DNA of 64,000 bases from an uncultured Muribaculaceae bacterium (GTDB taxonomy: Bacteria > Bacteroidota > Bacteroidia > Bacteroidales > Muribaculaceae): the NCBI GenBank assembly GCA_905233845.1, contig CAJOFH010000017.1, positions 1 through 64,000 on the forward strand, written 5' to 3'. The translations under genes were made by a program, and so were the position numbers. The notes under the pieces were generated by a model that saw nothing but the letters and a program-made list of their open reading frames with translations, had not been told where the DNA came from and ran no database searches. Positions 1-64,000 of the stretch are shown here, in pieces; position 1 is the first letter of the stretch, and every line of letters begins with the position of its first letter.

Positions 1-75
1 TGCTTCTTTGACAACAAACCCACTGCCATTAGAGGGTTCTACATTGAACAATCGCCTCAACTGACGATTTTTTGA
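1..75 (+). CDS. Possible 3' end of an unidentified gene cut by the window edge
   Basis: Frame 1 stays open from the first base to a TGA at 73-75, giving 24 residues that end PQLTIF. The stretch (for example DNKPTAIRGFYIEQ) has ordinary protein composition. It would converge on the GH31 gene, whose stop codon is at 108-110. It is too short to identify and could be a chance open frame. Confidence 0.25.
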   Translation, partial: CFFDNKPTAIRGFYIEQSPQLTIF

Positions 76-107
76 TAGAGCTTATCCCGAACTCGGGTAG
101 TTATTGT

Positions 108-1352
108 TTACTTCACAATCTCCACGGTGGTAGTGTCATTGATGTCATTGATGGTAAGAGGAATGGTGAGAACCGGGATAGTTATGTCGTAGTTCATCTT
201 GACTTTCTTGCCGTTGACCTTCACTTGCGAGGGTTTGACTTCCAATCCAGGAACCATTAGGCGGTACTCTTTCTTGGCAGGTGTGCCTGCACCCTCTCCC
301 TTGATGGTAATAGTGCATGATTTGTCTTGTGGTGTTGCCACAAAGTGTATGAGACGATGCTTTCCCTCGGCGAGTGTACCAGTCGACTTCATGTCATCCT
401 CAAATAAGGTATACTCCGAAGGCTCATCGCTTATATAATAAACGATGTCGAGCTTGTTGGGGTTGTAGTCGCCCACATTCTCCATCTTGTAGCTGGCTTG
501 AGGTATGAAAGCTCCCGCACGAGCAAAGATTGGCAGCACCTCGATGGGCGCGTTATAGCTTATAGTTGTGTTACGGTATCGGTTGCTTGGGATGTTGATG
601 TCGACCCATGTGCCACTTGGGAAGGTGATTTCGCGGCTGGTAGCGCCTTGCTTCATCACTGGTGCCACCATCACGTCATGCCCCCAGAAGTACTGGTCGT
701 TGACTTTGTCATAGCGATTGAAGTATTTATCGCCCTCGTAGAATCCCAATGGACGCACCAGTGGCAGACCCTGACTGGCATTCTCATAGGCGAGGGTGTA
801 GTTATAGGGCAGCCAACGGTAACGCTCGCTGATGATGCGGCGTGGCAGGTCGCCATATTCGGTGTAGTGATAAGGCTCAGCAATATCCTGCGAGTGAGTG
901 CGCAGCACAGGAGAGAACAGTCCTAACTGCAGCCAACGGATGTAGAGTTCGCCGTCGCGTTTCTTGTTCTCGTCAAGCGCGAAACCGCCCACGTCGTGCG
1001 ACATGTAGCCAAGTCCGCTCAAGCCCGAGTTTAGCATAATGGTGACCTGTGGCTGGAAGCCTCCCCATGAGCGCGACACATCGGTCGACCAGGGGAACAC
1101 CGAGTAACGTTGCAGGCCAGCCGTGCCGGCGCGCATCATGATCATGGGACGGCGGTCGGGATATTCCTCCTTGAAGAGTTCGTAGATGATGCGGCTCCAC
1201 TCGTTGCCGTAGAAGTTGTGGTACTGCTCGGCGGTAAGGCCGTTGTAGTGGCGAATGGCCTCGGGGTGAACCTCGGGCTCGCCCAGATCGCCCCACCAGC
1301 CTGTCACTCCCTCGTCGGTGAGGTGAGCGAGCGGTAGCGGTTGCGCAGCCAT
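108..1352 (-). CDS. GH31 alpha-glycosidase, C-terminal part (separated by frameshift)
   Basis: This is the second half of a glycoside hydrolase family 31 enzyme (alpha-glucosidase/alpha-xylosidase type, hydrolysing alpha-linked sugars by a retaining mechanism). It holds the family nucleophile region GWWGDLGEPE and the acid/base region PWSTDVSRSW, then the barrel end and C-terminal beta domains (DVMVAPV, PIFARAGAFIP). The first dozen residues of this open frame are read from the wrong side of the frameshift; true homology begins at LTDEGVTGWW. Alone it lacks the N-terminal sandwich domain and the first barrel strands, so it is unlikely to be active. The intact protein would be a secreted enzyme of about 790 residues. 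Confidence 0.85.
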   Translation of the reverse strand: MAAQPLPLAHLTDEGVTGWWGDLGEPEVHPEAIRHYNGLTAEQYHNFYGNEWSRIIYELFKEEYPDRRPMIMMRAGTAGLQRYSVFPWSTDVSRSWGGFQPQVTIMLNSGLSGLGYMSHDVGGFALDENKKRDGELYIRWLQLGLFSPVLRTHSQDIAEPYHYTEYGDLPRRIISERYRWLPYNYTLAYENASQGLPLVRPLGFYEGDKYFNRYDKVNDQYFWGHDVMVAPVMKQGATSREITFPSGTWVDINIPSNRYRNTTISYNAPIEVLPIFARAGAFIPQASYKMENVGDYNPNKLDIVYYISDEPSEYTLFEDDMKSTGTLAEGKHRLIHFVATPQDKSCTITIKGEGAGTPAKKEYRLMVPGLEVKPSQVKVNGKKVKMNYDITIPVLTIPLTINDINDTTTVEIVK

Positions 1353-2488
1353 TGGCGGGTGTTGGGGTTCGAGACGTCAAACATGCCTCCGCTTCCCACC
1401 CAGATGGTCACGGTCTGTGTGGTGTCGGTGCCATCGGTTTTGCAGAACATCCCCTTAGGGTCGAGTTCTTTATAATTCTTGATTGCTCGGCCATTGGTGA
1501 GCACGTAAGGCTGTGAGATGGTGACCACGTTCACACCCTTCTCCTTGAAGTTATTGAGCATACCGCGATGGTCGGGCCATTGGTCTTTGTCCCACTCCAG
1601 GCGTCCCATATCCTGCTCCTTACCGTACCAGTAAAGGTCGAAGACGATGCCGTCAAGCGGATATCCCTCGCGCTTGAGGGTGTCGATCACACCCTCGCTC
1701 TCTCGCTGGTCGTGGTAGCCGTATTTCGAGGTTATATAGCCTAGTGTCCACAGCGGTGGCAGTTCCTGTCGACCAACGAGTTGAGTGAAGAGTTTCACCA
1801 CGTTCTCCACCTTGCCGTTGCCGTCTATGAAGTAGTAAGAGATGGGTTGTGGTGACGTGCTTTTGTACTCTATGCAGTCATCATTAAGGCTCAATGTTGA
1901 CTTGCAGAAGTCGTCGAAGAAGATTCCGTAGCCCTTAGAGGAAATCACAAAAGGCATGGTGATGCCCATCTGCTTGATGCGTGCCTCGCCACTCACGTAG
2001 CCGTAGTTCTGCTTGTTGTAGTTGATGAGCGTGTCGCCGCAAAGGTTGAATGAGTAGCCACGCTCTCCAGCACCGTAGAACGATTCTCCACTATAGTGCA
2101 GCAGTTGCACAGTGCCCTCGTCGCGAAGGCACCTGTCGATAATGTAAAAAACGTTATTGTTGTTAAAGCTAAGAGTTTTGAGTCTCTCATTGAGTGCAAC
2201 GCGCAAACCAGAGGTGGTGACTATTTCTTTATAATTGTTGCCATTATGACCTACGAAACCAGGACCGTCAAACGCGTCATTAAGTGCCAAAGAAGGCAAA
2301 CGCTTTCCCTTCCATTTGGAGGGGACAATGTCCACTTTTATTACTTCGCTGCTTAATGCAGTGATAGTGACCATTTGGTCTCTTTCAGAGTCATAGAAAT
2401 TGAAACCCTCAATGTTTTTTACTCTTGCTGATGCTGTGATGCTGAGCATCGCGATAGCAAATAATGTGATAATCTTGTTAAGTTTCAT
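1304..2488 (-). CDS. GH31 alpha-glycosidase, N-terminal part (separated by frameshift)
   Basis: This is the first half of the same GH31 enzyme, with a signal peptide (MKLNKIITLFAIAMLSITAS), the N-terminal beta-sandwich domain and the first barrel segment (GIVFDLYWYG, MFDVSNPNTRQW). The open frame runs back to 2554, but a promoter box (TAATTTTG on the minus strand, 2521-2528) lies inside that extension and the signal peptide starts at the ATG at 2488, so 2488 is the likely start. The frame ends early in SLTSPTRE. Removing one copy of a 5-bp tandem repeat at 1317-1327 restores SLTDEGVTGWWGD and joins it to the downstream half. The product would be a secreted protein without catalytic residues. 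Confidence 0.85.
   Translation of the reverse strand: MKLNKIITLFAIAMLSITASARVKNIEGFNFYDSERDQMVTITALSSEVIKVDIVPSKWKGKRLPSLALNDAFDGPGFVGHNGNNYKEIVTTSGLRVALNERLKTLSFNNNNVFYIIDRCLRDEGTVQLLHYSGESFYGAGERGYSFNLCGDTLINYNKQNYGYVSGEARIKQMGITMPFVISSKGYGIFFDDFCKSTLSLNDDCIEYKSTSPQPISYYFIDGNGKVENVVKLFTQLVGRQELPPLWTLGYITSKYGYHDQRESEGVIDTLKREGYPLDGIVFDLYWYGKEQDMGRLEWDKDQWPDHRGMLNNFKEKGVNVVTISQPYVLTNGRAIKNYKELDPKGMFCKTDGTDTTQTVTIWVGSGGMFDVSNPNTRQWLRNRYRSLTSPTRE
1317..1327. repeat. 5-bp tandem duplication causing the GH31 frameshift
   Basis: The plus strand reads GGTGAGGTGAG: two copies of GGTGA plus one base. On the coding strand this is CTCACCTCACC. Deleting 5 bases gives the reading SLTDEGVTGWW, which matches the GH31 pattern around the nucleophile. 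Whether it is a real mutation or an assembly error cannot be told here. Confidence 0.8.
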
Positions 2489-2520
2489 ATTATGATGCTT
2501 TGTTTTGTTCTTACTTGCCA

Positions 2521-2528
2521 CAAAATTA
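2521..2528 (-). promoter_or_regulatory. Bacteroidetes -7 box for the GH31 gene
   Basis: The minus strand reads TAATTTTG, matching TAnnTTTG. It is 32 bases upstream of the chosen ATG at 2488 and supports that start over the longer open frame. No convincing -33 element was found. Confidence 0.55.
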
Positions 2529-2623
2529 CGCATATTTTTCATTAAAATCACCATTTTTTTACGTTTTCTGTCAAAAAAATCAACATTCTTTTGGTGAAAA
2601 ATTAGTTTTTCTGTGATTTTTTG

Positions 2624-2631
2624 TATATTTG
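2624..2631 (+). promoter_or_regulatory. -7 box (TATATTTG) upstream of the 101-aa protein
   Basis: TATATTTG matches TAnnTTTG and ends 26 bases before the ATG at 2658. The -33 element is not clear. The region is divergent from GH31. Confidence 0.5.
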
Positions 2632-2657
2632 CAACGGAAGATTAAATTATTATAACT

Positions 2658-2963
2658 ATGCAAATTAAATTGTTTGATGAAGTTTCTGGCGAATCAAGGG
2701 ATTTGACGATTGATTTTGATGTCGAAGAGCTCAAAGTTGAGAGTTATTCTGAGAAGGCCATCGTGGTCACTGGAAACACCAAGTTGTTCAGGACAGAATT
2801 CAAAAAACTGGGTGGACGATTCAATCCACGCCTCAAGTGCGGACAGGGATGGATTTTCAGTGCCAAGAAGAGAGACGACGTTGAAGCTCTTGTGAAATGG
2901 ATTAATATCCTGCAAAAGCGTTTGGCTCTCTCATCCGATCCTGCCGACCTCGACATGAAATGA
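2658..2963 (+). CDS. Small protein with LGGRFN...GWIF motif
   Basis: A 101-residue soluble protein without signal peptide or membrane segment. The middle reads KAIVVTGNTKLFRTEF, then KKLGGRFNPRLKCGQGWIFS, then KRDDVEALVKW. This VTGNTK / LGGRFN / GWIFS pattern recurs in small proteins and DNA-associated proteins of Bacteroidetes, but I do not know a proven function. The gene stands alone between the divergent GH31 gene and the convergent Spy-like gene, with its own -7 box. Confidence 0.75.
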   Translation: MQIKLFDEVSGESRDLTIDFDVEELKVESYSEKAIVVTGNTKLFRTEFKKLGGRFNPRLKCGQGWIFSAKKRDDVEALVKWINILQKRLALSSDPADLDMK

Positions 2964-3016
2964 AGTGAAGAAAGCCACTTCTTGCTTTAGAATCTAACAT
3001 ATTACCATAAAAATGC

Positions 3017-3053
3017 TCCGCAACATTCTTTTGTGGAGCAAGAATGTTGCGGA
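3017..3053. terminator. Perfect 14-bp inverted repeat between convergent genes
   Basis: TCCGCAACATTCTT (3017-3030) and AAGAATGTTGCGGA (3040-3053) pair around a 9-base loop. It lies between the end of the 101-aa gene (2963) and the end of the Spy-like gene (3086), so it probably terminates transcription from both sides, although a T tract is missing. An internal GCTCC/GGAGC pairing offers an alternative fold. Confidence 0.5.
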
Positions 3054-3085
3054 TGCTTGGTATATAGGAATAAGTTAGTTTGCCT

Positions 3086-3532
3086 TTATTTTTTCTTCCC
3101 TCGCGAAATCATCTGTCGTCTGAACTTAAGCTCAGCTTGCTTGAGTTGGAACATCTGTTTCTTGCTTAGGATTTTAGAGAACTTCTCGAAATAGCGTCCT
3201 TCTATCTCCCCTTCTTTTACTTTTGCTTGTGACATGGCGCGAGCAGCGTTGTAGTAGTCTTGGTCGGTAGCATTCTTACTGTCGCTCGACACTTGTTTTG
3301 CCTGCTCACGCGCTGTGCGGTTCACAGCAAACACTTCCTTTTCCATTGCCTCATATACAGGCATGAACTTATCACGCTGAGCCTTGTTCAAGCCCAGTTG
3401 CTCAGCAATAAAGTCGTGCTTAGCCTCAAGCATCTCTTGTGTCCATTGACGCTTGTTGTTGTCTTTGGATTGTGCAGGAGCAATGCTATAGGCTAGCACT
3501 ATCGCTAATGCTATGAGGGATAATCGTTTCAT
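3086..3532 (-). CDS. Spy/CpxP-like periplasmic protein
   Basis: A 148-residue exported protein with a signal peptide ending at APAQ, followed by an all-helical, very charged body (EMLEAKHDFIAEQLGLNKAQ, later KILSKKQMFQLKQAE). This arrangement of helices and the LxKxQ/LSKKQ turns resembles LTXXQ-type periplasmic chaperones and stress sensors (Spy/CpxP). It is the third gene after an ECF sigma factor and a single-span membrane protein, as commonly seen in Bacteroidales, so a role in an envelope stress circuit is likely but inferred. Confidence 0.7.
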   Translation of the reverse strand: MKRLSLIALAIVLAYSIAPAQSKDNNKRQWTQEMLEAKHDFIAEQLGLNKAQRDKFMPVYEAMEKEVFAVNRTAREQAKQVSSDSKNATDQDYYNAARAMSQAKVKEGEIEGRYFEKFSKILSKKQMFQLKQAELKFRRQMISRGKKK

Positions 3533-3613
3533 TCGCTAAATTTCAAATATAAGTTGTTTTAATTAGTTTAATGCTCGATTTGTGAGTTACAAAACCCGTT
3601 TTTTCGAGGTCTT

Positions 3614-3985
3614 TTAGTTCATGGAAACTGAGTCTTCGTAGGTCATGATGTCATAGTCGTTAATGCCTTCATAATCGATAAAGTCATCGGCATTTTTCTC
3701 GACAGCGACACCAGCCGAAATGTTGGCAACACGCTGATCGCCAGTGGCGGTTGATTTGCCAATCGATGAGATGTTCATCATCAGCCACACGCCAGCAAAC
3801 ATGGCAGCCATGTAGACAATCGGTCTTACACGAACCCATAATGTTGGTTTCTCTTCCTCGGTGATTTTTACCTCTGGAAGCGAATCCATCAACTTAGCAT
3901 TGAAATCGTCGAAGTAGTTCTCCGGTACTTTAAATCCCGGATTTTTCCCCAGCTTTTCTAATATTTTAGAATCTTCGCTTTTCAT
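3614..3985 (-). CDS. Single-span membrane protein, putative anti-sigma partner
   Basis: A 123-residue protein with an N-terminal soluble part (KVPENYFDDFNAKLMDSLPE), one transmembrane segment (about residues 53-73, PIVYMAAMFAGVWLMMN) and an acidic C-terminal tail. The VPENYFDDF motif is typical of short proteins encoded right after ECF sigma factors in Bacteroidetes. It follows the sigma gene by 33 bp and precedes the Spy-like gene. I infer an anti-sigma or regulatory role from position; no zinc-binding anti-sigma motif is visible. Confidence 0.65.
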   Translation of the reverse strand: MKSEDSKILEKLGKNPGFKVPENYFDDFNAKLMDSLPEVKITEEEKPTLWVRVRPIVYMAAMFAGVWLMMNISSIGKSTATGDQRVANISAGVAVEKNADDFIDYEGINDYDIMTYEDSVSMN

Positions 3986-4018
3986 TACAACTTTTTGACT
4001 ACAATAACATAAAAAGGT

Positions 4019-4582
4019 TTAATCATTGTTCTCAAAAAATGTCTCGATTTTCTTCAATGCATGGTGGTACGAAGCTTTCAATGCTCCAACCGAGGTTCCA
4101 AGGATTTCGCTCATCTCCTCATACTTCATCTCGTCGTAGTAGCGCATGTTGAAAACAAGGCGTTGCTTCTCGGGTAGGGTGGCGATGGCCTTCTGGAGTT
4201 TGACTTGTGCTTCGTCGCCGTCAAAGTATTTGTCAGCCTCAAGACTGTTGACAAGGAAGGAGTCGTCATCGTCGAGCGAAATGTTGTTCTGAACTTTCTT
4301 TTTGTTGATGAAGGTGATGGATTCGTTGATGGCAATTTTGTAGAGCCACGTCGAGAGCTTGGCGTCGCCACGGAAGTTGTCGATGTTGGTCCAAGCCTTG
4401 ATAAACGTGTTTTGAAGCACATCGTTGGTGTCGTCATGGTCGATTACCATGCGACGGATGTGCCAATACAACTGCTCGGAATAGTGCTCTATCACTTTCC
4501 CGAAAGCTGTGCGGCAGGTGGCCTGTTTATGCAATTGCTCGATAATTTCGGCCTCGTCGTATTTTACTCGTGTCGCCATCAA
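4019..4582 (-). CDS. ECF-type RNA polymerase sigma factor
   Basis: A 187-residue sigma-70 family factor of the extracytoplasmic-function group, directing RNA polymerase to stress-type promoters. Region 2 is seen as DTNDVLQNTFIKAWTNIDNF and STWLYKIAINE; region 4 as LPEKQRLVFNMRYYDEMKYE followed by the helix-turn-helix EEMSEILGTSVGALKASYHH. It starts the operon with the membrane protein and the Spy-like protein. A -7 box (TACCTTTG on the minus strand, 4599-4606) lies just upstream. Confidence 0.93.
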   Translation of the reverse strand: MMATRVKYDEAEIIEQLHKQATCRTAFGKVIEHYSEQLYWHIRRMVIDHDDTNDVLQNTFIKAWTNIDNFRGDAKLSTWLYKIAINESITFINKKKVQNNISLDDDDSFLVNSLEADKYFDGDEAQVKLQKAIATLPEKQRLVFNMRYYDEMKYEEMSEILGTSVGALKASYHHALKKIETFFENND

Positions 4583-4598
4583 TTTTCTAAAACCGCCT

Positions 4599-4606
4599 CA
4601 AAGGTA
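4599..4606 (-). promoter_or_regulatory. -7 box (TACCTTTG) of the ECF sigma operon
   Basis: The minus strand reads TACCTTTG, 16 bases upstream of the ATG at 4582. The expected -33 element is not evident. Confidence 0.5.
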
Positions 4607-4743
4607 CAAAAAAGTTTTCAGTTTTCAGCCATCAGCCACCAGTTTTTTTAATCATGCTATAAAGTGTAATGTATTATTTGTTATTAGTGTCCGATGAAAA
4701 AACTGCAAAATCCATGTGATAGGCTGCTGGCTGATAATAATGG

Positions 4744-4925
4744 TTAGTGCCACGCTTGGTAGTTTTTATCAAACAACTTTAACAACTTATTAACAAAATA
4801 ATATTTCCTCTCGCAAAGCTGCCACTTCGTGGTCACAAAGCTGTCGCCCTCGGTGATGTTTCCAAATGCAAAGATAATGTAATCTTCTAATTCAAAGATG
4901 AAAATGTCGAAAAATAAGCATAAGT
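4744..4925 (-). pseudogene. Possible decayed C-terminal coding remnant
   Basis: On the minus strand a frame reading about 60 residues looks protein-like (FELEDYIIFAFGNITEGD, then TTKWQLCERKYYFVNKLL) and ends at a stop at 4744-4746. It has no ATG and runs into the promoter of the next gene. It may be a fragment of a lost gene; it matches nothing I can name. The rest of the 4583-4970 gap shows only two -7 boxes. Confidence 0.25.
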
Positions 4926-4938
4926 AGAGAATATTGAT

Positions 4939-4946
4939 TATCTTTG
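4939..4946 (+). promoter_or_regulatory. -7 box (TATCTTTG) for the zinc-ribbon membrane protein
   Basis: TATCTTTG lies 24 bases upstream of the ATG at 4971. No clear -33 element. Confidence 0.5.
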
Positions 4947-4970
4947 CACTAAATATTTACACTAAATCGT

Positions 4971-5288
4971 ATGAAAAAGAAAAAAGTTATTTTGATTACT
5001 TCCACTATTATTACTACTATTATTATATTGATAGTAATATGTTTCATCGTTTTCAACATATCCCCATATGACTTTTATGGAAAAGACCAATGTCCTAAGT
5101 GTAAAAGCACCAATGTTGGCACATTCTTTTATGGGGAATATGAACCAGAATACGAGGACTCTGTCACTTTAGCAAAGGTTAAAGAGGGTGTACTTATCCC
5201 AGGAGGATGTGTGATAAACCATGAATCTCCCAAATATCGATGTAACGATTGCTTCTTTACATGGGGGAAAGAATTAATAAAACCATAA
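4971..5288 (+). CDS. Small membrane-anchored zinc-ribbon protein
   Basis: A 105-residue protein with a lysine-rich start and one strong transmembrane helix (about residues 7-29, isoleucine/threonine-rich). The remaining domain has CPKC near residue 39 and CNDC near residue 93, spaced as a zinc ribbon, which likely faces outside the cytoplasmic membrane. It is a lone gene with its own -7 box and AT-rich codons unlike its neighbours, which could indicate transfer. I cannot assign a function. Confidence 0.65.
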   Translation: MKKKKVILITSTIITTIIILIVICFIVFNISPYDFYGKDQCPKCKSTNVGTFFYGEYEPEYEDSVTLAKVKEGVLIPGGCVINHESPKYRCNDCFFTWGKELIKP

Positions 5289-5453
5289 CTTCTTTTCACA
5301 GCATAAGCAGTTATCGTACGTTTGGGTACGGTAACCGCCTCAATATTGCAAAAGACAAAGTTTATCTCAAAATAATGTTGAGTATCGCGGTATAATTGTA
5401 AGCGCAGCCCTCTCTAAACTCTTCCCTCTCAACTCTCCACTATTATTTCAAAG

Positions 5454-5484
5454 TTGTTTCACCCCATCTAACCTATTACTTTTG
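5454..5484 (+). promoter_or_regulatory. Complete promoter heading the 5.45-5.78 kb repeat locus
   Basis: TTG at 5454-5456 and TACTTTTG at 5477-5484 are 20 bases apart, matching the Bacteroidetes -33/-7 arrangement. The AAAGTTGTTTC and TTACnTTTG blocks are shared with the promoter at 56811-56840. The only short frame after it encodes 16 residues (5496-5546), so the transcript may be noncoding. Confidence 0.55.
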
Positions 5485-5495
5485 CCCACGCCCAT

Positions 5496-5546
5496 ATGCA
5501 AGAGATCTTTGACATCGAAGTAAAAGGAGAAACTACAAAGGACTAA
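5496..5546 (+). other. 16-codon open frame after the repeat-locus promoter
   Basis: ATG at 5496, twelve bases after a full promoter, opens MQEIFDIEVKGETTKD and a stop. Whether it is translated is unknown. The rest of 5289-5890 holds the dispersed repeat tail and short GCATTGTGCATT motifs; I see no other gene there. Confidence 0.2.
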
Positions 5547-5612
5547 AAACAAAGTGATGCAATTGATTCATGTGATGCAATTCTGCATTGTGCATTGATA
5601 CCCCCCTCAACT

Positions 5613-5784
5613 ATGTCTGTCTTATTCCTGAAAAAAGTTGATTGTCCATTTTGTCCCAGTTGTCCCAGTTGTCCCATCGGTCCCACGTGTCCACAGTAAA
5701 CAGAAAATTCATAGTTGTTTTTGGTTGTTACAACGTTGTGCTTGTTGTTTGATAATCCGAGTCAAGGTAAGTCAAGCTAAGTCC
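5613..5784 (+). repeat. Dispersed intergenic element, copy 1 (tail part)
   Basis: This stretch aligns with 57298-57473. Shared blocks in order: ATGTCT, ATTCCTGAAAA, GTTGATTGT, three or four GTCCCA units ending GTCCCATC, GTTGTTTTTG, GTTGTTTGATAA, CCGAG and AAGTCC. The copies differ by substitutions and small gaps, so they are old. The function is unknown. Confidence 0.6.
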
Positions 5785-5842
5785 ACTGATATTGTTTTTA
5801 ATTGTACTTAATTGTTTGATAAATAAACTAGTAGACTAATAC

Positions 5843-5879
5843 AAAAAACACCTGCACAAGTGTGTTTTGTACAGGTGTT
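5843..5879 (-). terminator. Terminator of the lipoprotein / TonB receptor group
   Basis: On the minus strand AACACCTG and CAGGTGTT arms (5872-5879 and 5847-5854) enclose a loop and are followed by TTTTTTG. It lies 25 bases after the stop of the 263-aa lipoprotein. Confidence 0.6.
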
Positions 5880-5903
5880 GTAACTTGATTAATGATGCGA
5901 CAA

Positions 5904-6695
5904 TCAGTTGCCGAAAGCTCTTCCGGCAAAGGTGCCGTTAAATTTCTCGTTGAGAGTAAATGTGCCGTTGATAACCATACCGCTGCCACTTATTGTGCCA
6001 TCAAAGGCGTTGAGAGTGTAGTTGCCATCGGTAGAGCGTTGGTCGCCAGTGTAGGTCACCTTGTAGCCAGTGGAAGTTGCCTCGGCATGGAGACCATGGA
6101 ACACCACACTCTGAGTGGTACCGCTATTCTCGCTGATGGCAAAATTACCCATTGCCAGTTGTGCGCTCATGTCCTTGGGGTTGATGTAAATCATCATTTC
6201 TCCATTAGGACTCTCCTTGCTGGTCTCAGTGTCGCTATTGGTGATGTTGTACTTGAGGTAGGGGTAATACAGATTGGCAGTACTCATCACACGGTGAGTT
6301 CCAAAGACGATAAATTCAATGTAGAGACATCCAGTTTCAGGACGGTAGTATCCGTTGAGGTTTGTGATGCCATTGCCACCGTTTGCTGCAGAGAAGGTAT
6401 AGCAGCCGTAGGTGTTGTTGGGGTTCAGATCTACATTTGTGAGTGAAACAGTAGCTGTGTTGCCTTCAGTCACAGTCACGGTGTAGTTGATTGAGATTTT
6501 CGATGCTGTAATGTCCCACTCCATGTGGATGGCACTTGCAGCTACTTTTACCGATTGCCCTTCTTCAATGTCTACCGAGTTGTTAAGGATTTCTCCATTA
6601 ATCGTTTGGATTCTGGAGTCGCTACTATCGTCATTACAAGCAGTGATGCCAAGAAGCAACAATGCTAATGCAAAAATTGAAAATACTTTTCTCAT
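5904..6695 (-). CDS. Putative lipoprotein (263 aa)
   Basis: An exported lipoprotein: the lipobox GITAC places the modified cysteine at residue 20. The rest is rich in beta strands and in N/T/G, reading TINGEILNNSVDIEEGQ at the start and FNGTFAGRAFGN at the end, suggesting a calycin/beta-barrel-like extracytoplasmic fold. It shares its opening pattern (NGEILNNS) and overall layout with the 300-aa lipoprotein upstream (HGKNLINST), so the two are probably paralogs. It has its own promoter at 6728-6760 in addition to lying after the receptor gene. The ligand is unknown. Confidence 0.7.
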   Translation of the reverse strand: MRKVFSIFALALLLLGITACNDDSSDSRIQTINGEILNNSVDIEEGQSVKVAASAIHMEWDITASKISINYTVTVTEGNTATVSLTNVDLNPNNTYGCYTFSAANGGNGITNLNGYYRPETGCLYIEFIVFGTHRVMSTANLYYPYLKYNITNSDTETSKESPNGEMMIYINPKDMSAQLAMGNFAISENSGTTQSVVFHGLHAEATSTGYKVTYTGDQRSTDGNYTLNAFDGTISGSGMVINGTFTLNEKFNGTFAGRAFGN

Positions 6696-6727
6696 TGTCG
6701 TGTAATTTAGTCATTTAAAATGTGCCA

Positions 6728-6760
6728 CAAAAGTAGCACATTATTTTATAATATGACAAA
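6728..6760 (-). promoter_or_regulatory. Promoter of the 263-aa lipoprotein
   Basis: On the minus strand TTTG (6757-6760) and TACTTTTG (6728-6735) are separated by 21 bases, a full Bacteroidetes promoter 32 bases upstream of the ATG. Confidence 0.6.
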
Positions 6761-6804
6761 TATTTAATCTAATTTAGTGAAAATATAGTTAATTGTTGAC
6801 ATTA

Positions 6805-7707
6805 TCAGAGTCCCCAGTCACTTGCTGTAATCCATCGCCAAAGGTATAGGCCAGAGAATCCGTCCCACACGCCACCCATGCTGTTGAAGTAGATTGTGTG
6901 CATGGATTCAATCAAGTCTATTTTGCCGGTGTAATTGGTGACAACCATTGGAGGCATTGGCGTTGCCTGGTCGAGGTTTTCGCCTGAATAGTTGAAAGGC
7001 ACGATGTTGTCGCCGCTGAGCTCAAAACCTGTAGCGGTTGCGGTCACATCAAGGTTGGGGATAGATATTTTTTTGAGCACAGGGCTGGTGGCTCCACCCA
7101 CTTTGAACTGAATGTTGTGGAGAAACACTTCGGCTTTCATTGTGGCGATATCAATCTTGTAGATGTAATAAATGTCGGACGGTGCGGTGTAGTCGTTGTA
7201 GGCAACACGGCTGAGGATTGTGCTATTGCACACTAGCACCCGCCAAGTGTCGTTGACGGTGTAAACTAAGCTGTAAACGCCATTATTCTTGTCGATAAAT
7301 CCACGCACATCGGTCAGCTTGTAACGGGAGTTTTCCTCGCCAGTCTCTGCATCAAGGAATTTCACGCTTGGGGCATCAAACTCTATGGTGTTCTCTTTGA
7401 GCGTGGTGGTGTTGATGCCTTCCATGGCAAATGACACGGCATAGGGCATGTGGGAGTCGAACTTCACGCCGTTTGCCACAACTTCAACGGTGGCTTCTTT
7501 CATGTCGCGATACTCAATGTTGAAAGTGTAGTCGGCTGTCTCGATGTAGGTTGCCTTGTTTTGCGCGATGGTAATCGTGCTGTTGATGAGGTTTTTGCCA
7601 TGTACAGTCTCATTGATGATTGTGGGAACATAGGGTTCGTCGTCACCGCAAGCGGTGAAAGCAAGCGCTGTTGCCACAAGAGCAAGAGATAATAAAAATT
7701 TCTTCAT
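6805..7707 (-). CDS. Putative lipoprotein (300 aa) next to the TonB receptor
   Basis: An exported lipoprotein with lipobox AFTAC (cysteine 20) followed by GDDEP, the acidic stretch usual in Bacteroidetes surface lipoproteins. The body is beta-rich with no recognisable enzyme motif. It starts 17 bp after the TonB-dependent receptor and is certainly co-transcribed with it. By analogy with receptor/lipoprotein pairs it probably binds the same ligand on the cell surface, although no SusD-type features are seen. The 263-aa lipoprotein looks like a paralog. Confidence 0.7.
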   Translation of the reverse strand: MKKFLLSLALVATALAFTACGDDEPYVPTIINETVHGKNLINSTITIAQNKATYIETADYTFNIEYRDMKEATVEVVANGVKFDSHMPYAVSFAMEGINTTTLKENTIEFDAPSVKFLDAETGEENSRYKLTDVRGFIDKNNGVYSLVYTVNDTWRVLVCNSTILSRVAYNDYTAPSDIYYIYKIDIATMKAEVFLHNIQFKVGGATSPVLKKISIPNLDVTATATGFELSGDNIVPFNYSGENLDQATPMPPMVVTNYTGKIDLIESMHTIYFNSMGGVWDGFSGLYLWRWITASDWGL

Positions 7708-7724
7708 AATGTTTTGTTATTTAG

Positions 7725-9950
7725 TTAAATATTTATTCTTAAAGTAGCTCCAAGCATTCTCCCACGGCCTCGCTGCAGGAACTCGTGGCTTATCGACACG
7801 AAGTAAAATGTGTTGTAGCGCGTGCCAGTGAGGTTCTGCCCCCACAGTTGCAGCGAGTAGTGCTTTCCAGCAAGTGTTATGCTGCTTCCAAGCAGAGCGT
7901 AGAATGGTTGCTTCAGCAAGTTGGTCTCGTTCCAATAGATTCCACCCGTACCCTTGAGGCTGGCATCTAGTGTGATGCTTTGCGCCCAGTCACTTCCGCC
8001 TTTTATATTATAGGTGTAGAACGCTTGGGCAAAGAGGGTGTGAGTGGGGCTGTAGGGCACCAGTTTGTCTTTGTAATCGGCTTTGCCGTCGTTGTGCTCC
8101 ACAAACCGAGCATCGCAGTAGCCATAGCTCAAATTCACCCCCAGGTCATCGGTAATGAGAATGTTCATGCTTGCCTCAGCGCCCAAGCTGCGGGTTTTGC
8201 CGGCGTTGGTCATGATGCGGCCTGTGGTTGTGCCGTCGGGGAAAATGGTCATCTGGCGGTCACGGCAGTCGATGTAGAATAGTGCCAAGTCGCCTTTGAA
8301 TCGGTGGTTTCCGCTCTCAAAATGACCACCAATCTCGTAGTTCCACGCCTTCTCGGGTTTGTAGCCCACGATGTCATTGATGTCGTAAGTGGCGCCAATT
8401 CCTAAGATGCCCATGAGCCGTTGCTGAAGCACGTCGCTGAACATCTGAGTGTTGAAACCTCCAGCTTTGTAGCCCTTGCTCACGCTTGCGTAGATGCTGC
8501 TCTTGCCAGCTGTGGGAAGATGATAGGTTACTGAGAACTTAGGCAACAGTTCAGTGAAATGTTTGCTCAAGCTGCCGCCGTCGTCAATGTTTATGTTCTC
8601 GCTGTGATAGACTCCACCAGTAACAGATTCTATCACTTGATAGCCAGTGTGGGTCTCACTATGATAGTTAAGCGAAGCATGCTCATAGTCGAGGCGCAGT
8701 CCGGCTGTGAAAGTGAACCGATGCCAGTCAAAGCTTGACTGATGGTATATTGCCATGCCCCAAGTGGGATTAGTGAAATTGCTGCCAAGTATAAAGCTGC
8801 GTTCGTTCCATACCACAGGGTAGTAGGGGTTGACGTTGTTGATGTGATCCTCGATTAGGGCTTTTATGCCTATTTCCTTGAAAGTGACGGGGGCATCCAT
8901 GCGATAACGACGATAGAAGCCGAATGCTCCCACAAGCCACTTGTAAGCATTGCCGTCTTTGCCACGAGCCACCAAGTCTTGTGTTACGGCATGCTCACGG
9001 CGTGCTTGAGTCAGGGTGAAGTAGGGTAGTGGTGTGAAATCTTGGTCGAGCGTCATGTTGTCGTCGATGTACTGGTAACTGGTGATGCTCGAGAGTGACC
9101 AATGGTCAAAGCGCTTGGTAATCGTTAGTCCATCCATCACGCTTGTGCGGCGGTAGAAGCAGGTGTCATTGTAGGATATTTGCCCAGTCTCCACCCACTC
9201 GTAGGGATAACCGCCCTGACGGCTTATGGAACCACTCAACGTGTTGCTCAATGTTAGTGACGATGATGGCTGCCACACCAACTTGAGGCGTCCTGTGCCT
9301 TGTCGCTCCCAGTCACACTTCTTGCCGTTAAATTCGTTCTTGTATTGTCCTCTTGTTGAGGTGTAATAGATACCGCCAGCAATACCCATCTTCTCGTTAA
9401 TGCGAGCATAGTGGCTCGCGCCGAGTTTGAGGTTCATGTGCGATGCCATCTCGGCGATAATACGCGTGCCTTGCCACTGCATGGGCGAGAGGGTGTAAAC
9501 GTTCATCAGTCCGCCCATAGTGTTGCGGCCGTAGAGAGTGCTTTGCGGTCCGCGCAGCATCTCCACTCTTGATATGTCAACAATGTCAAAATCATAGTTC
9601 TCTTTGCACATCACTGGCACATTGTCGATGTTCAGTCCCATCGATGGCTGGTCGATGCGTGCTCCCAGGCCACGAACATAGATGGTCGAAGTCATGCGAC
9701 TGCCATAGTCGGGCAGGAAGAAATTGGGCACAAGGTCGCTCGCGCCGCGCACCGTAACAATGCCATTTCGCTCCACATCACGCTTGCCAAGCACTGTTGA
9801 TGATGTGGTGAGGTCGATGTCTGCGCCCTGCTTGATGGCAGTGACGCTCACCTCGCCTAGTGTCACAGTGTCGATAGCGGCCTCATTGTCGGTCGCCCAC
9901 ATCGGCAAAGTTGAGAATATAATAGTTAATATGAACAGCAGTTTTTTCAC
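7725..9950 (-). CDS. TonB-dependent outer-membrane receptor
   Basis: A 741-residue outer-membrane receptor that imports a bound ligand using TonB energy. After a signal peptide (MKKLLFILTIIFSTLPMWA) come a TonB-box-like VTLGEVSVTA, a plug domain (IYVRGLGARIDQPSMGLNID, VEMLRGPQSTLYGRNTMGG) and a beta barrel ending in the aromatic/hydrophobic LGATLRINI. It lacks the N-terminal carboxypeptidase-like domain of SusC proteins, so it resembles siderophore/cobalamin-type receptors; the substrate is unknown. The start codon is GTG at 9950, needed to keep the signal peptide, and a -7 box ends only five bases before it. Confidence 0.92.
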   Translation of the reverse strand: MKKLLFILTIIFSTLPMWATDNEAAIDTVTLGEVSVTAIKQGADIDLTTSSTVLGKRDVERNGIVTVRGASDLVPNFFLPDYGSRMTSTIYVRGLGARIDQPSMGLNIDNVPVMCKENYDFDIVDISRVEMLRGPQSTLYGRNTMGGLMNVYTLSPMQWQGTRIIAEMASHMNLKLGASHYARINEKMGIAGGIYYTSTRGQYKNEFNGKKCDWERQGTGRLKLVWQPSSSLTLSNTLSGSISRQGGYPYEWVETGQISYNDTCFYRRTSVMDGLTITKRFDHWSLSSITSYQYIDDNMTLDQDFTPLPYFTLTQARREHAVTQDLVARGKDGNAYKWLVGAFGFYRRYRMDAPVTFKEIGIKALIEDHINNVNPYYPVVWNERSFILGSNFTNPTWGMAIYHQSSFDWHRFTFTAGLRLDYEHASLNYHSETHTGYQVIESVTGGVYHSENINIDDGGSLSKHFTELLPKFSVTYHLPTAGKSSIYASVSKGYKAGGFNTQMFSDVLQQRLMGILGIGATYDINDIVGYKPEKAWNYEIGGHFESGNHRFKGDLALFYIDCRDRQMTIFPDGTTTGRIMTNAGKTRSLGAEASMNILITDDLGVNLSYGYCDARFVEHNDGKADYKDKLVPYSPTHTLFAQAFYTYNIKGGSDWAQSITLDASLKGTGGIYWNETNLLKQPFYALLGSSITLAGKHYSLQLWGQNLTGTRYNTFYFVSISHEFLQRGRGRMLGATLRINI

Positions 9951-9955
9951 AGTTG

Positions 9956-9986
9956 CAAAGTTACATCAATTCCCCAAAACCAGCAA
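9956..9986 (-). promoter_or_regulatory. Promoter abutting the TonB receptor start
   Basis: On the minus strand TTG (9984-9986) and TAACTTTG (9956-9963) are 20 bases apart. The -7 box ends five bases before the GTG start, which leaves little or no 5' leader. Confidence 0.55.
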
Positions 9987-10105
9987 TCACTACATGTAGT
10001 GATAAAATAGTGAGGAATGTCCACTTCACCCAGCCTGTTATCATGAACAAAAAGAAAAGTCTCGGATATTTCTTATGAAATGAATTACCTTTAGAAAAAA
10101 AGCCT

Positions 10106-10113
10106 TAACTTTG
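10106..10113 (+). promoter_or_regulatory. -7 box (TAACTTTG) abutting the DUF3667 gene
   Basis: TAACTTTG ends six bases before the ATG at 10120. The TTG at 10111 that could be taken as a start codon is part of this box. No clear -33 element. Confidence 0.5.
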
Positions 10114-10119
10114 CAAATC

Positions 10120-11091
10120 ATGGATATTAAGTCGGCATATACTCGTTTCAGGCAATGGCAGCTCGATCCGTTTAATTATAAGGTCAGCTCTCGGGAGTTG
10201 CACCATTGCAATAATTGCGGTAACGACTTCGTGGGTAATTTTTGTCCCATCTGTTCACAAAAGGAGAATGTGGGTCGCATCACCTGGAAAAGCGTGTTCT
10301 TGAACATTGCCCTGTTATGGGGGTTGCATGACCGTTCGTTGTTATACTCGTTGGTACAACTTTTTTTGCGTCCTGGTTATTTCATCAGTGATTACATCAG
10401 CGGCAAGCGATTGGTGAGTTTCCCGCCTGTGAAGATGCTGGCAATTATCGCATTGCTGGGTATTCTCGTCGATAAAATGACAGGTGCGGGTGATGACGTC
10501 GGTGTGTTTAATTCCGATTTTGATTTCACGGGTGATAAAATGTTGTTCCTTGACAATGCTTTGGAGTGGATGAATACCCACCCCGATTTGATGTCTATGA
10601 TTATGCTATCCTACCTCATTATCCCCAACTATTTCATTTTCCGATTTGCGTCACGTAACACTTACCACACCCTGCCACAGGGCTTTTTCATTCAAGTGTT
10701 CAGTTCGGTAGCATTTCTGATATTAAATATGTTATATGATATCACATCGATGGGTGCAATAGTGTTTACTCTTGGGGGGATTCTTCTTTATTTCACTTAT
10801 AAGCAGCTCTTCGGTTACGGCATTTGGGGAACACTGTGGCGTTTAATTGCCACATTGACAGCTGGTGTTCTATTGGCTTCGATTATGTTATGGGCCGACT
10901 TTTGTATTCACCTGTTTAACGCTGGTCAATCCGAAACAGCTCAAGGATTCATCCTCTTTGACGTGATTACATTAATAGTATTTATTATAATTTTGTGGGT
11001 CAGCTACCGAATCAGCAAACCTCGCCCTCCGAAACGTGAGCCTGAACCTGATACTTCAGAGCCTGAATCGGATAAACCTGCTTCATTGTAA
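10120..11091 (+). CDS. DUF3667 family membrane protein
   Basis: A roughly 323-residue protein with an N-terminal zinc ribbon (HHCNNCGNDFVGNFCPICSQ) and then a membrane domain with about five helices, ending in a proline/glutamate-rich cytoplasmic tail. The CxNCG...G.FCP.CxQ start followed by helices is the DUF3667 signature in Bacteroidetes; the function is unknown. I start it at ATG 10120, because the upstream TTG in the same frame is inside the promoter box. It is a single-gene unit divergent from the TonB receptor. Confidence 0.8.
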   Translation: MDIKSAYTRFRQWQLDPFNYKVSSRELHHCNNCGNDFVGNFCPICSQKENVGRITWKSVFLNIALLWGLHDRSLLYSLVQLFLRPGYFISDYISGKRLVSFPPVKMLAIIALLGILVDKMTGAGDDVGVFNSDFDFTGDKMLFLDNALEWMNTHPDLMSMIMLSYLIIPNYFIFRFASRNTYHTLPQGFFIQVFSSVAFLILNMLYDITSMGAIVFTLGGILLYFTYKQLFGYGIWGTLWRLIATLTAGVLLASIMLWADFCIHLFNAGQSETAQGFILFDVITLIVFIIILWVSYRISKPRPPKREPEPDTSEPESDKPASL

Positions 11092-11158
11092 CAAGAACTG
11101 CAGAGGCGACAGTTCATATATACAATATTTTGTGACATAAATCTTAAAACAAAACAAT

Positions 11159-13921
11159 ATGATTAAAAAATTAGTAATTGCGGTAATGTTGTTGGTGTCA
11201 ATTCAGGCTTGGGGCAATCCAATAGACTGGAATCAAGCCGAAAAGCTGGCAACACAGTTCGCACAAAGTGATGTTCAGTGGAATCGTGTGGCTCGAAATG
11301 GAGTCATTTCTGGGAATGGCAATGCGTTACTTTATGTGCTTAATCGAGACGATGGCAATGGCTTTGTCATTGTTGCTGGTGATGATGCCGCAATACCAAT
11401 TCTGGGGTATTCTTCCGAAGGCGCTTTCAGTTATGACAACATGCCCGACAACTTACGTCAGTGGATGCTACTCAGCGAGCGATACGTTGAGGTGTGCGCC
11501 AGTCGGCAAGGAACAGCTCATACTGCCCAGCATGGCGAACCTGTTGTCGCGCCACTACTTGGCGACATCTTGTGGGGGCAAGGTTCTCCCTATAATGATT
11601 TGTGTCCCACTTATGACGGTGGAACTCACTACTATGTGGGTTGTGTCGCCACGGCAGTGACACAAATAATGCGTCTTCACAGCTATCCCGAGCATGGCAC
11701 TGGCAGTAAAACTATTACCGTAAATGGGCAGTCTGTGACTGCCGACTTTGGCAACACTACCTACGATTGGAACAACATGCTTCCATCCTATGAAGACGTG
11801 AATTATACCTCGGCGCAAAGCACTGCTGTTGCAACACTGGCGGCCCACTTTGGCGTCGCTGTTGATATGGAATATCAGCCAGCTGGCAGTGGCGCACACT
11901 CAATGGCTGTCCCTCATGCGTTGCGTGAGTTCTTTAATTACGATCAGGCTGTGACAATGCGCAAGCGTGACTATTACAGCACTGATGAGTGGTTGCAACT
12001 AATCAAGGCTGAACTTGACCAAGGTCGCCCTGTTTATTATGCAGCATCAAGCGAGACAGGCAGCAGTGGTCACGCTTTTGTGTGCGATGGATATGACTCC
12101 CAGGATTATGTTCACATTAATTGGGGGTGGTATGGAACCAGTAACGGATATTTCCTTGTGAGCCATCTTGATCCTGATGATTTAGGTGTTGGTGGCGGTA
12201 CTGGTGGCTATAATCTTGACCAGGAAATTATTACTGGCATTCAGCCGCCCATTAGTGGCACCAGCTATGAGCGTCCACTCTACAACTCGCTGAGCATGCG
12301 CCTAATCACGCAAGATGCGTCAACGTTCAACGTGCTGGTAACAGTTGAGAACTACGATACCAAACCCTTCACAGGAGAAATTGGAGTGGCATTGGTAAGA
12401 GATAATAATATTGTCAAGGTGCTGAAAGCTGAGCAACGCAACATCGCGGGATTTGACGGCTCTCACACAGGTCTTTTGGCGATGGCATCAATATACGACA
12501 TTCCCAAGCAAGTGGGTAATGGCGTGCCCGATGGTGATGCCACAGTGTGGATGGCATTCCGTGAAGATAGCAACTCGCAGTGGCAGCTTATGCGATATTG
12601 CCGTGGGCGTGACAGCCGCAACAAGCCATATGTTGGATTCTTTACTACCTCAGTGGCTAATGGTCGAATCCTAACGGTTGACGACAGTGGAGAGCACCCC
12701 GATGTAGATGTTCTCTCGCCATTGGAGCCCGAAGGCGAGGTTTATGCGTGTGGCGCGGCACTTTTCAACCTACATCTGCGCAACAATAGTCCCGCAGTGC
12801 GATTGCGCAACATTGTGGTTCGTTTCACTAGCACTGCCGACGAGAACATCTCTTTCGACTTTGAGAATGCAGTAAACGTTTATGATGCTGTTGAAGAGAC
12901 TGTTCCCTTGCTTGTAAATCTTGGTGAAGAGCTTACGAGTGGCGAGTATCGACTCACTGTCTTTGAGAAGGGGTTTGAAGATTGTCCTTTTGTGCTCACT
13001 CAGGGTGGGGGCCTTGTGAATGTGCTTCCTCAAGCATCGACACCGGTTATGCGTCTTACTGAAGCTGTGCAGTGGCGCCGTGCCGATTCGCAAGAAATCA
13101 TAAATCAGGGCGACAACATCTATTTCGCACTCAACAGTCGCAATTATGGCAGCTCAGGCAACGTTGGGGTGATTCTTAATCTTGAGGATGTAAACGACCC
13201 CACAAAGCGATATATTTATCAGCAAAGCAATGCCACAGTTGAGACTGGTGAGGCTAAAGTGTTTACATTTTACCGCAAACTGCCTGTCGATCCCGGCACT
13301 TATCGTGTTGTGGTGAGCTATGTTACCGATGATGGAAGAATCACCGATGATATCAATAATGACCGCTATCCAGTGATAATTACTGTGGGAGAGGCAAGCG
13401 ACATTTTCCTAAATGCCGTTTCCATCGACTTGCCCAATTTTGTTGTCAAGGGTGAGCGATTGCAAGGAAGTGTGACTTTGAGCGCACCAACCGACCACAA
13501 TGGATATGTATATGTGCGCATGCGTCAGTACACGCTCACTAATGGTGGAATCCTTTACATGGGCAACCAGTCGATTCCTGCTGGACAAGAACGCACCATA
13601 AACTTTTCAAGCGTCATAGACTTTGAGCCGGGGCGTTACCTGATTATGGTTGAAGCACGGCATGGAAATGTTTATGGAACAATAGGAAACTATGCTAATT
13701 GCTACAAACTCATTGATGTGGTCACCGAACCACCTGTTGAGCCCGTAAGTGGTGATGTCAACGGCGATGGCATTGTCACAGCGGCTGATGTCACAGCGCT
13801 TTACAACTACATACTAAATGGTGATACATCGGCCATTGTCAATGGAGACCAAGATAATGACGGAGAAATCACTGCGAGTGACGTGACACGCGTTTACAAC
13901 ATCCTTTTGGGAAATGAGTGA
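11159..13921 (+). CDS. Secreted C10 (streptopain-like) cysteine protease with dockerin-like C-terminus
   Basis: A 920-residue secreted cysteine protease of family C10. It has a signal peptide (to about residue 19), a Spi-type propeptide (NGFVIVAGDDAAIPILGYS), and a catalytic domain with Cys162 in YVGCVATAVTQIM and His305 in GSSGHAFVCDGYD followed by NWGWYG. Several beta-sandwich domains follow. The last 60 residues hold two calcium-loop repeats of dockerin type (GDVNGDGIVTAADVTALYNY and GDQDNDGEITASDVTRVYN). The S8 protease at 50.7 kb ends the same way. It probably digests host or dietary protein at the surface; the role of the dockerin-like end here is not known. Confidence 0.9.
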   Translation: MIKKLVIAVMLLVSIQAWGNPIDWNQAEKLATQFAQSDVQWNRVARNGVISGNGNALLYVLNRDDGNGFVIVAGDDAAIPILGYSSEGAFSYDNMPDNLRQWMLLSERYVEVCASRQGTAHTAQHGEPVVAPLLGDILWGQGSPYNDLCPTYDGGTHYYVGCVATAVTQIMRLHSYPEHGTGSKTITVNGQSVTADFGNTTYDWNNMLPSYEDVNYTSAQSTAVATLAAHFGVAVDMEYQPAGSGAHSMAVPHALREFFNYDQAVTMRKRDYYSTDEWLQLIKAELDQGRPVYYAASSETGSSGHAFVCDGYDSQDYVHINWGWYGTSNGYFLVSHLDPDDLGVGGGTGGYNLDQEIITGIQPPISGTSYERPLYNSLSMRLITQDASTFNVLVTVENYDTKPFTGEIGVALVRDNNIVKVLKAEQRNIAGFDGSHTGLLAMASIYDIPKQVGNGVPDGDATVWMAFREDSNSQWQLMRYCRGRDSRNKPYVGFFTTSVANGRILTVDDSGEHPDVDVLSPLEPEGEVYACGAALFNLHLRNNSPAVRLRNIVVRFTSTADENISFDFENAVNVYDAVEETVPLLVNLGEELTSGEYRLTVFEKGFEDCPFVLTQGGGLVNVLPQASTPVMRLTEAVQWRRADSQEIINQGDNIYFALNSRNYGSSGNVGVILNLEDVNDPTKRYIYQQSNATVETGEAKVFTFYRKLPVDPGTYRVVVSYVTDDGRITDDINNDRYPVIITVGEASDIFLNAVSIDLPNFVVKGERLQGSVTLSAPTDHNGYVYVRMRQYTLTNGGILYMGNQSIPAGQERTINFSSVIDFEPGRYLIMVEARHGNVYGTIGNYANCYKLIDVVTEPPVEPVSGDVNGDGIVTAADVTALYNYILNGDTSAIVNGDQDNDGEITASDVTRVYNILLGNE

Positions 13922-13951
13922 TATTTCACAAAAATATTATTATGATTAAAA

Positions 13952-13976
13952 AAGGACGGCTGCTGTGGCCGTCCTT
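13952..13976. terminator. Bidirectional hairpin terminator
   Basis: AAGGACGGC (13952-13960) and GCCGTCCTT (13968-13976) form a 9-bp GC-rich stem between the convergent C10 protease and SH3-protein genes, with A-rich sequence before and T/A-rich after. Confidence 0.75.
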
Positions 13977-13999
13977 AATTATGTGATTGAGATTTGGGT

Positions 14000-14515
14000 T
14001 TAAAGATGTTGTGAGATGCGGTTGCGATAAACGTAGCCCAGATAGTTCATGTATTCATCGTAGACCTCAACCCATTTAGATTTAGGGTCAGCATTGAAGA
14101 ATACAGTGGTACCTACTTCGAGACGACAGACAATGCTATAATTAGTGCCTGGTCCTTTGCGCACATTCACATAGTCGTCCTCGGGGTCAACGATGTAGCC
14201 TTGCTCAAATCCAGTTAGGTCATCGTCCTCAACATCGTCGGCTTCAACTCTCACAATGCGACTGGTGTGCATGTAGCCCATAAAGCTTGAGCTGCTGCCG
14301 TCGGAGTACACTTTGCTCCATCCGTTTTTCAACGGAGTGTAATACAGATACTCGCCCGATGCATATTCCCTTAAGATTTCAGCATTGGTGGATGCGGCGG
14401 CGCGAACGAAGGTGTACCCATCAGGGTCTGACACATAGCCATAATACTTCTGAGCATCAACAGTTATAAACGATGCCAAGATGGCTAACAATGCAATTGT
14501 AAATAATTTCTTCAT
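14000..14515 (-). CDS. Secreted protein with two SH3b domains
   Basis: A 171-residue exported protein with a signal peptide ending near VDAQ and two bacterial SH3 domains: YGYVSDPDGYTFVRAAASTN...GWSKVYSDG and GYIVDPEDDYVNVRKGPGTN...WVEVYD. An acidic linker (EADDVEDDDL) separates them. Such domains often bind cell-wall peptides or other proteins. A full promoter lies about 110 bases upstream (14624-14655). It is a lone gene facing the C10 protease; the ligand is unknown. Confidence 0.82.
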   Translation of the reverse strand: MKKLFTIALLAILASFITVDAQKYYGYVSDPDGYTFVRAAASTNAEILREYASGEYLYYTPLKNGWSKVYSDGSSSSFMGYMHTSRIVRVEADDVEDDDLTGFEQGYIVDPEDDYVNVRKGPGTNYSIVCRLEVGTTVFFNADPKSKWVEVYDEYMNYLGYVYRNRISQHL

Positions 14516-14623
14516 GTTCTCTTGTTGTTAAGTAATTATTGTTATTTGATAAATTAACGATAAATGATTATTACTCAGTTAAGAGTTTGTTTATACTGTA
14601 TCTATGATTGATAGGAATTGTGA

Positions 14624-14655
14624 CAAAATTACAAATATCATTTCAATTCGCCAAA
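14624..14655 (-). promoter_or_regulatory. Promoter of the SH3 protein
   Basis: On the minus strand TTTG (14652-14655) and TAATTTTG (14624-14631) are 20 bases apart. The implied leader is about 105 bases. Confidence 0.55.
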
Positions 14656-14740
14656 TATATATACTAAAAGAGTGGATTATTACAAAATACATTTTATTTC
14701 TGGCGAATTATGCTTTTTGCATTATGCGTTGTTCATAAAG

Positions 14741-16837
14741 TTAGCTAATCATTCCCCAGTTGGTGTCACGTGAGAAGAGGAAGCGCATGTGGCGCTGGAG
14801 CATTTGTCCGTCGGGGGTGGTGAGGTCGAAATCGTTGTCAAGGATGCGTTGCGCCTCATCGCGGGCAGCTTGTAGCACCATACCGTCGCTGGCAAGGTTG
14901 GCAATGCGCAAGTTAAATGCCACACCGCTCTGTTGAGTGCCCTCCATGTCGCCGGGCCCGCGAAGCTTCATGTCTTCCTCGGCAACAACAAAACCGTCGT
15001 TGGTTTGTGTCATCACCTCCAGACGGTGGCGAGTCTCTTTCGACAACTTGTATTTCGACATCAGGATGCAGTAGCTTTGGTCTGCGCCACGACCCACACG
15101 TCCGCGTAGTTGATGCAGCTGCGAGAGTCCAAACCGCTCAGCATTCTCTATGACCATCACGCTGGCGTTGGGAACGTTAACACCCACTTCAATCACAGTG
15201 GTCGAAACCAGGATGTGCGCTTTGCCACTGGCAAATAGTCCCATCTGATAGTCCTTTTCGCTGGGTTTCATTTTGCCGTGAACGTATGCAACTCGATAGC
15301 TTGGGAAGTTTTCGCGAATGATTTCATAACCTTCCTCCAATGCTCGCAAATCAAGTTTCTCGTTATCTTCGATAAGAGGATAGACAATATAGCATTGCCG
15401 ACCCTTTTTGAGCTCTTGTCCTATGAAGTGGTAAACCGCCATGTGATTATTCTCATAGCGAAGAACTGTGGTGACGGGTTTGCGTCCTGGTGGCAATTCG
15501 TCGATTATACTAACGTCGAGGTCGCCATAGACAGTCATGGCGAGGGTGCGAGGGATGGGTGTTGCCGTCATTACCAATACATGGGGCGGCATGGTGTTTT
15601 TACGCCACAACTTGGCACGCTGAGCCACTCCAAAGCGATGTTGCTCGTCAATAATAGCGAGTCCCAAATTTTTGAACTGGACAGTGTCCTCAATCAAAGC
15701 ATGAGTGCCTATTAGAATATTTAGTTCTCCACTCATTAACTGCTCGTGAATCTTGTCGCGTTCTTTCTTGCGAGTAGAACCAGTTAGTAATGCGGCCTTA
15801 AGCCCTACTGCTTGAGCCATCTCACTGATGGTATCAAAATGCTGAGTAGCAAGTATCTCGGTGGGAGCCATTATGCACGCTTGGTATCCGTTGTCAGCAG
15901 CCAGTAGCATTGTCATAAATGCCACAATAGTCTTGCCACTGCCCACATCGCCTTGCAGCAGACGGTTCATCTGCTTGCCGCTGCGCATGTCATGGTGCAT
16001 CTCCTTAATCACCCGTTTTTGTGCTCCAGTTAGCGGGAATTTCAAGTAGTTTTTATAGAAACTGTTGAAATGCTCACCCACGTGAGCAAACACATGTCCC
16101 GGCACTTGAGCATTGCGTCCCTTGATATACTTGAGGATGTTCATCTGCAAGAATAACAGCTCTTCAAATTTCAAACGACGCTGAGCTTGTTGCAGCTGCG
16201 GGATGCCTTGTGGAGTGTGTATGTTGAAAAGCGCCTCTTTTAAAGGCATGAGCTTGTATTTGTCGATGATGGATTGCGGCAATGTCTCGCGAATGCTTTG
16301 GAACAGCTGATGTTCAAGCAGTGTCTTGACGATTTTTTGCATGGCGCGAGTGGTGAACGAGCGGTTGTGCATCTTCTCGGTTAAGGTGTACACGCCCACC
16401 AGGCCGCGGCTCAGTGCCTCGGGTTTGTAAGGGTCTATCTCGGGATGCGCGATGTTGTAATGGTTCTTATAAATAGTTGGCTTACCAAACAGGATATACT
16501 CTTTGCCTGGGTGATAGTTCTCCATGATATATTTCACACGGTTAAACCAAACTATCTCGATGGTTCCAGTGCCATCAGTGAAAAGAGCGTTTAGACGGCG
16601 TTTGGCACCCTCGCCCTGAGGGGTGAACGATATGAAGTGCCCTTTGAGCTGAATATAGGGCATCTCGCCCTGCATCTCGCTGATTTTGTGGATGGTGGAA
16701 CGGTCGATATAACGGAATGGGAAATTATAGAGCAAGTCATAAAACGAGTGTATGTCAAGCTCTTTTCCCAGCAGTTCAGCACGTCTTGGCCCCACTCCTG
16801 GCAAGAATTTTATATCGGTTTTAGCAAGCAGTTCCAT
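14741..16837 (-). CDS. recG: ATP-dependent DNA helicase RecG
   Basis: A 698-residue branch-migration helicase that remodels stalled replication forks and Holliday junctions. The wedge/OB domain is at about residues 50-150. The helicase core shows Walker A GDVGSGKT, motif II DEQHRFGV, TATPIPRT, and in the second RecA domain STTVIEVGVNVPNAS and QLRGRVGRG. The length is that of a full RecG. The gene follows the DUF1810 gene by 8 bp on the same strand and ispD precedes both, suggesting one transcription unit. Confidence 0.97.
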   Translation of the reverse strand: MELLAKTDIKFLPGVGPRRAELLGKELDIHSFYDLLYNFPFRYIDRSTIHKISEMQGEMPYIQLKGHFISFTPQGEGAKRRLNALFTDGTGTIEIVWFNRVKYIMENYHPGKEYILFGKPTIYKNHYNIAHPEIDPYKPEALSRGLVGVYTLTEKMHNRSFTTRAMQKIVKTLLEHQLFQSIRETLPQSIIDKYKLMPLKEALFNIHTPQGIPQLQQAQRRLKFEELLFLQMNILKYIKGRNAQVPGHVFAHVGEHFNSFYKNYLKFPLTGAQKRVIKEMHHDMRSGKQMNRLLQGDVGSGKTIVAFMTMLLAADNGYQACIMAPTEILATQHFDTISEMAQAVGLKAALLTGSTRKKERDKIHEQLMSGELNILIGTHALIEDTVQFKNLGLAIIDEQHRFGVAQRAKLWRKNTMPPHVLVMTATPIPRTLAMTVYGDLDVSIIDELPPGRKPVTTVLRYENNHMAVYHFIGQELKKGRQCYIVYPLIEDNEKLDLRALEEGYEIIRENFPSYRVAYVHGKMKPSEKDYQMGLFASGKAHILVSTTVIEVGVNVPNASVMVIENAERFGLSQLHQLRGRVGRGADQSYCILMSKYKLSKETRHRLEVMTQTNDGFVVAEEDMKLRGPGDMEGTQQSGVAFNLRIANLASDGMVLQAARDEAQRILDNDFDLTTPDGQMLQRHMRFLFSRDTNWGMIS

Positions 16838-16845
16838 TTGTGATG

Positions 16846-17289
16846 TTAAGAGGGTTGTTCTTTATTTAGCTTTTTGAGGGTTTTTCTACATCGCTCGCCT
16901 TTATAGAATGTGTCAAGAACTTGAGAAAAGATGTCATTGGGACTCACTGCATCAAAGAGAGTCATGCACGATTTCACTTTAGTGGCATTAATGTCTCCAA
17001 GGATGCTGATGGGCTGTTTGCCTCTATGCCCTAGGAGTGCTTGTGTAATCTCACGTAAGTGAGCGCCTAGTATAGGATGTTCAAGGTAAGCTTTTGCCTC
17101 TTCTTTACCTGTTATTCCATAATAAGTGGAAAACCGGCTGAAACCCAATCCGCGAAGTTGAGGAAAAATATACCAAATCCAGTGGGATGTCTTTTTGCCG
17201 TCGCGAATTTCGTTAAGTGCTTGTTGGTAGCCTGAATAAGTGGCATCCTGAGCTTCAATAAAGCGGTTGATATCGTTGTCGGGTAACAT
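16846..17289 (-). CDS. DUF1810 family protein
   Basis: A 147-residue cytoplasmic protein matching DUF1810: the conserved start FIEAQDATYSGYQQALNEI, the block SHWIWYIFPQLRGLG and later YYGITGKEEAKAYLEHPILG. The family is widespread in bacteria without an established activity. It lies between ispD and recG, with short gaps on either side. Confidence 0.88.
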   Translation of the reverse strand: MLPDNDINRFIEAQDATYSGYQQALNEIRDGKKTSHWIWYIFPQLRGLGFSRFSTYYGITGKEEAKAYLEHPILGAHLREITQALLGHRGKQPISILGDINATKVKSCMTLFDAVSPNDIFSQVLDTFYKGERCRKTLKKLNKEQPS

Positions 17290-17310
17290 ATTTATTTTAT
17301 CGTTTAAAGT

Positions 17311-18003
17311 TCAATGGTTCTGATTAATAATTTCGGTCGCAACTATCATGTCAATGGGAGTTGTGATTTTAATATTTGATGCTTCTCCACCAACAAGAGT
17401 GACTTGATGCCCAGCACTCTCCACCACGCTGGCGTCATCGGTAAACAATGGCGACTCCTCTACGTCGTATGCGCCCTTGAGTAGCTCAGCACGGAATGTC
17501 TGAGGAGTCTGCACTGCTCGCAATGATGAGCGCAACAACTGTTGCGAAGTGCCGTCATCCATCACCTGACGTATAGAGTCATTAGGATTGATTACAGGAA
17601 TTGCACTGCCAGTGGCTTGTGCTGTTTCGTAGCATCGATTTATCAGTTCGATGCTTACCAATGGTCGCACTCCGTCATGCACTGCCACTAAGTCATTATC
17701 GGCAAGGCCCTCAATTGCGGCAATGCCATTCTTCACAGACTCAAAGCGAGTCTTTCCGCCGGTGGCAATAGTGTGAGTGACAGGAAAGTTACTATCTTTA
17801 CACATCGCCATCCACATCTCCTGATGCTCAGCAGGAAGCACCACCACGATAGTGGCACCAGCCTCATCAAACTTCTCGATAGTGCGCATCAGTACTGCCT
17901 TGCCGTCGAGATTCAGAAACTGCTTGGGCATCTCACTCCCAAACCGTTTTCCACTCCCTCCAGCAACTATTATCGCATATCGCTTGTTCTCAATCTCGCC
18001 CAT
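17311..18003 (-). CDS. ispD: 2-C-methyl-D-erythritol 4-phosphate cytidylyltransferase
   Basis: It transfers CMP from CTP to methylerythritol phosphate in the non-mevalonate isoprenoid pathway. The glycine-rich CTP site YAIIVAGGSGKRFGSEMPKQ is at the start, followed by VAVHDGVRPLV and the C-terminal ITTPIDMIVA. The product is about 230 residues, the usual size. I chose the ATG at 18003 (MGEIENKRYA); an in-frame ATG at 18012 is possible. The later pathway enzyme IspE is encoded at 30.3 kb. Confidence 0.93.
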   Translation of the reverse strand: MGEIENKRYAIIVAGGSGKRFGSEMPKQFLNLDGKAVLMRTIEKFDEAGATIVVVLPAEHQEMWMAMCKDSNFPVTHTIATGGKTRFESVKNGIAAIEGLADNDLVAVHDGVRPLVSIELINRCYETAQATGSAIPVINPNDSIRQVMDDGTSQQLLRSSLRAVQTPQTFRAELLKGAYDVEESPLFTDDASVVESAGHQVTLVGGEASNIKITTPIDMIVATEIINQNH

Positions 18004-18087
18004 AGTTCTCAATTATGATTAAGTATGCAAAATTAGCAAGAAAAAAGTTTTTTGGCAAATTTCCTTTCTAAATTTGGAGTAATTGAT

Positions 18088-18095
18088 TAATTTTG
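18088..18095 (+). promoter_or_regulatory. -7 box (TAATTTTG) upstream of the 222-aa protein
   Basis: TAATTTTG ends 29 bases before the ATG at 18125; a second match, TAAATTTG, lies at 18069-18076. Either could serve. Confidence 0.45.
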
Positions 18096-18124
18096 CGATT
18101 AGTATAAACTAAATAAACAATATT

Positions 18125-18793
18125 ATGAAACGAATCCTTTCTATTATGAGTATAATGGCACTGGTTGCCATGGTCGCTTGTGCTGCCCCAAAGAAAAAGC
18201 CTCGTGTTAAGAAACCAGTAAGTACAACTGCTAAGAAGTCTCAAGATAATACAAAGAAACAAAGTGCCCACAAAGAGATGCTTGTAGAATTCAGATTGGA
18301 ATATCAGCAAGCTGCTGGCCGTGACTGCAAGAATAGCGCTGTAATGTCTACTAAGCAGAATAAATATGGCGACTATTTGTATTACCGTGGATTTGGAGAA
18401 TATGAGGCTTGGAGTTATGACTTTGACTTAGGTGTGTGTTCTGAGCTCTTGCTGGAGCTTAGCCGTATAGCCGAGAAAAAGGCTCTGTCAATGTATAAGT
18501 ACACAGAACTTGAAGACGAGGACCTTACAAAGCCAAGATGGCTGGTTACTATGAAGACAAAAGACGGAAAAGAATATTCAATGGTGGAATATAGCGATGG
18601 GAGTGAGTTGCTGAAACTCGTTGAAGCTGCTTTCAAACCAATTATGGACAAGGTCGGTAAAGGTGAGTTGAGGGCACCTTATTCTAACTACCATTACAAT
18701 GGTGATGGAACTCTCGATTATCGCATTGATCACACTTCGGATGGCACTGTGCATGGTGGTTACAATCCCAAAGAGCCTGATGCTTGCTTCTAA
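18125..18793 (+). CDS. Putative lipoprotein with lysine-rich linker (222 aa)
   Basis: The N-terminus is hydrophobic and ends VAMVACAAPKKKP, so a lipid-modified cysteine at residue 19 is likely. A lysine/proline/threonine-rich linker follows (to about residue 50), then a folded domain with DYLYYRGFGEYEAWSYDF and DGKEYSMVEYSDGSELL. It resembles no family I can name with certainty. The gene is single, with its own promoter box, between divergent ispD and convergent uvrA. Confidence 0.6.
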   Translation: MKRILSIMSIMALVAMVACAAPKKKPRVKKPVSTTAKKSQDNTKKQSAHKEMLVEFRLEYQQAAGRDCKNSAVMSTKQNKYGDYLYYRGFGEYEAWSYDFDLGVCSELLLELSRIAEKKALSMYKYTELEDEDLTKPRWLVTMKTKDGKEYSMVEYSDGSELLKLVEAAFKPIMDKVGKGELRAPYSNYHYNGDGTLDYRIDHTSDGTVHGGYNPKEPDACF

Positions 18794-18826
18794 TCTCCCG
18801 TTGCGCTGATAGTAAGCAGTTTATGG

Positions 18827-21667
18827 CTATTTATGATAATCTAACTCTTGTTTTAGGTATTGTGCTGTGATTGAAGTTGTACTTTGAGCTACTTTTTCGG
18901 GAGTACCTTGTGCAACAACAAGTCCACCACCTCTGCCGCCTTCAGGACCGAGGTCGATTATGTAGTCGGCACACTTTATCACGTCCATGTTGTGCTCGAT
19001 AACGATTACAGTGTTTCCTTTTGCCACGAGACGATTTAGCACTTTGAGGAGAATCTTTATGTCCTCGAAGTGAAGTCCCGTTGTTGGCTCATCGAGGATG
19101 TATAGCGTTTTTCCTGTGTCCTTTTTCGATAGTTCGGCTGCAAGTTTAACTCGTTGGCTTTCACCTCCCGAGAGAGTACTCGATGGCTGGCCGAGCTTGA
19201 TATATCCAAGACCAACATCTTGCAGCACCTTTATCTTGTGCAGGATGGTTGGCACAGCCTCGAAGAACTCCACAGCTTGGTTGATAGTCATGTCGAGGAC
19301 GTCGGCAATTGACTTTCCCTTGAACCGCACCTCAAGTGTTTCACGGTTGTAGCGTTTGCCTCCACACGCTTCACATGACACAAGTACATCGGGAAGGAAG
19401 TTCATCTCCACAGTCTTGTATCCGTTGCCCTTGCACACTTCGCAGCGTCCGCCACTGGTGTTGAACGAGAATCGTCCAGGCTTGTAGCCACGAATCTTGG
19501 CCTCAGGTAGGTTTACAAAAAGGTTGCGTATGTCGGTGAATATATTGGTGTAGGTGGCAGCGTTGGAGCGTGGAGTGCGTCCCAGTGGTGACTGGTCGAC
19601 AGTCACCACTTTATCTACATTCTCCAAGCCCTCGACTGAGCCATAAGGAAGCGGTTCGGTGAGTGAGCGATAGAACCGCTGGCTTAGGATGGGCTGCAGA
19701 GTGGCATTTATGAGTGATGACTTGCCGCTTCCACTAACACCGGTGACACAGATGAGAGTGCCCAGTGGAATTGTGACATCCACATTCTTGAGGTTATTTC
19801 CTTGGCAGCCACGAAGCGTTATCACCTTGCCGTTGCCTGGTCGTCGCTCGGCAGGAATGTCAATCTTCTCGGAGCCATTCAAGTAGCGAGCAGTAATGGT
19901 GTTGGCCTTGAGCAGCTGTGCTGGTGTTCCAGCAAACACCACTTTGCCGCCTTTTCGTCCTGCATTTGGTCCTATGTCGACCACATAGTCGGCCTGCAGC
20001 ATCATATCTCGGTCGTGCTCCACAACTAGGATAGTGTTACCCTCGTCGCGCAGGTGCTTGAGTGAAGCGATGAGCCGTTGGTTGTCGCGCTGATGCAGAC
20101 CAATGCTTGGCTCGTCAAGGATGTAGAGCACGTTTACCAGTTGTGATCCGATTTGAGTTGCGAGCCTGATGCGCTGGCTCTCTCCACCCGACAGCGATGC
20201 ACTGCTACGGTTTAGCGACACATAGTCGAGACCCACGTCGAGCATGAAGGAGAGGCGGCTATTGATTTCTTTGACTACTTCCTCGGCTATTGCCCATTGG
20301 CGCTCAGGGATGTGGTTGTGGAGGTCAAGCATCCAGTCACGCAGCTCGGCAATGTCCATCCTTGCCAGCTCGGCAATGTTCTTGCCGCCCAGCCTGAAGT
20401 GCAACGCCACCTTGTTGAGACGGTCGCCATGACACTCAGGACAGACGACACGCGAGAAGAACTGCCCCGCCCACTTTTGTGCCTTTGACGTTGCATTCTC
20501 GCTCTGCTGCATCTCAATGTATTTCACGAGTCCATCGTAAGACAGGAAATAGTTGCTCACGCTCATTGTCTCGTTCTTGATGTTGAGACGTTCCTCGGAG
20601 CCATTCATGATGTCATCGATGGCCTCCTCGGGGAGCTCGCACAGTGGCGTGTCGATTGAGGCCCCATACTTCTCGCAAATTGCTTGAATCTGCCAGAAAA
20701 TGAGCGAGTTTTTGTATTTTCCAAGTGTGGTAATGCCACCGTTGCGAATCGAGAGCGACGGGTCGGGCATGATTTTATCGCGGTCTATGATATTGACAAA
20801 ACCCAGCCCCTTGCATTTGTGGCAAGCGCCCTGCGGCGAGTTGAACGAGAAGCTGTGTGGTGCTGGCTCGGCATAGGATAATCCTGTTACAGGGTCCATG
20901 AGCGAACGGCTATAATGCTCGATAGTATCGGTCTCGGCATCCATGACGAGCAGCTGTCCATCGCCTTGCTTAAAGCAGGTGTTGATGGTGTCTCGTAGGC
21001 GTACATCATCTTTTTGAGCTACCTTGAGACGGTCGACCACCAATTCCACATCGTGGTTGCGGTATCGGTCAAGCTTCATCCCAAATGTTATCTCTCGCAT
21101 CTCACCGTCGACCCTCACGTGGAGGTAACCCTTCTTGCGCAGTTGCTCAAAGAGGTCCTTATAGTGGCCCTTGCGGTTCTTTACAAGTGGTGCAAGCAAG
21201 TAGATTTTCTTGCCATCGTAACGCTGAAGGATAAGGCTCAGAATCTTGTCGAGAGAGTATTTCACCATTTTTTCGCCCGAGATGTAGCTGTAAGCGTCAC
21301 TTGCCCGAGCATAGAGCAGTCGCAGGTAGTCGTAGACTTCGGTTACTGTGCCCACAGTTGAACGAGGGTTCTTGTTGGTAGTCTTTTGCCCTATTGAGAT
21401 TACCGGGCTTAGTCCCGAGATTTTGTCAACGTCAGGTCGCTCAAGCACGCCAAGCATATTGCGTGCGTAAGACGAAAATGTCTCGAGGTAGCGCCGTTGA
21501 CCCTCGGCAAAGATAGTGTCGAACGCTAATGACGATTTGCCGCTACCACTAAGCCCAGTGACAACACTAAGCTTGTAGTGCGGCAATTCTACATCTATGT
21601 TCTTGAGGTTGTGCACCCTGGCGCCAAGCACCGAGACACAATCCACTTCTTTGCCATTGAATTTCAT
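18827..21667 (-). CDS. uvrA: Excinuclease ABC subunit A
   Basis: UvrA recognises DNA damage with UvrB in nucleotide excision repair. Two ABC ATPase units are visible: Walker A GLSGSGKSSLAFDT and GVSGSGKSSLINAT, signatures LSGGESQRIRLA and LSGGESQRVKLA, and zinc-finger cysteine pairs (CHKCKGLG, CPECHGDR, CEVCKGNG with CEACGGKR). The open frame reaches 21706 but overlaps the transglycosylase stop; the ATG at 21667 (MKFNGKEVDCVSVLGARVHN) fits the family start. It ends the long minus-strand run from 27.3 kb. Confidence 0.96.
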   Translation of the reverse strand: MKFNGKEVDCVSVLGARVHNLKNIDVELPHYKLSVVTGLSGSGKSSLAFDTIFAEGQRRYLETFSSYARNMLGVLERPDVDKISGLSPVISIGQKTTNKNPRSTVGTVTEVYDYLRLLYARASDAYSYISGEKMVKYSLDKILSLILQRYDGKKIYLLAPLVKNRKGHYKDLFEQLRKKGYLHVRVDGEMREITFGMKLDRYRNHDVELVVDRLKVAQKDDVRLRDTINTCFKQGDGQLLVMDAETDTIEHYSRSLMDPVTGLSYAEPAPHSFSFNSPQGACHKCKGLGFVNIIDRDKIMPDPSLSIRNGGITTLGKYKNSLIFWQIQAICEKYGASIDTPLCELPEEAIDDIMNGSEERLNIKNETMSVSNYFLSYDGLVKYIEMQQSENATSKAQKWAGQFFSRVVCPECHGDRLNKVALHFRLGGKNIAELARMDIAELRDWMLDLHNHIPERQWAIAEEVVKEINSRLSFMLDVGLDYVSLNRSSASLSGGESQRIRLATQIGSQLVNVLYILDEPSIGLHQRDNQRLIASLKHLRDEGNTILVVEHDRDMMLQADYVVDIGPNAGRKGGKVVFAGTPAQLLKANTITARYLNGSEKIDIPAERRPGNGKVITLRGCQGNNLKNVDVTIPLGTLICVTGVSGSGKSSLINATLQPILSQRFYRSLTEPLPYGSVEGLENVDKVVTVDQSPLGRTPRSNAATYTNIFTDIRNLFVNLPEAKIRGYKPGRFSFNTSGGRCEVCKGNGYKTVEMNFLPDVLVSCEACGGKRYNRETLEVRFKGKSIADVLDMTINQAVEFFEAVPTILHKIKVLQDVGLGYIKLGQPSSTLSGGESQRVKLAAELSKKDTGKTLYILDEPTTGLHFEDIKILLKVLNRLVAKGNTVIVIEHNMDVIKCADYIIDLGPEGGRGGGLVVAQGTPEKVAQSTTSITAQYLKQELDYHK

Positions 21668-21698
21668 TAGATGTTTTAGATATAGCTTATCAAAAAAA

Positions 21699-22907
21699 TC
21701 AGTCAACTACCCAGTTGTGGTTGAACACTTTGTTTCCCGCTTTGCTGCGATAGAGCGAATCTTGCTTAGGCACTTTCACCTTATAAACTTTGCCTGAATC
21801 ATTTGGCAAATGGTCGCTTCTTATCCACGGGTTGGCTTCTCGCAGCTGTGCGTAGGTTATCTCATGTTCCTTTGCCCAAGTAATCCAGCTGTCGACAGTG
21901 GTGTTCACCTCCTCCACATCATACTCGATGGGCTGATATAGCTGATTCACGTCGATGCGGTATCCAAACTGCTTAGGATTGCTTAGGAATATCTTGTAGG
22001 CGAGTATTCGAAATATATATCTCGACGTTTCACTCACGAGCCTGAGATCAAATGCGTTATCAACTTGTTGACGCTCTAGTTCACTTGACACTCTCCCCAT
22101 GCCAGCGTTGTAGCTCGAGCACGCAGCTGCCCAGTTGCCATATTTAGAATAAGCCTTTTTCAAGTAGTTGCATGCAGCCACAGTAGCATTTTCAATATTA
22201 AATCTCTCGTCAACGTATTCATTGATTTCCAGCTCGTATTCTTTGCCCGTACCAGGCATAAGCTGCCAAACGCCAGCAGCTTTGGCTGGTGATACTGCAG
22301 TAACATCCAAGGAGCTCTCGGCAACTGCGAGATATACCAAATCTTCAGGGACATCATTTTCACTGAGTATCTTTATGAGAGTTGGGAAGAATCGGTTCGC
22401 CCTTTTTATGATGAGGGATGTTTGTGTATGGTTATAAATAGTACTTGTGAGCTCCCTGTCAAGTCTTTCGGCCATATCAATGCGGTCGAAATCCACTTTT
22501 TCGCCACAGAAGTCCATACTTATGGGCATCTCAGGTACAATTACTGCAGCATATCCACGATAAGGCAATGATGTGGTATCGTTCTTTATCGTGTCGATAG
22601 ACTGGGGTATTGAGTAAACAACACCGCTGCTAGTCTTATGTGTTCTTGTGCAGCTCTTGGATGTTATAAAAAAGAACAGTATAAGTTGTGTTATGGCAAA
22701 AATAACAAGCACTGTTATGACAGTATTGCGGAAGGTTTTGCCCCCTTTGTTGGGCTTGCTTTCTTTTCCTGTGCTATTGCTATCAAGCATGGGAGGAATA
22801 CATTCTTCTTTAGAGGCGTTGCCATCATACGTGGGTGGCTTGCTTTCTGACTCCCCAGTGATGATTCCATTATACTTGGGAGGCTTATTATTGTTGTTGG
22901 TATTCAT
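21699..22907 (-). CDS. Membrane-anchored lytic transglycosylase (SLT) with cytoplasmic tail
   Basis: A 402-residue peptidoglycan-cleaving enzyme. The SLT domain carries the catalytic glutamate in YLAVAESSLDVTAVSPAKAAG and VWQLMPGTG, then SSYNAGMGRV. Unlike its neighbour it begins with an approximately 58-residue cytoplasmic tail holding imperfect PPKYNG/PPTYDG/PPMLDS repeats, then one transmembrane helix. The C-terminus (NKVFNHNWVVD) is nearly identical to that of the gene upstream, so they are tandem paralogs that differ mainly in how they are anchored. Confidence 0.88.
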   Translation of the reverse strand: MNTNNNNKPPKYNGIITGESESKPPTYDGNASKEECIPPMLDSNSTGKESKPNKGGKTFRNTVITVLVIFAITQLILFFFITSKSCTRTHKTSSGVVYSIPQSIDTIKNDTTSLPYRGYAAVIVPEMPISMDFCGEKVDFDRIDMAERLDRELTSTIYNHTQTSLIIKRANRFFPTLIKILSENDVPEDLVYLAVAESSLDVTAVSPAKAAGVWQLMPGTGKEYELEINEYVDERFNIENATVAACNYLKKAYSKYGNWAAACSSYNAGMGRVSSELERQQVDNAFDLRLVSETSRYIFRILAYKIFLSNPKQFGYRIDVNQLYQPIEYDVEEVNTTVDSWITWAKEHEITYAQLREANPWIRSDHLPNDSGKVYKVKVPKQDSLYRSKAGNKVFNHNWVVD

Positions 22908-22947
22908 TACTTACAATGTATCGAAATAAAATAGATAAAGACCTAAC

Positions 22948-23892
22948 TCAGTCAACCACCCAATTGTTGTTGTACACCTTATTTCCAGCCTTGCTTCGAT
23001 ATAACGATTTGTGAGTGGGAATCTTTATCTTGTAGACTTTTCCCGAGCTATTTGGCAGTTTGTAGCTTCTTATCCAGGGGTTTGCATCACGCAGTTGTGC
23101 GTAAGAAATTCCCTGATTCTTTGCCCAAGTGACCCAATTGTCGACTGGAGTGCTCACTGTCACGGTTTTATATTCTATGGGTTGATAAAGCTGGTCACGA
23201 TGAATGCTATATCCGAACTGTTTGGGGTTATTTAGGAAAATTTTGTAGGCGATAATGCGGAAGACATATCTTGAAGTTTCATTAACAAGTCTGAGGTCCA
23301 ACGCGTTACTTGCTTGCTGCTGTTGGAGCTCGTTAGTTATTCTTCCCATTCCAGCATTGTAGCTTGCGCATACCGAAGTCCATTTATGAAATTTTGAGTA
23401 TGCGTCCTTGAAATACTTGCAAGCCGCTACCGTTTCTTTCTCGGGGTCAAATCTCTCATCTACATCCTCATTGACCTCTAAACCGTACTGCTTAGCAGTA
23501 GCCGGCATGAACTGCCAGATACCCGCCGCACCCGCCGAAGATAATGCATTAATATCCATCGAACTTTCAGCTACCGCAAGATAAATAAGATCATCAGGCA
23601 TCTTATACTCTTTAAGCAATTCGGCAAGCCTTGGAAAGAATCGGTTCGCCCTTTTTATAATGAGGGTCGTTTGGGTGTGGCTGAAAATTGTTGTTGTAAG
23701 CTCCCTGTCAAGTCTCTCGGCCATATCAATGCGGTCGAAGTGAACCTTCTCACCGCAAAAGGTGATGCTTTCTGGAATATCGGGCACACTCACGACGGCA
23801 TATTTCTCGTTCTTGTGTTGAGACGAAGAAAAACAATTGATAGAAGTCAAAAAAATAACAGATATTATCGCAAATAGTTTCAGAAATCTCAT
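22948..23892 (-). CDS. Secreted lytic transglycosylase (SLT), tandem paralog
   Basis: A 314-residue lytic transglycosylase with a signal peptide (MRFLKLFAIISVIFLTSINC; cysteine 20 might be lipidated but the lipobox is poor). The catalytic glutamate is in YLAVAESSMDINALSSAGAAG followed by IWQFMPATAKQYG. Most of the enzyme aligns with the next gene downstream, including ERLDREL, IIKRANRFFP and the C-terminal YNNNWVVD. It lies 40 bp upstream of that paralog and 75 bp after the CHU_C protein gene. Confidence 0.88.
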   Translation of the reverse strand: MRFLKLFAIISVIFLTSINCFSSSQHKNEKYAVVSVPDIPESITFCGEKVHFDRIDMAERLDRELTTTIFSHTQTTLIIKRANRFFPRLAELLKEYKMPDDLIYLAVAESSMDINALSSAGAAGIWQFMPATAKQYGLEVNEDVDERFDPEKETVAACKYFKDAYSKFHKWTSVCASYNAGMGRITNELQQQQASNALDLRLVNETSRYVFRIIAYKIFLNNPKQFGYSIHRDQLYQPIEYKTVTVSTPVDNWVTWAKNQGISYAQLRDANPWIRSYKLPNSSGKVYKIKIPTHKSLYRSKAGNKVYNNNWVVD

Positions 23893-23967
23893 GTTGGTTT
23901 AAGTATTCGGTTGTCAGCAAATTGAAGTCAATAATGGTCAGAGAGACAAGTGTTTCGCTCGCGCTGA

Positions 23968-25320
23968 TTATTCTTCGGGGTTGTCGCTTATTCCACCTCC
24001 ATAATCGCGTCTTTCATAGCGCAAGATATTGATGTCGCCACTGAGCTTGTACTCTTTTCCATCACTACCTTTAGCCCTGATGACATAGAAATAGACACCA
24101 GCACTCACTTGCTTGCCCCTATAGGTACCATCCCAACCATCGGAAGGGTCGGTAAACTCCTTGATTAGATTACCCCACCTGTTGTATATCCAGCAGTGGA
24201 ACTCTACAATCGACTTATAAGAGACCTTCCACACGTCATTCACGCCCTCGGTAGTGCCTGGTGAGAAAATGTTTGGGCACACGAGAACACTCTCGCCAAT
24301 GTTCACAGTGTAGGTCTCACTATAGCCTTCACAAGAGCCGTCGCTGTTAGCATAATAGAATCTCCAGTAGGTGGTTCCAGCATCTTCAAAGGTGTATTCT
24401 ACCTCCTCTTGCGAAAAGTTCATCAAGATGTCGTTAAACTCAGGAAAGCTGCTAACCTGCCATTCTTTGAACGACACGGCATCGGTGCAATAGGCTTTGA
24501 AAGTGATGGTAGCAGGTGCTGAGCCGCCTAAGTAGGAGCCGTTGCTTTGCTGCTCATTGTCGTTGTTACGTTCTTCCTGGTTGACAACAGTCTCGACGTT
24601 GACAGCCTTGGTATAGTAAGTCGGTGTTGGGACGCTTTTTGTCTCATCCCAGAACTCCAGCAACTTGTCGCCCTCAATGGTAAATGTGGTGTTGCAATAA
24701 GGGGCAGGCACCGCCATCGAAGTCTTGAACGACTCCTTGTTCTCGATGACCTTAGTCTCTTTCCATTCCTTGTCGTCGGCATCCCAAGTGAGTGTGTTAT
24801 AGATGACCTTGATTTGTCGGTCGAGTACACGTCGTCCGCCATTGATTGTATAGTAGACAATATCTTCACCCGAACCATTCACTTTGATTGTCGCCGTGCC
24901 ACAGTCGCTCTCGGGGTCAACAGTAGCACTGTTGAGATGGAGATAGCACTTGCTGTAATCAACCACCCAGATGTAGGTGCTGCGGTCGCCTTCCTTGATG
25001 ATATATCCATGATCAGCGACTACCTGTGGCAATGTGGTGACATTGCCATCGCGCTGTATTCCTGTCATGGGGTCGATAGCAGTTCCTCCACCCGCCTCGC
25101 CAAAGTCATACCAAGTCACTTCATCGGGGTTGTCCTTGGCTGTATAGGTCATCGACACTCCCTGAGCTGAGTAAAGCACATAGAGATGGTTAAGACCAGT
25201 ATTGGCAGGAGGAACTTCATCATAAACTTCTTTAGAATTCCCTACAAATGCTACCTGTGCCATAGCCGACGACGCAGCCATGGCGATGATAGCCATCATT
25301 AGATATTTAGCAGTTTTCAT
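23968..25320 (-). CDS. Secreted protein with CHU_C (type IX secretion, type B) C-terminal domain
   Basis: A 450-residue exported protein with a signal peptide ending at AMAQ. The last 95 residues read CPNIFSPGTTEGVNDVWKVS, YNRWGNLIKEF, GWDGTYRGKQVSAGVYFYVI and GDINILR, the gliding-motility-associated CHU_C domain that directs cargo through the type IX system. The remainder is beta-rich with no recognised enzyme motif. Its position right after the ACP-domain protein and before two transglycosylases suggests a surface product of the same operon. Confidence 0.82.
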   Translation of the reverse strand: MKTAKYLMMAIIAMAASSAMAQVAFVGNSKEVYDEVPPANTGLNHLYVLYSAQGVSMTYTAKDNPDEVTWYDFGEAGGGTAIDPMTGIQRDGNVTTLPQVVADHGYIIKEGDRSTYIWVVDYSKCYLHLNSATVDPESDCGTATIKVNGSGEDIVYYTINGGRRVLDRQIKVIYNTLTWDADDKEWKETKVIENKESFKTSMAVPAPYCNTTFTIEGDKLLEFWDETKSVPTPTYYTKAVNVETVVNQEERNNDNEQQSNGSYLGGSAPATITFKAYCTDAVSFKEWQVSSFPEFNDILMNFSQEEVEYTFEDAGTTYWRFYYANSDGSCEGYSETYTVNIGESVLVCPNIFSPGTTEGVNDVWKVSYKSIVEFHCWIYNRWGNLIKEFTDPSDGWDGTYRGKQVSAGVYFYVIRAKGSDGKEYKLSGDINILRYERRDYGGGISDNPEE

Positions 25321-25398
25321 ATAGTTATAAACGTAAGAGCAGTGCTAAAAATTGTACCACTGCACACAAAGAGAAATCAGCCTTTAGAAGTCCTCACC

Positions 25399-26013
25399 TT
25401 ATTCCTCAATAAATTCGAAATTGGAGGTGTCTATGGGTTCGTCCTTGGGAGTCTCTTTGGGCTGCCTCAGGAAATCCATGATGTCTTTCACCGTTACGAT
25501 GGAATCAATGGTTTCGTCGGGAATCACCACATTGAACTCCTTTTCTACGGCAATCAATAGCTCCACTACACCAAGCGAGTCAAGTCCCAAGTCGGTTCTC
25601 AAGTTTGACATGGGTTTAACTTTCCAGTTATAAGTTTTTGCTTCTTTAGCAACAAGATTGATGACGCGGCTATAGATGGTGTCGGGAGTGTTTGTTGTGT
25701 CCTTTTTAGGATGTTTTGGCCCACCATACATTGTGGGACGAACTGGCCCACCATAGACTCTCGGCTTTCTGACGCCGTACATGAGCCTAACCCTGTCTTT
25801 TCTCGATTGTGGAGGCAATTGTGCCATAAGGTCATCGAAGTCCACTTTTTGTCCGTCGATTCGCACCTCATCGGCAGCAGTGAGCTCTATGTCGGGCTTG
25901 ACATCTTGTTTAGGTGTATTGGGCGAGGGTGTCACCGCCATTGCGCCAGTGGTTACCCCAGCTGCCACAACAGCCCCAAGTGCCAGTTTGCGTTTCTTAT
26001 TGTCTTTGCTCAT
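25399..26013 (-). CDS. MYG/YGGP-motif protein fused to an acyl carrier protein domain
   Basis: A 204-residue protein with an unusual build. Residues 10-27 are hydrophobic and small (LALGAVVAAGVTTGAMAV), followed by a proline-rich stretch. Residues 78-99 carry MYG, YGGP and MYGGP, motifs seen in Bacteroidetes peptides and lipoproteins encoded beside radical SAM enzymes. Residues 112-183 form an acyl carrier protein domain: helix 1 YSRVINLVAKEA, LRTDLGLDSLGVVELL with the likely phosphopantetheine serine at 146, and helix 3 TVKDIMDFL. It starts at ATG 26013, 11 bp after the radical SAM stop; a longer frame to 26061 overlaps that gene. I infer it is the radical SAM enzyme's substrate or partner. 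It could also be a purely cytoplasmic carrier. Confidence 0.8.
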   Translation of the reverse strand: MSKDNKKRKLALGAVVAAGVTTGAMAVTPSPNTPKQDVKPDIELTAADEVRIDGQKVDFDDLMAQLPPQSRKDRVRLMYGVRKPRVYGGPVRPTMYGGPKHPKKDTTNTPDTIYSRVINLVAKEAKTYNWKVKPMSNLRTDLGLDSLGVVELLIAVEKEFNVVIPDETIDSIVTVKDIMDFLRQPKETPKDEPIDTSNFEFIEE

Positions 26014-26024
26014 AATTTTGGATA

Positions 26025-27104
26025 TTATAGTTTTACATTTTTCAATCGGTTGTAATGGCACAGCATCAAGTCACCATTACCGTCACGCAGGTGGAAACCG
26101 TTGCCTTGACAATAGCGGAACATATCGCAGTCAGAGCAAATGCCTCGCTTCATCCAGTCGAGGTTGCGATACACTTCAAAGCGGTTGTTCCATACGTCCC
26201 AGAAACTGTCACGGTAGATGTTCCCTTGGTTATAGTCGCTGCGAATGCTCAGGCATCCCGAGATACTACCATCGGTACGAATGCTTGCCACGGTGAGCCC
26301 CGCTTCGCAGGTGTAGAAATAGTCTCTCACCATGCCCTCGTAAGGTCCGAGAAATCCTTCACACGCATAGTTGAGGTCAATTTTTCCCTCCAATCTAGTC
26401 TTGACGATAAAGTTCAGCAAGTCTCGAAACTGAACGTCGGTGAGTTGTAACTCGTCAACACCATTAGCCCTCCCCATGGGGATGATAGTGAAACAACGCC
26501 ATTTTTTTACACCAGCGTCGATAAGCAACTGCTTGATTTGGTCAAGACTGTTGATGTTGCGTGAGTTGACACATGTAATCACATCCCATTCCAGGTTATC
26601 AACGCGCTTCATCTGCTCGATGGCTCGCATAGCATGGTCGAAGCTTTGGTCATTCTTGCGGAGCCAGTTGTGCTGCTCACGAGTTCCGTCTATGTCTACA
26701 GCTATGCTGTCTATTCCTACTTCGGCAAGAGCGTCCATCATTTTCTCGTCGAGGAGGTGACCGTTAGTTACCATCCCCCACTCGAATCCACGACGCTTGA
26801 TTTCCCTGCCGCACTCCACTATGTCATGCCTGACGAGTGGCTCTCCGCCCACGGTTTGCACGAGCACAGAACTGGAATCAACATGAACAGCAATCTCGTC
26901 GAGCACGGTGAGGAAGTCGTCGAGAGGCATCTCGGTAGATTGGAGGTCTTTAGCACAGTCGCTGCCACAATGCCTACACGACATGTTACAGCGCAACGTA
27001 CATTCCCAGAACAGTTGGTCCAGAGGATGCTCGTGGCACAAGCGCTCATTCTGCTTCCTTGTTGCCTCTAAGAATTGTTGCTGTTGTGGAGAAAAGGCAG
27101 GCAT
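26025..27104 (-). CDS. Radical SAM/SPASM enzyme
   Basis: A 359-residue radical SAM protein. The [4Fe-4S] SAM motif CNMSCRHC uses cysteines 39, 43 and 46, in the context LFWECTLRCNMSCRHCGSDC. The C-terminal SPASM region has further cysteines (YTCEAG, SGCLSI, GICSDCDMFRYCQG, LMLCHYN) for extra iron-sulfur clusters. Such enzymes modify peptides or proteins; the opening resembles maturases of the Bacteroidetes radical SAM/lipoprotein systems as I remember them. It lies 9 bp after a 54-aa gene and 11 bp before the ACP-domain protein, so the three are translated from one message. Confidence 0.9.
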   Translation of the reverse strand: MPAFSPQQQQFLEATRKQNERLCHEHPLDQLFWECTLRCNMSCRHCGSDCAKDLQSTEMPLDDFLTVLDEIAVHVDSSSVLVQTVGGEPLVRHDIVECGREIKRRGFEWGMVTNGHLLDEKMMDALAEVGIDSIAVDIDGTREQHNWLRKNDQSFDHAMRAIEQMKRVDNLEWDVITCVNSRNINSLDQIKQLLIDAGVKKWRCFTIIPMGRANGVDELQLTDVQFRDLLNFIVKTRLEGKIDLNYACEGFLGPYEGMVRDYFYTCEAGLTVASIRTDGSISGCLSIRSDYNQGNIYRDSFWDVWNNRFEVYRNLDWMKRGICSDCDMFRYCQGNGFHLRDGNGDLMLCHYNRLKNVKL

Positions 27105-27113
27105 AATCAGTTG

Positions 27114-27278
27114 CTAATCTTTATTTTCAACAGTCTCTTGTTTATCATCATTCTTTTCTTTGGGTTGATTGTCTTTTCCTTCACCTTCAGCATTGTGGTA
27201 AGATTTAATATGCTCTTCGTATTCACGCTGCTTCTCGAAAAGAAGATTATAATCACCTTCAAAATTACGTTTTCTCAT
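27114..27278 (-). CDS. 54-aa charged protein, first gene of the radical SAM operon
   Basis: The minus strand has ATG at 27278 and TAG at 27114-27116, giving 54 residues. It starts MRKRNFEGDYNLLFEKQREY and its second half is almost only K, E, D, N and Q, with no cysteine. A full promoter (27306-27337) precedes it and the radical SAM start follows its stop by 9 bp, so it is very likely a real gene. It might be a precursor, a leader-binding partner or a small structural protein; the sequence does not decide. Confidence 0.65.
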   Translation of the reverse strand: MRKRNFEGDYNLLFEKQREYEEHIKSYHNAEGEGKDNQPKEKNDDKQETVENKD

Positions 27279-27305
27279 AATATGAAATTACTATTATTCA
27301 ATATG

Positions 27306-27337
27306 CAAAGATATAAAAACAAAGAGAGTATCCCAAA
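27306..27337 (-). promoter_or_regulatory. Promoter of the 54-aa / radical SAM / ACP operon
   Basis: On the minus strand TTTG (27334-27337) and TATCTTTG (27306-27313) are 20 bases apart. The -33 element lies in the loop of the upstream terminator hairpin (27325-27350). Confidence 0.65.
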
Positions 27338-27350
27338 AATAGGATACTCT
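27325..27350 (-). terminator. Hairpin terminator after the RluA-type gene
   Basis: AGAGTATCC and GGATACTCT arms form a 9-bp stem. On the minus strand it is followed by TCTTTGTTTTTA, and it lies about 60 bases after the stop of the pseudouridine synthase gene. The plus side also has a T-rich tract. Confidence 0.7.
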
Positions 27351-27410
27351 TTTATTTATTTTTCACATTAAACCCGAATCGGTCATTAAGCCGATGGCAG
27401 AGACCGATGG

Positions 27411-28346
27411 TCAAACCAATTGTTCAGGGAAGAGGTCGAGAAAGCAGGCAGGGAATGGAGTCTCAAATTCCAATTCCTCGTGTGTGACTGGGTGCATGAA
27501 AGCAAGTCGGAAAGCATGAAGACCCAGTCGGTTGAGCGAGTCTTCGATGCTGCCATATTTGTAGTCTCCCACCACAGGATGCCCCAATACCTCCATGTGT
27601 ACACGAATTTGGTTTTTGCGGCCCGTTTGAAGGCGTAGCTCAATAAGCGAGAAGTCGTCATTGCTGTCAAGAAGCCACCAGTCGGTGCTTGCCCACTTGC
27701 CACCGTTGTTGAATGGACTGCTTACCACCTTGCGCGACGGTGTGTCGCGAAGCCAACTCTCGATGTGTCCATGGTCACTCTCCATAGCGCCCTCCACAAC
27801 AGCGACATAACGACGGTCACGAACATGTGCGTGCCAGTTGTTTACAAGTATCTGCTGCACCTCCACACTCTTGGCATAAACCATTACGCCTGAAGTGCGA
27901 GTGTCAAGCCTATGCACCACATGAGCCGTGCACCGTTGCTTGGTATAAGCGAAATACTGGTCCAGCAGAATTTTCATATTCAAACTGCCACGTCCCACTC
28001 CCATCGAAAGCACTCCATCGGCCTTATCAACCACGATAAGATACTCGTCCTCATAAAGAATTGCAAAGAATCGATCAAAGTTCTTCATGGGCATGAATCG
28101 TGGGTTCTTAGTTACCTCTACCACCATGTCGGGCTTGACGACAAAGTTGTATTGCTTCTCAACATTACCGTCCACTTTCACCATTTCATGACTTAGCAAG
28201 CCCTTTGCCTTGTTACGGCTGATGCCATCCATCTTTTTGAGGATAAAGTCAAGCAACCCCATTTCTTGGTTGGCAAGAAATGTGGTTACTTTCATCTTGT
28301 TGCGAGGCACCTTAGGGCCACTGAACATAAAACGACGGTTCTTCAT
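27411..28346 (-). CDS. RluA-family pseudouridine synthase
   Basis: A 311-residue RNA pseudouridine synthase. It has an N-terminal S4-like RNA-binding segment (FILKKMDGISRNKAKGLLSH) and the catalytic block VVHRLDTRTSGVMVYAK with the conserved aspartate, then GRKNQIRVHMEVLGHPVVGD. The exact RNA target (23S or tRNA) cannot be told. It follows dnaJ by 29 bp on the same strand. Confidence 0.9.
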   Translation of the reverse strand: MKNRRFMFSGPKVPRNKMKVTTFLANQEMGLLDFILKKMDGISRNKAKGLLSHEMVKVDGNVEKQYNFVVKPDMVVEVTKNPRFMPMKNFDRFFAILYEDEYLIVVDKADGVLSMGVGRGSLNMKILLDQYFAYTKQRCTAHVVHRLDTRTSGVMVYAKSVEVQQILVNNWHAHVRDRRYVAVVEGAMESDHGHIESWLRDTPSRKVVSSPFNNGGKWASTDWWLLDSNDDFSLIELRLQTGRKNQIRVHMEVLGHPVVGDYKYGSIEDSLNRLGLHAFRLAFMHPVTHEELEFETPFPACFLDLFPEQLV

Positions 28347-28375
28347 TTTTTGGAGTTATCCAGTCATCAATTATG

Positions 28376-29536
28376 TTAGTCGAACATGTGGCGGAGACGG
28401 CTGAAGATTCGCTCCTTGGTCGAAACGCTTGGTTTGAACGACTTTGACTCACGCAAAGCCTCCATAGTTCGTCTCTCGTCGGCAGTCATATTTTCTGGGA
28501 CATAGACCATCACGTTCACCAACAGGTCGCCATTGCCATATCCGTTTACCGATGGCAGACCTTTTCCTCTGAGTCTTAGCACTTTGCCTGGTTGTGTGCC
28601 CGGCTCTATAGTAACTCGTGCTCTTCCGTTTACAGTGGGAATCTCCACCTTTCCGCCAAGTGCTGCTGTTGGGAAGTCAATCATCAGGTTATAGATAAGA
28701 TCCTGGTCATTGCGAATCAAGTGCTCATCATGTTGTTCCTCGATGACGATTTGTAAGTCACCAGGCACACCTCCGCCTGGAGCATCATTGCCCTTGCCAC
28801 GCATGTTCAGCATCATGCCTTCTCTAACGCCAGCGGGTATGTTGATGGTCACAACCTCTTCTCGCTTCACCAGACCAGAGCCTCCACAATCGGGACAACG
28901 TTCCTTGATGCGCTTACCCGTTCCACCGCACACGCTGCACTCGCTCTGCGTCTGCATTTGGCCAAGTATAGTGCGACGAATGTGCACCTCAACGCCCGAA
29001 CCGTGGCAGTGGGGGCAGGTCTCAAGAGCAGTTCCGTTTTTTGCTCCAGTGCCATTACAAGAACGACACGATACTTGACGCGGAATCTTTATCTTTTTCT
29101 CTGTACCCTTGGCTACTTCCTGTAGATTAACCTTAACACGAACGCGAAGGTTCGTGCCATGGTTCACAGCAGGACCAGAATCGCCAAAGCCACTGAAACT
29201 GCCAAAGCCACCAAATCCACCAAAGAGGTCTCCAAACTGGCGAAAGATATCCTCCATCGACATGCCACCACCTGAGAAGCCACCGCCGCCCATTTGGTCA
29301 TAGCCTTCGGGACCTAACTGGTCGTAGCGTGCTCGCTTATTAGGGTCGCTGAGCACATCATATGCCTCGGCAGCCTCTTTGAATTTCTCTTCGGCCTCCT
29401 TTTTCTCAGCGTCGCTCTTGCCTTGCTGTCGGTCGGGATGATATTGTATGGCGAGTTTGCGATACGCCTTCTTCAGGGTATCGGCATCAGCGTTGCGGTC
29501 AACGCCCAGCACCTCGTAAAAATCTCTTTTTGCCAT
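28376..29536 (-). CDS. dnaJ: Chaperone protein DnaJ
   Basis: A 386-residue Hsp40 co-chaperone that delivers unfolded proteins to DnaK and stimulates its ATPase. The J domain has YHPDRQQG; a G/F-rich segment follows ([14 protein letters not shown]); the zinc-finger region has four CxxCxGxG units ([32 protein letters not shown]); the C-terminal substrate domains complete the protein. It is downstream of grpE by 92 bp on the same strand. Confidence 0.97.
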
Positions 29537-29628
29537 GATATTATTAAATGAAATAAAGCAATAAATTAGGAGTTAAAGACTTGTGTTGATTCTTTTTAAT
29601 TTATTTACTCCTGCAGTTCATTTATGGA

Positions 29629-30249
29629 TTACTGACCCACTACCACCTTGGCGTGTCGGAGTATTTTGTCGTTTAGAGTATAGCCTTTGAGGACAGTGTC
29701 GATAACCTTGCCCTTTTGGTCCTCTTCAGGAGCTGGGAAGGTGGTAACTGCCTCATGGAAATCGGTGTCGAAGAGTTCGCCAGTCGATTCGATTGGTTCC
29801 ACATTATTGCTCTTGAGAAAACCGAGGAGTTTGTTGTGGATAAGGTCCACCCCCTCTTTAAGGCTCTCCATGTCACCACCTTGCGCAATAGCGTCGATTG
29901 CGCGTTCAATGTCATCAACGACTGGAAGTATTCCCTCGAGGACCTTCAGTCCACCATTCTTGATGAGGTCTTGCTTCTCTTGAAGTGTGCGCTTGCGGTA
30001 GTTGTCAAAGTCAGCCATAAGTAAGAGATATTTTTTCCCCTCCTTTTCAAGTTCTGCCTCGAGTTGCTCAATGCGTTCTTCAGGGGTTGGCTCTTCAGGA
30101 GTTTCTTCCTGCTTGGCAGCATCATTTTTCTCTTGAGCTTCTTGCTCTTGAGTTTCTTGTTGCTCAGTCTCATCTATTTCCTGCTGGTCAACTACTGGTT
30201 CCTCATTCTTTAATTCTTCGTTCTCGTTATTATTATTTTTTTTACCCAT
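29629..30249 (-). CDS. grpE: Nucleotide exchange factor GrpE
   Basis: A 206-residue GrpE that releases ADP from DnaK. A long, very acidic, glutamine-rich N-terminal tail (about 60 residues) precedes the coiled coil and the family block LLMADFDNYRKRT, with GVDLIHNKLLGFLKSNNVEP and the C-terminal HAKVVVGQ. It forms a pair with dnaJ downstream. dnaK is not in the window. Confidence 0.95.
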   Translation of the reverse strand: MGKKNNNNENEELKNEEPVVDQQEIDETEQQETQEQEAQEKNDAAKQEETPEEPTPEERIEQLEAELEKEGKKYLLLMADFDNYRKRTLQEKQDLIKNGGLKVLEGILPVVDDIERAIDAIAQGGDMESLKEGVDLIHNKLLGFLKSNNVEPIESTGELFDTDFHEAVTTFPAPEEDQKGKVIDTVLKGYTLNDKILRHAKVVVGQ

Positions 30250-30310
30250 TTTATTTAAAGTTTTATTTTCCAGTTTTTCCTATGCAAAAAGTTTGCCAAT
30301 ACACATTAAA

Positions 30311-31132
30311 TTATAATGCTATGATATGACAATTAGCATTTTGGAATGAGTTTTTCAAGATTTCTGCCATATTGACATCATCAAATATGCCAAAAATTGA
30401 CGATCCTGACCCCGACATTGAGGCATACAGCGCTCCACCGTTCTCTATTCTCTGTTTTATTTTTGCCAGTTCGGGATATGCAGCAAATACACTGGGCTCG
30501 AAGTCGTTTTTCACCGTCTCTTGCCAATGGATAACTGGGGTTTCCAAATCGTCGACCAGATTGGAGGTGCTTGGCGTTGGAGTCACACGTGAGTAAGCCA
30601 CCTTGGTTGGTACACTCACGTCAGGCTTCACGAGAAAGAGCCATAGACCATTGAGACTCACGTTTATAGGTGTCAGCAAGTCGCCAATTCCAGTTGCCAT
30701 CATTGGTTGGTTGTAGATAAAGAATGGGCAGTCGGCTCCCAAGGTGGCGGCAAGGTGGGCAAGCTCTTCTTTTGCAATGTTTAGGTTGAACATGTCGTTT
30801 AGCATAAGCATCGTGCTCGATGCGTCACTTGAGCCTCCGCCCAGTCCAGCACCGTCGGGGATGTGCTTGTACAGGTAGATGTCGACTTCGGGCACATCGT
30901 AGTGCTGCTGCATAAGCCGCAACGCCTTCATCACCAGATTTTTTTCCACTGGGCAGTCAACAGGATTGCCGTAGGTCGTTAAGGTTGACTCACAATCATG
31001 TGCTGGCACTATCTCCAACACATCGGTGAGGCCAATAGGGTAGAATACAGTCTCGAGGTTGTGGTAGCCGTCAGCGCGTCGCTCCACAATATTAAGCCCA
31101 AGATTTATCTTTGCGTTAGGAAAAGTAATCAT
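30311..31132 (-). CDS. ispE: 4-diphosphocytidyl-2-C-methyl-D-erythritol kinase
   Basis: A 273-residue GHMP-family kinase phosphorylating CDP-methylerythritol in the non-mevalonate isoprenoid pathway. The start FPNAKINLGLNIVERRADGYH is typical, the ATP site is IPDGAGLGGGSSDAS, and the C-terminal motif is MSGSGSSIFGIF. A -7 box (minus strand TACCTTTG, 31177-31184) lies 45 bases upstream, divergent from mutS2. Confidence 0.95.
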   Translation of the reverse strand: MITFPNAKINLGLNIVERRADGYHNLETVFYPIGLTDVLEIVPAHDCESTLTTYGNPVDCPVEKNLVMKALRLMQQHYDVPEVDIYLYKHIPDGAGLGGGSSDASSTMLMLNDMFNLNIAKEELAHLAATLGADCPFFIYNQPMMATGIGDLLTPINVSLNGLWLFLVKPDVSVPTKVAYSRVTPTPSTSNLVDDLETPVIHWQETVKNDFEPSVFAAYPELAKIKQRIENGGALYASMSGSGSSIFGIFDDVNMAEILKNSFQNANCHIIAL

Positions 31133-31176
31133 GAGTTAAGTGTCAAGTTTTAAGATATTTCGGTTGAAATTGAGTG

Positions 31177-31184
31177 CAAAGGTA
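31177..31184 (-). promoter_or_regulatory. -7 box (TACCTTTG) for ispE
   Basis: The minus strand reads TACCTTTG, 44 bases upstream of the ispE start at 31132. No clear -33 element. Confidence 0.5.
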
Positions 31185-31281
31185 GTGAAATTTTTCGAAG
31201 TGATATGGTGTGTTCTAAAAAATCATAATATGGAATCTTTTTTTGTTCATTGATATTGTCATGAAACTAAAAAGTATTTAT

Positions 31282-31289
31282 TAATTTTG
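31282..31289 (+). promoter_or_regulatory. -7 box (TAATTTTG) for mutS2
   Basis: TAATTTTG ends 11 bases before the mutS2 ATG at 31301, implying a very short leader. Confidence 0.5.
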
Positions 31290-31300
31290 CAGGCAAGTTT

Positions 31301-33760
31301 ATGATATATCCAGGGAATTTTGAGTCGAAGATAGGCTTTACCACTGTGCGTAAAGAGATTAACACCAGGTGCATCAGTACGCTGGGGCAGCATTGTTGTG
31401 AGCAGATGCGCTTCTCGACGCGCATTGACGAGGTGAAGCTGTGGCTGAACCAGACCAACGAGTTCCTCGCTATTTTGCAGTCGAAGCGCGAGTTCCCGCT
31501 TAACTATTTCTTCGACATGCGCTCCACGCTCAAGGCTATAGCGGTTCCTGGTAGCCATTTGAGCACCGAGAGTCTGTTCAATCTGCAACGCTCTCTTACC
31601 ACTGTTGGCGAGATAGGGCGTTTCTTCGAGCGCACAAGTGATGATGGAGCTACGCCTTATCCCAACTTGGCTTGTCTTGCCACCACTATGCAGTCGTTTC
31701 CTGACATTATTGCTGAAATAGGTCGCATCCTTGACAAAAACGGAAATATCAAGGACAATGCGTCACCACTGTTGCAAGAGTTGCGACGTGCCATTGCTAA
31801 TGCCACAGCGAGCATCAACGGTTTGCTGCGCAAGGTGATTGCCACTGGTCGCCAAGAGGGTTACCTTGATAAGGACACCACACCAAGCATGCGTGATGGT
31901 CGTCTAGTGATTCCTGTCTCACCCATGCACAAACGCAAACTCCGTGGCATTGTCCACGATGAGAGCGCCAGTGGCCGTACCGTCTTCATTGAGCCTGAGG
32001 AAGTGGTAGAAGCCAACAACCGCATCCGTGAGGCGGAGAACGAGGTGAAACGCGAGATAGTGCGCATCCTCACCGAAGTGACCGACATGATACGTCCTCA
32101 CGCCGAAGAACTGCTTGCCACATATCATGTGTTGGGCCTTATTGACTTTATCCGTGCCAAGGCAGTCTTTGCACAAGATGTTGACGGTCAGCTGCCACAC
32201 GTTGAGAAAAACCCACATGTTGAGCTTTACCACGCTATTCACCCCGCTCTTTTACTATCGTTGCGTGAGCAAGGCAAAGAAGTCGTTCCCCTAAATATCG
32301 AGTTGAACAAGGAACAGCGCATACTGCTGATCTCTGGCCCTAACGCTGGTGGCAAGTCGGTGTGCCTTAAGACGGTAGGAGTGGTGCAATACATGATGCA
32401 GTGCGGCGTCCTGCCAACTGTATATTACAACTCCCACATGGGAATGTTTAACAGCATTTTCATCGACATCGGAGACCAGCAGAGCATTGAGGATGACCTG
32501 AGCACCTACAGCAGCCATCTTCAGAATATGAAGACCTTCCTGGTTCGTGGAAACAAACGTTCGCTGGTGCTCATCGATGAGTTTGGCAGTGGCACTGAGC
32601 CCCAGATTGGTGGTGCCATAGCTCAAGCCATCCTCGACCAGCTCAACAAGAGCCGCATCATGGGCGTGATTACCACCCACTACCAGAATCTTAAGCACTT
32701 TGCCGAAGAGACTGAGGGTATTGTCAATGGAGCCATGCTCTACGATCGCCAGCAGATGAAGCCGTTGTTCCAGCTCTCGATAGGCTATCCTGGCAGCTCG
32801 TTTGCCATTGAGATCGCTCGCAAGACTGGCATCCCTCGCGAGGTAATCGACAAGGCGAGTGAGATTGTGGGTAGCGACTATATCAATATGGATAAATACC
32901 TGCTCGACATCGTTCGCGACCGCAAGTACTGGGAGAATAAGCGTTACGACATCCACCAGAAGGAGAAGAAACTCAACGCCATTGCCGAGCAGTATAACGA
33001 ACGGCTCGAGAAGCTGAACAATGAGTATAAAGCCATCCTCAAAGAAGCTCGTAACGAGGCCCTTGACATAATTGCCAAGAGCAACTCACAAGTGGAGCAA
33101 ACCATCAAGGACATCAAGAGGGTTCAGGCCGAGAAGGAGAAGACGCGCCTCGTTCGTCAGCAGCTTGAGGATTTTAAGCAACGATTGGCTAAAGAAGATG
33201 GGGGCGAAGGACTGAAGGAAATCAAGCCGCTACGTCCCGTGAGCAAGCCACACAAGAAAGAAAAGAAAAAGCATATTGCCAAGCCCGATATGAACGCTCC
33301 ACTTCAAGCTGGCGACAATGTGCTGCTTAAAGGCGGCACATCGACCGTGGGAATTGTCATCACTATTGACGAGAAATATGCTGTTGTGGCATTCGGCAGC
33401 CTCAAGACCAGAGTGGAGACTTCTCGTTTGGAGCGCACACTGCGCAAAGACATTGTTCGCGAAAAACCATCAGTCACAAAGTCAACCGCCGATGAGATAA
33501 GGCAGCGGCAGCTCAACTTCAAGCCTGAGCTTGATGTGCGTGGGATGCGAGCCGACGAGGCTGTGCAGGCGGTTACTTATTTCATTGATGATGCTATCCA
33601 GTTCATATTCAAGACTGTGCGCATTTTACATGGCACAGGCACTGGGGCGTTGCGAGAAGCTATACGTCTATACCTCAGCACCGTGCCAGGCGTCAAGAAC
33701 TATCACGATGAGCACGTTCAGCTTGGTGGCGCAGGAATTACTGTCGTTAATTTGTACTAA
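31301..33760 (+). CDS. mutS2: MutS2 family protein (Smr-domain endonuclease)
   Basis: An 819-residue MutS2, implicated in suppressing recombination and in rescuing collided ribosomes in other bacteria. The ATPase core has Walker A SGPNAGGKSVCLKTVG (about residue 346) and Walker B LVLIDEFGSGTEP. A coiled-coil region follows, and the C-terminal Smr domain reads LDVRGMRADEAV and ILHGTGTGALREAI. It is transcribed away from ispE; its last bases overlap the stop of the convergent secreted-protein gene. Confidence 0.95.
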   Translation: MIYPGNFESKIGFTTVRKEINTRCISTLGQHCCEQMRFSTRIDEVKLWLNQTNEFLAILQSKREFPLNYFFDMRSTLKAIAVPGSHLSTESLFNLQRSLTTVGEIGRFFERTSDDGATPYPNLACLATTMQSFPDIIAEIGRILDKNGNIKDNASPLLQELRRAIANATASINGLLRKVIATGRQEGYLDKDTTPSMRDGRLVIPVSPMHKRKLRGIVHDESASGRTVFIEPEEVVEANNRIREAENEVKREIVRILTEVTDMIRPHAEELLATYHVLGLIDFIRAKAVFAQDVDGQLPHVEKNPHVELYHAIHPALLLSLREQGKEVVPLNIELNKEQRILLISGPNAGGKSVCLKTVGVVQYMMQCGVLPTVYYNSHMGMFNSIFIDIGDQQSIEDDLSTYSSHLQNMKTFLVRGNKRSLVLIDEFGSGTEPQIGGAIAQAILDQLNKSRIMGVITTHYQNLKHFAEETEGIVNGAMLYDRQQMKPLFQLSIGYPGSSFAIEIARKTGIPREVIDKASEIVGSDYINMDKYLLDIVRDRKYWENKRYDIHQKEKKLNAIAEQYNERLEKLNNEYKAILKEARNEALDIIAKSNSQVEQTIKDIKRVQAEKEKTRLVRQQLEDFKQRLAKEDGGEGLKEIKPLRPVSKPHKKEKKKHIAKPDMNAPLQAGDNVLLKGGTSTVGIVITIDEKYAVVAFGSLKTRVETSRLERTLRKDIVREKPSVTKSTADEIRQRQLNFKPELDVRGMRADEAVQAVTYFIDDAIQFIFKTVRILHGTGTGALREAIRLYLSTVPGVKNYHDEHVQLGGAGITVVNLY

Positions 33761-34416
33761 TCATCAGGAAGTTCGACATCAATTTTGAAGATGTCATCAT
33801 CGTCAACGTTTTGTTCCTTCTTGTCGTTGACGATAGGGTCGTGAGCTATGTGTAACTTGTCGATGTTGTTGATTATGACCTCGTTTTCCTTCACAGTTTG
33901 TGCACGTTCGTTATAAATTGCGTTGTAGTGGGTGGGCTCTGTTGTAACCATCTCGCTCACTTTCTCGAAAGTGCGCTCAAAAACTACGTCTCTACCCTTC
34001 AACTTTTTGAAATATGTTTTTAGCAAATCTTTATTGTCATCGTTTTCGAGCAAAACAAAGTGTCGACGGTCTATGACGAGGTCTCCGTGAAACTTTGTAT
34101 CGTTCAAGTCGAGAATGTCCTGCGACTCAATAACGATAGATATACCCACACCCGAATACATCAGCATGACTGTGAAGACGTTATTCTCTTCATCTTCGGT
34201 AGCGATGCGCTGAGCAACTTTTTTCAGTTTGGTAGTGAAGTCATACTTAGGATTTGCAATCGTAAGATTAGGCATTTTTTGTTTTATTGTCTTTTTGGGT
34301 AGCTCAAAGTTCGATGTGTCGAGATAAAGTTTGTTGAGTGTCACGTTCACGGTCTGAGCATTGACAACTACAGTGGCTGCCAATGCTATAGTGCAAAATA
34401 TCATAAATCGTCTCAT
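33757..34416 (-). CDS. Secreted protein of unknown function (219 aa)
   Basis: A signal peptide (MRRFMIFCTIALAATVVVNAQ) is followed by about 200 residues with VFTVMLMYSGVGISIVIESQ and a very acidic end (NVDDDDIFKIDVELPDD). I recognise no family. The 3' end overlaps mutS2 by four bases in a convergent arrangement. No promoter box is clear upstream. Confidence 0.65.
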   Translation of the reverse strand: MRRFMIFCTIALAATVVVNAQTVNVTLNKLYLDTSNFELPKKTIKQKMPNLTIANPKYDFTTKLKKVAQRIATEDEENNVFTVMLMYSGVGISIVIESQDILDLNDTKFHGDLVIDRRHFVLLENDDNKDLLKTYFKKLKGRDVVFERTFEKVSEMVTTEPTHYNAIYNERAQTVKENEVIINNIDKLHIAHDPIVNDKKEQNVDDDDIFKIDVELPDD

Positions 34417-34525
34417 GTCGTATTGGTTTTATATCACGCCGCTAATTTAGTTCATTACTTCCAATCGTCACTACTCCACAATATTAAAAAATGTTGTATA
34501 GTGAATCTTAACAATTGACTAAATA

Positions 34526-34562
34526 AACACCCCAAGGTTTACTTAGTGAACCATGGGGTGTT
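34526..34562 (-). terminator. Terminator after nqrF
   Basis: AACACCCCA (34526-34534) and TGGGGTGTT (34554-34562) form a 9-bp stem, with an inner GGTTTAC/GTGAACC near-pairing. It lies 25 bases after the nqrF stop on the minus strand and is followed there by a T-containing tract. Confidence 0.75.
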
Positions 34563-34586
34563 GTTAGTTGATTTGTTTATCGGTTT

Positions 34587-35873
34587 TTAACCGAAGTTGT
34601 CATAGTGGATTGATGATGGGTCGACACCACATTGGTCAAGTACTTCATTGACGGTTTTGCTCATCATCGCTGGGCCACACATGTAGTACTCGCAGTCCTC
34701 AGGAGCTTCATGGTCCTTGAGATAGGTTTCATACATCACAGGAGCGATGAAACCTGGAGTGTACTTCACGCCAGCCTCGTCGGCAACAGGGTCAGGACGG
34801 TCGAGAGCGAGATGGAAGTGGAAGTTGGGATATTCCTTCTCAATCTCAAGGAAGTCCTCAAGGTAGAACACTTCGCTGAGTGAGCGTGCACCATAGAAGT
34901 AGTGCATTTCGCGGTCGCGGGTGTGCAGGGTCTTTGTCATGTGCATAATTTGCGCACGCAATGGGGCCATACCGGCGCCACCGCCCACCCAAATCATCTC
35001 CTTCTTGCTGTCGAAGATGGGGTGGAAGTCTCCGTAAGGACCGCTCATAATCACCTTGTCACCTGGCTTCAGGGTGAAGATATAGGACGATGCGATACCT
35101 GGACTCACGTCCATAAAGCCCGTTTGTGGTTTGGGCTTGAATGGGGGAGTGGCGATACGCACAGTGAGCATGAATCGGTCGCCCTCGGCGGGATAGTTCG
35201 CCATTGAGTAGGCTCTGACTGTTTCCTCGGTGTTCTTGCACTTGAGTGAGAACATGTCATATTTCTCCCATGTGGGCAGGTACTCGCCCAGCGACTCTTT
35301 GTCGATGTCGACGTTGTAGTCCATCTCATAGGTGGGAATCTTGATTTGAGCATAAGAGCCGGGAATGAAGTCCATGTGCTCGCCCTCGGGGAGAGCAACG
35401 ATAAACTCCTTGATGAACGATGACACGAGCTTGTTGCTCACCACCGTGCACTCATATTCCTTGACCTCAAGAACCGAGTCTGGCACTTGCACCTTCATGT
35501 TGTCCTTCACCTTCACTTGGCATCCCAAACGCCAATGATCTTGCTGCTCTTTGCGTGAGAAGTGTACTGTCTCGGTGGGCAGGATGTCACCGCCTCCTTC
35601 AAGCACTTGAATCTTGCACTGTCCGCAGCTGCCCTTGCCACCACATGCGCTCGAGAGCATCACACCGCCCTCATGCAAGCTGTTGAGCAACGACTTGCCA
35701 CTCTCTATCTCAATCTCTTTCTTGCCGTCGTTAATGCTGATTTTCACTTTGCCGGTAGCAACGAGATAATGCCTTGCCAGCAACAGAATGATTACAAGCA
35801 ACAACGTGAGTACCAAGAAGATGACGGCACTCGAAAAAACTGTGAGTGTTGAATTAACTTCTAATATCATCAT
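34587..35873 (-). CDS. nqrF: Na+-translocating NADH:quinone reductase subunit F
   Basis: The NADH-oxidising subunit of the Na+-NQR complex (428 residues). One N-terminal transmembrane helix anchors a [2Fe-2S] domain (CGGKGSCGQCKIQV) and a flavin reductase domain with RAYSMANYP (FAD), WVGGGAGMAPLRA (NADH) and the C-terminal YMCGPAMM. It ends the six-gene nqr operon, 13 bp after nqrE. Confidence 0.97.
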   Translation of the reverse strand: MMILEVNSTLTVFSSAVIFLVLTLLLVIILLLARHYLVATGKVKISINDGKKEIEIESGKSLLNSLHEGGVMLSSACGGKGSCGQCKIQVLEGGGDILPTETVHFSRKEQQDHWRLGCQVKVKDNMKVQVPDSVLEVKEYECTVVSNKLVSSFIKEFIVALPEGEHMDFIPGSYAQIKIPTYEMDYNVDIDKESLGEYLPTWEKYDMFSLKCKNTEETVRAYSMANYPAEGDRFMLTVRIATPPFKPKPQTGFMDVSPGIASSYIFTLKPGDKVIMSGPYGDFHPIFDSKKEMIWVGGGAGMAPLRAQIMHMTKTLHTRDREMHYFYGARSLSEVFYLEDFLEIEKEYPNFHFHLALDRPDPVADEAGVKYTPGFIAPVMYETYLKDHEAPEDCEYYMCGPAMMSKTVNEVLDQCGVDPSSIHYDNFG

Positions 35874-35886
35874 AGTGCAAGTTGTT

Positions 35887-36501
35887 TTAAAGTTTAATGC
35901 CCATAAAGCTCATAAAGGCGATGCCCATGAGTCCAGTAATAATAAACGTAATGCCAACGCCTCGCAGAGCGGGAGGAATGTTGCTGTAAGCAATCTTCTC
36001 ACGAATAGCGGCAAGTCCCACGATGGCAAGCAGCCAACCAATGCCGCTGCCGGCACCATAGACTGTTGCTGTCCAGCAAGAGGGGAAGTCACGCTGCTGC
36101 ATGAATAACGCTCCTCCCAGGATTGCGCAGTTCACAGCGATGAGTGGCAGAAAGATACCCAGCGAGTTGTAGAGCGCTGGAGCGAATTTCTCAACAGCCA
36201 TCTCCACCAACTGAGTCGCCGAAGCAATAACAGCGATGAACATGATGAGTGCCAAGAAACTTAGGTCCACATCCTTGAAGTTGTCGCCGAGCCACGATAA
36301 CGCTCCTGGTTCAAGCACATATTTGTTGAGCATATAGTTCAAAGGAATTGTCACAACAAGCATGAACGTAACAGCAATGCCCAGTCCAAATGCCGTCTTC
36401 ACATTCTTGGAAACGGCCAAATAGGAGCACATTCCCAGGAAGTAGGCAAATACCATGTTGTCGATGAATATCGACTTAACGAATAGATTTAATTCTTCCA
36501 T
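35887..36501 (-). CDS. nqrE: Na+-NQR subunit E
   Basis: A 204-residue integral membrane subunit with about six helices, starting [20 protein letters not shown] and holding the family block [16 protein letters not shown]. It forms the Na+-conducting membrane part together with NqrB and NqrD. It lies between nqrD (35 bp) and nqrF (13 bp). Confidence 0.96.
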
Positions 36502-36536
36502 AGTTGAATACTGATATAAATGTTACTTCTTGTTGT

Positions 36537-37160
36537 TTATTTCTCTTGAAGGTCCTTATTGCGCGAGCGGTGCACCCAGATGATGCAGCCCACGGTGATG
36601 AGTGCCATAGGTGGCAGAATCATCAGACCGTTGTTCATGTAGCCATGGTCGTAGCACCATTGTGGAATCACTTGGAAACCAAATAACGTGCCGCTGCCTA
36701 GGAGTTCACGGAAGAACGCCACAATCACGAGGATTATCATATAACCCAGACCGTTGCCAATACCGTCAAGGAAGGCTGGCCAGGGTTTGTTGCTCAAGGC
36801 GAATGCCTCAAGACGTCCCATGAGAATACAGTTGGTGATAATCAATCCAATGAATACTGATAGCTGAAGGCTTACGTCATAGGCGTAAGCTCTTAGAATT
36901 TGTTGTACGATGATTACCAGCGCTGCAACTACCACTAGTTGTACGATGATTCGTATTGTAGTGGGGATGGTCTTACGCAGCAACGAAATCACCACATTGG
37001 AGATTGCCATCACTGCAATAACCGAGATTCCCATGACAATAGCTGGTTCCAGTTTTGCTGTTACCGCAAGAGTTGAGCAGATGCCCAAGATTTGCACCAG
37101 CACGGGGTTGTCCTTCGACAACGGATTGAATAATGCTTCTTTATTGCGTTTCGATAACAT
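36537..37160 (-). CDS. nqrD: Na+-NQR subunit D
   Basis: A 207-residue membrane subunit, homologous in fold to NqrE, with about six helices. Typical blocks are PVLVQILGICSTLAVTAKLE and GLIITNCILMGRLEAFA. It starts 9 bp after nqrC. Confidence 0.96.
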   Translation of the reverse strand: MLSKRNKEALFNPLSKDNPVLVQILGICSTLAVTAKLEPAIVMGISVIAVMAISNVVISLLRKTIPTTIRIIVQLVVVAALVIIVQQILRAYAYDVSLQLSVFIGLIITNCILMGRLEAFALSNKPWPAFLDGIGNGLGYMIILVIVAFFRELLGSGTLFGFQVIPQWCYDHGYMNNGLMILPPMALITVGCIIWVHRSRNKDLQEK

Positions 37161-37169
37161 AGTCTATTG

Positions 37170-37892
37170 TCATTTAGAGGGTTCTGTATTTTGAAGTTTC
37201 TTGAAGAAGGCATCATAAGGTGTCATGCAGTCTTTCAACATCGCTTGCACGCCACGGCTGGTGATAGTTCCACCCGAGATGGCGTCGACATATTCCGAGC
37301 CGTCGGTGGGCTTTTGTCCAGCCTTCATAACACTGATTGACTTAAACCCGCCGTCTACGTAGATTTTTTTGTCCTTGAATTGATCTTGGAACTTGGGGTT
37401 GGCGATTTCGGCTCCCAGACCCGGAGTCTCTCCCTCATGCGAGAAATAGGCTCCATAGACGTCGGTTCCATTCTCATTGACGGCTACATATCCCCAGATG
37501 GGGCCCCACAGTCCAGCTCCATAGACTGGTACTATGAATTTCTCGCTGCCGTCATCGAGTTTGCACTTGAAAATTGGCAACTTGCGCTCGGTGGCTTTGA
37601 TATTGTTTTTCATGTTTACATCGAAAGCCACATTCTCAGTGGAGTCGGTAATCGCGCCATTGTTGTCAACGAGGAATCCTGATACAATGTATTTGTTGAA
37701 AGTCTCTTCAATAGCGTTGTCGCTTGCTGGAGTAATGTGTACCGCGCTCAGTATCTGCTTGCGCTTGTCGTTGGCAATATTGTCGTCCTGCTTTGGCTTG
37801 AGTGCCATGTAGATGAACGCCAGCACAGTGCCCACGATAAGCACCATCACTGCAGCATAAAGAATCTGATAGATATTACTGTTCTTGTTCAT
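37170..37892 (-). CDS. nqrC: Na+-NQR subunit C
   Basis: A 240-residue subunit with one N-terminal transmembrane helix and a periplasmic FMN-binding domain. The covalent flavin site is in VDAISGGTITSRGVQAML near the C-terminus, and GLGAEIANPKFQDQF precedes it. It passes electrons within the Na+-NQR complex. It lies between nqrB (16 bp) and nqrD (9 bp). Confidence 0.96.
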   Translation of the reverse strand: MNKNSNIYQILYAAVMVLIVGTVLAFIYMALKPKQDDNIANDKRKQILSAVHITPASDNAIEETFNKYIVSGFLVDNNGAITDSTENVAFDVNMKNNIKATERKLPIFKCKLDDGSEKFIVPVYGAGLWGPIWGYVAVNENGTDVYGAYFSHEGETPGLGAEIANPKFQDQFKDKKIYVDGGFKSISVMKAGQKPTDGSEYVDAISGGTITSRGVQAMLKDCMTPYDAFFKKLQNTEPSK

Positions 37893-37908
37893 AGCAATAG
37901 CTCTCCTT

Positions 37909-39093
37909 TCATTGTGATTTGGCGCGTTTCATGCGACGGTTAATATTGACTTGAACAACACAGTAGTCGATGAGTGGAGCGAAGGCATTCATCAACAGCA
38001 CAGCAAGCATTGCACCCTCGGGGTAGCCACCGTTATAGACACGTATGAGGATGGCAAACACGCCAATCAGGAAGCCATAGATGTATTGTCCAATCTTGGT
38101 GCGCGCTCCAGTCACAGGGTCGGTGGCCATGAACACTGCTGCAAAGGCGAAGCCTCCAAAGCAAAGCTGGGCTACTGGATCGAGCATCGAAGCAGGATAG
38201 GTGGGGGTGGCAAAGCCATGTGCCAGAGCTCCCATTGCCAGACCACCAACAAAAACGCTCAACATCACGCGCCATGAGGCTATTCCAGTGAATAGCAAGA
38301 TTGCCGCACCAATCAAGATGGCAATCATCGAGGTCTCGCCTGGTGAACCAGGAATGAGACCGATGAAGGCGTCCATCGTTGTAGTGTCGAGCGTGAGTTT
38401 GTCGCCCACGTTGATGGCAACTTCTCCTAATGGAGTTGCGCCCGAGAAGCCGTCAACCACGTTGCCTCCACCATATCCAAGTGCGCTGTCGAGTTTGACA
38501 AAAGCCGCATCGCCACTCATCTTGGATGGATAAGCAAAGAAGAGGAACGCGCGTGTGATAAGTGCCACATTAAAGATGTTCATTCCTGTGCCGCCAAAAA
38601 TCTCCTTGGCAAAGATTACCGCAAACGCTGTAGCCACTGCTGTCATCCACAATGGAGTGTTTATGGGCACGATGAGCGGAATGAGAATACCAGTAACCAG
38701 GAACCCTTCCTGAATCTCCTTGTGATGGATTTGTGCTCCTATGAACTCGATTCCCAGTCCCACTACATATGAAACTACAATCACAGGGAGCATCGCCAGC
38801 AGTCCATAGAGGAACATCTGCCAGAAAGTGGCGTCGGTTCCTATGGCTTTAAAATGCTGGAAACCGATGTTGTACATCGCAAACAGCAAGCATGGCAAGA
38901 GCGCCACAACCACAGTAATCATGGTGCGCTTCATGTCGTTGCTGTCATGGATGTGAACGCCCGACCGCGACGTGGTATTGGGCGTGAACAAGAATGTCTC
39001 CATTCCATCGAAGACCGACTCAAGCTTACTCAGCTTGCCGCCTTCCTGGAAGTGAGGCTTTATCTTGTCCATGAATTTTCTTAAGGATTTCAC
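37909..39093 (-). CDS. nqrB: Na+-NQR subunit B
   Basis: A 394-residue membrane subunit with about ten helices. The covalent FMN site is in DGFSGATPLGEVA and the riboflavin/quinone region follows (FMATDPVTGARTKIGQYIYG). It is the main Na+-translocating subunit. The gene follows nqrA by 56 bp. Confidence 0.97.
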   Translation of the reverse strand: MKSLRKFMDKIKPHFQEGGKLSKLESVFDGMETFLFTPNTTSRSGVHIHDSNDMKRTMITVVVALLPCLLFAMYNIGFQHFKAIGTDATFWQMFLYGLLAMLPVIVVSYVVGLGIEFIGAQIHHKEIQEGFLVTGILIPLIVPINTPLWMTAVATAFAVIFAKEIFGGTGMNIFNVALITRAFLFFAYPSKMSGDAAFVKLDSALGYGGGNVVDGFSGATPLGEVAINVGDKLTLDTTTMDAFIGLIPGSPGETSMIAILIGAAILLFTGIASWRVMLSVFVGGLAMGALAHGFATPTYPASMLDPVAQLCFGGFAFAAVFMATDPVTGARTKIGQYIYGFLIGVFAILIRVYNGGYPEGAMLAVLLMNAFAPLIDYCVVQVNINRRMKRAKSQ

Positions 39094-39149
39094 TTTATCT
39101 TTTAGTTTAAATGTTAATATTCATTAGCTTTGAAATGAGTAAGTTATGA

Positions 39150-40478
39150 TTAGCACATTTCGGCGCGCATCTTGTCCAGTCCCTCACGAACGATGCGTTG
39201 TAACTCGAGTTTCGACGTGTCGGCAAATTCGGCCAGTGCGAAGTCTTCGGGTGCCACCTCATAGATGCCCAGTTGTTCCATTTTATCAATGTCGAAAGCG
39301 ATGATTGCCTTGATTAGGAACTCGGCATAGATGTCCATAGGCAGCATGCGGTCATACTCTCCGCTCAACACTATAGCACGTTCGCCACCATTGAGTTTGG
39401 CGTCGAGGTTGACTTCTTTGTGACGTCCCAGCAACCAGCTTGTGAAGACGCGGTAGATGCTGTATTTCTTGGGACTGAGTGATGCCCATCCCATGAATTC
39501 GTCCTTCTTGTTGATTTCATTGATGACGGTAACATGGCGATAGGGTGCGTGCAGATATCCGTCAATGTTCTCTTTCACTCCAGTGAGCACGTTTCCCGAA
39601 ATGATGCGTTTAGGCTTGTCGTCGGTAACGAGTCGGTCTTTGAGCAGCGACTCAAGCTTACAGCCCATAGTGGCTTCGACGTAGCATGGCGTCTCAATAC
39701 CTGGCCCTGTTATGGCAACAATGGTGCTGTAGTCGACCTTTCCAGTCTCAAAGAGCTTGCCAATGCGTGCTGCTGTCACCACATCGAGAGTCCACACCAC
39801 TTCGCCTTTGTTTACAGGCTTTACATTGGCAATCTGGACTCCAGCGTTTCCTGCGGGATGTGGACCGCTGAAGGTGTTGACCTCGGCGCCCGAGTCGTCG
39901 ATGAAGTCATCGGCTCGGCAACCCAGATACACTTTGCCGTCGGTCATGGTTGAGAGCACTTCCACTCCCTTTTTCAAGTACTGTTGGTCTTCACCCATGA
40001 CAAAACTCAGCGATGGTGCAAGAGGAGCCGAGTCAAATGCCGTTATGAAGATGTCACGTGGCCTGATCTCAGCATTTGGAACAATGTCATAAGGGCGTTG
40101 GCGGAGCATAGTCCATAATCCGCTCTCAAGAAGGAGGGTCTTGGGGTTTTCTCGTGTGTCAAAATCCTTACTTGCTCCACTGCCGTCATCCTCAATGACA
40201 ACAGCCATAATCTTGCGTCGATTGCCCCTTACAACTTGTCTCACTGTTCCACTCACAGGAGATGTGACCTTGATTCGCTCGTCGTTCTTGTCGTGATACA
40301 ACGGCTCACCTGCTATCACTGTTTCTCCCTCTTTCTTCTCCATGCGTGGAATAATGCCGGTAAAGTCGTCGGGAACTACAGCATAACTGTCGCTCTTTTG
40401 GGCTCCAATCGCTTCGTTTTGGGTTATTTTGCCTTGAAGGTTCAGGTCAAACCCTTTTCTTAGTTTTATTAAAGCCAT
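39150..40478 (-). CDS. nqrA: Na+-NQR subunit A
   Basis: A 442-residue soluble subunit on the cytoplasmic side, involved in the quinone end of the complex. It begins IKLRKGFDLNLQGK and has TVIAGEPLYHD, VSGTVRQVVRGNRRK and GPHPAGNAGVQI, typical of NqrA. First gene of the operon; a -7 box (minus strand TACCTTTG, 40515-40522) is 36 bases upstream. Confidence 0.97.
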   Translation of the reverse strand: MALIKLRKGFDLNLQGKITQNEAIGAQKSDSYAVVPDDFTGIIPRMEKKEGETVIAGEPLYHDKNDERIKVTSPVSGTVRQVVRGNRRKIMAVVIEDDGSGASKDFDTRENPKTLLLESGLWTMLRQRPYDIVPNAEIRPRDIFITAFDSAPLAPSLSFVMGEDQQYLKKGVEVLSTMTDGKVYLGCRADDFIDDSGAEVNTFSGPHPAGNAGVQIANVKPVNKGEVVWTLDVVTAARIGKLFETGKVDYSTIVAITGPGIETPCYVEATMGCKLESLLKDRLVTDDKPKRIISGNVLTGVKENIDGYLHAPYRHVTVINEINKKDEFMGWASLSPKKYSIYRVFTSWLLGRHKEVNLDAKLNGGERAIVLSGEYDRMLPMDIYAEFLIKAIIAFDIDKMEQLGIYEVAPEDFALAEFADTSKLELQRIVREGLDKMRAEMC

Positions 40479-40514
40479 GTTATAATTAAATAAAATGTGT
40501 TATTTCAATAACTG

Positions 40515-40522
40515 CAAAGGTA
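40515..40522 (-). promoter_or_regulatory. -7 box (TACCTTTG) of the nqr operon
   Basis: The minus strand reads TACCTTTG, 36 bases upstream of the nqrA ATG. A TTTG element lies 23 bases further upstream (40546-40549), slightly too far. Confidence 0.5.
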
Positions 40523-40700
40523 TAAAAAATATGTAGAACCATATACAAAAAAAGAGTAAAAAACTTCGTTTTTTTGATTTTTGATAAATTGAAGAGTTGA
40601 AATAATATGTGATTAGTGAGCTGATGGGTGTTTTGAGCCGTTTTTTTGTCGCTGAACGTGAGTTGTTAATAATTTTTTTTGATAAAAAAGGAAAATTAAC

Positions 40701-40732
40701 TTTGCTTTATTGAAATAATTGTAATAAATTTG
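40701..40732 (+). promoter_or_regulatory. Promoter of the exb/tonB operon
   Basis: TTTG (40701-40704) and TAAATTTG (40725-40732) are 20 bases apart. The TTTG is also the end of another TAACTTTG box (40697-40704). The implied leader to the exbB ATG at 40971 is about 235 bases, AT-rich, without a strong hairpin that I can see. The rest of the 40479-40970 gap holds no gene. Confidence 0.6.
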
Positions 40733-40970
40733 CGAGTGATTTTTGCGTGAAATAGAGCAATATTATAGTGTCATGCTAAGATAAATTTGTGATAGTTAAC
40801 ACAGTAGATGTGTCTTTCACTGTTAATTCTTAGGATAAGATACTAAATTGCGTCTTTTACACGTTAATTAAATAATATAGAAAACCATAATAAAACCGAA
40901 TTTTTTAAAAAACTAATTTTATAATTAATCAATTTTTTATTAACAACCAATTTTTTAATTTAATTAAATT

Positions 40971-41903
40971 ATGGAAGCTACAAAGCCAAACAATCCACAG
41001 CCACAGGCTCCAAAGCCAGCTGTAAAACCCCAACCACAGGCCGTAAAACCACAACCTAAGAAGGTTGACGGCAAGGCTGTTAACAGCAACGTGGGTGGTA
41101 TCAAGAGTGCATTTCTCGTAATTCTCGTTTGCCTCGCAGTGGCAGTTTGCCTCTACCTCTTTGTAATGGGTATGATTGGCAACTTCACAGGTGGTGAAGA
41201 GTCGGGTGCAGCATTTGCATTCCAAGTAGGTGATGAGGTTAAATTGTCGCCATCGAACCTTGCCGGTACCGTTTACAAGGGCGGTTTCGTGGTGCCTATC
41301 CTCTTGTGCTGCTTGTTTACAGTTATCGTGCTTTCGGTTGAGCGTTGGTTCGCCATTGGCAAAGCTAAGGGTAAAGGCAACATCACTAAGTTCGTTGAGA
41401 ACGTGAAGGATGCACTCCAGAAGAAAGACATCGCTAAGGCTGAGCAACTCTGCCGTGATCAGAAAGGTACCGTTGGCGCTGTTGTTTATGCAACCCTTCA
41501 GAAGTACAAAGAGATGGACAAGGACACTCTGCTCCAGAAAGAGCAAAAGCTCACCTCTATCCAGCAGACCCTTGAGGAGGCTACAGCACTTGAGATGCCT
41601 GCTCTGCAGCAGAACCTCCCAATCATCGCTACTCTTACCACTCTGGGTACCCTGTTAGGACTGTTCGGTACTGTGCTTGGTATGATCAAGTCGTTCCAGG
41701 CTCTGTCACAATCAGGTGCTCCCGACTCTACTGAGCTGTCAACCGGTATTTCTGAGGCGCTTGTAAATACCGCTACTGGTATTGCTACCGCAGCCCTCGC
41801 ACTTATTTCTTATAACTTCTACACCAGCAAGATCGATAACATGACCTATGCTATCGACGAGCTTGGCTTCTCAATTGTTTCTACTTTCGCTGCTACACAT
41901 TAA
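40971..41903 (+). CDS. exbB: ExbB/TolQ/MotA-type proton channel protein
   Basis: A 310-residue inner-membrane component of the TonB energising complex. It has an extra cytoplasmic N-terminus of about 40 residues of PQPQ/KPQP repeats, then a helix (AFLVILVCLAVAVCLYLFVM), a periplasmic insertion, and the MotA/ExbB domain with PIIATLTTLGTLLGLFGTVL and ALVNTATGIATAALALISYN. It starts the exbB-exbD-exbD-tonB cluster. Confidence 0.93.
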   Translation: MEATKPNNPQPQAPKPAVKPQPQAVKPQPKKVDGKAVNSNVGGIKSAFLVILVCLAVAVCLYLFVMGMIGNFTGGEESGAAFAFQVGDEVKLSPSNLAGTVYKGGFVVPILLCCLFTVIVLSVERWFAIGKAKGKGNITKFVENVKDALQKKDIAKAEQLCRDQKGTVGAVVYATLQKYKEMDKDTLLQKEQKLTSIQQTLEEATALEMPALQQNLPIIATLTTLGTLLGLFGTVLGMIKSFQALSQSGAPDSTELSTGISEALVNTATGIATAALALISYNFYTSKIDNMTYAIDELGFSIVSTFAATH

Positions 41904-41978
41904 TTATATTGTTGTTGATTGTAGCAAAAAATTAAATCAATTATTTTATCAATAACATTTAATTAAATAAGTGTAACA

Positions 41979-42680
41979 ATGGGAAAAGTCAAAATTAAGA
42001 AAAAAAGTACACACATCGACATGACGGCGATGAGTGACGTGACTGTTCTTCTGTTGACTTTCTTCATGTTGACTTCAACTTTCCTTCAGAAGGAACCAGT
42101 GCAGGTTATCACTCCTCCATCGGTGAGTGAAGAGAAAGTGCCCGACGAGAAACTCGTGCAGGTGCTTGTAGCTCCCAATGGCAAGGTTTACATGAACCTC
42201 ACTGGAGCTAAGGATTCCACAGTGCTGTCTACTGAGGCTTTCCGCACCGAGGTGCTTCAAAGAGCTTACTCTGACTATAGCAACTCACATCCAGGTGCTC
42301 CAAAACTCACTGCACAGGCTGTAAAGGAATTCTCTAAGCTCGGAACTTTCGGCGTTCCCATGAAAAGTCTAGTTAATTGGATTGGACTACCCATGGAGAA
42401 ACGAGATGACTTCCTGAAGAATGAAGGTGGAATACCGATTCAACTATCGGTAAAAGACGGTCCACGTAATGAGTTTCAATCTTGGTTATACGCCATTAAG
42501 GCTGTGATGCAAGAACGTGGCATTGGTAAAGAATGGGCTGGTGGTGGTCGAGGTATCGCCATTAAGGCCGAGCAAAACTCGCCCTTTAGCCTTGTTCAAG
42601 TAGTAATGGACAATCTGCAGACAGAGAACTTGAACAAGTTCACCTTGATGACATCACTTAAAACAGAGGAGGAGCAATAG
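41979..42680 (+). CDS. exbD: ExbD/TolR-type biopolymer transport protein (first)
   Basis: A 233-residue ExbD with one N-terminal transmembrane helix. The proton-handling aspartate is in the block STHIDMTAMSDVTVLLLTFF, where the family aspartate aligns with MSDVTVLLL. The periplasmic domain is long for the family. It follows exbB by 75 bp and is 2 bp from the next exbD, typical for Bacteroidetes duplicated exbD genes. Confidence 0.92.
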   Translation: MGKVKIKKKSTHIDMTAMSDVTVLLLTFFMLTSTFLQKEPVQVITPPSVSEEKVPDEKLVQVLVAPNGKVYMNLTGAKDSTVLSTEAFRTEVLQRAYSDYSNSHPGAPKLTAQAVKEFSKLGTFGVPMKSLVNWIGLPMEKRDDFLKNEGGIPIQLSVKDGPRNEFQSWLYAIKAVMQERGIGKEWAGGGRGIAIKAEQNSPFSLVQVVMDNLQTENLNKFTLMTSLKTEEEQ

Positions 42681-42682
42681 AT

Positions 42683-43405
42683 ATGGCAAAGAAAGATAAA
42701 AGTCGTCAGAAAAAATTTGACACCCGTATCGACTTTACTCCTATGGTTGATATGAACATGTTGTTGATCACCTTCTTTATGTTGTGTACAACAATGTTGA
42801 AATCACAGACCCTTGACCTGGTGCTTCCCACCAATCAGGATGTGAACAAAGAGGAGGAGACCAAGATTAAAGAGAGTGACGCTATCACATTCATCCTTGA
42901 TGGTAATGTGAATACCGATAAGAATGGTAATGTCTCGTCAACTGATAGCAAGATTTACTACTATGACGGTCAGCCCGATATGGAGAACTTCACTCTCAAC
43001 GACATTAAGTTTGGTAACGACAAGGATGCTATCCGCGGTATGCTCCAGAAGCGTAACAAGGAACTCTTGGATCAAGTCAATAAATTAAAGGCTGAATGGA
43101 AGAAAGGCGCTTTAACCGACTCGGCTTATAATGCCAAGGTTAGGGAAGCCCGTGAGAAACAAGCCGAAGACTTGAACGCTAAGCGTCCAATCGTTGTGAT
43201 TAAACCTACTGCAAACGCCTGCTATGCAGACGTGGTTCGTATGCTGGATGAGATGCAGATTAATCAAATCTCTACCTACCAGATTGAGTCTCTGAATAAG
43301 CAAGATTCTACGCTCTATGAGCACAAAGTTGGACATCCATTGACTGCTGCCGTACCTGCTAAAGCAGCTCCTGCTCCAGCCCCCGCTCCAGCTCCTGCTC
43401 AATAA
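42683..43405 (+). CDS. exbD: ExbD/TolR-type biopolymer transport protein (second)
   Basis: A 240-residue second ExbD. The transmembrane block is TRIDFTPMVDMNMLLITFFM with the conserved aspartate. The periplasmic part is lysine-rich and charged, and the C-terminus is an alanine/proline tail (PAKAAPAPAPAPAPAQ). It is separated from the first exbD by only 2 bp. Confidence 0.92.
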   Translation: MAKKDKSRQKKFDTRIDFTPMVDMNMLLITFFMLCTTMLKSQTLDLVLPTNQDVNKEEETKIKESDAITFILDGNVNTDKNGNVSSTDSKIYYYDGQPDMENFTLNDIKFGNDKDAIRGMLQKRNKELLDQVNKLKAEWKKGALTDSAYNAKVREAREKQAEDLNAKRPIVVIKPTANACYADVVRMLDEMQINQISTYQIESLNKQDSTLYEHKVGHPLTAAVPAKAAPAPAPAPAPAQ

Positions 43406-43435
43406 TTGTTTAACCTTTAAAAACAAGAAATCATT

Positions 43436-44410
43436 ATGGCAAAAGATGTTGATCTTTCATCGAGAGAATGGCTAGACCTTGTATTTGAAGGCAAAAACAA
43501 GGAATTTGGAGCTTATGATATACGTCAAGACTCACCTCGTCGTCACAACAAGTCAGTAATCTATACCCTTATTGGTATCGCTATTTGCGCACTGTTGGCT
43601 TATGGTTACACTTCTCTTAATAAATACCTCACTGAGCGTCGTCTTGAACAAGAACGCTTGCAGCAGGAAGCTCTTGCTAAGCAAATGGAGCAAGAAATGG
43701 AAGAGGAGGAAGAAATCCAGCAGGAGATAGAGATTCCCGAGGAGAAAGAGCAAGTGCTGGAGGAGGAAATCCAGAACTCTCAGAAGGTGACTGAGTTGAA
43801 TATCGTTGAGGACAATCAGGTAACCGAGCCTCCCAAGACCGTTGAGGCACAAAAGGAGGACGAGCGTCAGGTTGCCTCAAAAGATGAGGACAAGGGTACC
43901 GACGATATCACTAAGGATGTTATCAAGACTGAACAAGTAGCTGTTGAGAAAGTAGAGGAGAAACCAAAAGAGGAACCAAAGATTGAGCCCAAGATTATTG
44001 AGGAACCTAAGAAAGAGGAACCTAAGAAAGAGGAGCCCAAGAAAGAGGAACCTAAGAAAGAAGAACCAAAGCCTGAAAAGGAAGAGGTCTTCAGCTCTGC
44101 TGCTCACATGCCATCATTCCCAGGTGGTGACGCTGCTCTGATGAAGTACTTGAGTAATAATATTCGTTATCCACAAAGTGCTGCTGACAATAATATCCAG
44201 GGTAAGGTAATCGTACAATTCGTTGTTACCAAGACTGGTAAGATTGGTGAGGTTAAGGTTGCCCGTTCGGTAGATAAGGCTCTTGACCAAGAGGCAATTC
44301 GTGTATGCAAGTCGTTGCCTGCATTCTCGCCTGGCCGCAACGCTGTGGGTGATCCAGTGAACGTGTGGTACACACTTCCTGTTACATTCAAGCTCCAGGG
44401 TACCAACTAA
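43436..44410 (+). CDS. tonB: TonB energy transducer
   Basis: A 324-residue TonB: cytoplasmic start (SSREWLDLVFEGKNKEFGAY), one transmembrane helix (about residues 39-57), a long glutamate/lysine/proline-rich periplasmic spacer with KKEEP repeated several times, and the C-terminal TonB domain (FPGGDAALMKYLSNNIRYP, GKVIVQFVVTKTGKIGEVKV, SLPAFSPGRNAVGDPVNVWY). It transmits proton-motive force to receptors such as the one at 7.7 kb. A strong terminator follows. Confidence 0.95.
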   Translation: MAKDVDLSSREWLDLVFEGKNKEFGAYDIRQDSPRRHNKSVIYTLIGIAICALLAYGYTSLNKYLTERRLEQERLQQEALAKQMEQEMEEEEEIQQEIEIPEEKEQVLEEEIQNSQKVTELNIVEDNQVTEPPKTVEAQKEDERQVASKDEDKGTDDITKDVIKTEQVAVEKVEEKPKEEPKIEPKIIEEPKKEEPKKEEPKKEEPKKEEPKPEKEEVFSSAAHMPSFPGGDAALMKYLSNNIRYPQSAADNNIQGKVIVQFVVTKTGKIGEVKVARSVDKALDQEAIRVCKSLPAFSPGRNAVGDPVNVWYTLPVTFKLQGTN

Positions 44411-44446
44411 TCCCTCATGTGATATTTCAATTGAAATAACATAATC

Positions 44447-44482
44447 AAAAAAGCCGCCAACGTAATGTTGAGCGGCTTTTTT
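44447..44482 (+). terminator. Rho-independent terminator after tonB
   Basis: AAAAAAGCCGC and GCGGCTTTTTT pair, with CAAC/GTTG extending the stem inside. The T run follows directly on the plus strand, 36 bases after the tonB stop. Confidence 0.9.
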
Positions 44483-44527
44483 AGTTGTTTTCACATTAAA
44501 AACTTTGCTTGTTTCTTTTATCTTTTC

Positions 44528-44535
44528 TAAATTTG
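44528..44535 (+). promoter_or_regulatory. -7 box (TAAATTTG) for the zinc-ribbon/TPR-like protein
   Basis: TAAATTTG ends 26 bases before the ATG at 44562 and follows the tonB terminator, marking a new transcription unit. Confidence 0.5.
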
Positions 44536-44561
44536 CAATTTAAATTATAGTGTAGACAGCT

Positions 44562-45629
44562 ATGAGATGTAATAACTGTGGAAATTCTGATATAAGTGCG
44601 AGCGATAGCTTTTGTCCTCGCTGTGGGGCAAGATTGTATCGTGCCAACTACAATCAGCATGAGATGGCGCAAGGCGGTGCTTCTGCGTCTGGTGCTCCTT
44701 ATGGACAAGGTGGCACACCCAACAGGGCTTATGGCAACTATAGTAACGGTGATAGGCAAGACAATAGCTCAAGCAAAAGCACGATAATTATCTTGGTGGC
44801 TATAATTTTGGCGTTGGCAATAATTGGCGGAACTTTATATATGGGGCTTGCCCATCAGGACGAGGAGGAACTTTGGGCTCAATGTGAGAAAACCCATGAG
44901 ATTGCCGATTACAAGAAATATATCGATGAGTATCCCGATGGCCAGCACTATAATGAGGCCAGGCACAAGTACACGCTTCTCATAAACGAGAAGACGATGT
45001 GGGAGCAGGTTCAGTCAAGCAACGATGAGCTGCAAATACGTCGGTTCATCGATAACCATCGTCAAAGCAAATACCTTGCTAAAGCCAAAGAATTGCTCGA
45101 CGATGTTATGTGGAATAATGTCCTTGAGAAGAACACGATACAAGACGTGGAGCGATATATGCGTGAGTTCCCTAATGGCAGGCACATTAGTGATGCAAGA
45201 CGCAAAATAGAGGAGTTTCGACAATCGGAGCTCACTGTCGAGGAAAGCAATCAAGTGCAGCTCCTCGTTCAGAATTTCCTCTCGGGACTTGAGCAATGGA
45301 ACGCTGTACAGATGCTCACCACATGCAACTCCGAGATGAGTAACTTCATGGGTACGAAACCAGCCACTCACAATGATGTGCGGGAATACTACGATGCCTT
45401 TGAGGAGAGCAGCATCGACTCAATATCTTTCTCCGGGCTCAACATGAATGTAATAAAAAGATTTGACGATAACCACCAGCCGCAATACAGTGTCACATTC
45501 ACGGTAACACGGCGCTACTGGCGAGGAACCGACGGCGTGCCCACCACCTCGGTGATGCAGGGCACAGCACTTGTTGACCGCTTCTTCAGGTTCGATGAAT
45601 TCACAATGGACAAGGTGACCGACAATTGA
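44562..45629 (+). CDS. Zinc-ribbon membrane protein with repeat-rich extracytoplasmic domain
   Basis: A 355-residue protein with an N-terminal zinc ribbon (CNNCGNSDISASDSFCPRCG), a glycine/asparagine/serine linker, one transmembrane helix (about residues 74-94) and a helical region of repeated YIDEYPDGQHYNEARHK, FIDNHRQSKYLAKAKELL and YMREFPNGRHISDARRKI units, each shaped like TPR-type hairpins. A final beta domain (DVREYYDAFEESSI to the end) resembles NTF2-like extracytoplasmic domains. The function is unknown. Confidence 0.72.
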   Translation: MRCNNCGNSDISASDSFCPRCGARLYRANYNQHEMAQGGASASGAPYGQGGTPNRAYGNYSNGDRQDNSSSKSTIIILVAIILALAIIGGTLYMGLAHQDEEELWAQCEKTHEIADYKKYIDEYPDGQHYNEARHKYTLLINEKTMWEQVQSSNDELQIRRFIDNHRQSKYLAKAKELLDDVMWNNVLEKNTIQDVERYMREFPNGRHISDARRKIEEFRQSELTVEESNQVQLLVQNFLSGLEQWNAVQMLTTCNSEMSNFMGTKPATHNDVREYYDAFEESSIDSISFSGLNMNVIKRFDDNHQPQYSVTFTVTRRYWRGTDGVPTTSVMQGTALVDRFFRFDEFTMDKVTDN

Positions 45630-45843
45630 TGAAGGCTCCCTTTGATAATTGTTCAAGCTATTTGCTGAGTTGCCCTTAACGTTAAGATTTTATAATATAT
45701 CAATTAATAAAGACATTTTCTTTCTTTTTTTTATTAATTTTACAAGCTAAATAGTGCACTAATAGTGTTAATATTTCGTTTCTTTTAAATAAACCAATTA
45801 ACACTTGTTGCGTCTAAAGTAAAAATTTAAGAAGATAGTAAGC

Positions 45844-46098
45844 ATGAAGACAGGAGCTTCGCTAATATTCAAGGCAATAAGGATATTCTTCGGAATATTC
45901 ATGATTTTGGTTTATTTTGGTATGGCATATCTTTTGTATACTAACTTCTTTGACTGGACAACTGAGCCTTGGCTCACTGCGCGATACTTCTTTGCCGCCA
46001 TCTTGGCTGCCTATGGAGTGTATCGTTGTTACAGGCAGATAAAAGGCACCGACTATTATCGCCTGCGTGATATGGAAGAACGAAACGAGGAGAAATAA
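45844..46098 (+). CDS. Small membrane protein (84 aa)
   Basis: Two transmembrane helices (about residues 8-30 and 43-60) and a charged cytoplasmic tail (RLRDMEERNEEK). It precedes the PstS-like gene by 21 bp, so the two are probably in one operon with the TPR gene. Small proteins like this are commonly found between the tonB region and the PstS-like gene in Bacteroidales. No known domain is recognised. Confidence 0.7.
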   Translation: MKTGASLIFKAIRIFFGIFMILVYFGMAYLLYTNFFDWTTEPWLTARYFFAAILAAYGVYRCYRQIKGTDYYRLRDMEERNEEK

Positions 46099-46119
46099 GT
46101 TTTAAAGTTTTTAAGCACT

Positions 46120-47118
46120 ATGACATTCAAGAGATTAATATTTTCGTTATTGCTCGTGGCAGCACTCGGTTGCCTCGTGATTTCTTGCAATAAAGGGAAA
46201 AAAGCCAAGAAGAGCGTGGTGAGTGGACTGTGCAAGGTGATGTGCGACGAGTCGTTCAAGAATATTCTGGACGATGAGATACAGGTTTTTGAGTACTCCT
46301 ACAAAGATGCCAGTGTGCTTGCAAGATATATTGATGAGGCGTCTGCACTCGACTCTTTGCTTAACGAGAACACAAACTTGATTATCGCCTATCGCGATTT
46401 GACACCTAACCAGAAGAAGATTCTCAAGGGACAGGGACGAGCCTACCGTTCACGTCGCATCGCTGTCGACGCTGTGGCGCTTATCGTCAATAATGCTAAT
46501 GATATCGACTACCTGTCGGTCAACGACATCCAGGATATCATGACCGGTAAGTCGACCAAGTGGGGCGAGGTATATCCCACAGCTCTCAAAAACGAGCCCA
46601 TCAAGGTGGTTTTCGACAAGAACCGCTCGGGTGTTCTTCATTATATGAAAGACAAGTTCAATGGAGGCAAGGATTTGCCCATCGAGTTCTTTGCTCAAGG
46701 TAGCTCGAAAGAGGTGTTTGACATCGTTAAGAAGACTCGCAACGCCATCGGTGTTATCGGAGTGAGCTGGATAACCACCGACATGAAATCAACCGCTGCT
46801 ACAGTCGAGGAGAAATATGCTGAACTCGAGAACGGTAGCAATCAGCAGGAGACGAAGTTCTCCGATGAGATTAAAGTGTTGGGCGTTCGCACCGAGGATA
46901 AAATCAAAGATTATAAGCCCTATCAAGCTTATATCTACGACGGCTCTTATCCTTTGACACGTGAGATTTATGCTATCGACGCTTCGCCGCTTGGCACACT
47001 CGATCACGACTTCTTTGTCTTCCTCACAGGAAGTATAGGACAAAAAATAATTCTTCAAACTGGCATTTCGCCTGCAGCAGTGCCTGTGAGAATTGTAAAT
47101 GTGGGAGGTAACAATTAA
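46120..47118 (+). CDS. PstS-like phosphate-type substrate-binding lipoprotein
   Basis: A 332-residue periplasmic binding protein-like lipoprotein (lipobox LVISC, cysteine 23). The body has the PBP-like pattern: VALIVNNANDIDYLSVNDIQ, IMTGKSTKWGEVYP, VVFDKNRSGVLHYMKDKF and a late YDGSYPLTREIYAI. This resembles PstS, yet no pst transporter genes are nearby; instead it precedes a TPR protein, so it may have a signalling or energy-coupling role. Ligand binding is inferred only. Confidence 0.82.
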   Translation: MTFKRLIFSLLLVAALGCLVISCNKGKKAKKSVVSGLCKVMCDESFKNILDDEIQVFEYSYKDASVLARYIDEASALDSLLNENTNLIIAYRDLTPNQKKILKGQGRAYRSRRIAVDAVALIVNNANDIDYLSVNDIQDIMTGKSTKWGEVYPTALKNEPIKVVFDKNRSGVLHYMKDKFNGGKDLPIEFFAQGSSKEVFDIVKKTRNAIGVIGVSWITTDMKSTAATVEEKYAELENGSNQQETKFSDEIKVLGVRTEDKIKDYKPYQAYIYDGSYPLTREIYAIDASPLGTLDHDFFVFLTGSIGQKIILQTGISPAAVPVRIVNVGGNN

Positions 47119-47157
47119 GATTGAAAACTATTTATAAACTATTTAATACTTACAACG

Positions 47158-48783
47158 ATGAAAACTAAATTCTTTTTCGCAGCCATGCTTTTAGCATGCG
47201 CATCCTTTGTGGTAAACGCACAAGGATACAAAGATGGTATTGATTTTTACAAGATTGGTAAGCTCGACGATGCCAAGGTGATTCTCGAGAAGAACATCAA
47301 CAATGCAAGTAACAAAGCCGAGGCTTACTACTATCTTGGTGAAATCGCTTACCACAAGGGTGATTTGGCTCTTGCTAAGTCCTACTATGACAAGGGTATT
47401 GCTGCCGATGCCAAGTATCCTTTCAACTATGTGGGGCAAGGTGCTGTGACTCTCAAGAGTGGCGATGAGAAGGGTGCTGAAAAACTCTTCAAGCAAGCCG
47501 AGAAGCTAACCAAGAAGAACTCTAAGCTTGCTATCGCGATTGCTAATGCTTACTACTATGCCAACACTGCAACTTACGCAAAGCAAATCAAGAAGCAAAC
47601 CGATAACGCTTTCAAGTGGAATCCTGCTGATCCTGACTACTACATCTTTATGGGTGACGATTTTGGCTACAAGAAGGAGTGGGGCAAGGCCTATGGTCAG
47701 TATGAGCTCGCTTTCCAAAATGAACCCACCAATATTGAGAGTCGTGTAAAGGCTGCCAATGTTGATGTTTACCTGAATCCCGACAGGGCACTCAGTGGAC
47801 TCGAGGAACTGCTTGCTCAAGTGCCCAACAATGCTCTTGTGCAGCGTGAGCTCGCCGAGAAGTATTATGAGCGTGACAATGTTGCCAAGGCTCTTGAGTA
47901 CTATGGCAAGTACTATGATAACCCCAACCACTTCGTTAAGGATGAGTTGCGTTATGCTCAGCTGCTGTGGATGAACAAGCAGAATGACAAAGCTGTTGAG
48001 GTGTGTGACGGCATTATTGCAAACTCTGACAATGATGAGACTAACAAGTTCCTTGCTAACCGCTTGAAACTTTACAGCCAGTGCAGCAAGGAAGACTGGG
48101 AGGGTGCTGTTGCCACTGCCGACTCTTACTTCAATTTCCCTGGCGAAAACACTTATCTGGTGGGTGATTATCAGTACTATGCTATGGCTCTTGACAAACT
48201 TGGTCGTACCAACGAGGCTGTGGGCGTGTTTGAGAAAGCCTATGAGCAGTTCCCCGACAACAAGGGCGTCCGTGATCAATTGGTTAGCATCTATTTTAAC
48301 AACAAAGATAATGTGAAACTTTCCAAATTGCTGGAGGGACTTGTTGAAAATGGTAAAGCTTCCGACAATGATCTTTACAATTTAGCTGGCTCTTACTGCC
48401 GAATTGCTGAGGCTTCTAATGACCCTGCTGTGAAGAATGAGATGCGCACTAAAGCTCAGCCAGTGGTTGATAAGCTTATTGCAAATCAGCCCAATGACTT
48501 GAGTAACTATCAGCTTAACACTCGTGTTGCTTTGCTCACCGAGACTAAGAAATATGATGGTTGCGCTCTCGAGGCCTACAAGAAACTTGAGGCAGCTGTT
48601 GATGCCAACAAAGGTGACAAGAATGCTATAAGCTACTATAAATACTGCTATCAATACTTGTCAAACACCTATCAGGGCCAAGGTAAAACTGATTTAGCAA
48701 AGTCTTACTATAAGAAATGGCTCCAAATCGAGCCCAACAATGATGACCTGCGCAAGCTCGTTGAGCAGCTGGATCAGCAATAA
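47158..48783 (+). CDS. Periplasmic tetratricopeptide repeat protein
   Basis: A 541-residue exported protein with a signal peptide ending at VNAQ, then TPR repeats through its length (AEAYYYLGEIAYHKGDLALAK, ALEYYGKYYDNPNHF, YQYYAMALDKLGRTNEAVGV, QYLSNTYQGQGKTDLAKSYY). It probably acts as a protein-interaction scaffold in the periplasm. Last gene of its operon. Its final 25 codons and terminator are copied again at 50516-50661 beyond the IS element; the gene itself is intact. Confidence 0.88.
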   Translation: MKTKFFFAAMLLACASFVVNAQGYKDGIDFYKIGKLDDAKVILEKNINNASNKAEAYYYLGEIAYHKGDLALAKSYYDKGIAADAKYPFNYVGQGAVTLKSGDEKGAEKLFKQAEKLTKKNSKLAIAIANAYYYANTATYAKQIKKQTDNAFKWNPADPDYYIFMGDDFGYKKEWGKAYGQYELAFQNEPTNIESRVKAANVDVYLNPDRALSGLEELLAQVPNNALVQRELAEKYYERDNVAKALEYYGKYYDNPNHFVKDELRYAQLLWMNKQNDKAVEVCDGIIANSDNDETNKFLANRLKLYSQCSKEDWEGAVATADSYFNFPGENTYLVGDYQYYAMALDKLGRTNEAVGVFEKAYEQFPDNKGVRDQLVSIYFNNKDNVKLSKLLEGLVENGKASDNDLYNLAGSYCRIAEASNDPAVKNEMRTKAQPVVDKLIANQPNDLSNYQLNTRVALLTETKKYDGCALEAYKKLEAAVDANKGDKNAISYYKYCYQYLSNTYQGQGKTDLAKSYYKKWLQIEPNNDDLRKLVEQLDQQ

Positions 48784-48857
48784 TTAAAGAACAAGTGATT
48801 AATCCCGATGATTGATGCTCCCCGAGAGTTTAATCATCGGGATTTCTCTTGTTTTTC
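48701..48857. repeat. Left copy of the long direct repeat flanking the IS element
   Basis: This 157-bp stretch (end of the TPR gene plus its terminator) recurs at 50516-50661, on the other side of the IS. The copies match at every base except for an 11-bp gap in the right copy. It is the likely target duplication of the IS. Confidence 0.85.
48801..48844 (+). terminator. Terminator of the TPR gene
   Basis: AATCCCGATGATT (48801-48813) and AATCATCGGGATT (48832-48844) form a perfect 13-bp stem 17 bases after the stop codon, followed by a T-rich tract. Confidence 0.85.
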
Positions 48858-50515
48858 CTGTTTTTCTGAATGGGACACGCCAATTATTTTTGCACAATAT
48901 CCACTAGGTGCTGCTGAACGGTTGACATCCGCAGCACAGTTGTTCTCTCTTCCTTAGTCTCAGGTAGCGTATAAGTTATCGAGTATATGTTTTTCGTGAG
49001 TTCTCTAGCTTTGTTAAGAGAGAATGTCGCATTTGCCTTCTTTAGTCTCCGTTCAAGCTCGAGCATGATGGTATAGGCGGTAAAGCAGATGCAGATGTGC
49101 CCCTCAATTCGGTTGCGTAGTCGGTGGTAGATGGGGCGTATTCGCAGGTCGGTCTTGTTCATTCGGAATGCCCGCTCGATGAACCACAGATTGTGATAGT
49201 TGTCAACAATTTTCTTTGGAGGAAGCTTGGAGTTGGTGATATACGCCTTGATGCCGTCCCACGCCGCGTCGGCGTTGAACTTGTCGTAGTCGATGGAAAT
49301 CTTGACTTCACCGTCCATGTGAAGATACTTGTTGTAGCCGCGATTGTTGATGTTGCTCTTTGTCAACCTGCCTGCTCCAAGCCTCTTCTCCAGCCGCCTT
49401 AAGCCATCATTGCGGTTCCTCTCGTCATTTTTTGCCCTGGCATCACTCATTGACACGACAACCCGACGGTTGTCTTTGCGCAAGAACGAGCGCACTTGCC
49501 CGTCCTTGAGGCGCAGAGAGAGAATTTTCTTCTTGACCTCAGCGCTGTCGTTCTTCGGTCTTGCACCTAATACATATTGGTAGCCAGCCTCATCAAGGGC
49601 GTCAATGTTCTTCTTTGATAGCAGACCAGCGTCAGCTATGATGACTGGATGGTCGAAGCCAAATCTGTTGGCGAGCGACTCCACCATCGGTATAAGTGTC
49701 TTGCTTTCATGGATATTGCCCTCGAAGATCTCATAACCTATGGGATTGCCACCCATGGCTACCAGTAGGCCGAGGAAAATTTGTGGATTACGGTGTTTCC
49801 CTTCCTTGGAAAAGCCGCAGATGCGCAAGTCGTCCTCGTCAGAAGCCTCGAAGTAAAGCGTGGTCATGTCATAAAAAACAACTCCGACATTGCCTTTGAG
49901 CACCTTCAGCGTCTGGGCATAGCTTATCTGTTCCACCTGATGCTTGATGCCGCAGCCTTCCACTGGACTCAGACGGTCTATGAAACTATATATCTTGTGT
50001 TTGCTCACGCCCACATGAAGGTAGCGCCACAAATAGTCAATAGTCTTCAACTTGCTGCCGGGATTGAAAAGGCGGCAAACCACCAAGTGGCGGAAAATCT
50101 CATCCTCAATGGAATTATAACCAATCTGGTCATAAAGTGAGCCATATATCAGCTCTGGACCATATACCTTCACTTGGGAGTTGGCAAGTGTCGACATGAA
50201 ATCAGAGATAATGTCGTCCTTCTCCCACGAAAATGGTAGTTTCGGACCATGCTGGTCGTCAATCCACTGCTGAGCCTTACGCTCAAATGAACGGAGCTCC
50301 AGCTCATCATGTGAAGCACCGAACGATTTAATCAGCTTATAACCAGAACGATTGCTCTCGACCACTTGGATGCTTATACTGCCTGATTTATTCTTTTTTC
50401 TGCGTAAAAACATGTGCAAATATAGCATGGGACACGCCATTTTGCAAATTTATAGAGCTATATAGTTGATTATCAGGTATCATTTTTTTTAAAAATAATG
50501 AATCGGAAAAACAGG
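48858..50515 (-). mobile_element. IS1634-type insertion sequence
   Basis: A 1.66-kb element with imperfect terminal inverted repeats: CCTGTTTTTCTGA at the left (from 48857, the first base being shared with the flank) and TCGGAAAAACAGG at the right end (50503-50515). It holds one intact transposase gene. A 13-bp block ATGGGACACGCCA occurs near both ends in the same orientation (48870-48882 and 50427-50439). A long direct repeat flanks it. Confidence 0.88.
48884..50413 (-). CDS. IS1634-family transposase (DDE type)
   Basis: A transposase of about 509 residues in the IS1634 group. The catalytic residues are visible as the aspartates in FYDMTTLYFE and IADAGLLSKK and the glutamate in LWFIERAFRMNKTDLRIRP. 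The frame runs to 50440, but the box TATATTTG (minus strand, 50416-50423) is inside that extension and MFLRRKKNKSGSISIQV at 50413 is the family-like start. The gene is intact, so the element may be active. Confidence 0.92.
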   Translation of the reverse strand: MFLRRKKNKSGSISIQVVESNRSGYKLIKSFGASHDELELRSFERKAQQWIDDQHGPKLPFSWEKDDIISDFMSTLANSQVKVYGPELIYGSLYDQIGYNSIEDEIFRHLVVCRLFNPGSKLKTIDYLWRYLHVGVSKHKIYSFIDRLSPVEGCGIKHQVEQISYAQTLKVLKGNVGVVFYDMTTLYFEASDEDDLRICGFSKEGKHRNPQIFLGLLVAMGGNPIGYEIFEGNIHESKTLIPMVESLANRFGFDHPVIIADAGLLSKKNIDALDEAGYQYVLGARPKNDSAEVKKKILSLRLKDGQVRSFLRKDNRRVVVSMSDARAKNDERNRNDGLRRLEKRLGAGRLTKSNINNRGYNKYLHMDGEVKISIDYDKFNADAAWDGIKAYITNSKLPPKKIVDNYHNLWFIERAFRMNKTDLRIRPIYHRLRNRIEGHICICFTAYTIMLELERRLKKANATFSLNKARELTKNIYSITYTLPETKEERTTVLRMSTVQQHLVDIVQK

Positions 50516-50661
50516 AGTCTTACTATAAGAAATGGCTCCAAATCGAGCCCAACAATGATGACCTGCGCAAGCTCGTTGAGCAGCTGGATCAGCAATAATT
50601 AAAGAACAAGTGATATTGATGCTCCCCGAGAGTTTAATCATCGGGATTTCTCTTGTTTTTC
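50516..50661. repeat. Right copy of the long direct repeat flanking the IS element
   Basis: It repeats 48701-48857 and includes the last 25 codons of the TPR gene as a dead fragment. An 11-bp deletion removed one arm of the terminator hairpin, so this copy should not terminate. Its end holds the -33 element of the S8 protease promoter. Confidence 0.85.
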
Positions 50662-50683
50662 TCCGTGGGAATGTGTATTTTTG
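50653..50683 (+). promoter_or_regulatory. Promoter of the S8 protease
   Basis: TTG (50653-50655) and TATTTTTG (50676-50683) are 20 bases apart. The -33 part lies in the duplicated flank of the IS and the -7 part in unique sequence. The ATG is at 50702. Confidence 0.6.
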
Positions 50684-50701
50684 CAAAAAATACTATTTAT
50701 C

Positions 50702-52828
50702 ATGAAACGTCAACTTTTTTCCTTCTCGATTGCTTTTTTAACGTTGTTTTCCGTTGTGGCTGGTGTTTTTCCAGCACGAACATCGATTGAATTGGCTAAA
50801 CAACGCTCGATGGTGGCAAAATCGTTGCGCATGAACGATAATCATGCCATGATGCAAGTTTTTGTCACGGTCGATGACCCAAGCGCTATCTCTGATTTAT
50901 GTGCCGTGGGAGCGGCTATTAACTCGCGTTTTGGCAATGTGGTTACGGCATCGGTGCCATTGAGTAAAATAGGTGAGATTGCAAGGGTTGGTGGTGTGCG
51001 ACGCATTGAGATTGCTCAACGTCTCACTCTCTGTAACGACAAAGCTCTTGAGCTATCGCGTTTCCCCTCTATGACCTACTCTTATCAAGGCTACAACGTT
51101 CCTGCCTACACGGGCAACGGTGTGGTGCTGGGAATGATTGACGTGGGGGTCGATTTCAATCACATCAACTTCTTTGACAAGGATGGTAACAACCGCATTA
51201 TGAGGGTCTATCTGCCTTGTGACACAACGGGCAATTCACCCATGATTGACGGCATGGAACTGCCAGGTAGCGAATATGCTACACCCGAGCAAATTAGGCT
51301 GCTTACTACCGATGACTCTACAATGTATCATGGCACTCACACCATGGGCACTGCCGCTGGCTGTTACTTGGAAAATGGCTATGGTGGAGTGGCAACTAAG
51401 GCCCAACTGGTTGTGTGTGCTATGCCTGATGATGAGCTCACCGACTTCAATATCGCCAACTCGATTAAATACATCTTTGACTATGCCGACGAGGTGGGAC
51501 TACCTGCTGTGATTAATATGAGCCTTGGTGGTCAAGATGGGGCGCACGATGGTAGTTCTACACTCTGTCGCCTCTTTGAGGAGGTGTCGGGACCTGGGCG
51601 CGTGTGTGTGGTTTCGGCAGGTAATGATGGCGACATGCCCATGAGCATTCGCAAGAAGCTTGGCGAGAACGACTCGCTTGCCACTTTTCTGAGCAACTGG
51701 TATAGTCGAGAGCCTATGAGAGGATACTCGAGTATGTGGTCACGGTCATCTCAACGACACACGGTCGATATTGAGATATGGGATATAAAGGAAAAAACGA
51801 TGTTGCATCGTCTTGATATTCCACAAGATGCGGTGCTCGATAGTGTGTATGTGATTTCAAGCGAAACCGACTCGATATTTGCTCAGTATTTTACTGGCGA
51901 ACTTTATTTTGCGTGTGCCCTCGAGGACAATGGGCTGTTTCACTCGTTGGTCGAGACAAATTATTCGAACGTTGATCGAAGCCGTTACCGCATAGGACTG
52001 GTGAACAAGGCACCTGAAGGGGAGACCTTGATGGGATGGTGTGGTGGTCAACCTGTCTATTCAAAGTCGGGTGTTAACGGCTGGACGGGAGGCGTAGTGG
52101 GCTATGGTTGCACTATTAGCGACCTTGCGACAACCGATAGTGTGGTCTCGGTGGGAGCTTATTGTTCCAATAATTCGTTCCAGATGATGGATGGTAACAC
52201 TCTGACTATTGGCGACTGTAATCCTTACGGTATAGCCTATTTCTCGGGTTTTGGCCCTGATGCGTTAAATAAGCCGCGCCCCGATGTGGTGGCACCAGGA
52301 TATATGGTTGCATCATCGGCAAGTCGATATGTTGAGGCTTTACAGAATCCAGCAAATGTCGTTGATATGGTAACAGTTGACGGCATCAACTATCCTTACG
52401 CACTTGAGGGTGGCACTTCGATGTCGACTCCAGTGGTATCGGGAGCTATTGCTTTGTGGCTGGAGATTGACCCCACGTTATCTCCTGCCGACATAAAAGA
52501 CATTTTTGCGGCAACTTGCTACAGCGATAGCTATGTGGAAGCTGGTCCTGCCAAGAAATGGGGATTCGGCAAACTTGATATTGAAGCTGGCATAAAATAT
52601 CTCTTGGCTAAACTCGATGGTGACGTCGATGGTGATGGTTCAGTGACTGCGGCCGATATCACATTTCTTTATAACATACTGCTTGGCGTTTCATTTGAGT
52701 ACATCAACCGCGCCGACATCGACACCGACGGCACAATCACCTCCTCCGATATCACTCGTCTCTACAACAAGCTGTTAGGTGATGGGAATCAAGAAGAAGG
52801 TAGCGACACTTTGTCAAGTATGCCTTGA
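50702..52828 (+). CDS. Secreted subtilisin-like (S8) protease with dockerin-like C-terminus
   Basis: A secreted serine protease of about 708 residues. A signal peptide leads into a propeptide; the catalytic residues are Asp147 (GMIDVGVDFNH), His210 (YHGTHTMGTAAG) and Ser573 (GGTSMSTPVVSGA). The C-terminus has two calcium-loop repeats of dockerin type (GDVDGDGSVTAADITFLYN and DIDTDGTITSSDITRLYN), like the C10 protease at 11 kb. I use the ATG at 50702; an upstream TTG in the frame is part of the promoter box. The last 40 bases overlap the 3' end of hydF. Confidence 0.92.
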   Translation: MKRQLFSFSIAFLTLFSVVAGVFPARTSIELAKQRSMVAKSLRMNDNHAMMQVFVTVDDPSAISDLCAVGAAINSRFGNVVTASVPLSKIGEIARVGGVRRIEIAQRLTLCNDKALELSRFPSMTYSYQGYNVPAYTGNGVVLGMIDVGVDFNHINFFDKDGNNRIMRVYLPCDTTGNSPMIDGMELPGSEYATPEQIRLLTTDDSTMYHGTHTMGTAAGCYLENGYGGVATKAQLVVCAMPDDELTDFNIANSIKYIFDYADEVGLPAVINMSLGGQDGAHDGSSTLCRLFEEVSGPGRVCVVSAGNDGDMPMSIRKKLGENDSLATFLSNWYSREPMRGYSSMWSRSSQRHTVDIEIWDIKEKTMLHRLDIPQDAVLDSVYVISSETDSIFAQYFTGELYFACALEDNGLFHSLVETNYSNVDRSRYRIGLVNKAPEGETLMGWCGGQPVYSKSGVNGWTGGVVGYGCTISDLATTDSVVSVGAYCSNNSFQMMDGNTLTIGDCNPYGIAYFSGFGPDALNKPRPDVVAPGYMVASSASRYVEALQNPANVVDMVTVDGINYPYALEGGTSMSTPVVSGAIALWLEIDPTLSPADIKDIFAATCYSDSYVEAGPAKKWGFGKLDIEAGIKYLLAKLDGDVDGDGSVTAADITFLYNILLGVSFEYINRADIDTDGTITSSDITRLYNKLLGDGNQEEGSDTLSSMP

Positions 52829-53982
52829 AGGTGTGCGATGGCGAGGCCGTAATTGGTGATGGGCACGCCTTGCTCCTGTGCTCGCACGATGCGTGAGAGC
52901 ATCAGGCGTCGGTTAAACATGCATGCGCCACAATGCACAATCAGGTCATATTTTTTGAGGTCGGTAGGGTAGTCCTTCCCGGCATGAATGTCGAAAGTGA
53001 TGGTCTCACCATATTTCTTGCGAATCAGGCGCGGAATCTTATCGCGGCCAATGTCTTCGCTCATGGGAGCGTGAGTGCATGCCTCAGCAATTAGCACTCG
53101 TGACTGGGGTGTAAGTTGGTCAATAGCTCGTGCTCCTTCAATCAACACATCAATGTTCCCCTTTGTCGCGGCCATCAACACCGAGAAGGAGGTAAGTAGA
53201 CTGCTCTCGGGCTTTAACTCATATACTTTGCCAAAGACTTGAGAGTCAGTGATAATGAGCGCTGGTGGCTCTTTCATAGCGTTGAGGCTCGCTTGCAGCG
53301 TATCGACTCCGCAACTCACCACGATGCACTGTTTGTCGAGCAGGTCGCGGATGGTCTGCACCTGAGGCAGAATCAAGCGTCCTTTGGGTGCCTGAGGGTC
53401 TTGAGGCATCACAAGTAGCACTGTGTCACCAATTTTGGCTAGGCCAGAGGTGAGACTCATCTCCTCATCATCGCCAGCAGCATGCACTAAAGCTTTGCGC
53501 AGCCTCTCAATTCCCTCGCCGTTCTGGGCGCTCACGGCAATGGGTTTGATTTCCAAAATCTTGTCTATACAGCCTAAAACATTGTCAATGTCGCTAATAG
53601 CATCGCTCTTGTTGAGCACCGCAACTGTGGGAATTTCAAATCGGCGCAGTTCATCGAGCCATCGTTTCTCATAGCTCAAATCCTCGGCTTGGTCCATCAC
53701 GAGCACTGCTAAGTCAGTCTGGTCGAGCACTTTGTGTGTGCGCTCATTGCGCAGTTTACCCACACTGCCCTCATCGTCAAATCCAGCGGTATCGATGAGC
53801 AAACATGGTCCCAGTGGCAGTATCTCCATAGCGCGGTTCACGGGGTCGGTCGTAGTGCCAGCCTCGGGCGACACGATAGCGACTTGTTGCCCCGTCAAAG
53901 CATTGAGCAACGAAGATTTCCCCACGTTCCTCCGCCCAAAGATGGCGATATGTCTCCTAAGCGATTGCGGTGCGCTGTTCAT
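52789..53982 (-). CDS. hydF: [FeFe]-hydrogenase maturation GTPase HydF
   Basis: A 397-residue scaffold that assembles the [FeFe]-hydrogenase 2Fe subcluster and hands it to the hydrogenase. The GTPase domain shows GRRNVGKSSLLNAL and DTAGFDDEG; the C-terminal cluster-binding residues are CTHAP and VHCGACMFNRR (CxH...HCxxC). It is the third gene of hydE-hydG-hydF. Its 3' end overlaps the convergent S8 protease gene. Confidence 0.96.
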   Translation of the reverse strand: MNSAPQSLRRHIAIFGRRNVGKSSLLNALTGQQVAIVSPEAGTTTDPVNRAMEILPLGPCLLIDTAGFDDEGSVGKLRNERTHKVLDQTDLAVLVMDQAEDLSYEKRWLDELRRFEIPTVAVLNKSDAISDIDNVLGCIDKILEIKPIAVSAQNGEGIERLRKALVHAAGDDEEMSLTSGLAKIGDTVLLVMPQDPQAPKGRLILPQVQTIRDLLDKQCIVVSCGVDTLQASLNAMKEPPALIITDSQVFGKVYELKPESSLLTSFSVLMAATKGNIDVLIEGARAIDQLTPQSRVLIAEACTHAPMSEDIGRDKIPRLIRKKYGETITFDIHAGKDYPTDLKKYDLIVHCGACMFNRRLMLSRIVRAQEQGVPITNYGLAIAHLQGILDKVSLPSS

Positions 53983-54048
53983 TGTCAGTTGTCAGTTATA
54001 AGTTCTCAGTAGTCAAAGCTCTTTCCTCTTCCCTCTCTCCTCTTTCCA

Positions 54049-55464
54049 CTAAAACCTGAAATCTCGCTCGCCGTTAGCGATGTCGGTCAAACGGCGGTTG
54101 GCGAGGTTGCGGATGCGGTCATCGGGCAGCTTCTCAAGTTCGCGGCGTATCAGTGCCTCGCCTTTCTCGCGGGTAGCTGGGCTGGCATAGTCCTCAAGGT
54201 ATTCCTTTAGTGTAATCATCGCGTTTGGAGTGCAGCAGTAGCTTATCTTGCCGCGTTTCACGAGCGACATAAAGCGGTCACCAGTGCGCCCTTCACGGTA
54301 GCATGCCGTGCAGAAGCTTGGCAGGTAGTCAATGTCGAGCAGCCATGCTATCACTTCGTCAAGGTTACGCTGGTCACTAACGTCAAACTGTGCCGTGTCG
54401 TCCTGCCGTTCCTCGGTGGTGTAGCCGCCAACGCTGGTGCGCGAGCCGCCACTAATCTGCGAGATGCCAAGGTCAAGCACTTTCTCTCTAACCTTCTGCG
54501 ACTCGCGGGTAGAGATAATCATGCCAGTGTAGGGTGCCGCAAGGCGGATTATCGCCACAATTTTGCAGAATATGTCGTCGGGTAGCACGTCGGGGAACTC
54601 TTCGAGCGAGATGTCGTCGGCAGGGCATATGCGTGGCACGCTGATGGTGTGAGGTCCCACGCCCATGCGCGCCTCAAGGTGTTCGGCATGCATCAGCAAC
54701 CCCACAAGGTCATAGCGATAAGTGGTTAGACCATACAGCACGCCAATTCCCACGTCGTCGCAGCCGCCTTCCATTGCGCGGTCCATAGCCTCGGTGTGAT
54801 AGCAGTAGTCGCTCTTGGGGCCAGTGGGATGCAGCTTCTCATAGTTCTCTTTGTTATAGGTCTCCTGGAAGAGGATATAGGTGCCGATGCCCGCCTCTTT
54901 GAGTTTGCGGTAATTCTCGACGGTAGTGGCTGCGATATTCACGTTAACGCGCCTGATAGCACCATTGCCCACCTTTGTGTCATAAATAGTCTTAATCGAC
55001 TCTAAGATATACTCTATAGGATTCATAATGGGATGCTCTCCGGCTTCAAGGGCGAGGCGTTTGTGGCCCATCTGCTGCAGGGCGATGACCTCCTGGCGTA
55101 TCTCGTCTTGAGTCAATTTCTTGCGTGGAATGGTGCGGTTCTTGCCGTGGTAGGGGCAGTACACGCAGCCATTTATGCAGTAATTAGACAAATACAGTGG
55201 CGCAAAGAGCACGATGCGGTTGCCGTATAGCTTCTGCTTAACCTCACGTGCGAGGTTCTCAAAACGTTCCACCAGGTCGGGCTGGTCGCACTCGAGCAGC
55301 ACTGCTGCCTCACGGTGGGTCAATCCCTTGCAGGTAGCGGCCTTGTTTATTATTTCTTCAATCAGAGCGCGGTTGCTGCGGTTCTTGGCAGCATACTCCA
55401 GCGTCTCCATTATTTCGCCGTGGTCGATAAACTCCTCGGCATGAGCTGATTTTGGGTTATACAT
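54049..55464 (-). CDS. hydG: [FeFe]-hydrogenase maturase HydG (radical SAM)
   Basis: A 471-residue radical SAM tyrosine lyase that makes the CO and CN ligands of the H-cluster. The SAM cluster motif is CINGCVYCPYHGKNR; the C-terminal second cluster site is FCTACYREGRTG followed by KISYCCTPNA. Its length and motifs distinguish it from ThiH. It lies 66 bp upstream of hydF. Confidence 0.96.
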   Translation of the reverse strand: MYNPKSAHAEEFIDHGEIMETLEYAAKNRSNRALIEEIINKAATCKGLTHREAAVLLECDQPDLVERFENLAREVKQKLYGNRIVLFAPLYLSNYCINGCVYCPYHGKNRTIPRKKLTQDEIRQEVIALQQMGHKRLALEAGEHPIMNPIEYILESIKTIYDTKVGNGAIRRVNVNIAATTVENYRKLKEAGIGTYILFQETYNKENYEKLHPTGPKSDYCYHTEAMDRAMEGGCDDVGIGVLYGLTTYRYDLVGLLMHAEHLEARMGVGPHTISVPRICPADDISLEEFPDVLPDDIFCKIVAIIRLAAPYTGMIISTRESQKVREKVLDLGISQISGGSRTSVGGYTTEERQDDTAQFDVSDQRNLDEVIAWLLDIDYLPSFCTACYREGRTGDRFMSLVKRGKISYCCTPNAMITLKEYLEDYASPATREKGEALIRRELEKLPDDRIRNLANRRLTDIANGERDFRF

Positions 55465-55512
55465 ATATTAGTTTTAAGTTATCAGTTGTCAATTATTTAG
55501 TCAAAATTTAAT

Positions 55513-55585
55513 ATTGAGCATTGAGCATTATGCATTATGCATTGTGCATTGTGCATTGTGCATTGAGTTTTATGCATTGTGCATT
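55513..55585. repeat. GCATT-type short tandem repeat overlapping the hydE stop
   Basis: Repeated GCATTATGCATT and GCATTGTGCATT units fill the hydE-hydG gap and include the last hydE codons (LMHNA and stop, at 55570-55584). Single similar motifs occur near 5584-5598. Confidence 0.6.
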
Positions 55586-56616
55586 AAAAAATCCCCTCGT
55601 CCCCAGTCAATGTGGTAACCAATTGTTGCCAGTTGAGCCTCCAGTAGTGCTATTCCCTCGGCAGCTTCGGCATTAGTGTTGGCTTTGCCGTCGTAGAGGG
55701 CGTAGCTCTTGCGAACGTCGGTGGGCGATAGGTTCGGCATCACTACATTAGCTCCTGCCATTATGCCCATTGTTCTGCCATTGGGGTCAATGGTGTTGAG
55801 TGCTGTAGTGCTCGGTATCAAGGCATTTGGGAACATCAGGCGGAAGATGCTGTAAAGCCGGCAGGTAAGGTCGGCGCTTCCTGTGGGATAGCTTCCGAGT
55901 GGCGTGTCGTGTTGTGACACAAACGGCCCCAATCCTATCATCTCAGGCTTAAACTCTTCAATGAACTCAATATCCTCAACAATAATGTCAATAGTCTGCC
56001 ACGGACTCCCCACCATAATGCCGGTGCCCACTTGATAGCCCAACTCTTTGAGCCATTTTAAGTACTGCAAACGCTTCTCAAGCGTCATCTCGGCAGGATG
56101 CAGCCGTGCATAATGCTCGGCATTATGGGTCTCATGGCGAAGCAGGTAGCGGTCAGCGCCAGCCTTACGCAGCTGCTCGTACACCTCCCTCGGCCATTCA
56201 CCCAGCGACAATGTGATGGCGCAATCGCTCCAGCGTCGCCTTATCTCGCTCACCAGCTCCACAAGCCACGGTGCCTTGTCGCGTGGCAGCTCACCACCTT
56301 GCAGTACAAAGGTTCTGAAGCCAAGGTCATATCCTTGTTGGCAGCTTTGCAAAACCTGCTCGGTTGTGAGCACATAACGTTCCACATTGCTGTTGCTCTT
56401 GCGGATGCCGCAGTAGTAGCAGTCGTTGCGGCACACGTTGGTCAACTCAACAAGCCCACGCACAAAAATCCCCTTGCCGTACACCTCATCACCAACCTCA
56501 CGAGCCCGTTGATGCAGGTAAGTGACAACCCTCTCGTCATCACTCTCAAGCAGCGTTTTATATCCACTACTCTCCAAGTGCCGCTCAGCACGCAAGATGT
56601 CCACAAGTCCTTTCAT
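55570..56616 (-). CDS. hydE: [FeFe]-hydrogenase maturase HydE (radical SAM)
   Basis: A 348-residue radical SAM enzyme acting in H-cluster dithiolate assembly. The SAM motif is CRNDCYYCGIRKSN, followed by GFRTFVLQGGE and LRHETHNAEHYARLHP. The open frame reaches 56775, but that extension is translated from a duplicated promoter segment, so the ATG at 56616 (MKGLVDILRAERH) is the start. First gene of hydE-hydG-hydF; no hydrogenase gene is in the window. Confidence 0.95.
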   Translation of the reverse strand: MKGLVDILRAERHLESSGYKTLLESDDERVVTYLHQRAREVGDEVYGKGIFVRGLVELTNVCRNDCYYCGIRKSNSNVERYVLTTEQVLQSCQQGYDLGFRTFVLQGGELPRDKAPWLVELVSEIRRRWSDCAITLSLGEWPREVYEQLRKAGADRYLLRHETHNAEHYARLHPAEMTLEKRLQYLKWLKELGYQVGTGIMVGSPWQTIDIIVEDIEFIEEFKPEMIGLGPFVSQHDTPLGSYPTGSADLTCRLYSIFRLMFPNALIPSTTALNTIDPNGRTMGIMAGANVVMPNLSPTDVRKSYALYDGKANTNAEAAEGIALLEAQLATIGYHIDWGRGDFLMHNA

Positions 56617-56624
56617 GCAATCTG

Positions 56625-56655
56625 CAAAATTAGTGCAAACCGAGTGAAATACAAA
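56625..56655 (-). promoter_or_regulatory. Promoter of the hydEGF operon
   Basis: On the minus strand TTTG (56652-56655) and TAATTTTG (56625-56632) are exactly 19 bases apart. The -7 box ends eight bases before the ATG. Confidence 0.7.
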
Positions 56656-56689
56656 AAGAAAACCAATAATTTTATTTTTTATTTCCGAG
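56626..56689. repeat. Promoter-carrying tandem repeat, proximal copy
   Basis: This 64-bp unit includes most of the hydE promoter and is repeated at 56708-56769. The copies are almost identical, with a few bases' difference in T-run length. Confidence 0.8.
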
Positions 56690-56707
56690 GTGCCGCCTAA
56701 TTTAGAT

Positions 56708-56769
56708 AAAATTAGTGCAAACCGAGTGAAATACAAAAAGAAAACCAATAATTTTTTTTTATTTCCGAG
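56708..56769. repeat. Promoter-carrying tandem repeat, distal copy
   Basis: It repeats 56626-56689. The -7 box is altered here (TAATTTTA instead of TAATTTTG), so this copy is probably a weak or dead promoter. Confidence 0.8.
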
Positions 56770-56810
56770 ACGCACCCCAAATCTCCACTTTCTCCCTTAA
56801 CAAAATAAAG

Positions 56811-56840
56811 TTGTTTCGCATCATCCCTCCTTTTACCTTT
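56811..56840 (+). promoter_or_regulatory. Promoter heading the hairpin array
   Basis: TTG (56811-56813) and TACCTTTG (56833-56840) are 19 bases apart. The surrounding AAAGTTGTTTC and TTACnTTTGC blocks match the promoter at 5454-5484. It drives transcription into the hairpin array. Confidence 0.6.
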
Positions 56841-56898
56841 GCGCGCACACCAAAAAATGATGAAAATGATTCATAAAAACAATTTCAATAGAAAATTG

Positions 56899-57293
56899 TC
56901 CCACACACACGTGGGAGCTGTCAATGTATTGCACCGCTGGCGCGGTGCACAAAGTTTTTTTTCAAAAAGTGTCCCACAGACATGGGAGCTGTCAATGTAT
57001 TGCACCGCCGGCGCGGTGCACAAAATTTTTTTTCCAAAAAGTGTCCCACACCCACGTGGGAGCTGTCAATGTATTGCACCGTCTGTGCGGTGCTCAAAAT
57101 TTTTTTTTTCAAAAATTGTCCCACACAACCCACATTATGTTGTTCAAGTTGTATACAAGTTGTTCCAGTTGTTTGATATGTTTTACGAGATAACCATTTC
57201 GCGTTTTTTGCGATATATGCGTGAGATTTTTTTTCAAAAAGTGTCCCACACACGTGGGAGTTGTCAATGTATTGCACCGTCTGTGCGGTGCAC
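56899..57293 (+). repeat. Array of hairpin repeats (units of 72-75 bp)
   Basis: Units start at 56899, 56972, 57044, 57119 (a divergent 125-bp one) and 57244 (partial). Each regular unit has TCCCAC...GTGGGA (weaker in unit 2, where one arm reads ATGGGA), a spacer GCTGTCAATGTAT, then a stem of TGCACCG...CGGTGCA with loops that vary, then 8-10 T and CAAAAA. Each unit therefore looks like a terminator hairpin. A 194-codon frame runs through it but the repeats shift frame from unit to unit, so I regard it as noncoding. Confidence 0.75.
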
Positions 57294-57297
57294 TTCC

Positions 57298-57473
57298 ATG
57301 TCTCTCATTCCTGAAAATGTTGATTGTTTTTTGTCCCATTTGTCCCAACCGTCCCATCAGTCCCCAGGTCCCACGGTATCCTTTAACCCTGAAAGTTGTT
57401 TTTGTTGTTTCTTTGTTGTGTAAGTTGTTTGATAAAACCGAGAAATACCGAGTAGAGCGATTCAACCAAGTCC
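57298..57473 (+). repeat. Dispersed intergenic element, copy 2 (tail part)
   Basis: It aligns with 5613-5784 (see that entry for shared blocks). Here it follows the hairpin array directly. No gene is seen in it. Confidence 0.6.
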
Positions 57474-57514
57474 AAAACAACTAAAAAAACTGACAACTAA
57501 TGAAACTTTTTTGT

Positions 57515-57522
57515 TACCTTTG
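57515..57522 (+). promoter_or_regulatory. -7 box (TACCTTTG) for the UDG-like gene
   Basis: TACCTTTG ends 19 bases before the ATG at 57542. No clear -33 element. Confidence 0.5.
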
Positions 57523-57541
57523 TAAACAATTTCAATAGATT

Positions 57542-58165
57542 ATGGACAAAATAAAGATAGAGAGTCATCCCTTTGAGCCTTTTCTTCCTGAAGGGGCAGT
57601 GGTACTGATGCTGGGAACTTTCCCGCCCAAACCCGAGCGCTGGTCTATGGAATTCTATTATCCCAATAAAATCAACGACATGTGGCGAATCATGGGTGTG
57701 ATTTTCTTTGGCGACAAAAACCACTTTTGGATTGAGGATGAGAAACACTTTGACTTGCAACGGCTTAAGGCCTTTCTCGCTGAGAAGAAAATCGCTCTCT
57801 ACGACACCGCTACCCGTGTGCGCCGACTCAAGGACAACGCCAGCGACAAGTTCCTCGACATTGTGGAGACCATTGACTTGGAATTTTTTTTCAAAAAGTG
57901 TCCCACAATTCGTGCTATCGTCACCGCAGGTGAGAAAGCCACTGGCGTGATTGCCGAGAAGGCTGGGGTAGAGGTGCCTAAGATGGGCGAAGTAGTACAC
58001 TGCAAACATTCCTTTCACAATCCCGTTCCCGTTCCCGATTCCGTTCCCGTTCACGAATTCGACCTCTACCGCATGCCGTCGTCCTCGCGTGCCTATCCGC
58101 TCGCCCTCGACAAGAAAGCCGACGCCTACCGCAAGATGTTTCGGCAATTAGGTTATGAAGTGTGA
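57542..58165 (+). CDS. Uracil-DNA glycosylase superfamily protein
   Basis: A 207-residue protein of the uracil-DNA glycosylase fold, of the type with VLMLGTFPPKPERWSMEFYY near the start and YRMPSSSRAYPLAL near the end, where the family's catalytic and uracil-binding loops lie; a base-excision repair role is probable. Two oddities: residues encoded at 57882-57907 (EFFFKKCPT) come from DNA identical to the junction of the upstream hairpin array, and 58021-58052 is a run of TTCCCG-type hexamers coding NPVPVPDSVPV. Its 3' end is 42 bp from dedA. Confidence 0.8.
   Translation: MDKIKIESHPFEPFLPEGAVVLMLGTFPPKPERWSMEFYYPNKINDMWRIMGVIFFGDKNHFWIEDEKHFDLQRLKAFLAEKKIALYDTATRVRRLKDNASDKFLDIVETIDLEFFFKKCPTIRAIVTAGEKATGVIAEKAGVEVPKMGEVVHCKHSFHNPVPVPDSVPVHEFDLYRMPSSSRAYPLALDKKADAYRKMFRQLGYEV
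58021..58052. repeat. In-frame hexamer repeat inside the UDG-like gene
   Basis: About five TTCCCG/TTCCGT-type hexamers in tandem encode a Pro-Val run. Gain or loss of units would keep the frame. Confidence 0.6.
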
Positions 58166-58176
58166 CAAATTCTTTG

Positions 58177-58184
58177 TAACTTTG
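58177..58184 (+). promoter_or_regulatory. -7 box (TAACTTTG) for the DedA gene
   Basis: TAACTTTG ends 23 bases before the ATG at 58208. No clear -33 element. Confidence 0.5.
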
Positions 58185-58207
58185 CACTCGCATTTAAAAA
58201 ACTCAAA

Positions 58208-58981
58208 ATGAACCGTAACAAAACTATTATATTAGTGCTCACTCTTGTGGCTGTGGTCTTGATGGCTGGCCAGTGTTTTGCTCAAGACACCGCCCAGGCA
58301 GTCGCTGCCGAGCCCTCATGGGCCGAGAACCTGTATTATTGGTTCAAAGACCACATGAACTATTGGACCATCATGGTGCTTATGGCTATAGAGAGCTCAG
58401 TGATTCCGCTGCCAAGCGAGGTTGTTGTGCCGCCAGCTGCCTATTTCTCCTTGCAGGCAAACTCCAGCCTCGACTTCTGGGTGGTGATATTGGTTGCCAC
58501 TGTGGGTGCTTATCTTGGCTCGGCTATTAATTATGGTCTGTCGATGCTCATTGGCCGACCAATCATCTATGCCTTTGCCGACAGCAAAGTAGGGCATTTC
58601 CTGCGTCTTTCCAAGGAGAAAATGGAAAAGGCCGAGCAGTATTTCCAGAAGAAAGGTTCTATCTCCATCTTCTTTGGACGTCTGCTGCCCGCCGTTCGAC
58701 ATTTAATCTCCATCCCTGCCGGATTGTCGCGCATGAACTTTGGCACCTTTAGCTTCTTCACCATCCTGGGTGCTGGCATTTGGAACGTGGTGCTGGCGAG
58801 CCTCGGCTACCTGCTCTACCGCGTTGTCCCCGACGACAGCCAGTTCTTCACCCAGCTCGAACACTATAACCACTACCTGAAAATCGCTGGCTTCGCCCTC
58901 CTGGGACTTGCAATCGCTTATATTTTCTATAAGGTATACAAAAACAAAAAGAAATCAGCCGAGAAGTCAAATGCAGAATAG
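58208..58981 (+). CDS. DedA family membrane protein
   Basis: A 257-residue integral membrane protein of the DedA (SNARE-associated/VTT) family, flippases or transporters involved in lipid and envelope homeostasis. Family blocks are ESSVIPLPSEVVVPPAAYF, FFGRLLPAVRHLISIPAGLS and GAGIWNVVLASLGYLLYR. An extra N-terminal hydrophobic segment looks like a signal peptide (ending QCFAQ), which is unusual but seen in Bacteroidetes members. Confidence 0.92.
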   Translation: MNRNKTIILVLTLVAVVLMAGQCFAQDTAQAVAAEPSWAENLYYWFKDHMNYWTIMVLMAIESSVIPLPSEVVVPPAAYFSLQANSSLDFWVVILVATVGAYLGSAINYGLSMLIGRPIIYAFADSKVGHFLRLSKEKMEKAEQYFQKKGSISIFFGRLLPAVRHLISIPAGLSRMNFGTFSFFTILGAGIWNVVLASLGYLLYRVVPDDSQFFTQLEHYNHYLKIAGFALLGLAIAYIFYKVYKNKKKSAEKSNAE

Positions 58982-59048
58982 CATTTTCCCTCTCTCCTCT
59001 CTCCTCTCTCCTCTTATCTAATAACACTCACTACTTTAATACTTAGCG

Positions 59049-59693
59049 ATGATAGTATCACCATCCCTTCTGAGTGCCGACTTCGGAAACTTGGCACGAG
59101 ATCTTGAAATGATAAACCAGAGCAAGGCGCAGATGCTCCACCTTGACGTGATGGACGGTGTCTTTGTGCCTAACATCTCCTTTGGCTTCCCAGTGATAAA
59201 ATATGTGCAGCAGCTGTGCAATAAGCCACTCGATGTGCACTTGATGATTGTTGAACCTCAAAAGTTCGTCAATCAAGTGCGCGACTGCGGAGCCGAGTAT
59301 ATGAACGTCCATTATGAGGTCTGTGATCACCTTGACCGAGTGGTGCAGCAGATTCATGACGCTGGCATGAAAGCGGGAGTTACCATCAACCCTGCTACTC
59401 CAGTGTGCTTGCTCCGCGACATCGTGGAACAGCTCGACCTGGTGCTGCTTATGTCGGTAAACCCAGGCTTTGGGGGACAAAAGTTCATCCCCAATACTTT
59501 AAACAAAGTGCGTGAACTCAAGGCCCTTATCCAAGAGAAGAATTCTCATGCCCTCATAGAGGTGGACGGCGGAGTCAACGATGTCACAGGCCACCAGCTT
59601 GCCCAAGCAGGTGCCGACATCCTTGTTGCTGGTAACTACGTCTTTAAGGCGCAAGACCCTCTTGTAGCCATCGATACTTTATATAATTTGTAA
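59049..59693 (+). CDS. rpe: Ribulose-phosphate 3-epimerase
   Basis: A 214-residue TIM-barrel enzyme interconverting ribulose-5-phosphate and xylulose-5-phosphate in the pentose phosphate pathway. Signatures: SPSLLSADFGNL, LHLDVMDGVFVPNISFG, VNPGFGGQKFIP and EVDGGVND. It follows dedA by 67 bp, with a CT-rich repeat between them. Confidence 0.96.
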   Translation: MIVSPSLLSADFGNLARDLEMINQSKAQMLHLDVMDGVFVPNISFGFPVIKYVQQLCNKPLDVHLMIVEPQKFVNQVRDCGAEYMNVHYEVCDHLDRVVQQIHDAGMKAGVTINPATPVCLLRDIVEQLDLVLLMSVNPGFGGQKFIPNTLNKVRELKALIQEKNSHALIEVDGGVNDVTGHQLAQAGADILVAGNYVFKAQDPLVAIDTLYNL

Positions 59694-59710
59694 AAGATTT
59701 TGCGAGAAAG

Positions 59711-59743
59711 TTTGCTAAGTTTAAGAAAAAAACACTAACTTTG
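59711..59743 (+). promoter_or_regulatory. Promoter of tRNA-Ser and its leader
   Basis: TTTG (59711-59714) and TAACTTTG (59736-59743) are 21 bases apart. The tRNA begins 92 bases after the box. Confidence 0.6.
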
Positions 59744-59750
59744 CACCCGC

Positions 59751-59814
59751 AAAAATGCGATTAAGCGAGTCAAAGCTCGAGTTTGCTCGGTGCCTTCCGA
59801 GCGTGAGCATTTTT
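59751..59814 (+). ncRNA. Structured leader RNA upstream of tRNA-Ser
   Basis: AAAAATGC (59751-59758) pairs with GCATTTTT (59807-59814), closing two inner hairpins: CGAG/CTCG (59766-59779) and GCTCGG/CCGAGC (59785-59802). The result is a compact three-way fold between the promoter and the tRNA. It might be a small RNA, an attenuator or a processing signal. Confidence 0.35.
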
Positions 59815-59835
59815 CAAAAACAAAAAACGACCATT

Positions 59836-59922
59836 GGAAAGATGCCGGAGTGGTCGAACGGGGCGGTCTCGAAAACCGTTAACCCCTTTCGGGGTTCCAG
59901 GGTTCGAATCCCTGTCTTTCCG
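59836..59922 (+). tRNA. tRNA-Ser (anticodon CGA)
   Basis: An 87-base class II tRNA. The acceptor GGAAAGA pairs with TCTTTCC, with G as discriminator. The anticodon stem GCGGT/ACCGT encloses CTCGAAA, giving anticodon CGA (serine, UCG codons). The long variable arm is TTAACCCCTTTCGGGGTT and the T loop TTCGAAT. CCA is not encoded. It is the likely integration site of the element that follows. Confidence 0.93.
59895..59922 (+). other. Putative attachment site at the tRNA-Ser 3' end
   Basis: The 3' part of tRNA-Ser is immediately followed by a tyrosine integrase gene. Integrases of this type often recombine at tRNA 3' ends. The matching attR copy would be outside the window, so this is inferred from position only. 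Confidence 0.3.
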
Positions 59923-59929
59923 CAATATC

Positions 59930-59971
59930 GGGGTAACATGGTGAAAGTGAGCCATTTACCCCAATTTTTTT
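59930..59971 (+). terminator. Terminator after tRNA-Ser
   Basis: GGGGTAA (59930-59936) pairs with TTACCCC (59956-59962), with ATGG/CCAT inside, followed by AATTTTTTT. Confidence 0.8.
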
Positions 59972-60078
59972 AAAATGTCGGGACGGTAAATGTACGATAT
60001 TTTTTAGCTGATTTTTGTAGTCAACATTTTTAGCCCAATGTCACATTACTCGCGATTTGGACAAAAAATGTTAAAAAA

Positions 60079-61230
60079 ATGTTGTCTCCAACAAAACTAA
60101 GAACAGCTACACAAGTAGTCGGTTTTAGCTATCCAAAACTGCATACGGGAAAAAGTTGGTATGTGGATTTTTACGCAACAGATCCTACAACTGGAGAATT
60201 GCGTCGGAAGAAATTCAGTTTGGATGGGCTAAAGAAAATTTCAGAAAGAAAACGTCGGGCAGCCGAAATTATCGAGGCTGTGACCCGAAGATTGCGAGAA
60301 GGATGGAATCCATGGGTTGAAGTCAAAGAGAGCCGTGGGTTTACATTAATGTCAGATTGTCTCGACCTCTATCTTGAGTATGTTGAGAAGAAAGGTGACC
60401 GCTATAAGACGAAGATGCGTTACAAATCTAGTGTAAATATTCTTCGTGAATTCTTCGTCTCGCGTTCAGTTCCACCTAAGTATGTTTATCAGTTAGACTC
60501 TGCTCTTATTAATGACTTCCTTGATTGGATATTGCTTGACCGAGATTCCTCTGCAAGAACGCGCAACAACTATCGAGCATGGGTTTTCGGCTTGTGTGAG
60601 TTCTTGAAATCACGTAAGTATCTTACAAATAATCCAGCAGCGAATATCCCAAAAATAAGAGAGACAGCTAAGATTCGTAAGGATTTGACAAAGGAGATGT
60701 TGGCAGAGATGCGTAAGAATCTCAAGGAGAAAGATCCCTATTTCTTGTTAGCCTGTGAATTGGAATATTACACTTTCATCCGTCCCAATGAGTTAAGTCA
60801 TTTACGTGTCCAAGATGTGTCTTTAGAATATCAAACAATATTCGTGTCTGGATCTTTCAGTAAGAATCATAAGGATGGTTATGTCGGTATCAATACTCGA
60901 ATCTGCAATTTGATGATTGAGTTACAGGTTCTTGAAAAGCCAGGAGAATATTATCTCTTTGGCAAGAACTTTATTCCTAACAAAAAGAGAAGCAATGCCG
61001 ACCAGTATAATCGTCGTTGGAAGAAGATGAGAGAAGAATTAGGTTGGAGTGAGGAATATCAGTTTTACTCTCTGAAAGATAGCGGTATCAGGGATTTGGC
61101 TAACGATGCAGGTATTGTCGTTGCTCGTGACCAAGCTCGTCATAGCGATGTTTCCACCACAAACAGATACATTCAGGTTCACCCGAATGATGTCCATGAG
61201 GCCACTAAGACTTTTGAAGGCGAGCTATAA
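60079..61230 (+). CDS. Tyrosine-type site-specific integrase
   Basis: A 383-residue phage-type integrase. An N-terminal arm-binding part (SWYVDFYATDPTTGELRRKK), a SAM-like core-binding domain and the catalytic domain: arginine in FIRPNELSHLR, KDSGIRDLANDAG for the second arginine region, and HSDVSTTNRYIQ with histidine and the tyrosine nucleophile. Located 157 bp after tRNA-Ser and reading away from it, it marks the left end of an integrated element. Confidence 0.92.
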   Translation: MLSPTKLRTATQVVGFSYPKLHTGKSWYVDFYATDPTTGELRRKKFSLDGLKKISERKRRAAEIIEAVTRRLREGWNPWVEVKESRGFTLMSDCLDLYLEYVEKKGDRYKTKMRYKSSVNILREFFVSRSVPPKYVYQLDSALINDFLDWILLDRDSSARTRNNYRAWVFGLCEFLKSRKYLTNNPAANIPKIRETAKIRKDLTKEMLAEMRKNLKEKDPYFLLACELEYYTFIRPNELSHLRVQDVSLEYQTIFVSGSFSKNHKDGYVGINTRICNLMIELQVLEKPGEYYLFGKNFIPNKKRSNADQYNRRWKKMREELGWSEEYQFYSLKDSGIRDLANDAGIVVARDQARHSDVSTTNRYIQVHPNDVHEATKTFEGEL

Positions 61231-61231
61231 T

Positions 61232-63157
61232 TCAGATAACCCTGTAAAACTCGCCTTTCATCAGTTGTGACATGCCTTCTTCTCCAAACGTGGCAGTAAT
61301 CTTCTCGCATAGGTATTTCTTTCCGTCGATGAAGAATGTGGAGCGGACATTAGGAATCTCTTTGGCAAGGAAGGAAAATGAGTATTTCTTCTTTCTGTCA
61401 ATGTTAGTGAACGAGGTGCGCTCCACTCCCTGTCCGTATGCCTGGTTGTTGATTCGCAGCGAGAACGGATGGTTTGCATATATAGCCCTCCATGTTATAG
61501 TTAGCGTATCGGTGTTCTGTGTCTGATATGAATAGTCCGTGTCGAAGGAGTCGATCCAGGGATGCGGCAGCTTGGGCAGGAACATCGATGTCGCTCCATC
61601 CCAGAACGCCACAAAGAGATTGCTGAATATCTCTTCCTTTGCGTCTTTCTCACCGTTTCCCACCGTGCGGCACGCTCCGAACTGAATCACCTCATCCAGC
61701 TCTGCCGCGTCCGTAATCAACGGATTGTAGTGGTGCGAGTGGTGAGTTGGTCCAGTATCAGCATCATCACCGAAGTCACCACACTCAATGAAGATCACTG
61801 GTCCATCGTCTGTGTCGTCTATACATACTGGCAAGATGTTTAGTTCTTCAATAGAGTCACGGTTCTCCTCGTCAAGGATAAGATTACCGAAGCGGTTCAC
61901 CGGCACCAGTCGGCACACATTGCCCCATGTCTCGAACACCAAACCCTCTTTCGTGCGGTATTCGATGCGCTTCATCACCTCCACCACAAAGTATGTGTCC
62001 ACGTCCTGAGCGTGGTGTAAGCCCCACTTGCCCCCAGGATAAGTGCTGCTGCCACGTCCACCGCTGTTGTCGCTGATGCAGTCCTGCTTCAGCTGATGGT
62101 TCAGCAGTTGGCTCAGCGTGGCGTATTCCGTGCACCTCACAGTGCCGTCAGGTCTTGTGAGACGATGGATGTACCACTCACAGGAATAGAAGTTGTCCAA
62201 ACGGTGTCCACCCTTTGCATAGCCACGGTTCAGCATCGCCTTGTAGTCACCCTCATCCTCTGTGTCCACCTCCACCGAAAACTCATCAATCACATTCTCA
62301 ATAAGCACAGTGCCAGCATCTTCCACATTCTCCTGCGTCTTGGAGCAGGAGATATGACCTTTCTTGTGGTCTATGTCAAACTCATATAACAGCAGGTTCT
62401 CCAGCTCACGGAAGAACTCATTGATAGTCCAGTGCGGCAGAGCCTGTGCCCACTTGCGGGAGCCCCATGAAAACGGCATCGTGTTCATCACGAACAGATA
62501 TTTGTATATGCTGTTCTCCCATTTCGAGAAGTCGTAGGTGTAGCCAAGAGCGTCGCAGATCTTCTTCGTCAGCCATAGCAGGTTCGGCTGGAACGAGAAC
62601 CCCTTGGAATAGTTCAAGTCATCGTCATCATCCCCTGTCGTCTTCCACTCGAACTTGTTCTGTGAACTGTTCCACTTCACGCAGTTCTGCATCACGCCGG
62701 TAGAGTTGTTTACCCAGGGAAGCGCCGTGTAGTCCTGCCATCGGGACCACATCTGCTGCGGTGTTATGTTCGAAGGAGTCAGACTCGGCCACTCTCCGAG
62801 GTCAAGCTCATTGATGTATTTTTCATCGAATCGAGGGAAAAAGTTCTGATAAGATCTTTTCTCTAGGAACTGCACCTTCACATATTCGTGAGTAATCTCA
62901 GTTATCACCACAGCTCCACGTTTGTAGAAGTTCGTGTCCTGCAGCACAGCGTCATAATAGATAGTTTCAGCATCCACGTCCTTTCGTATCAGCATCCCGA
63001 ATACTGCGAGGTTCTGTGAGCATCCCGCCAGCGGAAGTTCAATCTCCATGCTGTAATCATCTGCATCTGTGAATATGCGGTTCTCAGAGACGTATTCTAT
63101 TGATGCACCTTTCTTCAGCGCCACCTGTTGTCCGTTAATTGTGAGTAATATAGCCAT
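61232..63157 (-). CDS. Phage-like structural protein (putative tail/baseplate)
   Basis: A protein of about 641 residues without a signal peptide, starting MAILLTINGQQVALKKGASI and continuing SMEIELPLAGC. This start and the domain order resemble large proteins of Bacteroidetes prophages located near tail genes; I do not recognise a defined family, so tail or baseplate is a guess from context (integrase next door). The open frame reaches 63181; the ATG at 63157 fits better. It ends 2 bp from the integrase stop, convergent. Confidence 0.6.
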   Translation of the reverse strand: MAILLTINGQQVALKKGASIEYVSENRIFTDADDYSMEIELPLAGCSQNLAVFGMLIRKDVDAETIYYDAVLQDTNFYKRGAVVITEITHEYVKVQFLEKRSYQNFFPRFDEKYINELDLGEWPSLTPSNITPQQMWSRWQDYTALPWVNNSTGVMQNCVKWNSSQNKFEWKTTGDDDDDLNYSKGFSFQPNLLWLTKKICDALGYTYDFSKWENSIYKYLFVMNTMPFSWGSRKWAQALPHWTINEFFRELENLLLYEFDIDHKKGHISCSKTQENVEDAGTVLIENVIDEFSVEVDTEDEGDYKAMLNRGYAKGGHRLDNFYSCEWYIHRLTRPDGTVRCTEYATLSQLLNHQLKQDCISDNSGGRGSSTYPGGKWGLHHAQDVDTYFVVEVMKRIEYRTKEGLVFETWGNVCRLVPVNRFGNLILDEENRDSIEELNILPVCIDDTDDGPVIFIECGDFGDDADTGPTHHSHHYNPLITDAAELDEVIQFGACRTVGNGEKDAKEEIFSNLFVAFWDGATSMFLPKLPHPWIDSFDTDYSYQTQNTDTLTITWRAIYANHPFSLRINNQAYGQGVERTSFTNIDRKKKYSFSFLAKEIPNVRSTFFIDGKKYLCEKITATFGEEGMSQLMKGEFYRVI

Positions 63158-63274
63158 TATTAGCATTATTAATATATGCAAAAATAATTTACTATAGAAA
63201 ATGGAGAAAAGACGAGAAATATCTTAAAAAATCAAAATAATAAATCTATACACCTACATGTTTTAAAAAAGTTG

Positions 63275-63282
63275 TAACTTTG
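63275..63282 (+). promoter_or_regulatory. -7 box (TAACTTTG) for the 215-aa protein
   Basis: TAACTTTG ends 11 bases before the ATG at 63294, implying a very short leader. Confidence 0.5.
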
Positions 63283-63293
63283 GAGAAAAAAAT

Positions 63294-63941
63294 ATGGCTT
63301 ATCATTCAGATGACAGTTGTTTCGGTTGTTTTGGTTATATAGTATTTATAGCCATTATGGGTATGTTGGGATTAATTAGAGATTGTGCATGTGGATCAAA
63401 TAAATCATATAGTTCTTCAAATTTTCTCAAAGGATGCACATCTACCCATAATAATGGATCTAAATCTGTTTCTGGAGGTACTGGCACAATAGGTACAACT
63501 AATGGGGCAAATATTCAATATCCACAAACAACCGATCCAAATTTCAACAGTAGTACAAATGACTATTCATCTAACGAAATAATGCCTTTACCAGAGCCCG
63601 ATACTCGAAGCAAAGAGACTGTGACAAATATACAAGAAAGTGGTTCAAGTCAAATAATACCAGATCCACCTATTTCGGATACAGTTTCTATACTTAGAAA
63701 TATTAGTCCTTATAAAAAACATAGGGAGAAATGCCCATCATGTAACGGCGTTGGAAAAATAAAGACAGAGCATTATTTTTCTGAATCCCCAGTACCATGT
63801 TGGCATTGCGGAAAGACGAGTGCTCATACTCATATTTTTGATGATTTCTGTCGTCAATGCGCAGGAGTAGGGGAAATTGAAATAATTGAATATCATGACC
63901 CTGATCCCATTTTCATAGAAACATATCCCTACTCCCGTTGA
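63294..63941 (+). CDS. Cargo-like protein with DnaJ-type cysteine-rich C-terminus (215 aa)
   Basis: An N-terminal hydrophobic segment (YIVFIAIMGMLGLI) is followed by a long serine/threonine/asparagine-rich linker (about residues 38-135) and a C-terminal zinc-binding region with CPSCNGVG, CWHCGK and CRQCAGVG, like DnaJ CxxCxGxG units. It is transcribed opposite to the phage-like gene and has strongly AT-rich codons, as expected for a cargo gene in an integrated element. Function unknown. Confidence 0.6.
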   Translation: MAYHSDDSCFGCFGYIVFIAIMGMLGLIRDCACGSNKSYSSSNFLKGCTSTHNNGSKSVSGGTGTIGTTNGANIQYPQTTDPNFNSSTNDYSSNEIMPLPEPDTRSKETVTNIQESGSSQIIPDPPISDTVSILRNISPYKKHREKCPSCNGVGKIKTEHYFSESPVPCWHCGKTSAHTHIFDDFCRQCAGVGEIEIIEYHDPDPIFIETYPYSR

Positions 63942-63951
63942 AATTAGCATT

Positions 63952-64000
63952 CTATTTACGCTTTTTTTTAGGCGATTTATTGTTGATGAGTCGTTGATAA
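63952..64000 (-). CDS. Possible 3' end of a gene cut by the window edge
   Basis: On the minus strand a frame enters from the right edge and ends at a TAG at 63952-63954, reading YQRLINNKSPKKKRK. The basic tail is plausible for a phage or DNA-binding protein, but 15 residues cannot be identified. Confidence 0.3.
   Translation of the reverse strand, partial: YQRLINNKSPKKKRK

Follow-up and report, generated by a model that had tools for sequence, protein, structure and literature searches.

The NCBIfam catalogue describes an rSAM/lipoprotein system, annotated on Parabacteroides and Treponema plasmids, in which a radical SAM enzyme of family TIGR04133 and a lipoprotein of family TIGR04134 are encoded by a tight gene pair. 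TIGR04133 is entered there as a "hypothetical equivalog" named for its lipoprotein partner, which has an N-terminal hydrophobic stretch and a YG..P motif. The family is catalogued and functionally uncharacterised, and no mention of TIGR04133, TIGR04134, or "radical SAM-associated putative lipoprotein" was found in the open literature searched. A reaction at YG motifs has been described for PlpXY and the Nif11-type spliceotides, in which a SPASM radical SAM enzyme excises tyramine at XYG and a Pro follows soon after. Two papers name MYG and LYG as natural sites and report splice tags containing LYGLP and GYGVVFP; GPIRPLYGLPI and GAVAAGYGVVFPG are examples of the short tags tested, not all of which succeeded at every position. 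They also describe that several sites per precursor are possible and that the tags function within proteins (PMC10533398, PMC11002830), and the first of them mentions 939 predicted splicease systems.

Two further families share single features with the locus described here. The maturases of GDL motif peptides (DUF1843; TIGR03913) have some precursors with an N-terminal LYG or PYG; these peptides are small (56–64 residues at the two loci read) and have no anchor, and 3 of the 6 read have no YG. The peptide maturation system acyl carrier-related protein family, TIGR04069, is likewise an acyl carrier protein (ACP)-like family, but it corresponds to the ACP part alone, since the model has 77 positions, and the 204-residue protein of our locus scored 22 bits against its cut-off of 70. 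Neither the TIGR04133 family nor its usual lipoprotein partner nor XYG splicing is new. The ACP- and TonB-fused partners reported below, and the YG rule derived from the best 80 of 580 enzyme loci, were not encountered in the literature searched, the scope of which did not extend to Scott et al. 2022, Chem 8:2659; in particular, the titles and abstract openings of the open literature yielded no ACP-fused radical SAM substrate.

Gene layout and the TIGR04133 enzyme

The window, a stretch of 64,000 nucleotides from an uncultured Muribaculaceae bacterium, contains three consecutive genes on the minus strand (27114–27278, 26025–27104, and 25399–26013) separated by gaps of 9 and 11 bp. The source of the locus is a rumen bacterium. 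The genes encode a 54-residue protein, a radical SAM/SPASM enzyme of 359 residues (designated P0002), and a protein of 204 residues (designated P0003). The three genes are flanked upstream by a pseudouridine synthase gene (PF00849) and on the opposite side by one encoding a T9SS type B sorting domain. A Bacteroides-type promoter-like site on the minus strand (27306–27337) matches TTTG-N-TAnnTTTG, which we take to be the Bacteroides-type promoter consensus; the window holds 11 such matches compared with a mean of 1.4 in shuffled sequence. The site shares bases with a terminator-like hairpin (27325–27350) standing behind the upstream pseudouridine synthase gene. A preliminary description of this DNA had placed a promoter at these positions, where the consensus-type match is indeed found, and its coordinates, gap lengths, motif positions, and assignment of Ser146 were all correct on re-reading of the sequence. 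It had also proposed a three-gene operon: the layout and spacing agree with this, but the 54-residue gene is not a stable member.

The 54-residue protein (27114–27278, minus strand), the gene of which precedes that of the enzyme, had been regarded as a possible accessory. It was present in 3 of the 41 genomes searched and, in one of these (G014), lies on a contig without that genome's TIGR04133 gene; for these reasons we exclude it from the system. No match to it was found in G010, the genome that carries the closest relatives of both P0002 and P0003. The accessory role was accordingly rejected, and the protein probably has no part in the system.

P0002 (26025–27104, minus strand), the presumed modifying enzyme, scored 505 bits on TIGR04133, above the cut-off of 425, and matched PF04055 (73.7 bits) and PF13186 (33.4 bits). 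Its residues Cys39, Cys43, and Cys46 (CX3CX2C) are invariant in 20 aligned homologs, as are Cys266, Cys284, Cys323, Cys326, Cys332, and Cys349, which we take to be the SPASM cysteines. The enzyme of G010 is 87% identical to P0002 over 356 columns of the tree alignment. A second TIGR04133 gene is present in the source genome. Membership of P0002 in TIGR04103, the PlpX family, was rejected, the score being 127.9 bits against a cut-off of 725. The models of heme b synthase (136.3 bits) and NirJ2 (131.8 bits) scored slightly higher, so that the profile scores do not point specifically to kinship with PlpX.

In an enzyme tree of 34 rows, several of them long-branched and with a root set for drawing only, the 19 TIGR04133 rows form a single group (support 100/100). 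This group tentatively joins PlpX, the GDL-motif maturases of TIGR03913, and three other rows in a 27-row group with moderate support (85/86), and the kinship of TIGR04133 with PlpX appears only moderate. Enzymes encoded beside small VYGPP lipoproteins and enzymes with P0003-like partners fall into separate groups of the tree, except for the enzyme of locus L054. The L054 enzyme, which has another kind of partner, falls in the P0003 group.

Tyr-Gly sites in P0003 and in the partners of related enzymes

P0003 (25399–26013, minus strand), the presumed substrate, includes an N-terminal leader or anchor region, a linker with three XYG..P sites, and an ACP domain. Residues 1–28 (25930–26013) comprise a basic start and a hydrophobic stretch that may serve as leader, signal, or anchor. 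They are followed by a TAADxVxIDGxxxDFDDL element (residues 45–62; 25828–25881) common to ACP-type and TonB-type substrates. The three sites are MYG in LMYGVRKP (site 1, residues 78–80; 25774–25782), VYGGP (site 2, residues 86–90; 25744–25758), and MYGGP (site 3, residues 95–99; 25717–25731), and the ACP domain occupies residues 110–184 (25462–25686). This architecture of three MYG/YGGP motifs joined to an ACP domain with Ser146 in DSL, noticed in the preliminary description, was confirmed by the sequence and PF00550. Comparison with the rSAM/lipoprotein system revealed the same enzyme family in a tight gene pair and the same combination of hydrophobic N-terminus and YG..P motif in the partner, with the following differences: (i) P0003 is encoded downstream of the enzyme, not upstream; (ii) an ACP or TonB_C domain takes the place of the lipoprotein domain; and (iii) P0003 has no cysteine. 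P0003 was rejected as a member of TIGR04134, to which neither it nor the rest of the source genome gave a match in profile searches.

The N-terminal region has a mean Kyte–Doolittle hydropathy of 1.78 over residues 10–28, and a 19-residue stretch with a mean of 1.51–2.16 was found in all of 21 ACP-type proteins (from 15 genomes of the genus and from five named records irrespective of genus). A Cys lies near the end of the hydrophobic stretch in 8 of them (residues 29–31 in 4 and residues 33–35 in 4 others). The hydrophobic N-terminus, these cysteines, and the TonB_C paralogs described below together suggest that P0003 is probably exported or anchored. Residues 1–35 also show the lowest pN between the window and G010 (0.051), compared with 0.083 for the enzyme, 0.169 for the ACP part, and 0.222 for the linker, at a dS near saturation. 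Since these residues change least, a recognition role beyond that of a plain signal sequence is favoured. No match to Nif11 or NHLP leader models was found for P0003 in profile scans.

Homologs of P0003 were searched for in 61 genomes, namely the source genome, 36 others of its genus, and 24 of its order. Matches to the N-terminal part were found in 16 of the 37 genomes of the genus, the other 21 having none, and in none of the 24 order genomes; every other match is confined to the ACP part. In each of the 16 genomes, the homologs stand in a row behind a TIGR04133 enzyme scoring above the cut-off, often as two to four tandem copies. An ACP-type copy is present in 15 of them, and only TonB-type proteins occur among the copies read in G006. 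The co-occurrence check suggested in the preliminary description, run on these 61 genomes, found no P0003 homologs that lack YG and live without the enzyme. Among the 21 ACP-type proteins, M1, K9, G23, T45-A46-A47, G54, and Y79-G80 are invariant, and Y79-G80 is fixed although the other 20 rows are only 25%–70% identical to P0003. Y87 is nearly invariant; the closest homolog, that of G010, lacks site 3.

The pairing extends to other genera. When genomes were scanned with the enzyme alignment, 580 relatives were listed, of which the best 80 (51%–84% identity; not each scored against TIGR04133) belong mostly to Bacteroidales of the rumen and gut, among them Bacteroides, Phocaeicola, Parabacteroides, Alistipes, and Butyricimonas; some are contigs of genomes already in the genome set, for example L078, which by its length is a contig of G017. 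A same-strand ORF of 50–349 residues with YGx1-4P lies no more than 700 bp upstream or 400 bp downstream of the tblastn match at 74 of these 80 loci, compared with 2 of 80 for the opposite strand. In 70 of the 74 motif ORFs, a K or R occurs among residues 1–20 and a hydrophobic window lies close to the start. The other four are a Clp_N protein (L082), two acidic YGGP proteins (L084 and L085), and the ORF of L134, which looks like a chance match. As for the six loci without a motif ORF, it overlaps the enzyme in L083, the loci L100, L137, and L140 are near contig ends, and L090 and L112 have none. In a stricter set with one ORF per place, covering 70 of the best 80 loci (10 are missing because their enzyme ORF was not recognised by the search pattern), YG.P occurs in 50 of 89 adjacent same-strand genes and in 13 of 288 genes of either strand at least three places away, and a motif gene is present at 52 of the 70 loci.

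Across the best 80 loci, 138 of 156 motif instances have V, M, E, or L directly ahead of YG (V in 63 and E in 19), and a single residue separates YG from P in 132. The partners range from a 74-residue lipoprotein-like protein with LMYGVRNP to TIGR04134 lipoproteins, and their domains include ACP, Ser-less ACP, TonB_C, TIGR04134 lipoprotein, and Clp_N (22.8 bits, cut-off 20.7). The core RLMYGVRKP of P0003 is nearly identical to the LMYGVRPP found in lipoprotein-like proteins of Alistipes that contain no ACP. The enzyme of L054 (genome G016), which belongs to the window's own clade, adjoins a YG protein without a hydrophobic start.

The genus-wide adjacency and the motif ORFs of the wider survey bear out the link proposed earlier between the radical SAM enzyme and the MYG/YGGP region, and P0002 and P0003 very probably form an enzyme–substrate pair. 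Alternatively, P0003 could be an ordinary exported or membrane protein that adjoins the enzyme incidentally, the real substrates being small, unlinked VYGP lipoprotein-like proteins. Three other contigs of the source genome hold six such genes, the motifs of which are VYGP-type or YGPP, and the genome has its second TIGR04133 enzyme as well. No YG..P gene was seen beside that second enzyme, and the six are likely its partners in trans. Adjacency in 16 of 16 genomes, the invariant Y79-G80, and the separation of the two kinds of enzyme in the tree, L054 excepted, make an incidental position of P0003 highly improbable.

The folded domain of P0003 and its exchange in relatives

P0003 matched PF00550 with 38.2 bits (cut-off 20.8) over residues 117–182, with the codon of Ser146 at 25576–25578. 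It fell below the curated cut-offs of all 18 NCBIfam models listed. In the predicted structure, the ten-residue block means are 85–93 for residues 111–180, compared with 67.2 for the whole model, and the 20 best PDB matches in Foldseek are ACP entries by title. The domain of the window looks able to take phosphopantetheine.

The carrier serine is retained in 4 of the 21 ACP-type proteins (those of the window, G010, and G005, and one copy in G001); the other 17 have R, Q, A, T, E, D, or L at this position. G001 has Ser-bearing and Ser-less copies in tandem. The model of a Ser-less domain is still a helical bundle, in which the ten-residue block means reach 80–95 from residue 121 on. Its Foldseek matches were weak, with a best E of 3.1e-3 and none at 0.001, and the alignment included Ser-bearing members. 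Among the 50 entries listed, those with titles naming the molecule are carrier proteins or complexes thereof, and the remainder (complex I, ribosome) presumably include a carrier-protein chain. In the first alignment, which has 16 members, nine match PF00550 at an E of 1 or lower. In sister paralogs, the ACP domain is replaced by TonB_C (74.9 and 58.7 bits), and these TonB-type tandem copies keep the N-terminus, the TAAD element, and YG.

These observations bear on a reading in which the ACP is the working heart of the system, with Ser146 carrying 4'-phosphopantetheine and, on it, an acyl or aminoacyl moiety that the enzyme targets or works with. Ser146 and its helix look intact by PF00550 and the predicted fold, and three homologs of 33%–70% identity also keep DSL or DSI. 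Set against this are the 17 substrates without the serine, one of them in tandem with the Ser-bearing copy of G001, the TonB_C domain in the same place elsewhere, and the absence of ketosynthase, acyl-ligase, and thioesterase from the genes scanned, namely the three of the locus and four that flank them; a central role of the carrier is improbable. The carrier-bound modification route envisaged in the preliminary description is not upheld, and the ACP was rejected as a necessary carrier for the family, in which the serine is probably dispensable. Because Y79-G80 is invariant, the serine is kept in 4 of 21 proteins, and TonB_C occurs in paralogs, Tyr-Gly is the fixed element, and the ACP is exchangeable and usually Ser-less. 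A fused folded module is the more fitting description of the domain, which in most relatives would be a scaffold only.

Among 393 genomes drawn evenly from the order, few of them from the genus, two gave a match to P0003 at E 1e-12 or better, the source genome and G417. The G417 match covers only positions 80–195, lies in an 82-residue frame, and crosses a stop; this candidate was read as a plain ACP and rejected as an ACP-fused substrate. The ACP- and TonB-fused partners were seen in one rumen genus among the whole genomes searched and in further named rumen records.

Candidate chemistry at the Tyr-Gly sites

Taken together, the locus may represent a TIGR04133-type radical SAM protein-modification system, an explanation to which, as a whole, we give slightly better than an even chance. 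The enzyme would rewrite Tyr-Gly sites (X-Y-G, then P) of the protein from the next gene, and would do so before this protein leaves the cytoplasm, an order of events that we infer. The basic and hydrophobic N-terminus and the TAADxVxIDGxxxDFDDL element would form an enzyme-recognition and export or anchor region, the linker would bear three sites (Tyr79, Tyr87, and Tyr96), and the ACP domain would be a fused module, exchangeable with the TonB C-terminal domain and usually without the phosphopantetheine serine.

Some radical change at XYG is very probable. By analogy with PlpXY, this may be splicing, that is to say, excision of tyramine to leave alpha-keto-beta-amino acids, which we rate at about one half because P0002 does not score higher on TIGR04103 than on the heme-pathway models and because a PlpY-like protein was not found. 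A Nostoc plasmid encodes a PlpX-family enzyme (TIGR04103, 853 bits) behind a Nif11 precursor ending in ALYGLPPELF, and its 71-residue neighbour was taken as PlpY-like from gene position; tblastn with this neighbour against 115 enzyme loci gave a single match, at E 9.5. Profile scans matched no RRE-type family in the window's own three genes. P0003 further differs from PlpXY precursors in being longer, probably anchored, and equipped with a folded domain in place of a Nif11 leader. TIGR04103 members above the cut-off were found in none of 296 genomes of the phylum; six had sub-cut-off matches, comprising one GDL-type locus, one KYGYPC-repeat locus, and four without a clear YG precursor in the stretch covered.

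The same pairing might instead serve another reaction at the Tyr of XYG..P, such as a crosslink (side-chain or backbone), epimerisation, or oxidation. The moderate relation between TIGR04133 and PlpX, the lack of a PlpY-like partner at the 115 loci, and a related enzyme of the same order that is followed by the KYGYPC-repeat protein are all compatible with this, as is the frequency of V and E before YG, since the prototype acts on M and L (PMC10533398). On the other hand, Y and G are fixed, X is free, and P is close, as in the splice tags published there. We consider such other chemistry rather unlikely, yet less so than a working carrier. The modification that the preliminary description had called possibly undescribed could well turn out to be the known XYG splicing chemistry or one related to it.

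The biological role of the modification is speculative. In this rumen genus, backbone ketoamides from spliced XYG beside an ACP could constitute an envelope-anchored electrophile-plus-thiol device outside the cytoplasm, with a live thiol in a few lineages; in the others, the ACP would be no more than a scaffold or would have given way to a TonB domain. We regard this as a long shot, and we know of no precedent for employing an ACP, or protein splicing, in this way. The gene pair provides a compact test case with three sites and a well-modelled tail domain, and the natural tandem of Ser-bearing and Ser-less copies in G001 allows the role of the carrier to be considered apart from splicing. The analysis suggests a function for a catalogued family pair that no paper found in the searched literature names. 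If TIGR04133 enzymes splice XYG, backbone beta-amino acids would not be limited to secreted peptides; Bacteroidales of the gut and rumen would carry them in numerous proteins that are probably anchored, including proteins with domains as unlike as ACP, TonB_C, and Clp_N.

TonB-type paralogs and genes downstream of the locus

Tandem paralogs of the window protein P0003 at locus L033 (5698–7096) have a TonB C-terminal domain in place of the ACP domain, and further tandem TonB-type copies occur at L036, L034 and L028 (with L033, in genomes G024, G006, G018 and G017). This domain (PF03544) scored 74.9 bits in L033:5698–6381 and 58.7 bits in L028:8585–9286. The leader of these paralogs is that of the window protein, and the YG site, the presumed target of the enzyme, is mostly identical as well. 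Downstream of the radical SAM locus, two MltD-like lytic transglycosylase genes lie side by side (window positions 21699–23892).

Other partner and YG-motif proteins

A Clp N-domain protein that ends C-terminally in INTVYGPYPGWTEGL adjoins the enzyme at L082 (6131–6715). The partner at L054:1494–1949 (genome G016), whose enzyme belongs to the clade of the window enzyme, is devoid of a hydrophobic N-terminus and contains a CLYGPPYP site followed by more cysteines. At L156 (G298), a radical SAM gene is followed by the gene of a protein with six KYGYP repeats (2955–3599); this enzyme is a relative of TIGR03913 (233 bits) and TIGR04103 (218 bits), both scores being below cut-off. VYGP-type or YGPP motifs also occur in the window's own genome, in six small genes whose products resemble lipoproteins (L181, L182 and L183 on contigs C40, C49 and C53); these genes are unlinked to both of its TIGR04133 enzymes.

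Occurrence outside Bacteroidota

A Treponema saccharophilum plasmid encodes a TIGR04133/TIGR04134 pair with a CYGMP motif (L159:2592–4068), adjoined by a serine recombinase gene. This pair is a case beyond Bacteroidota.
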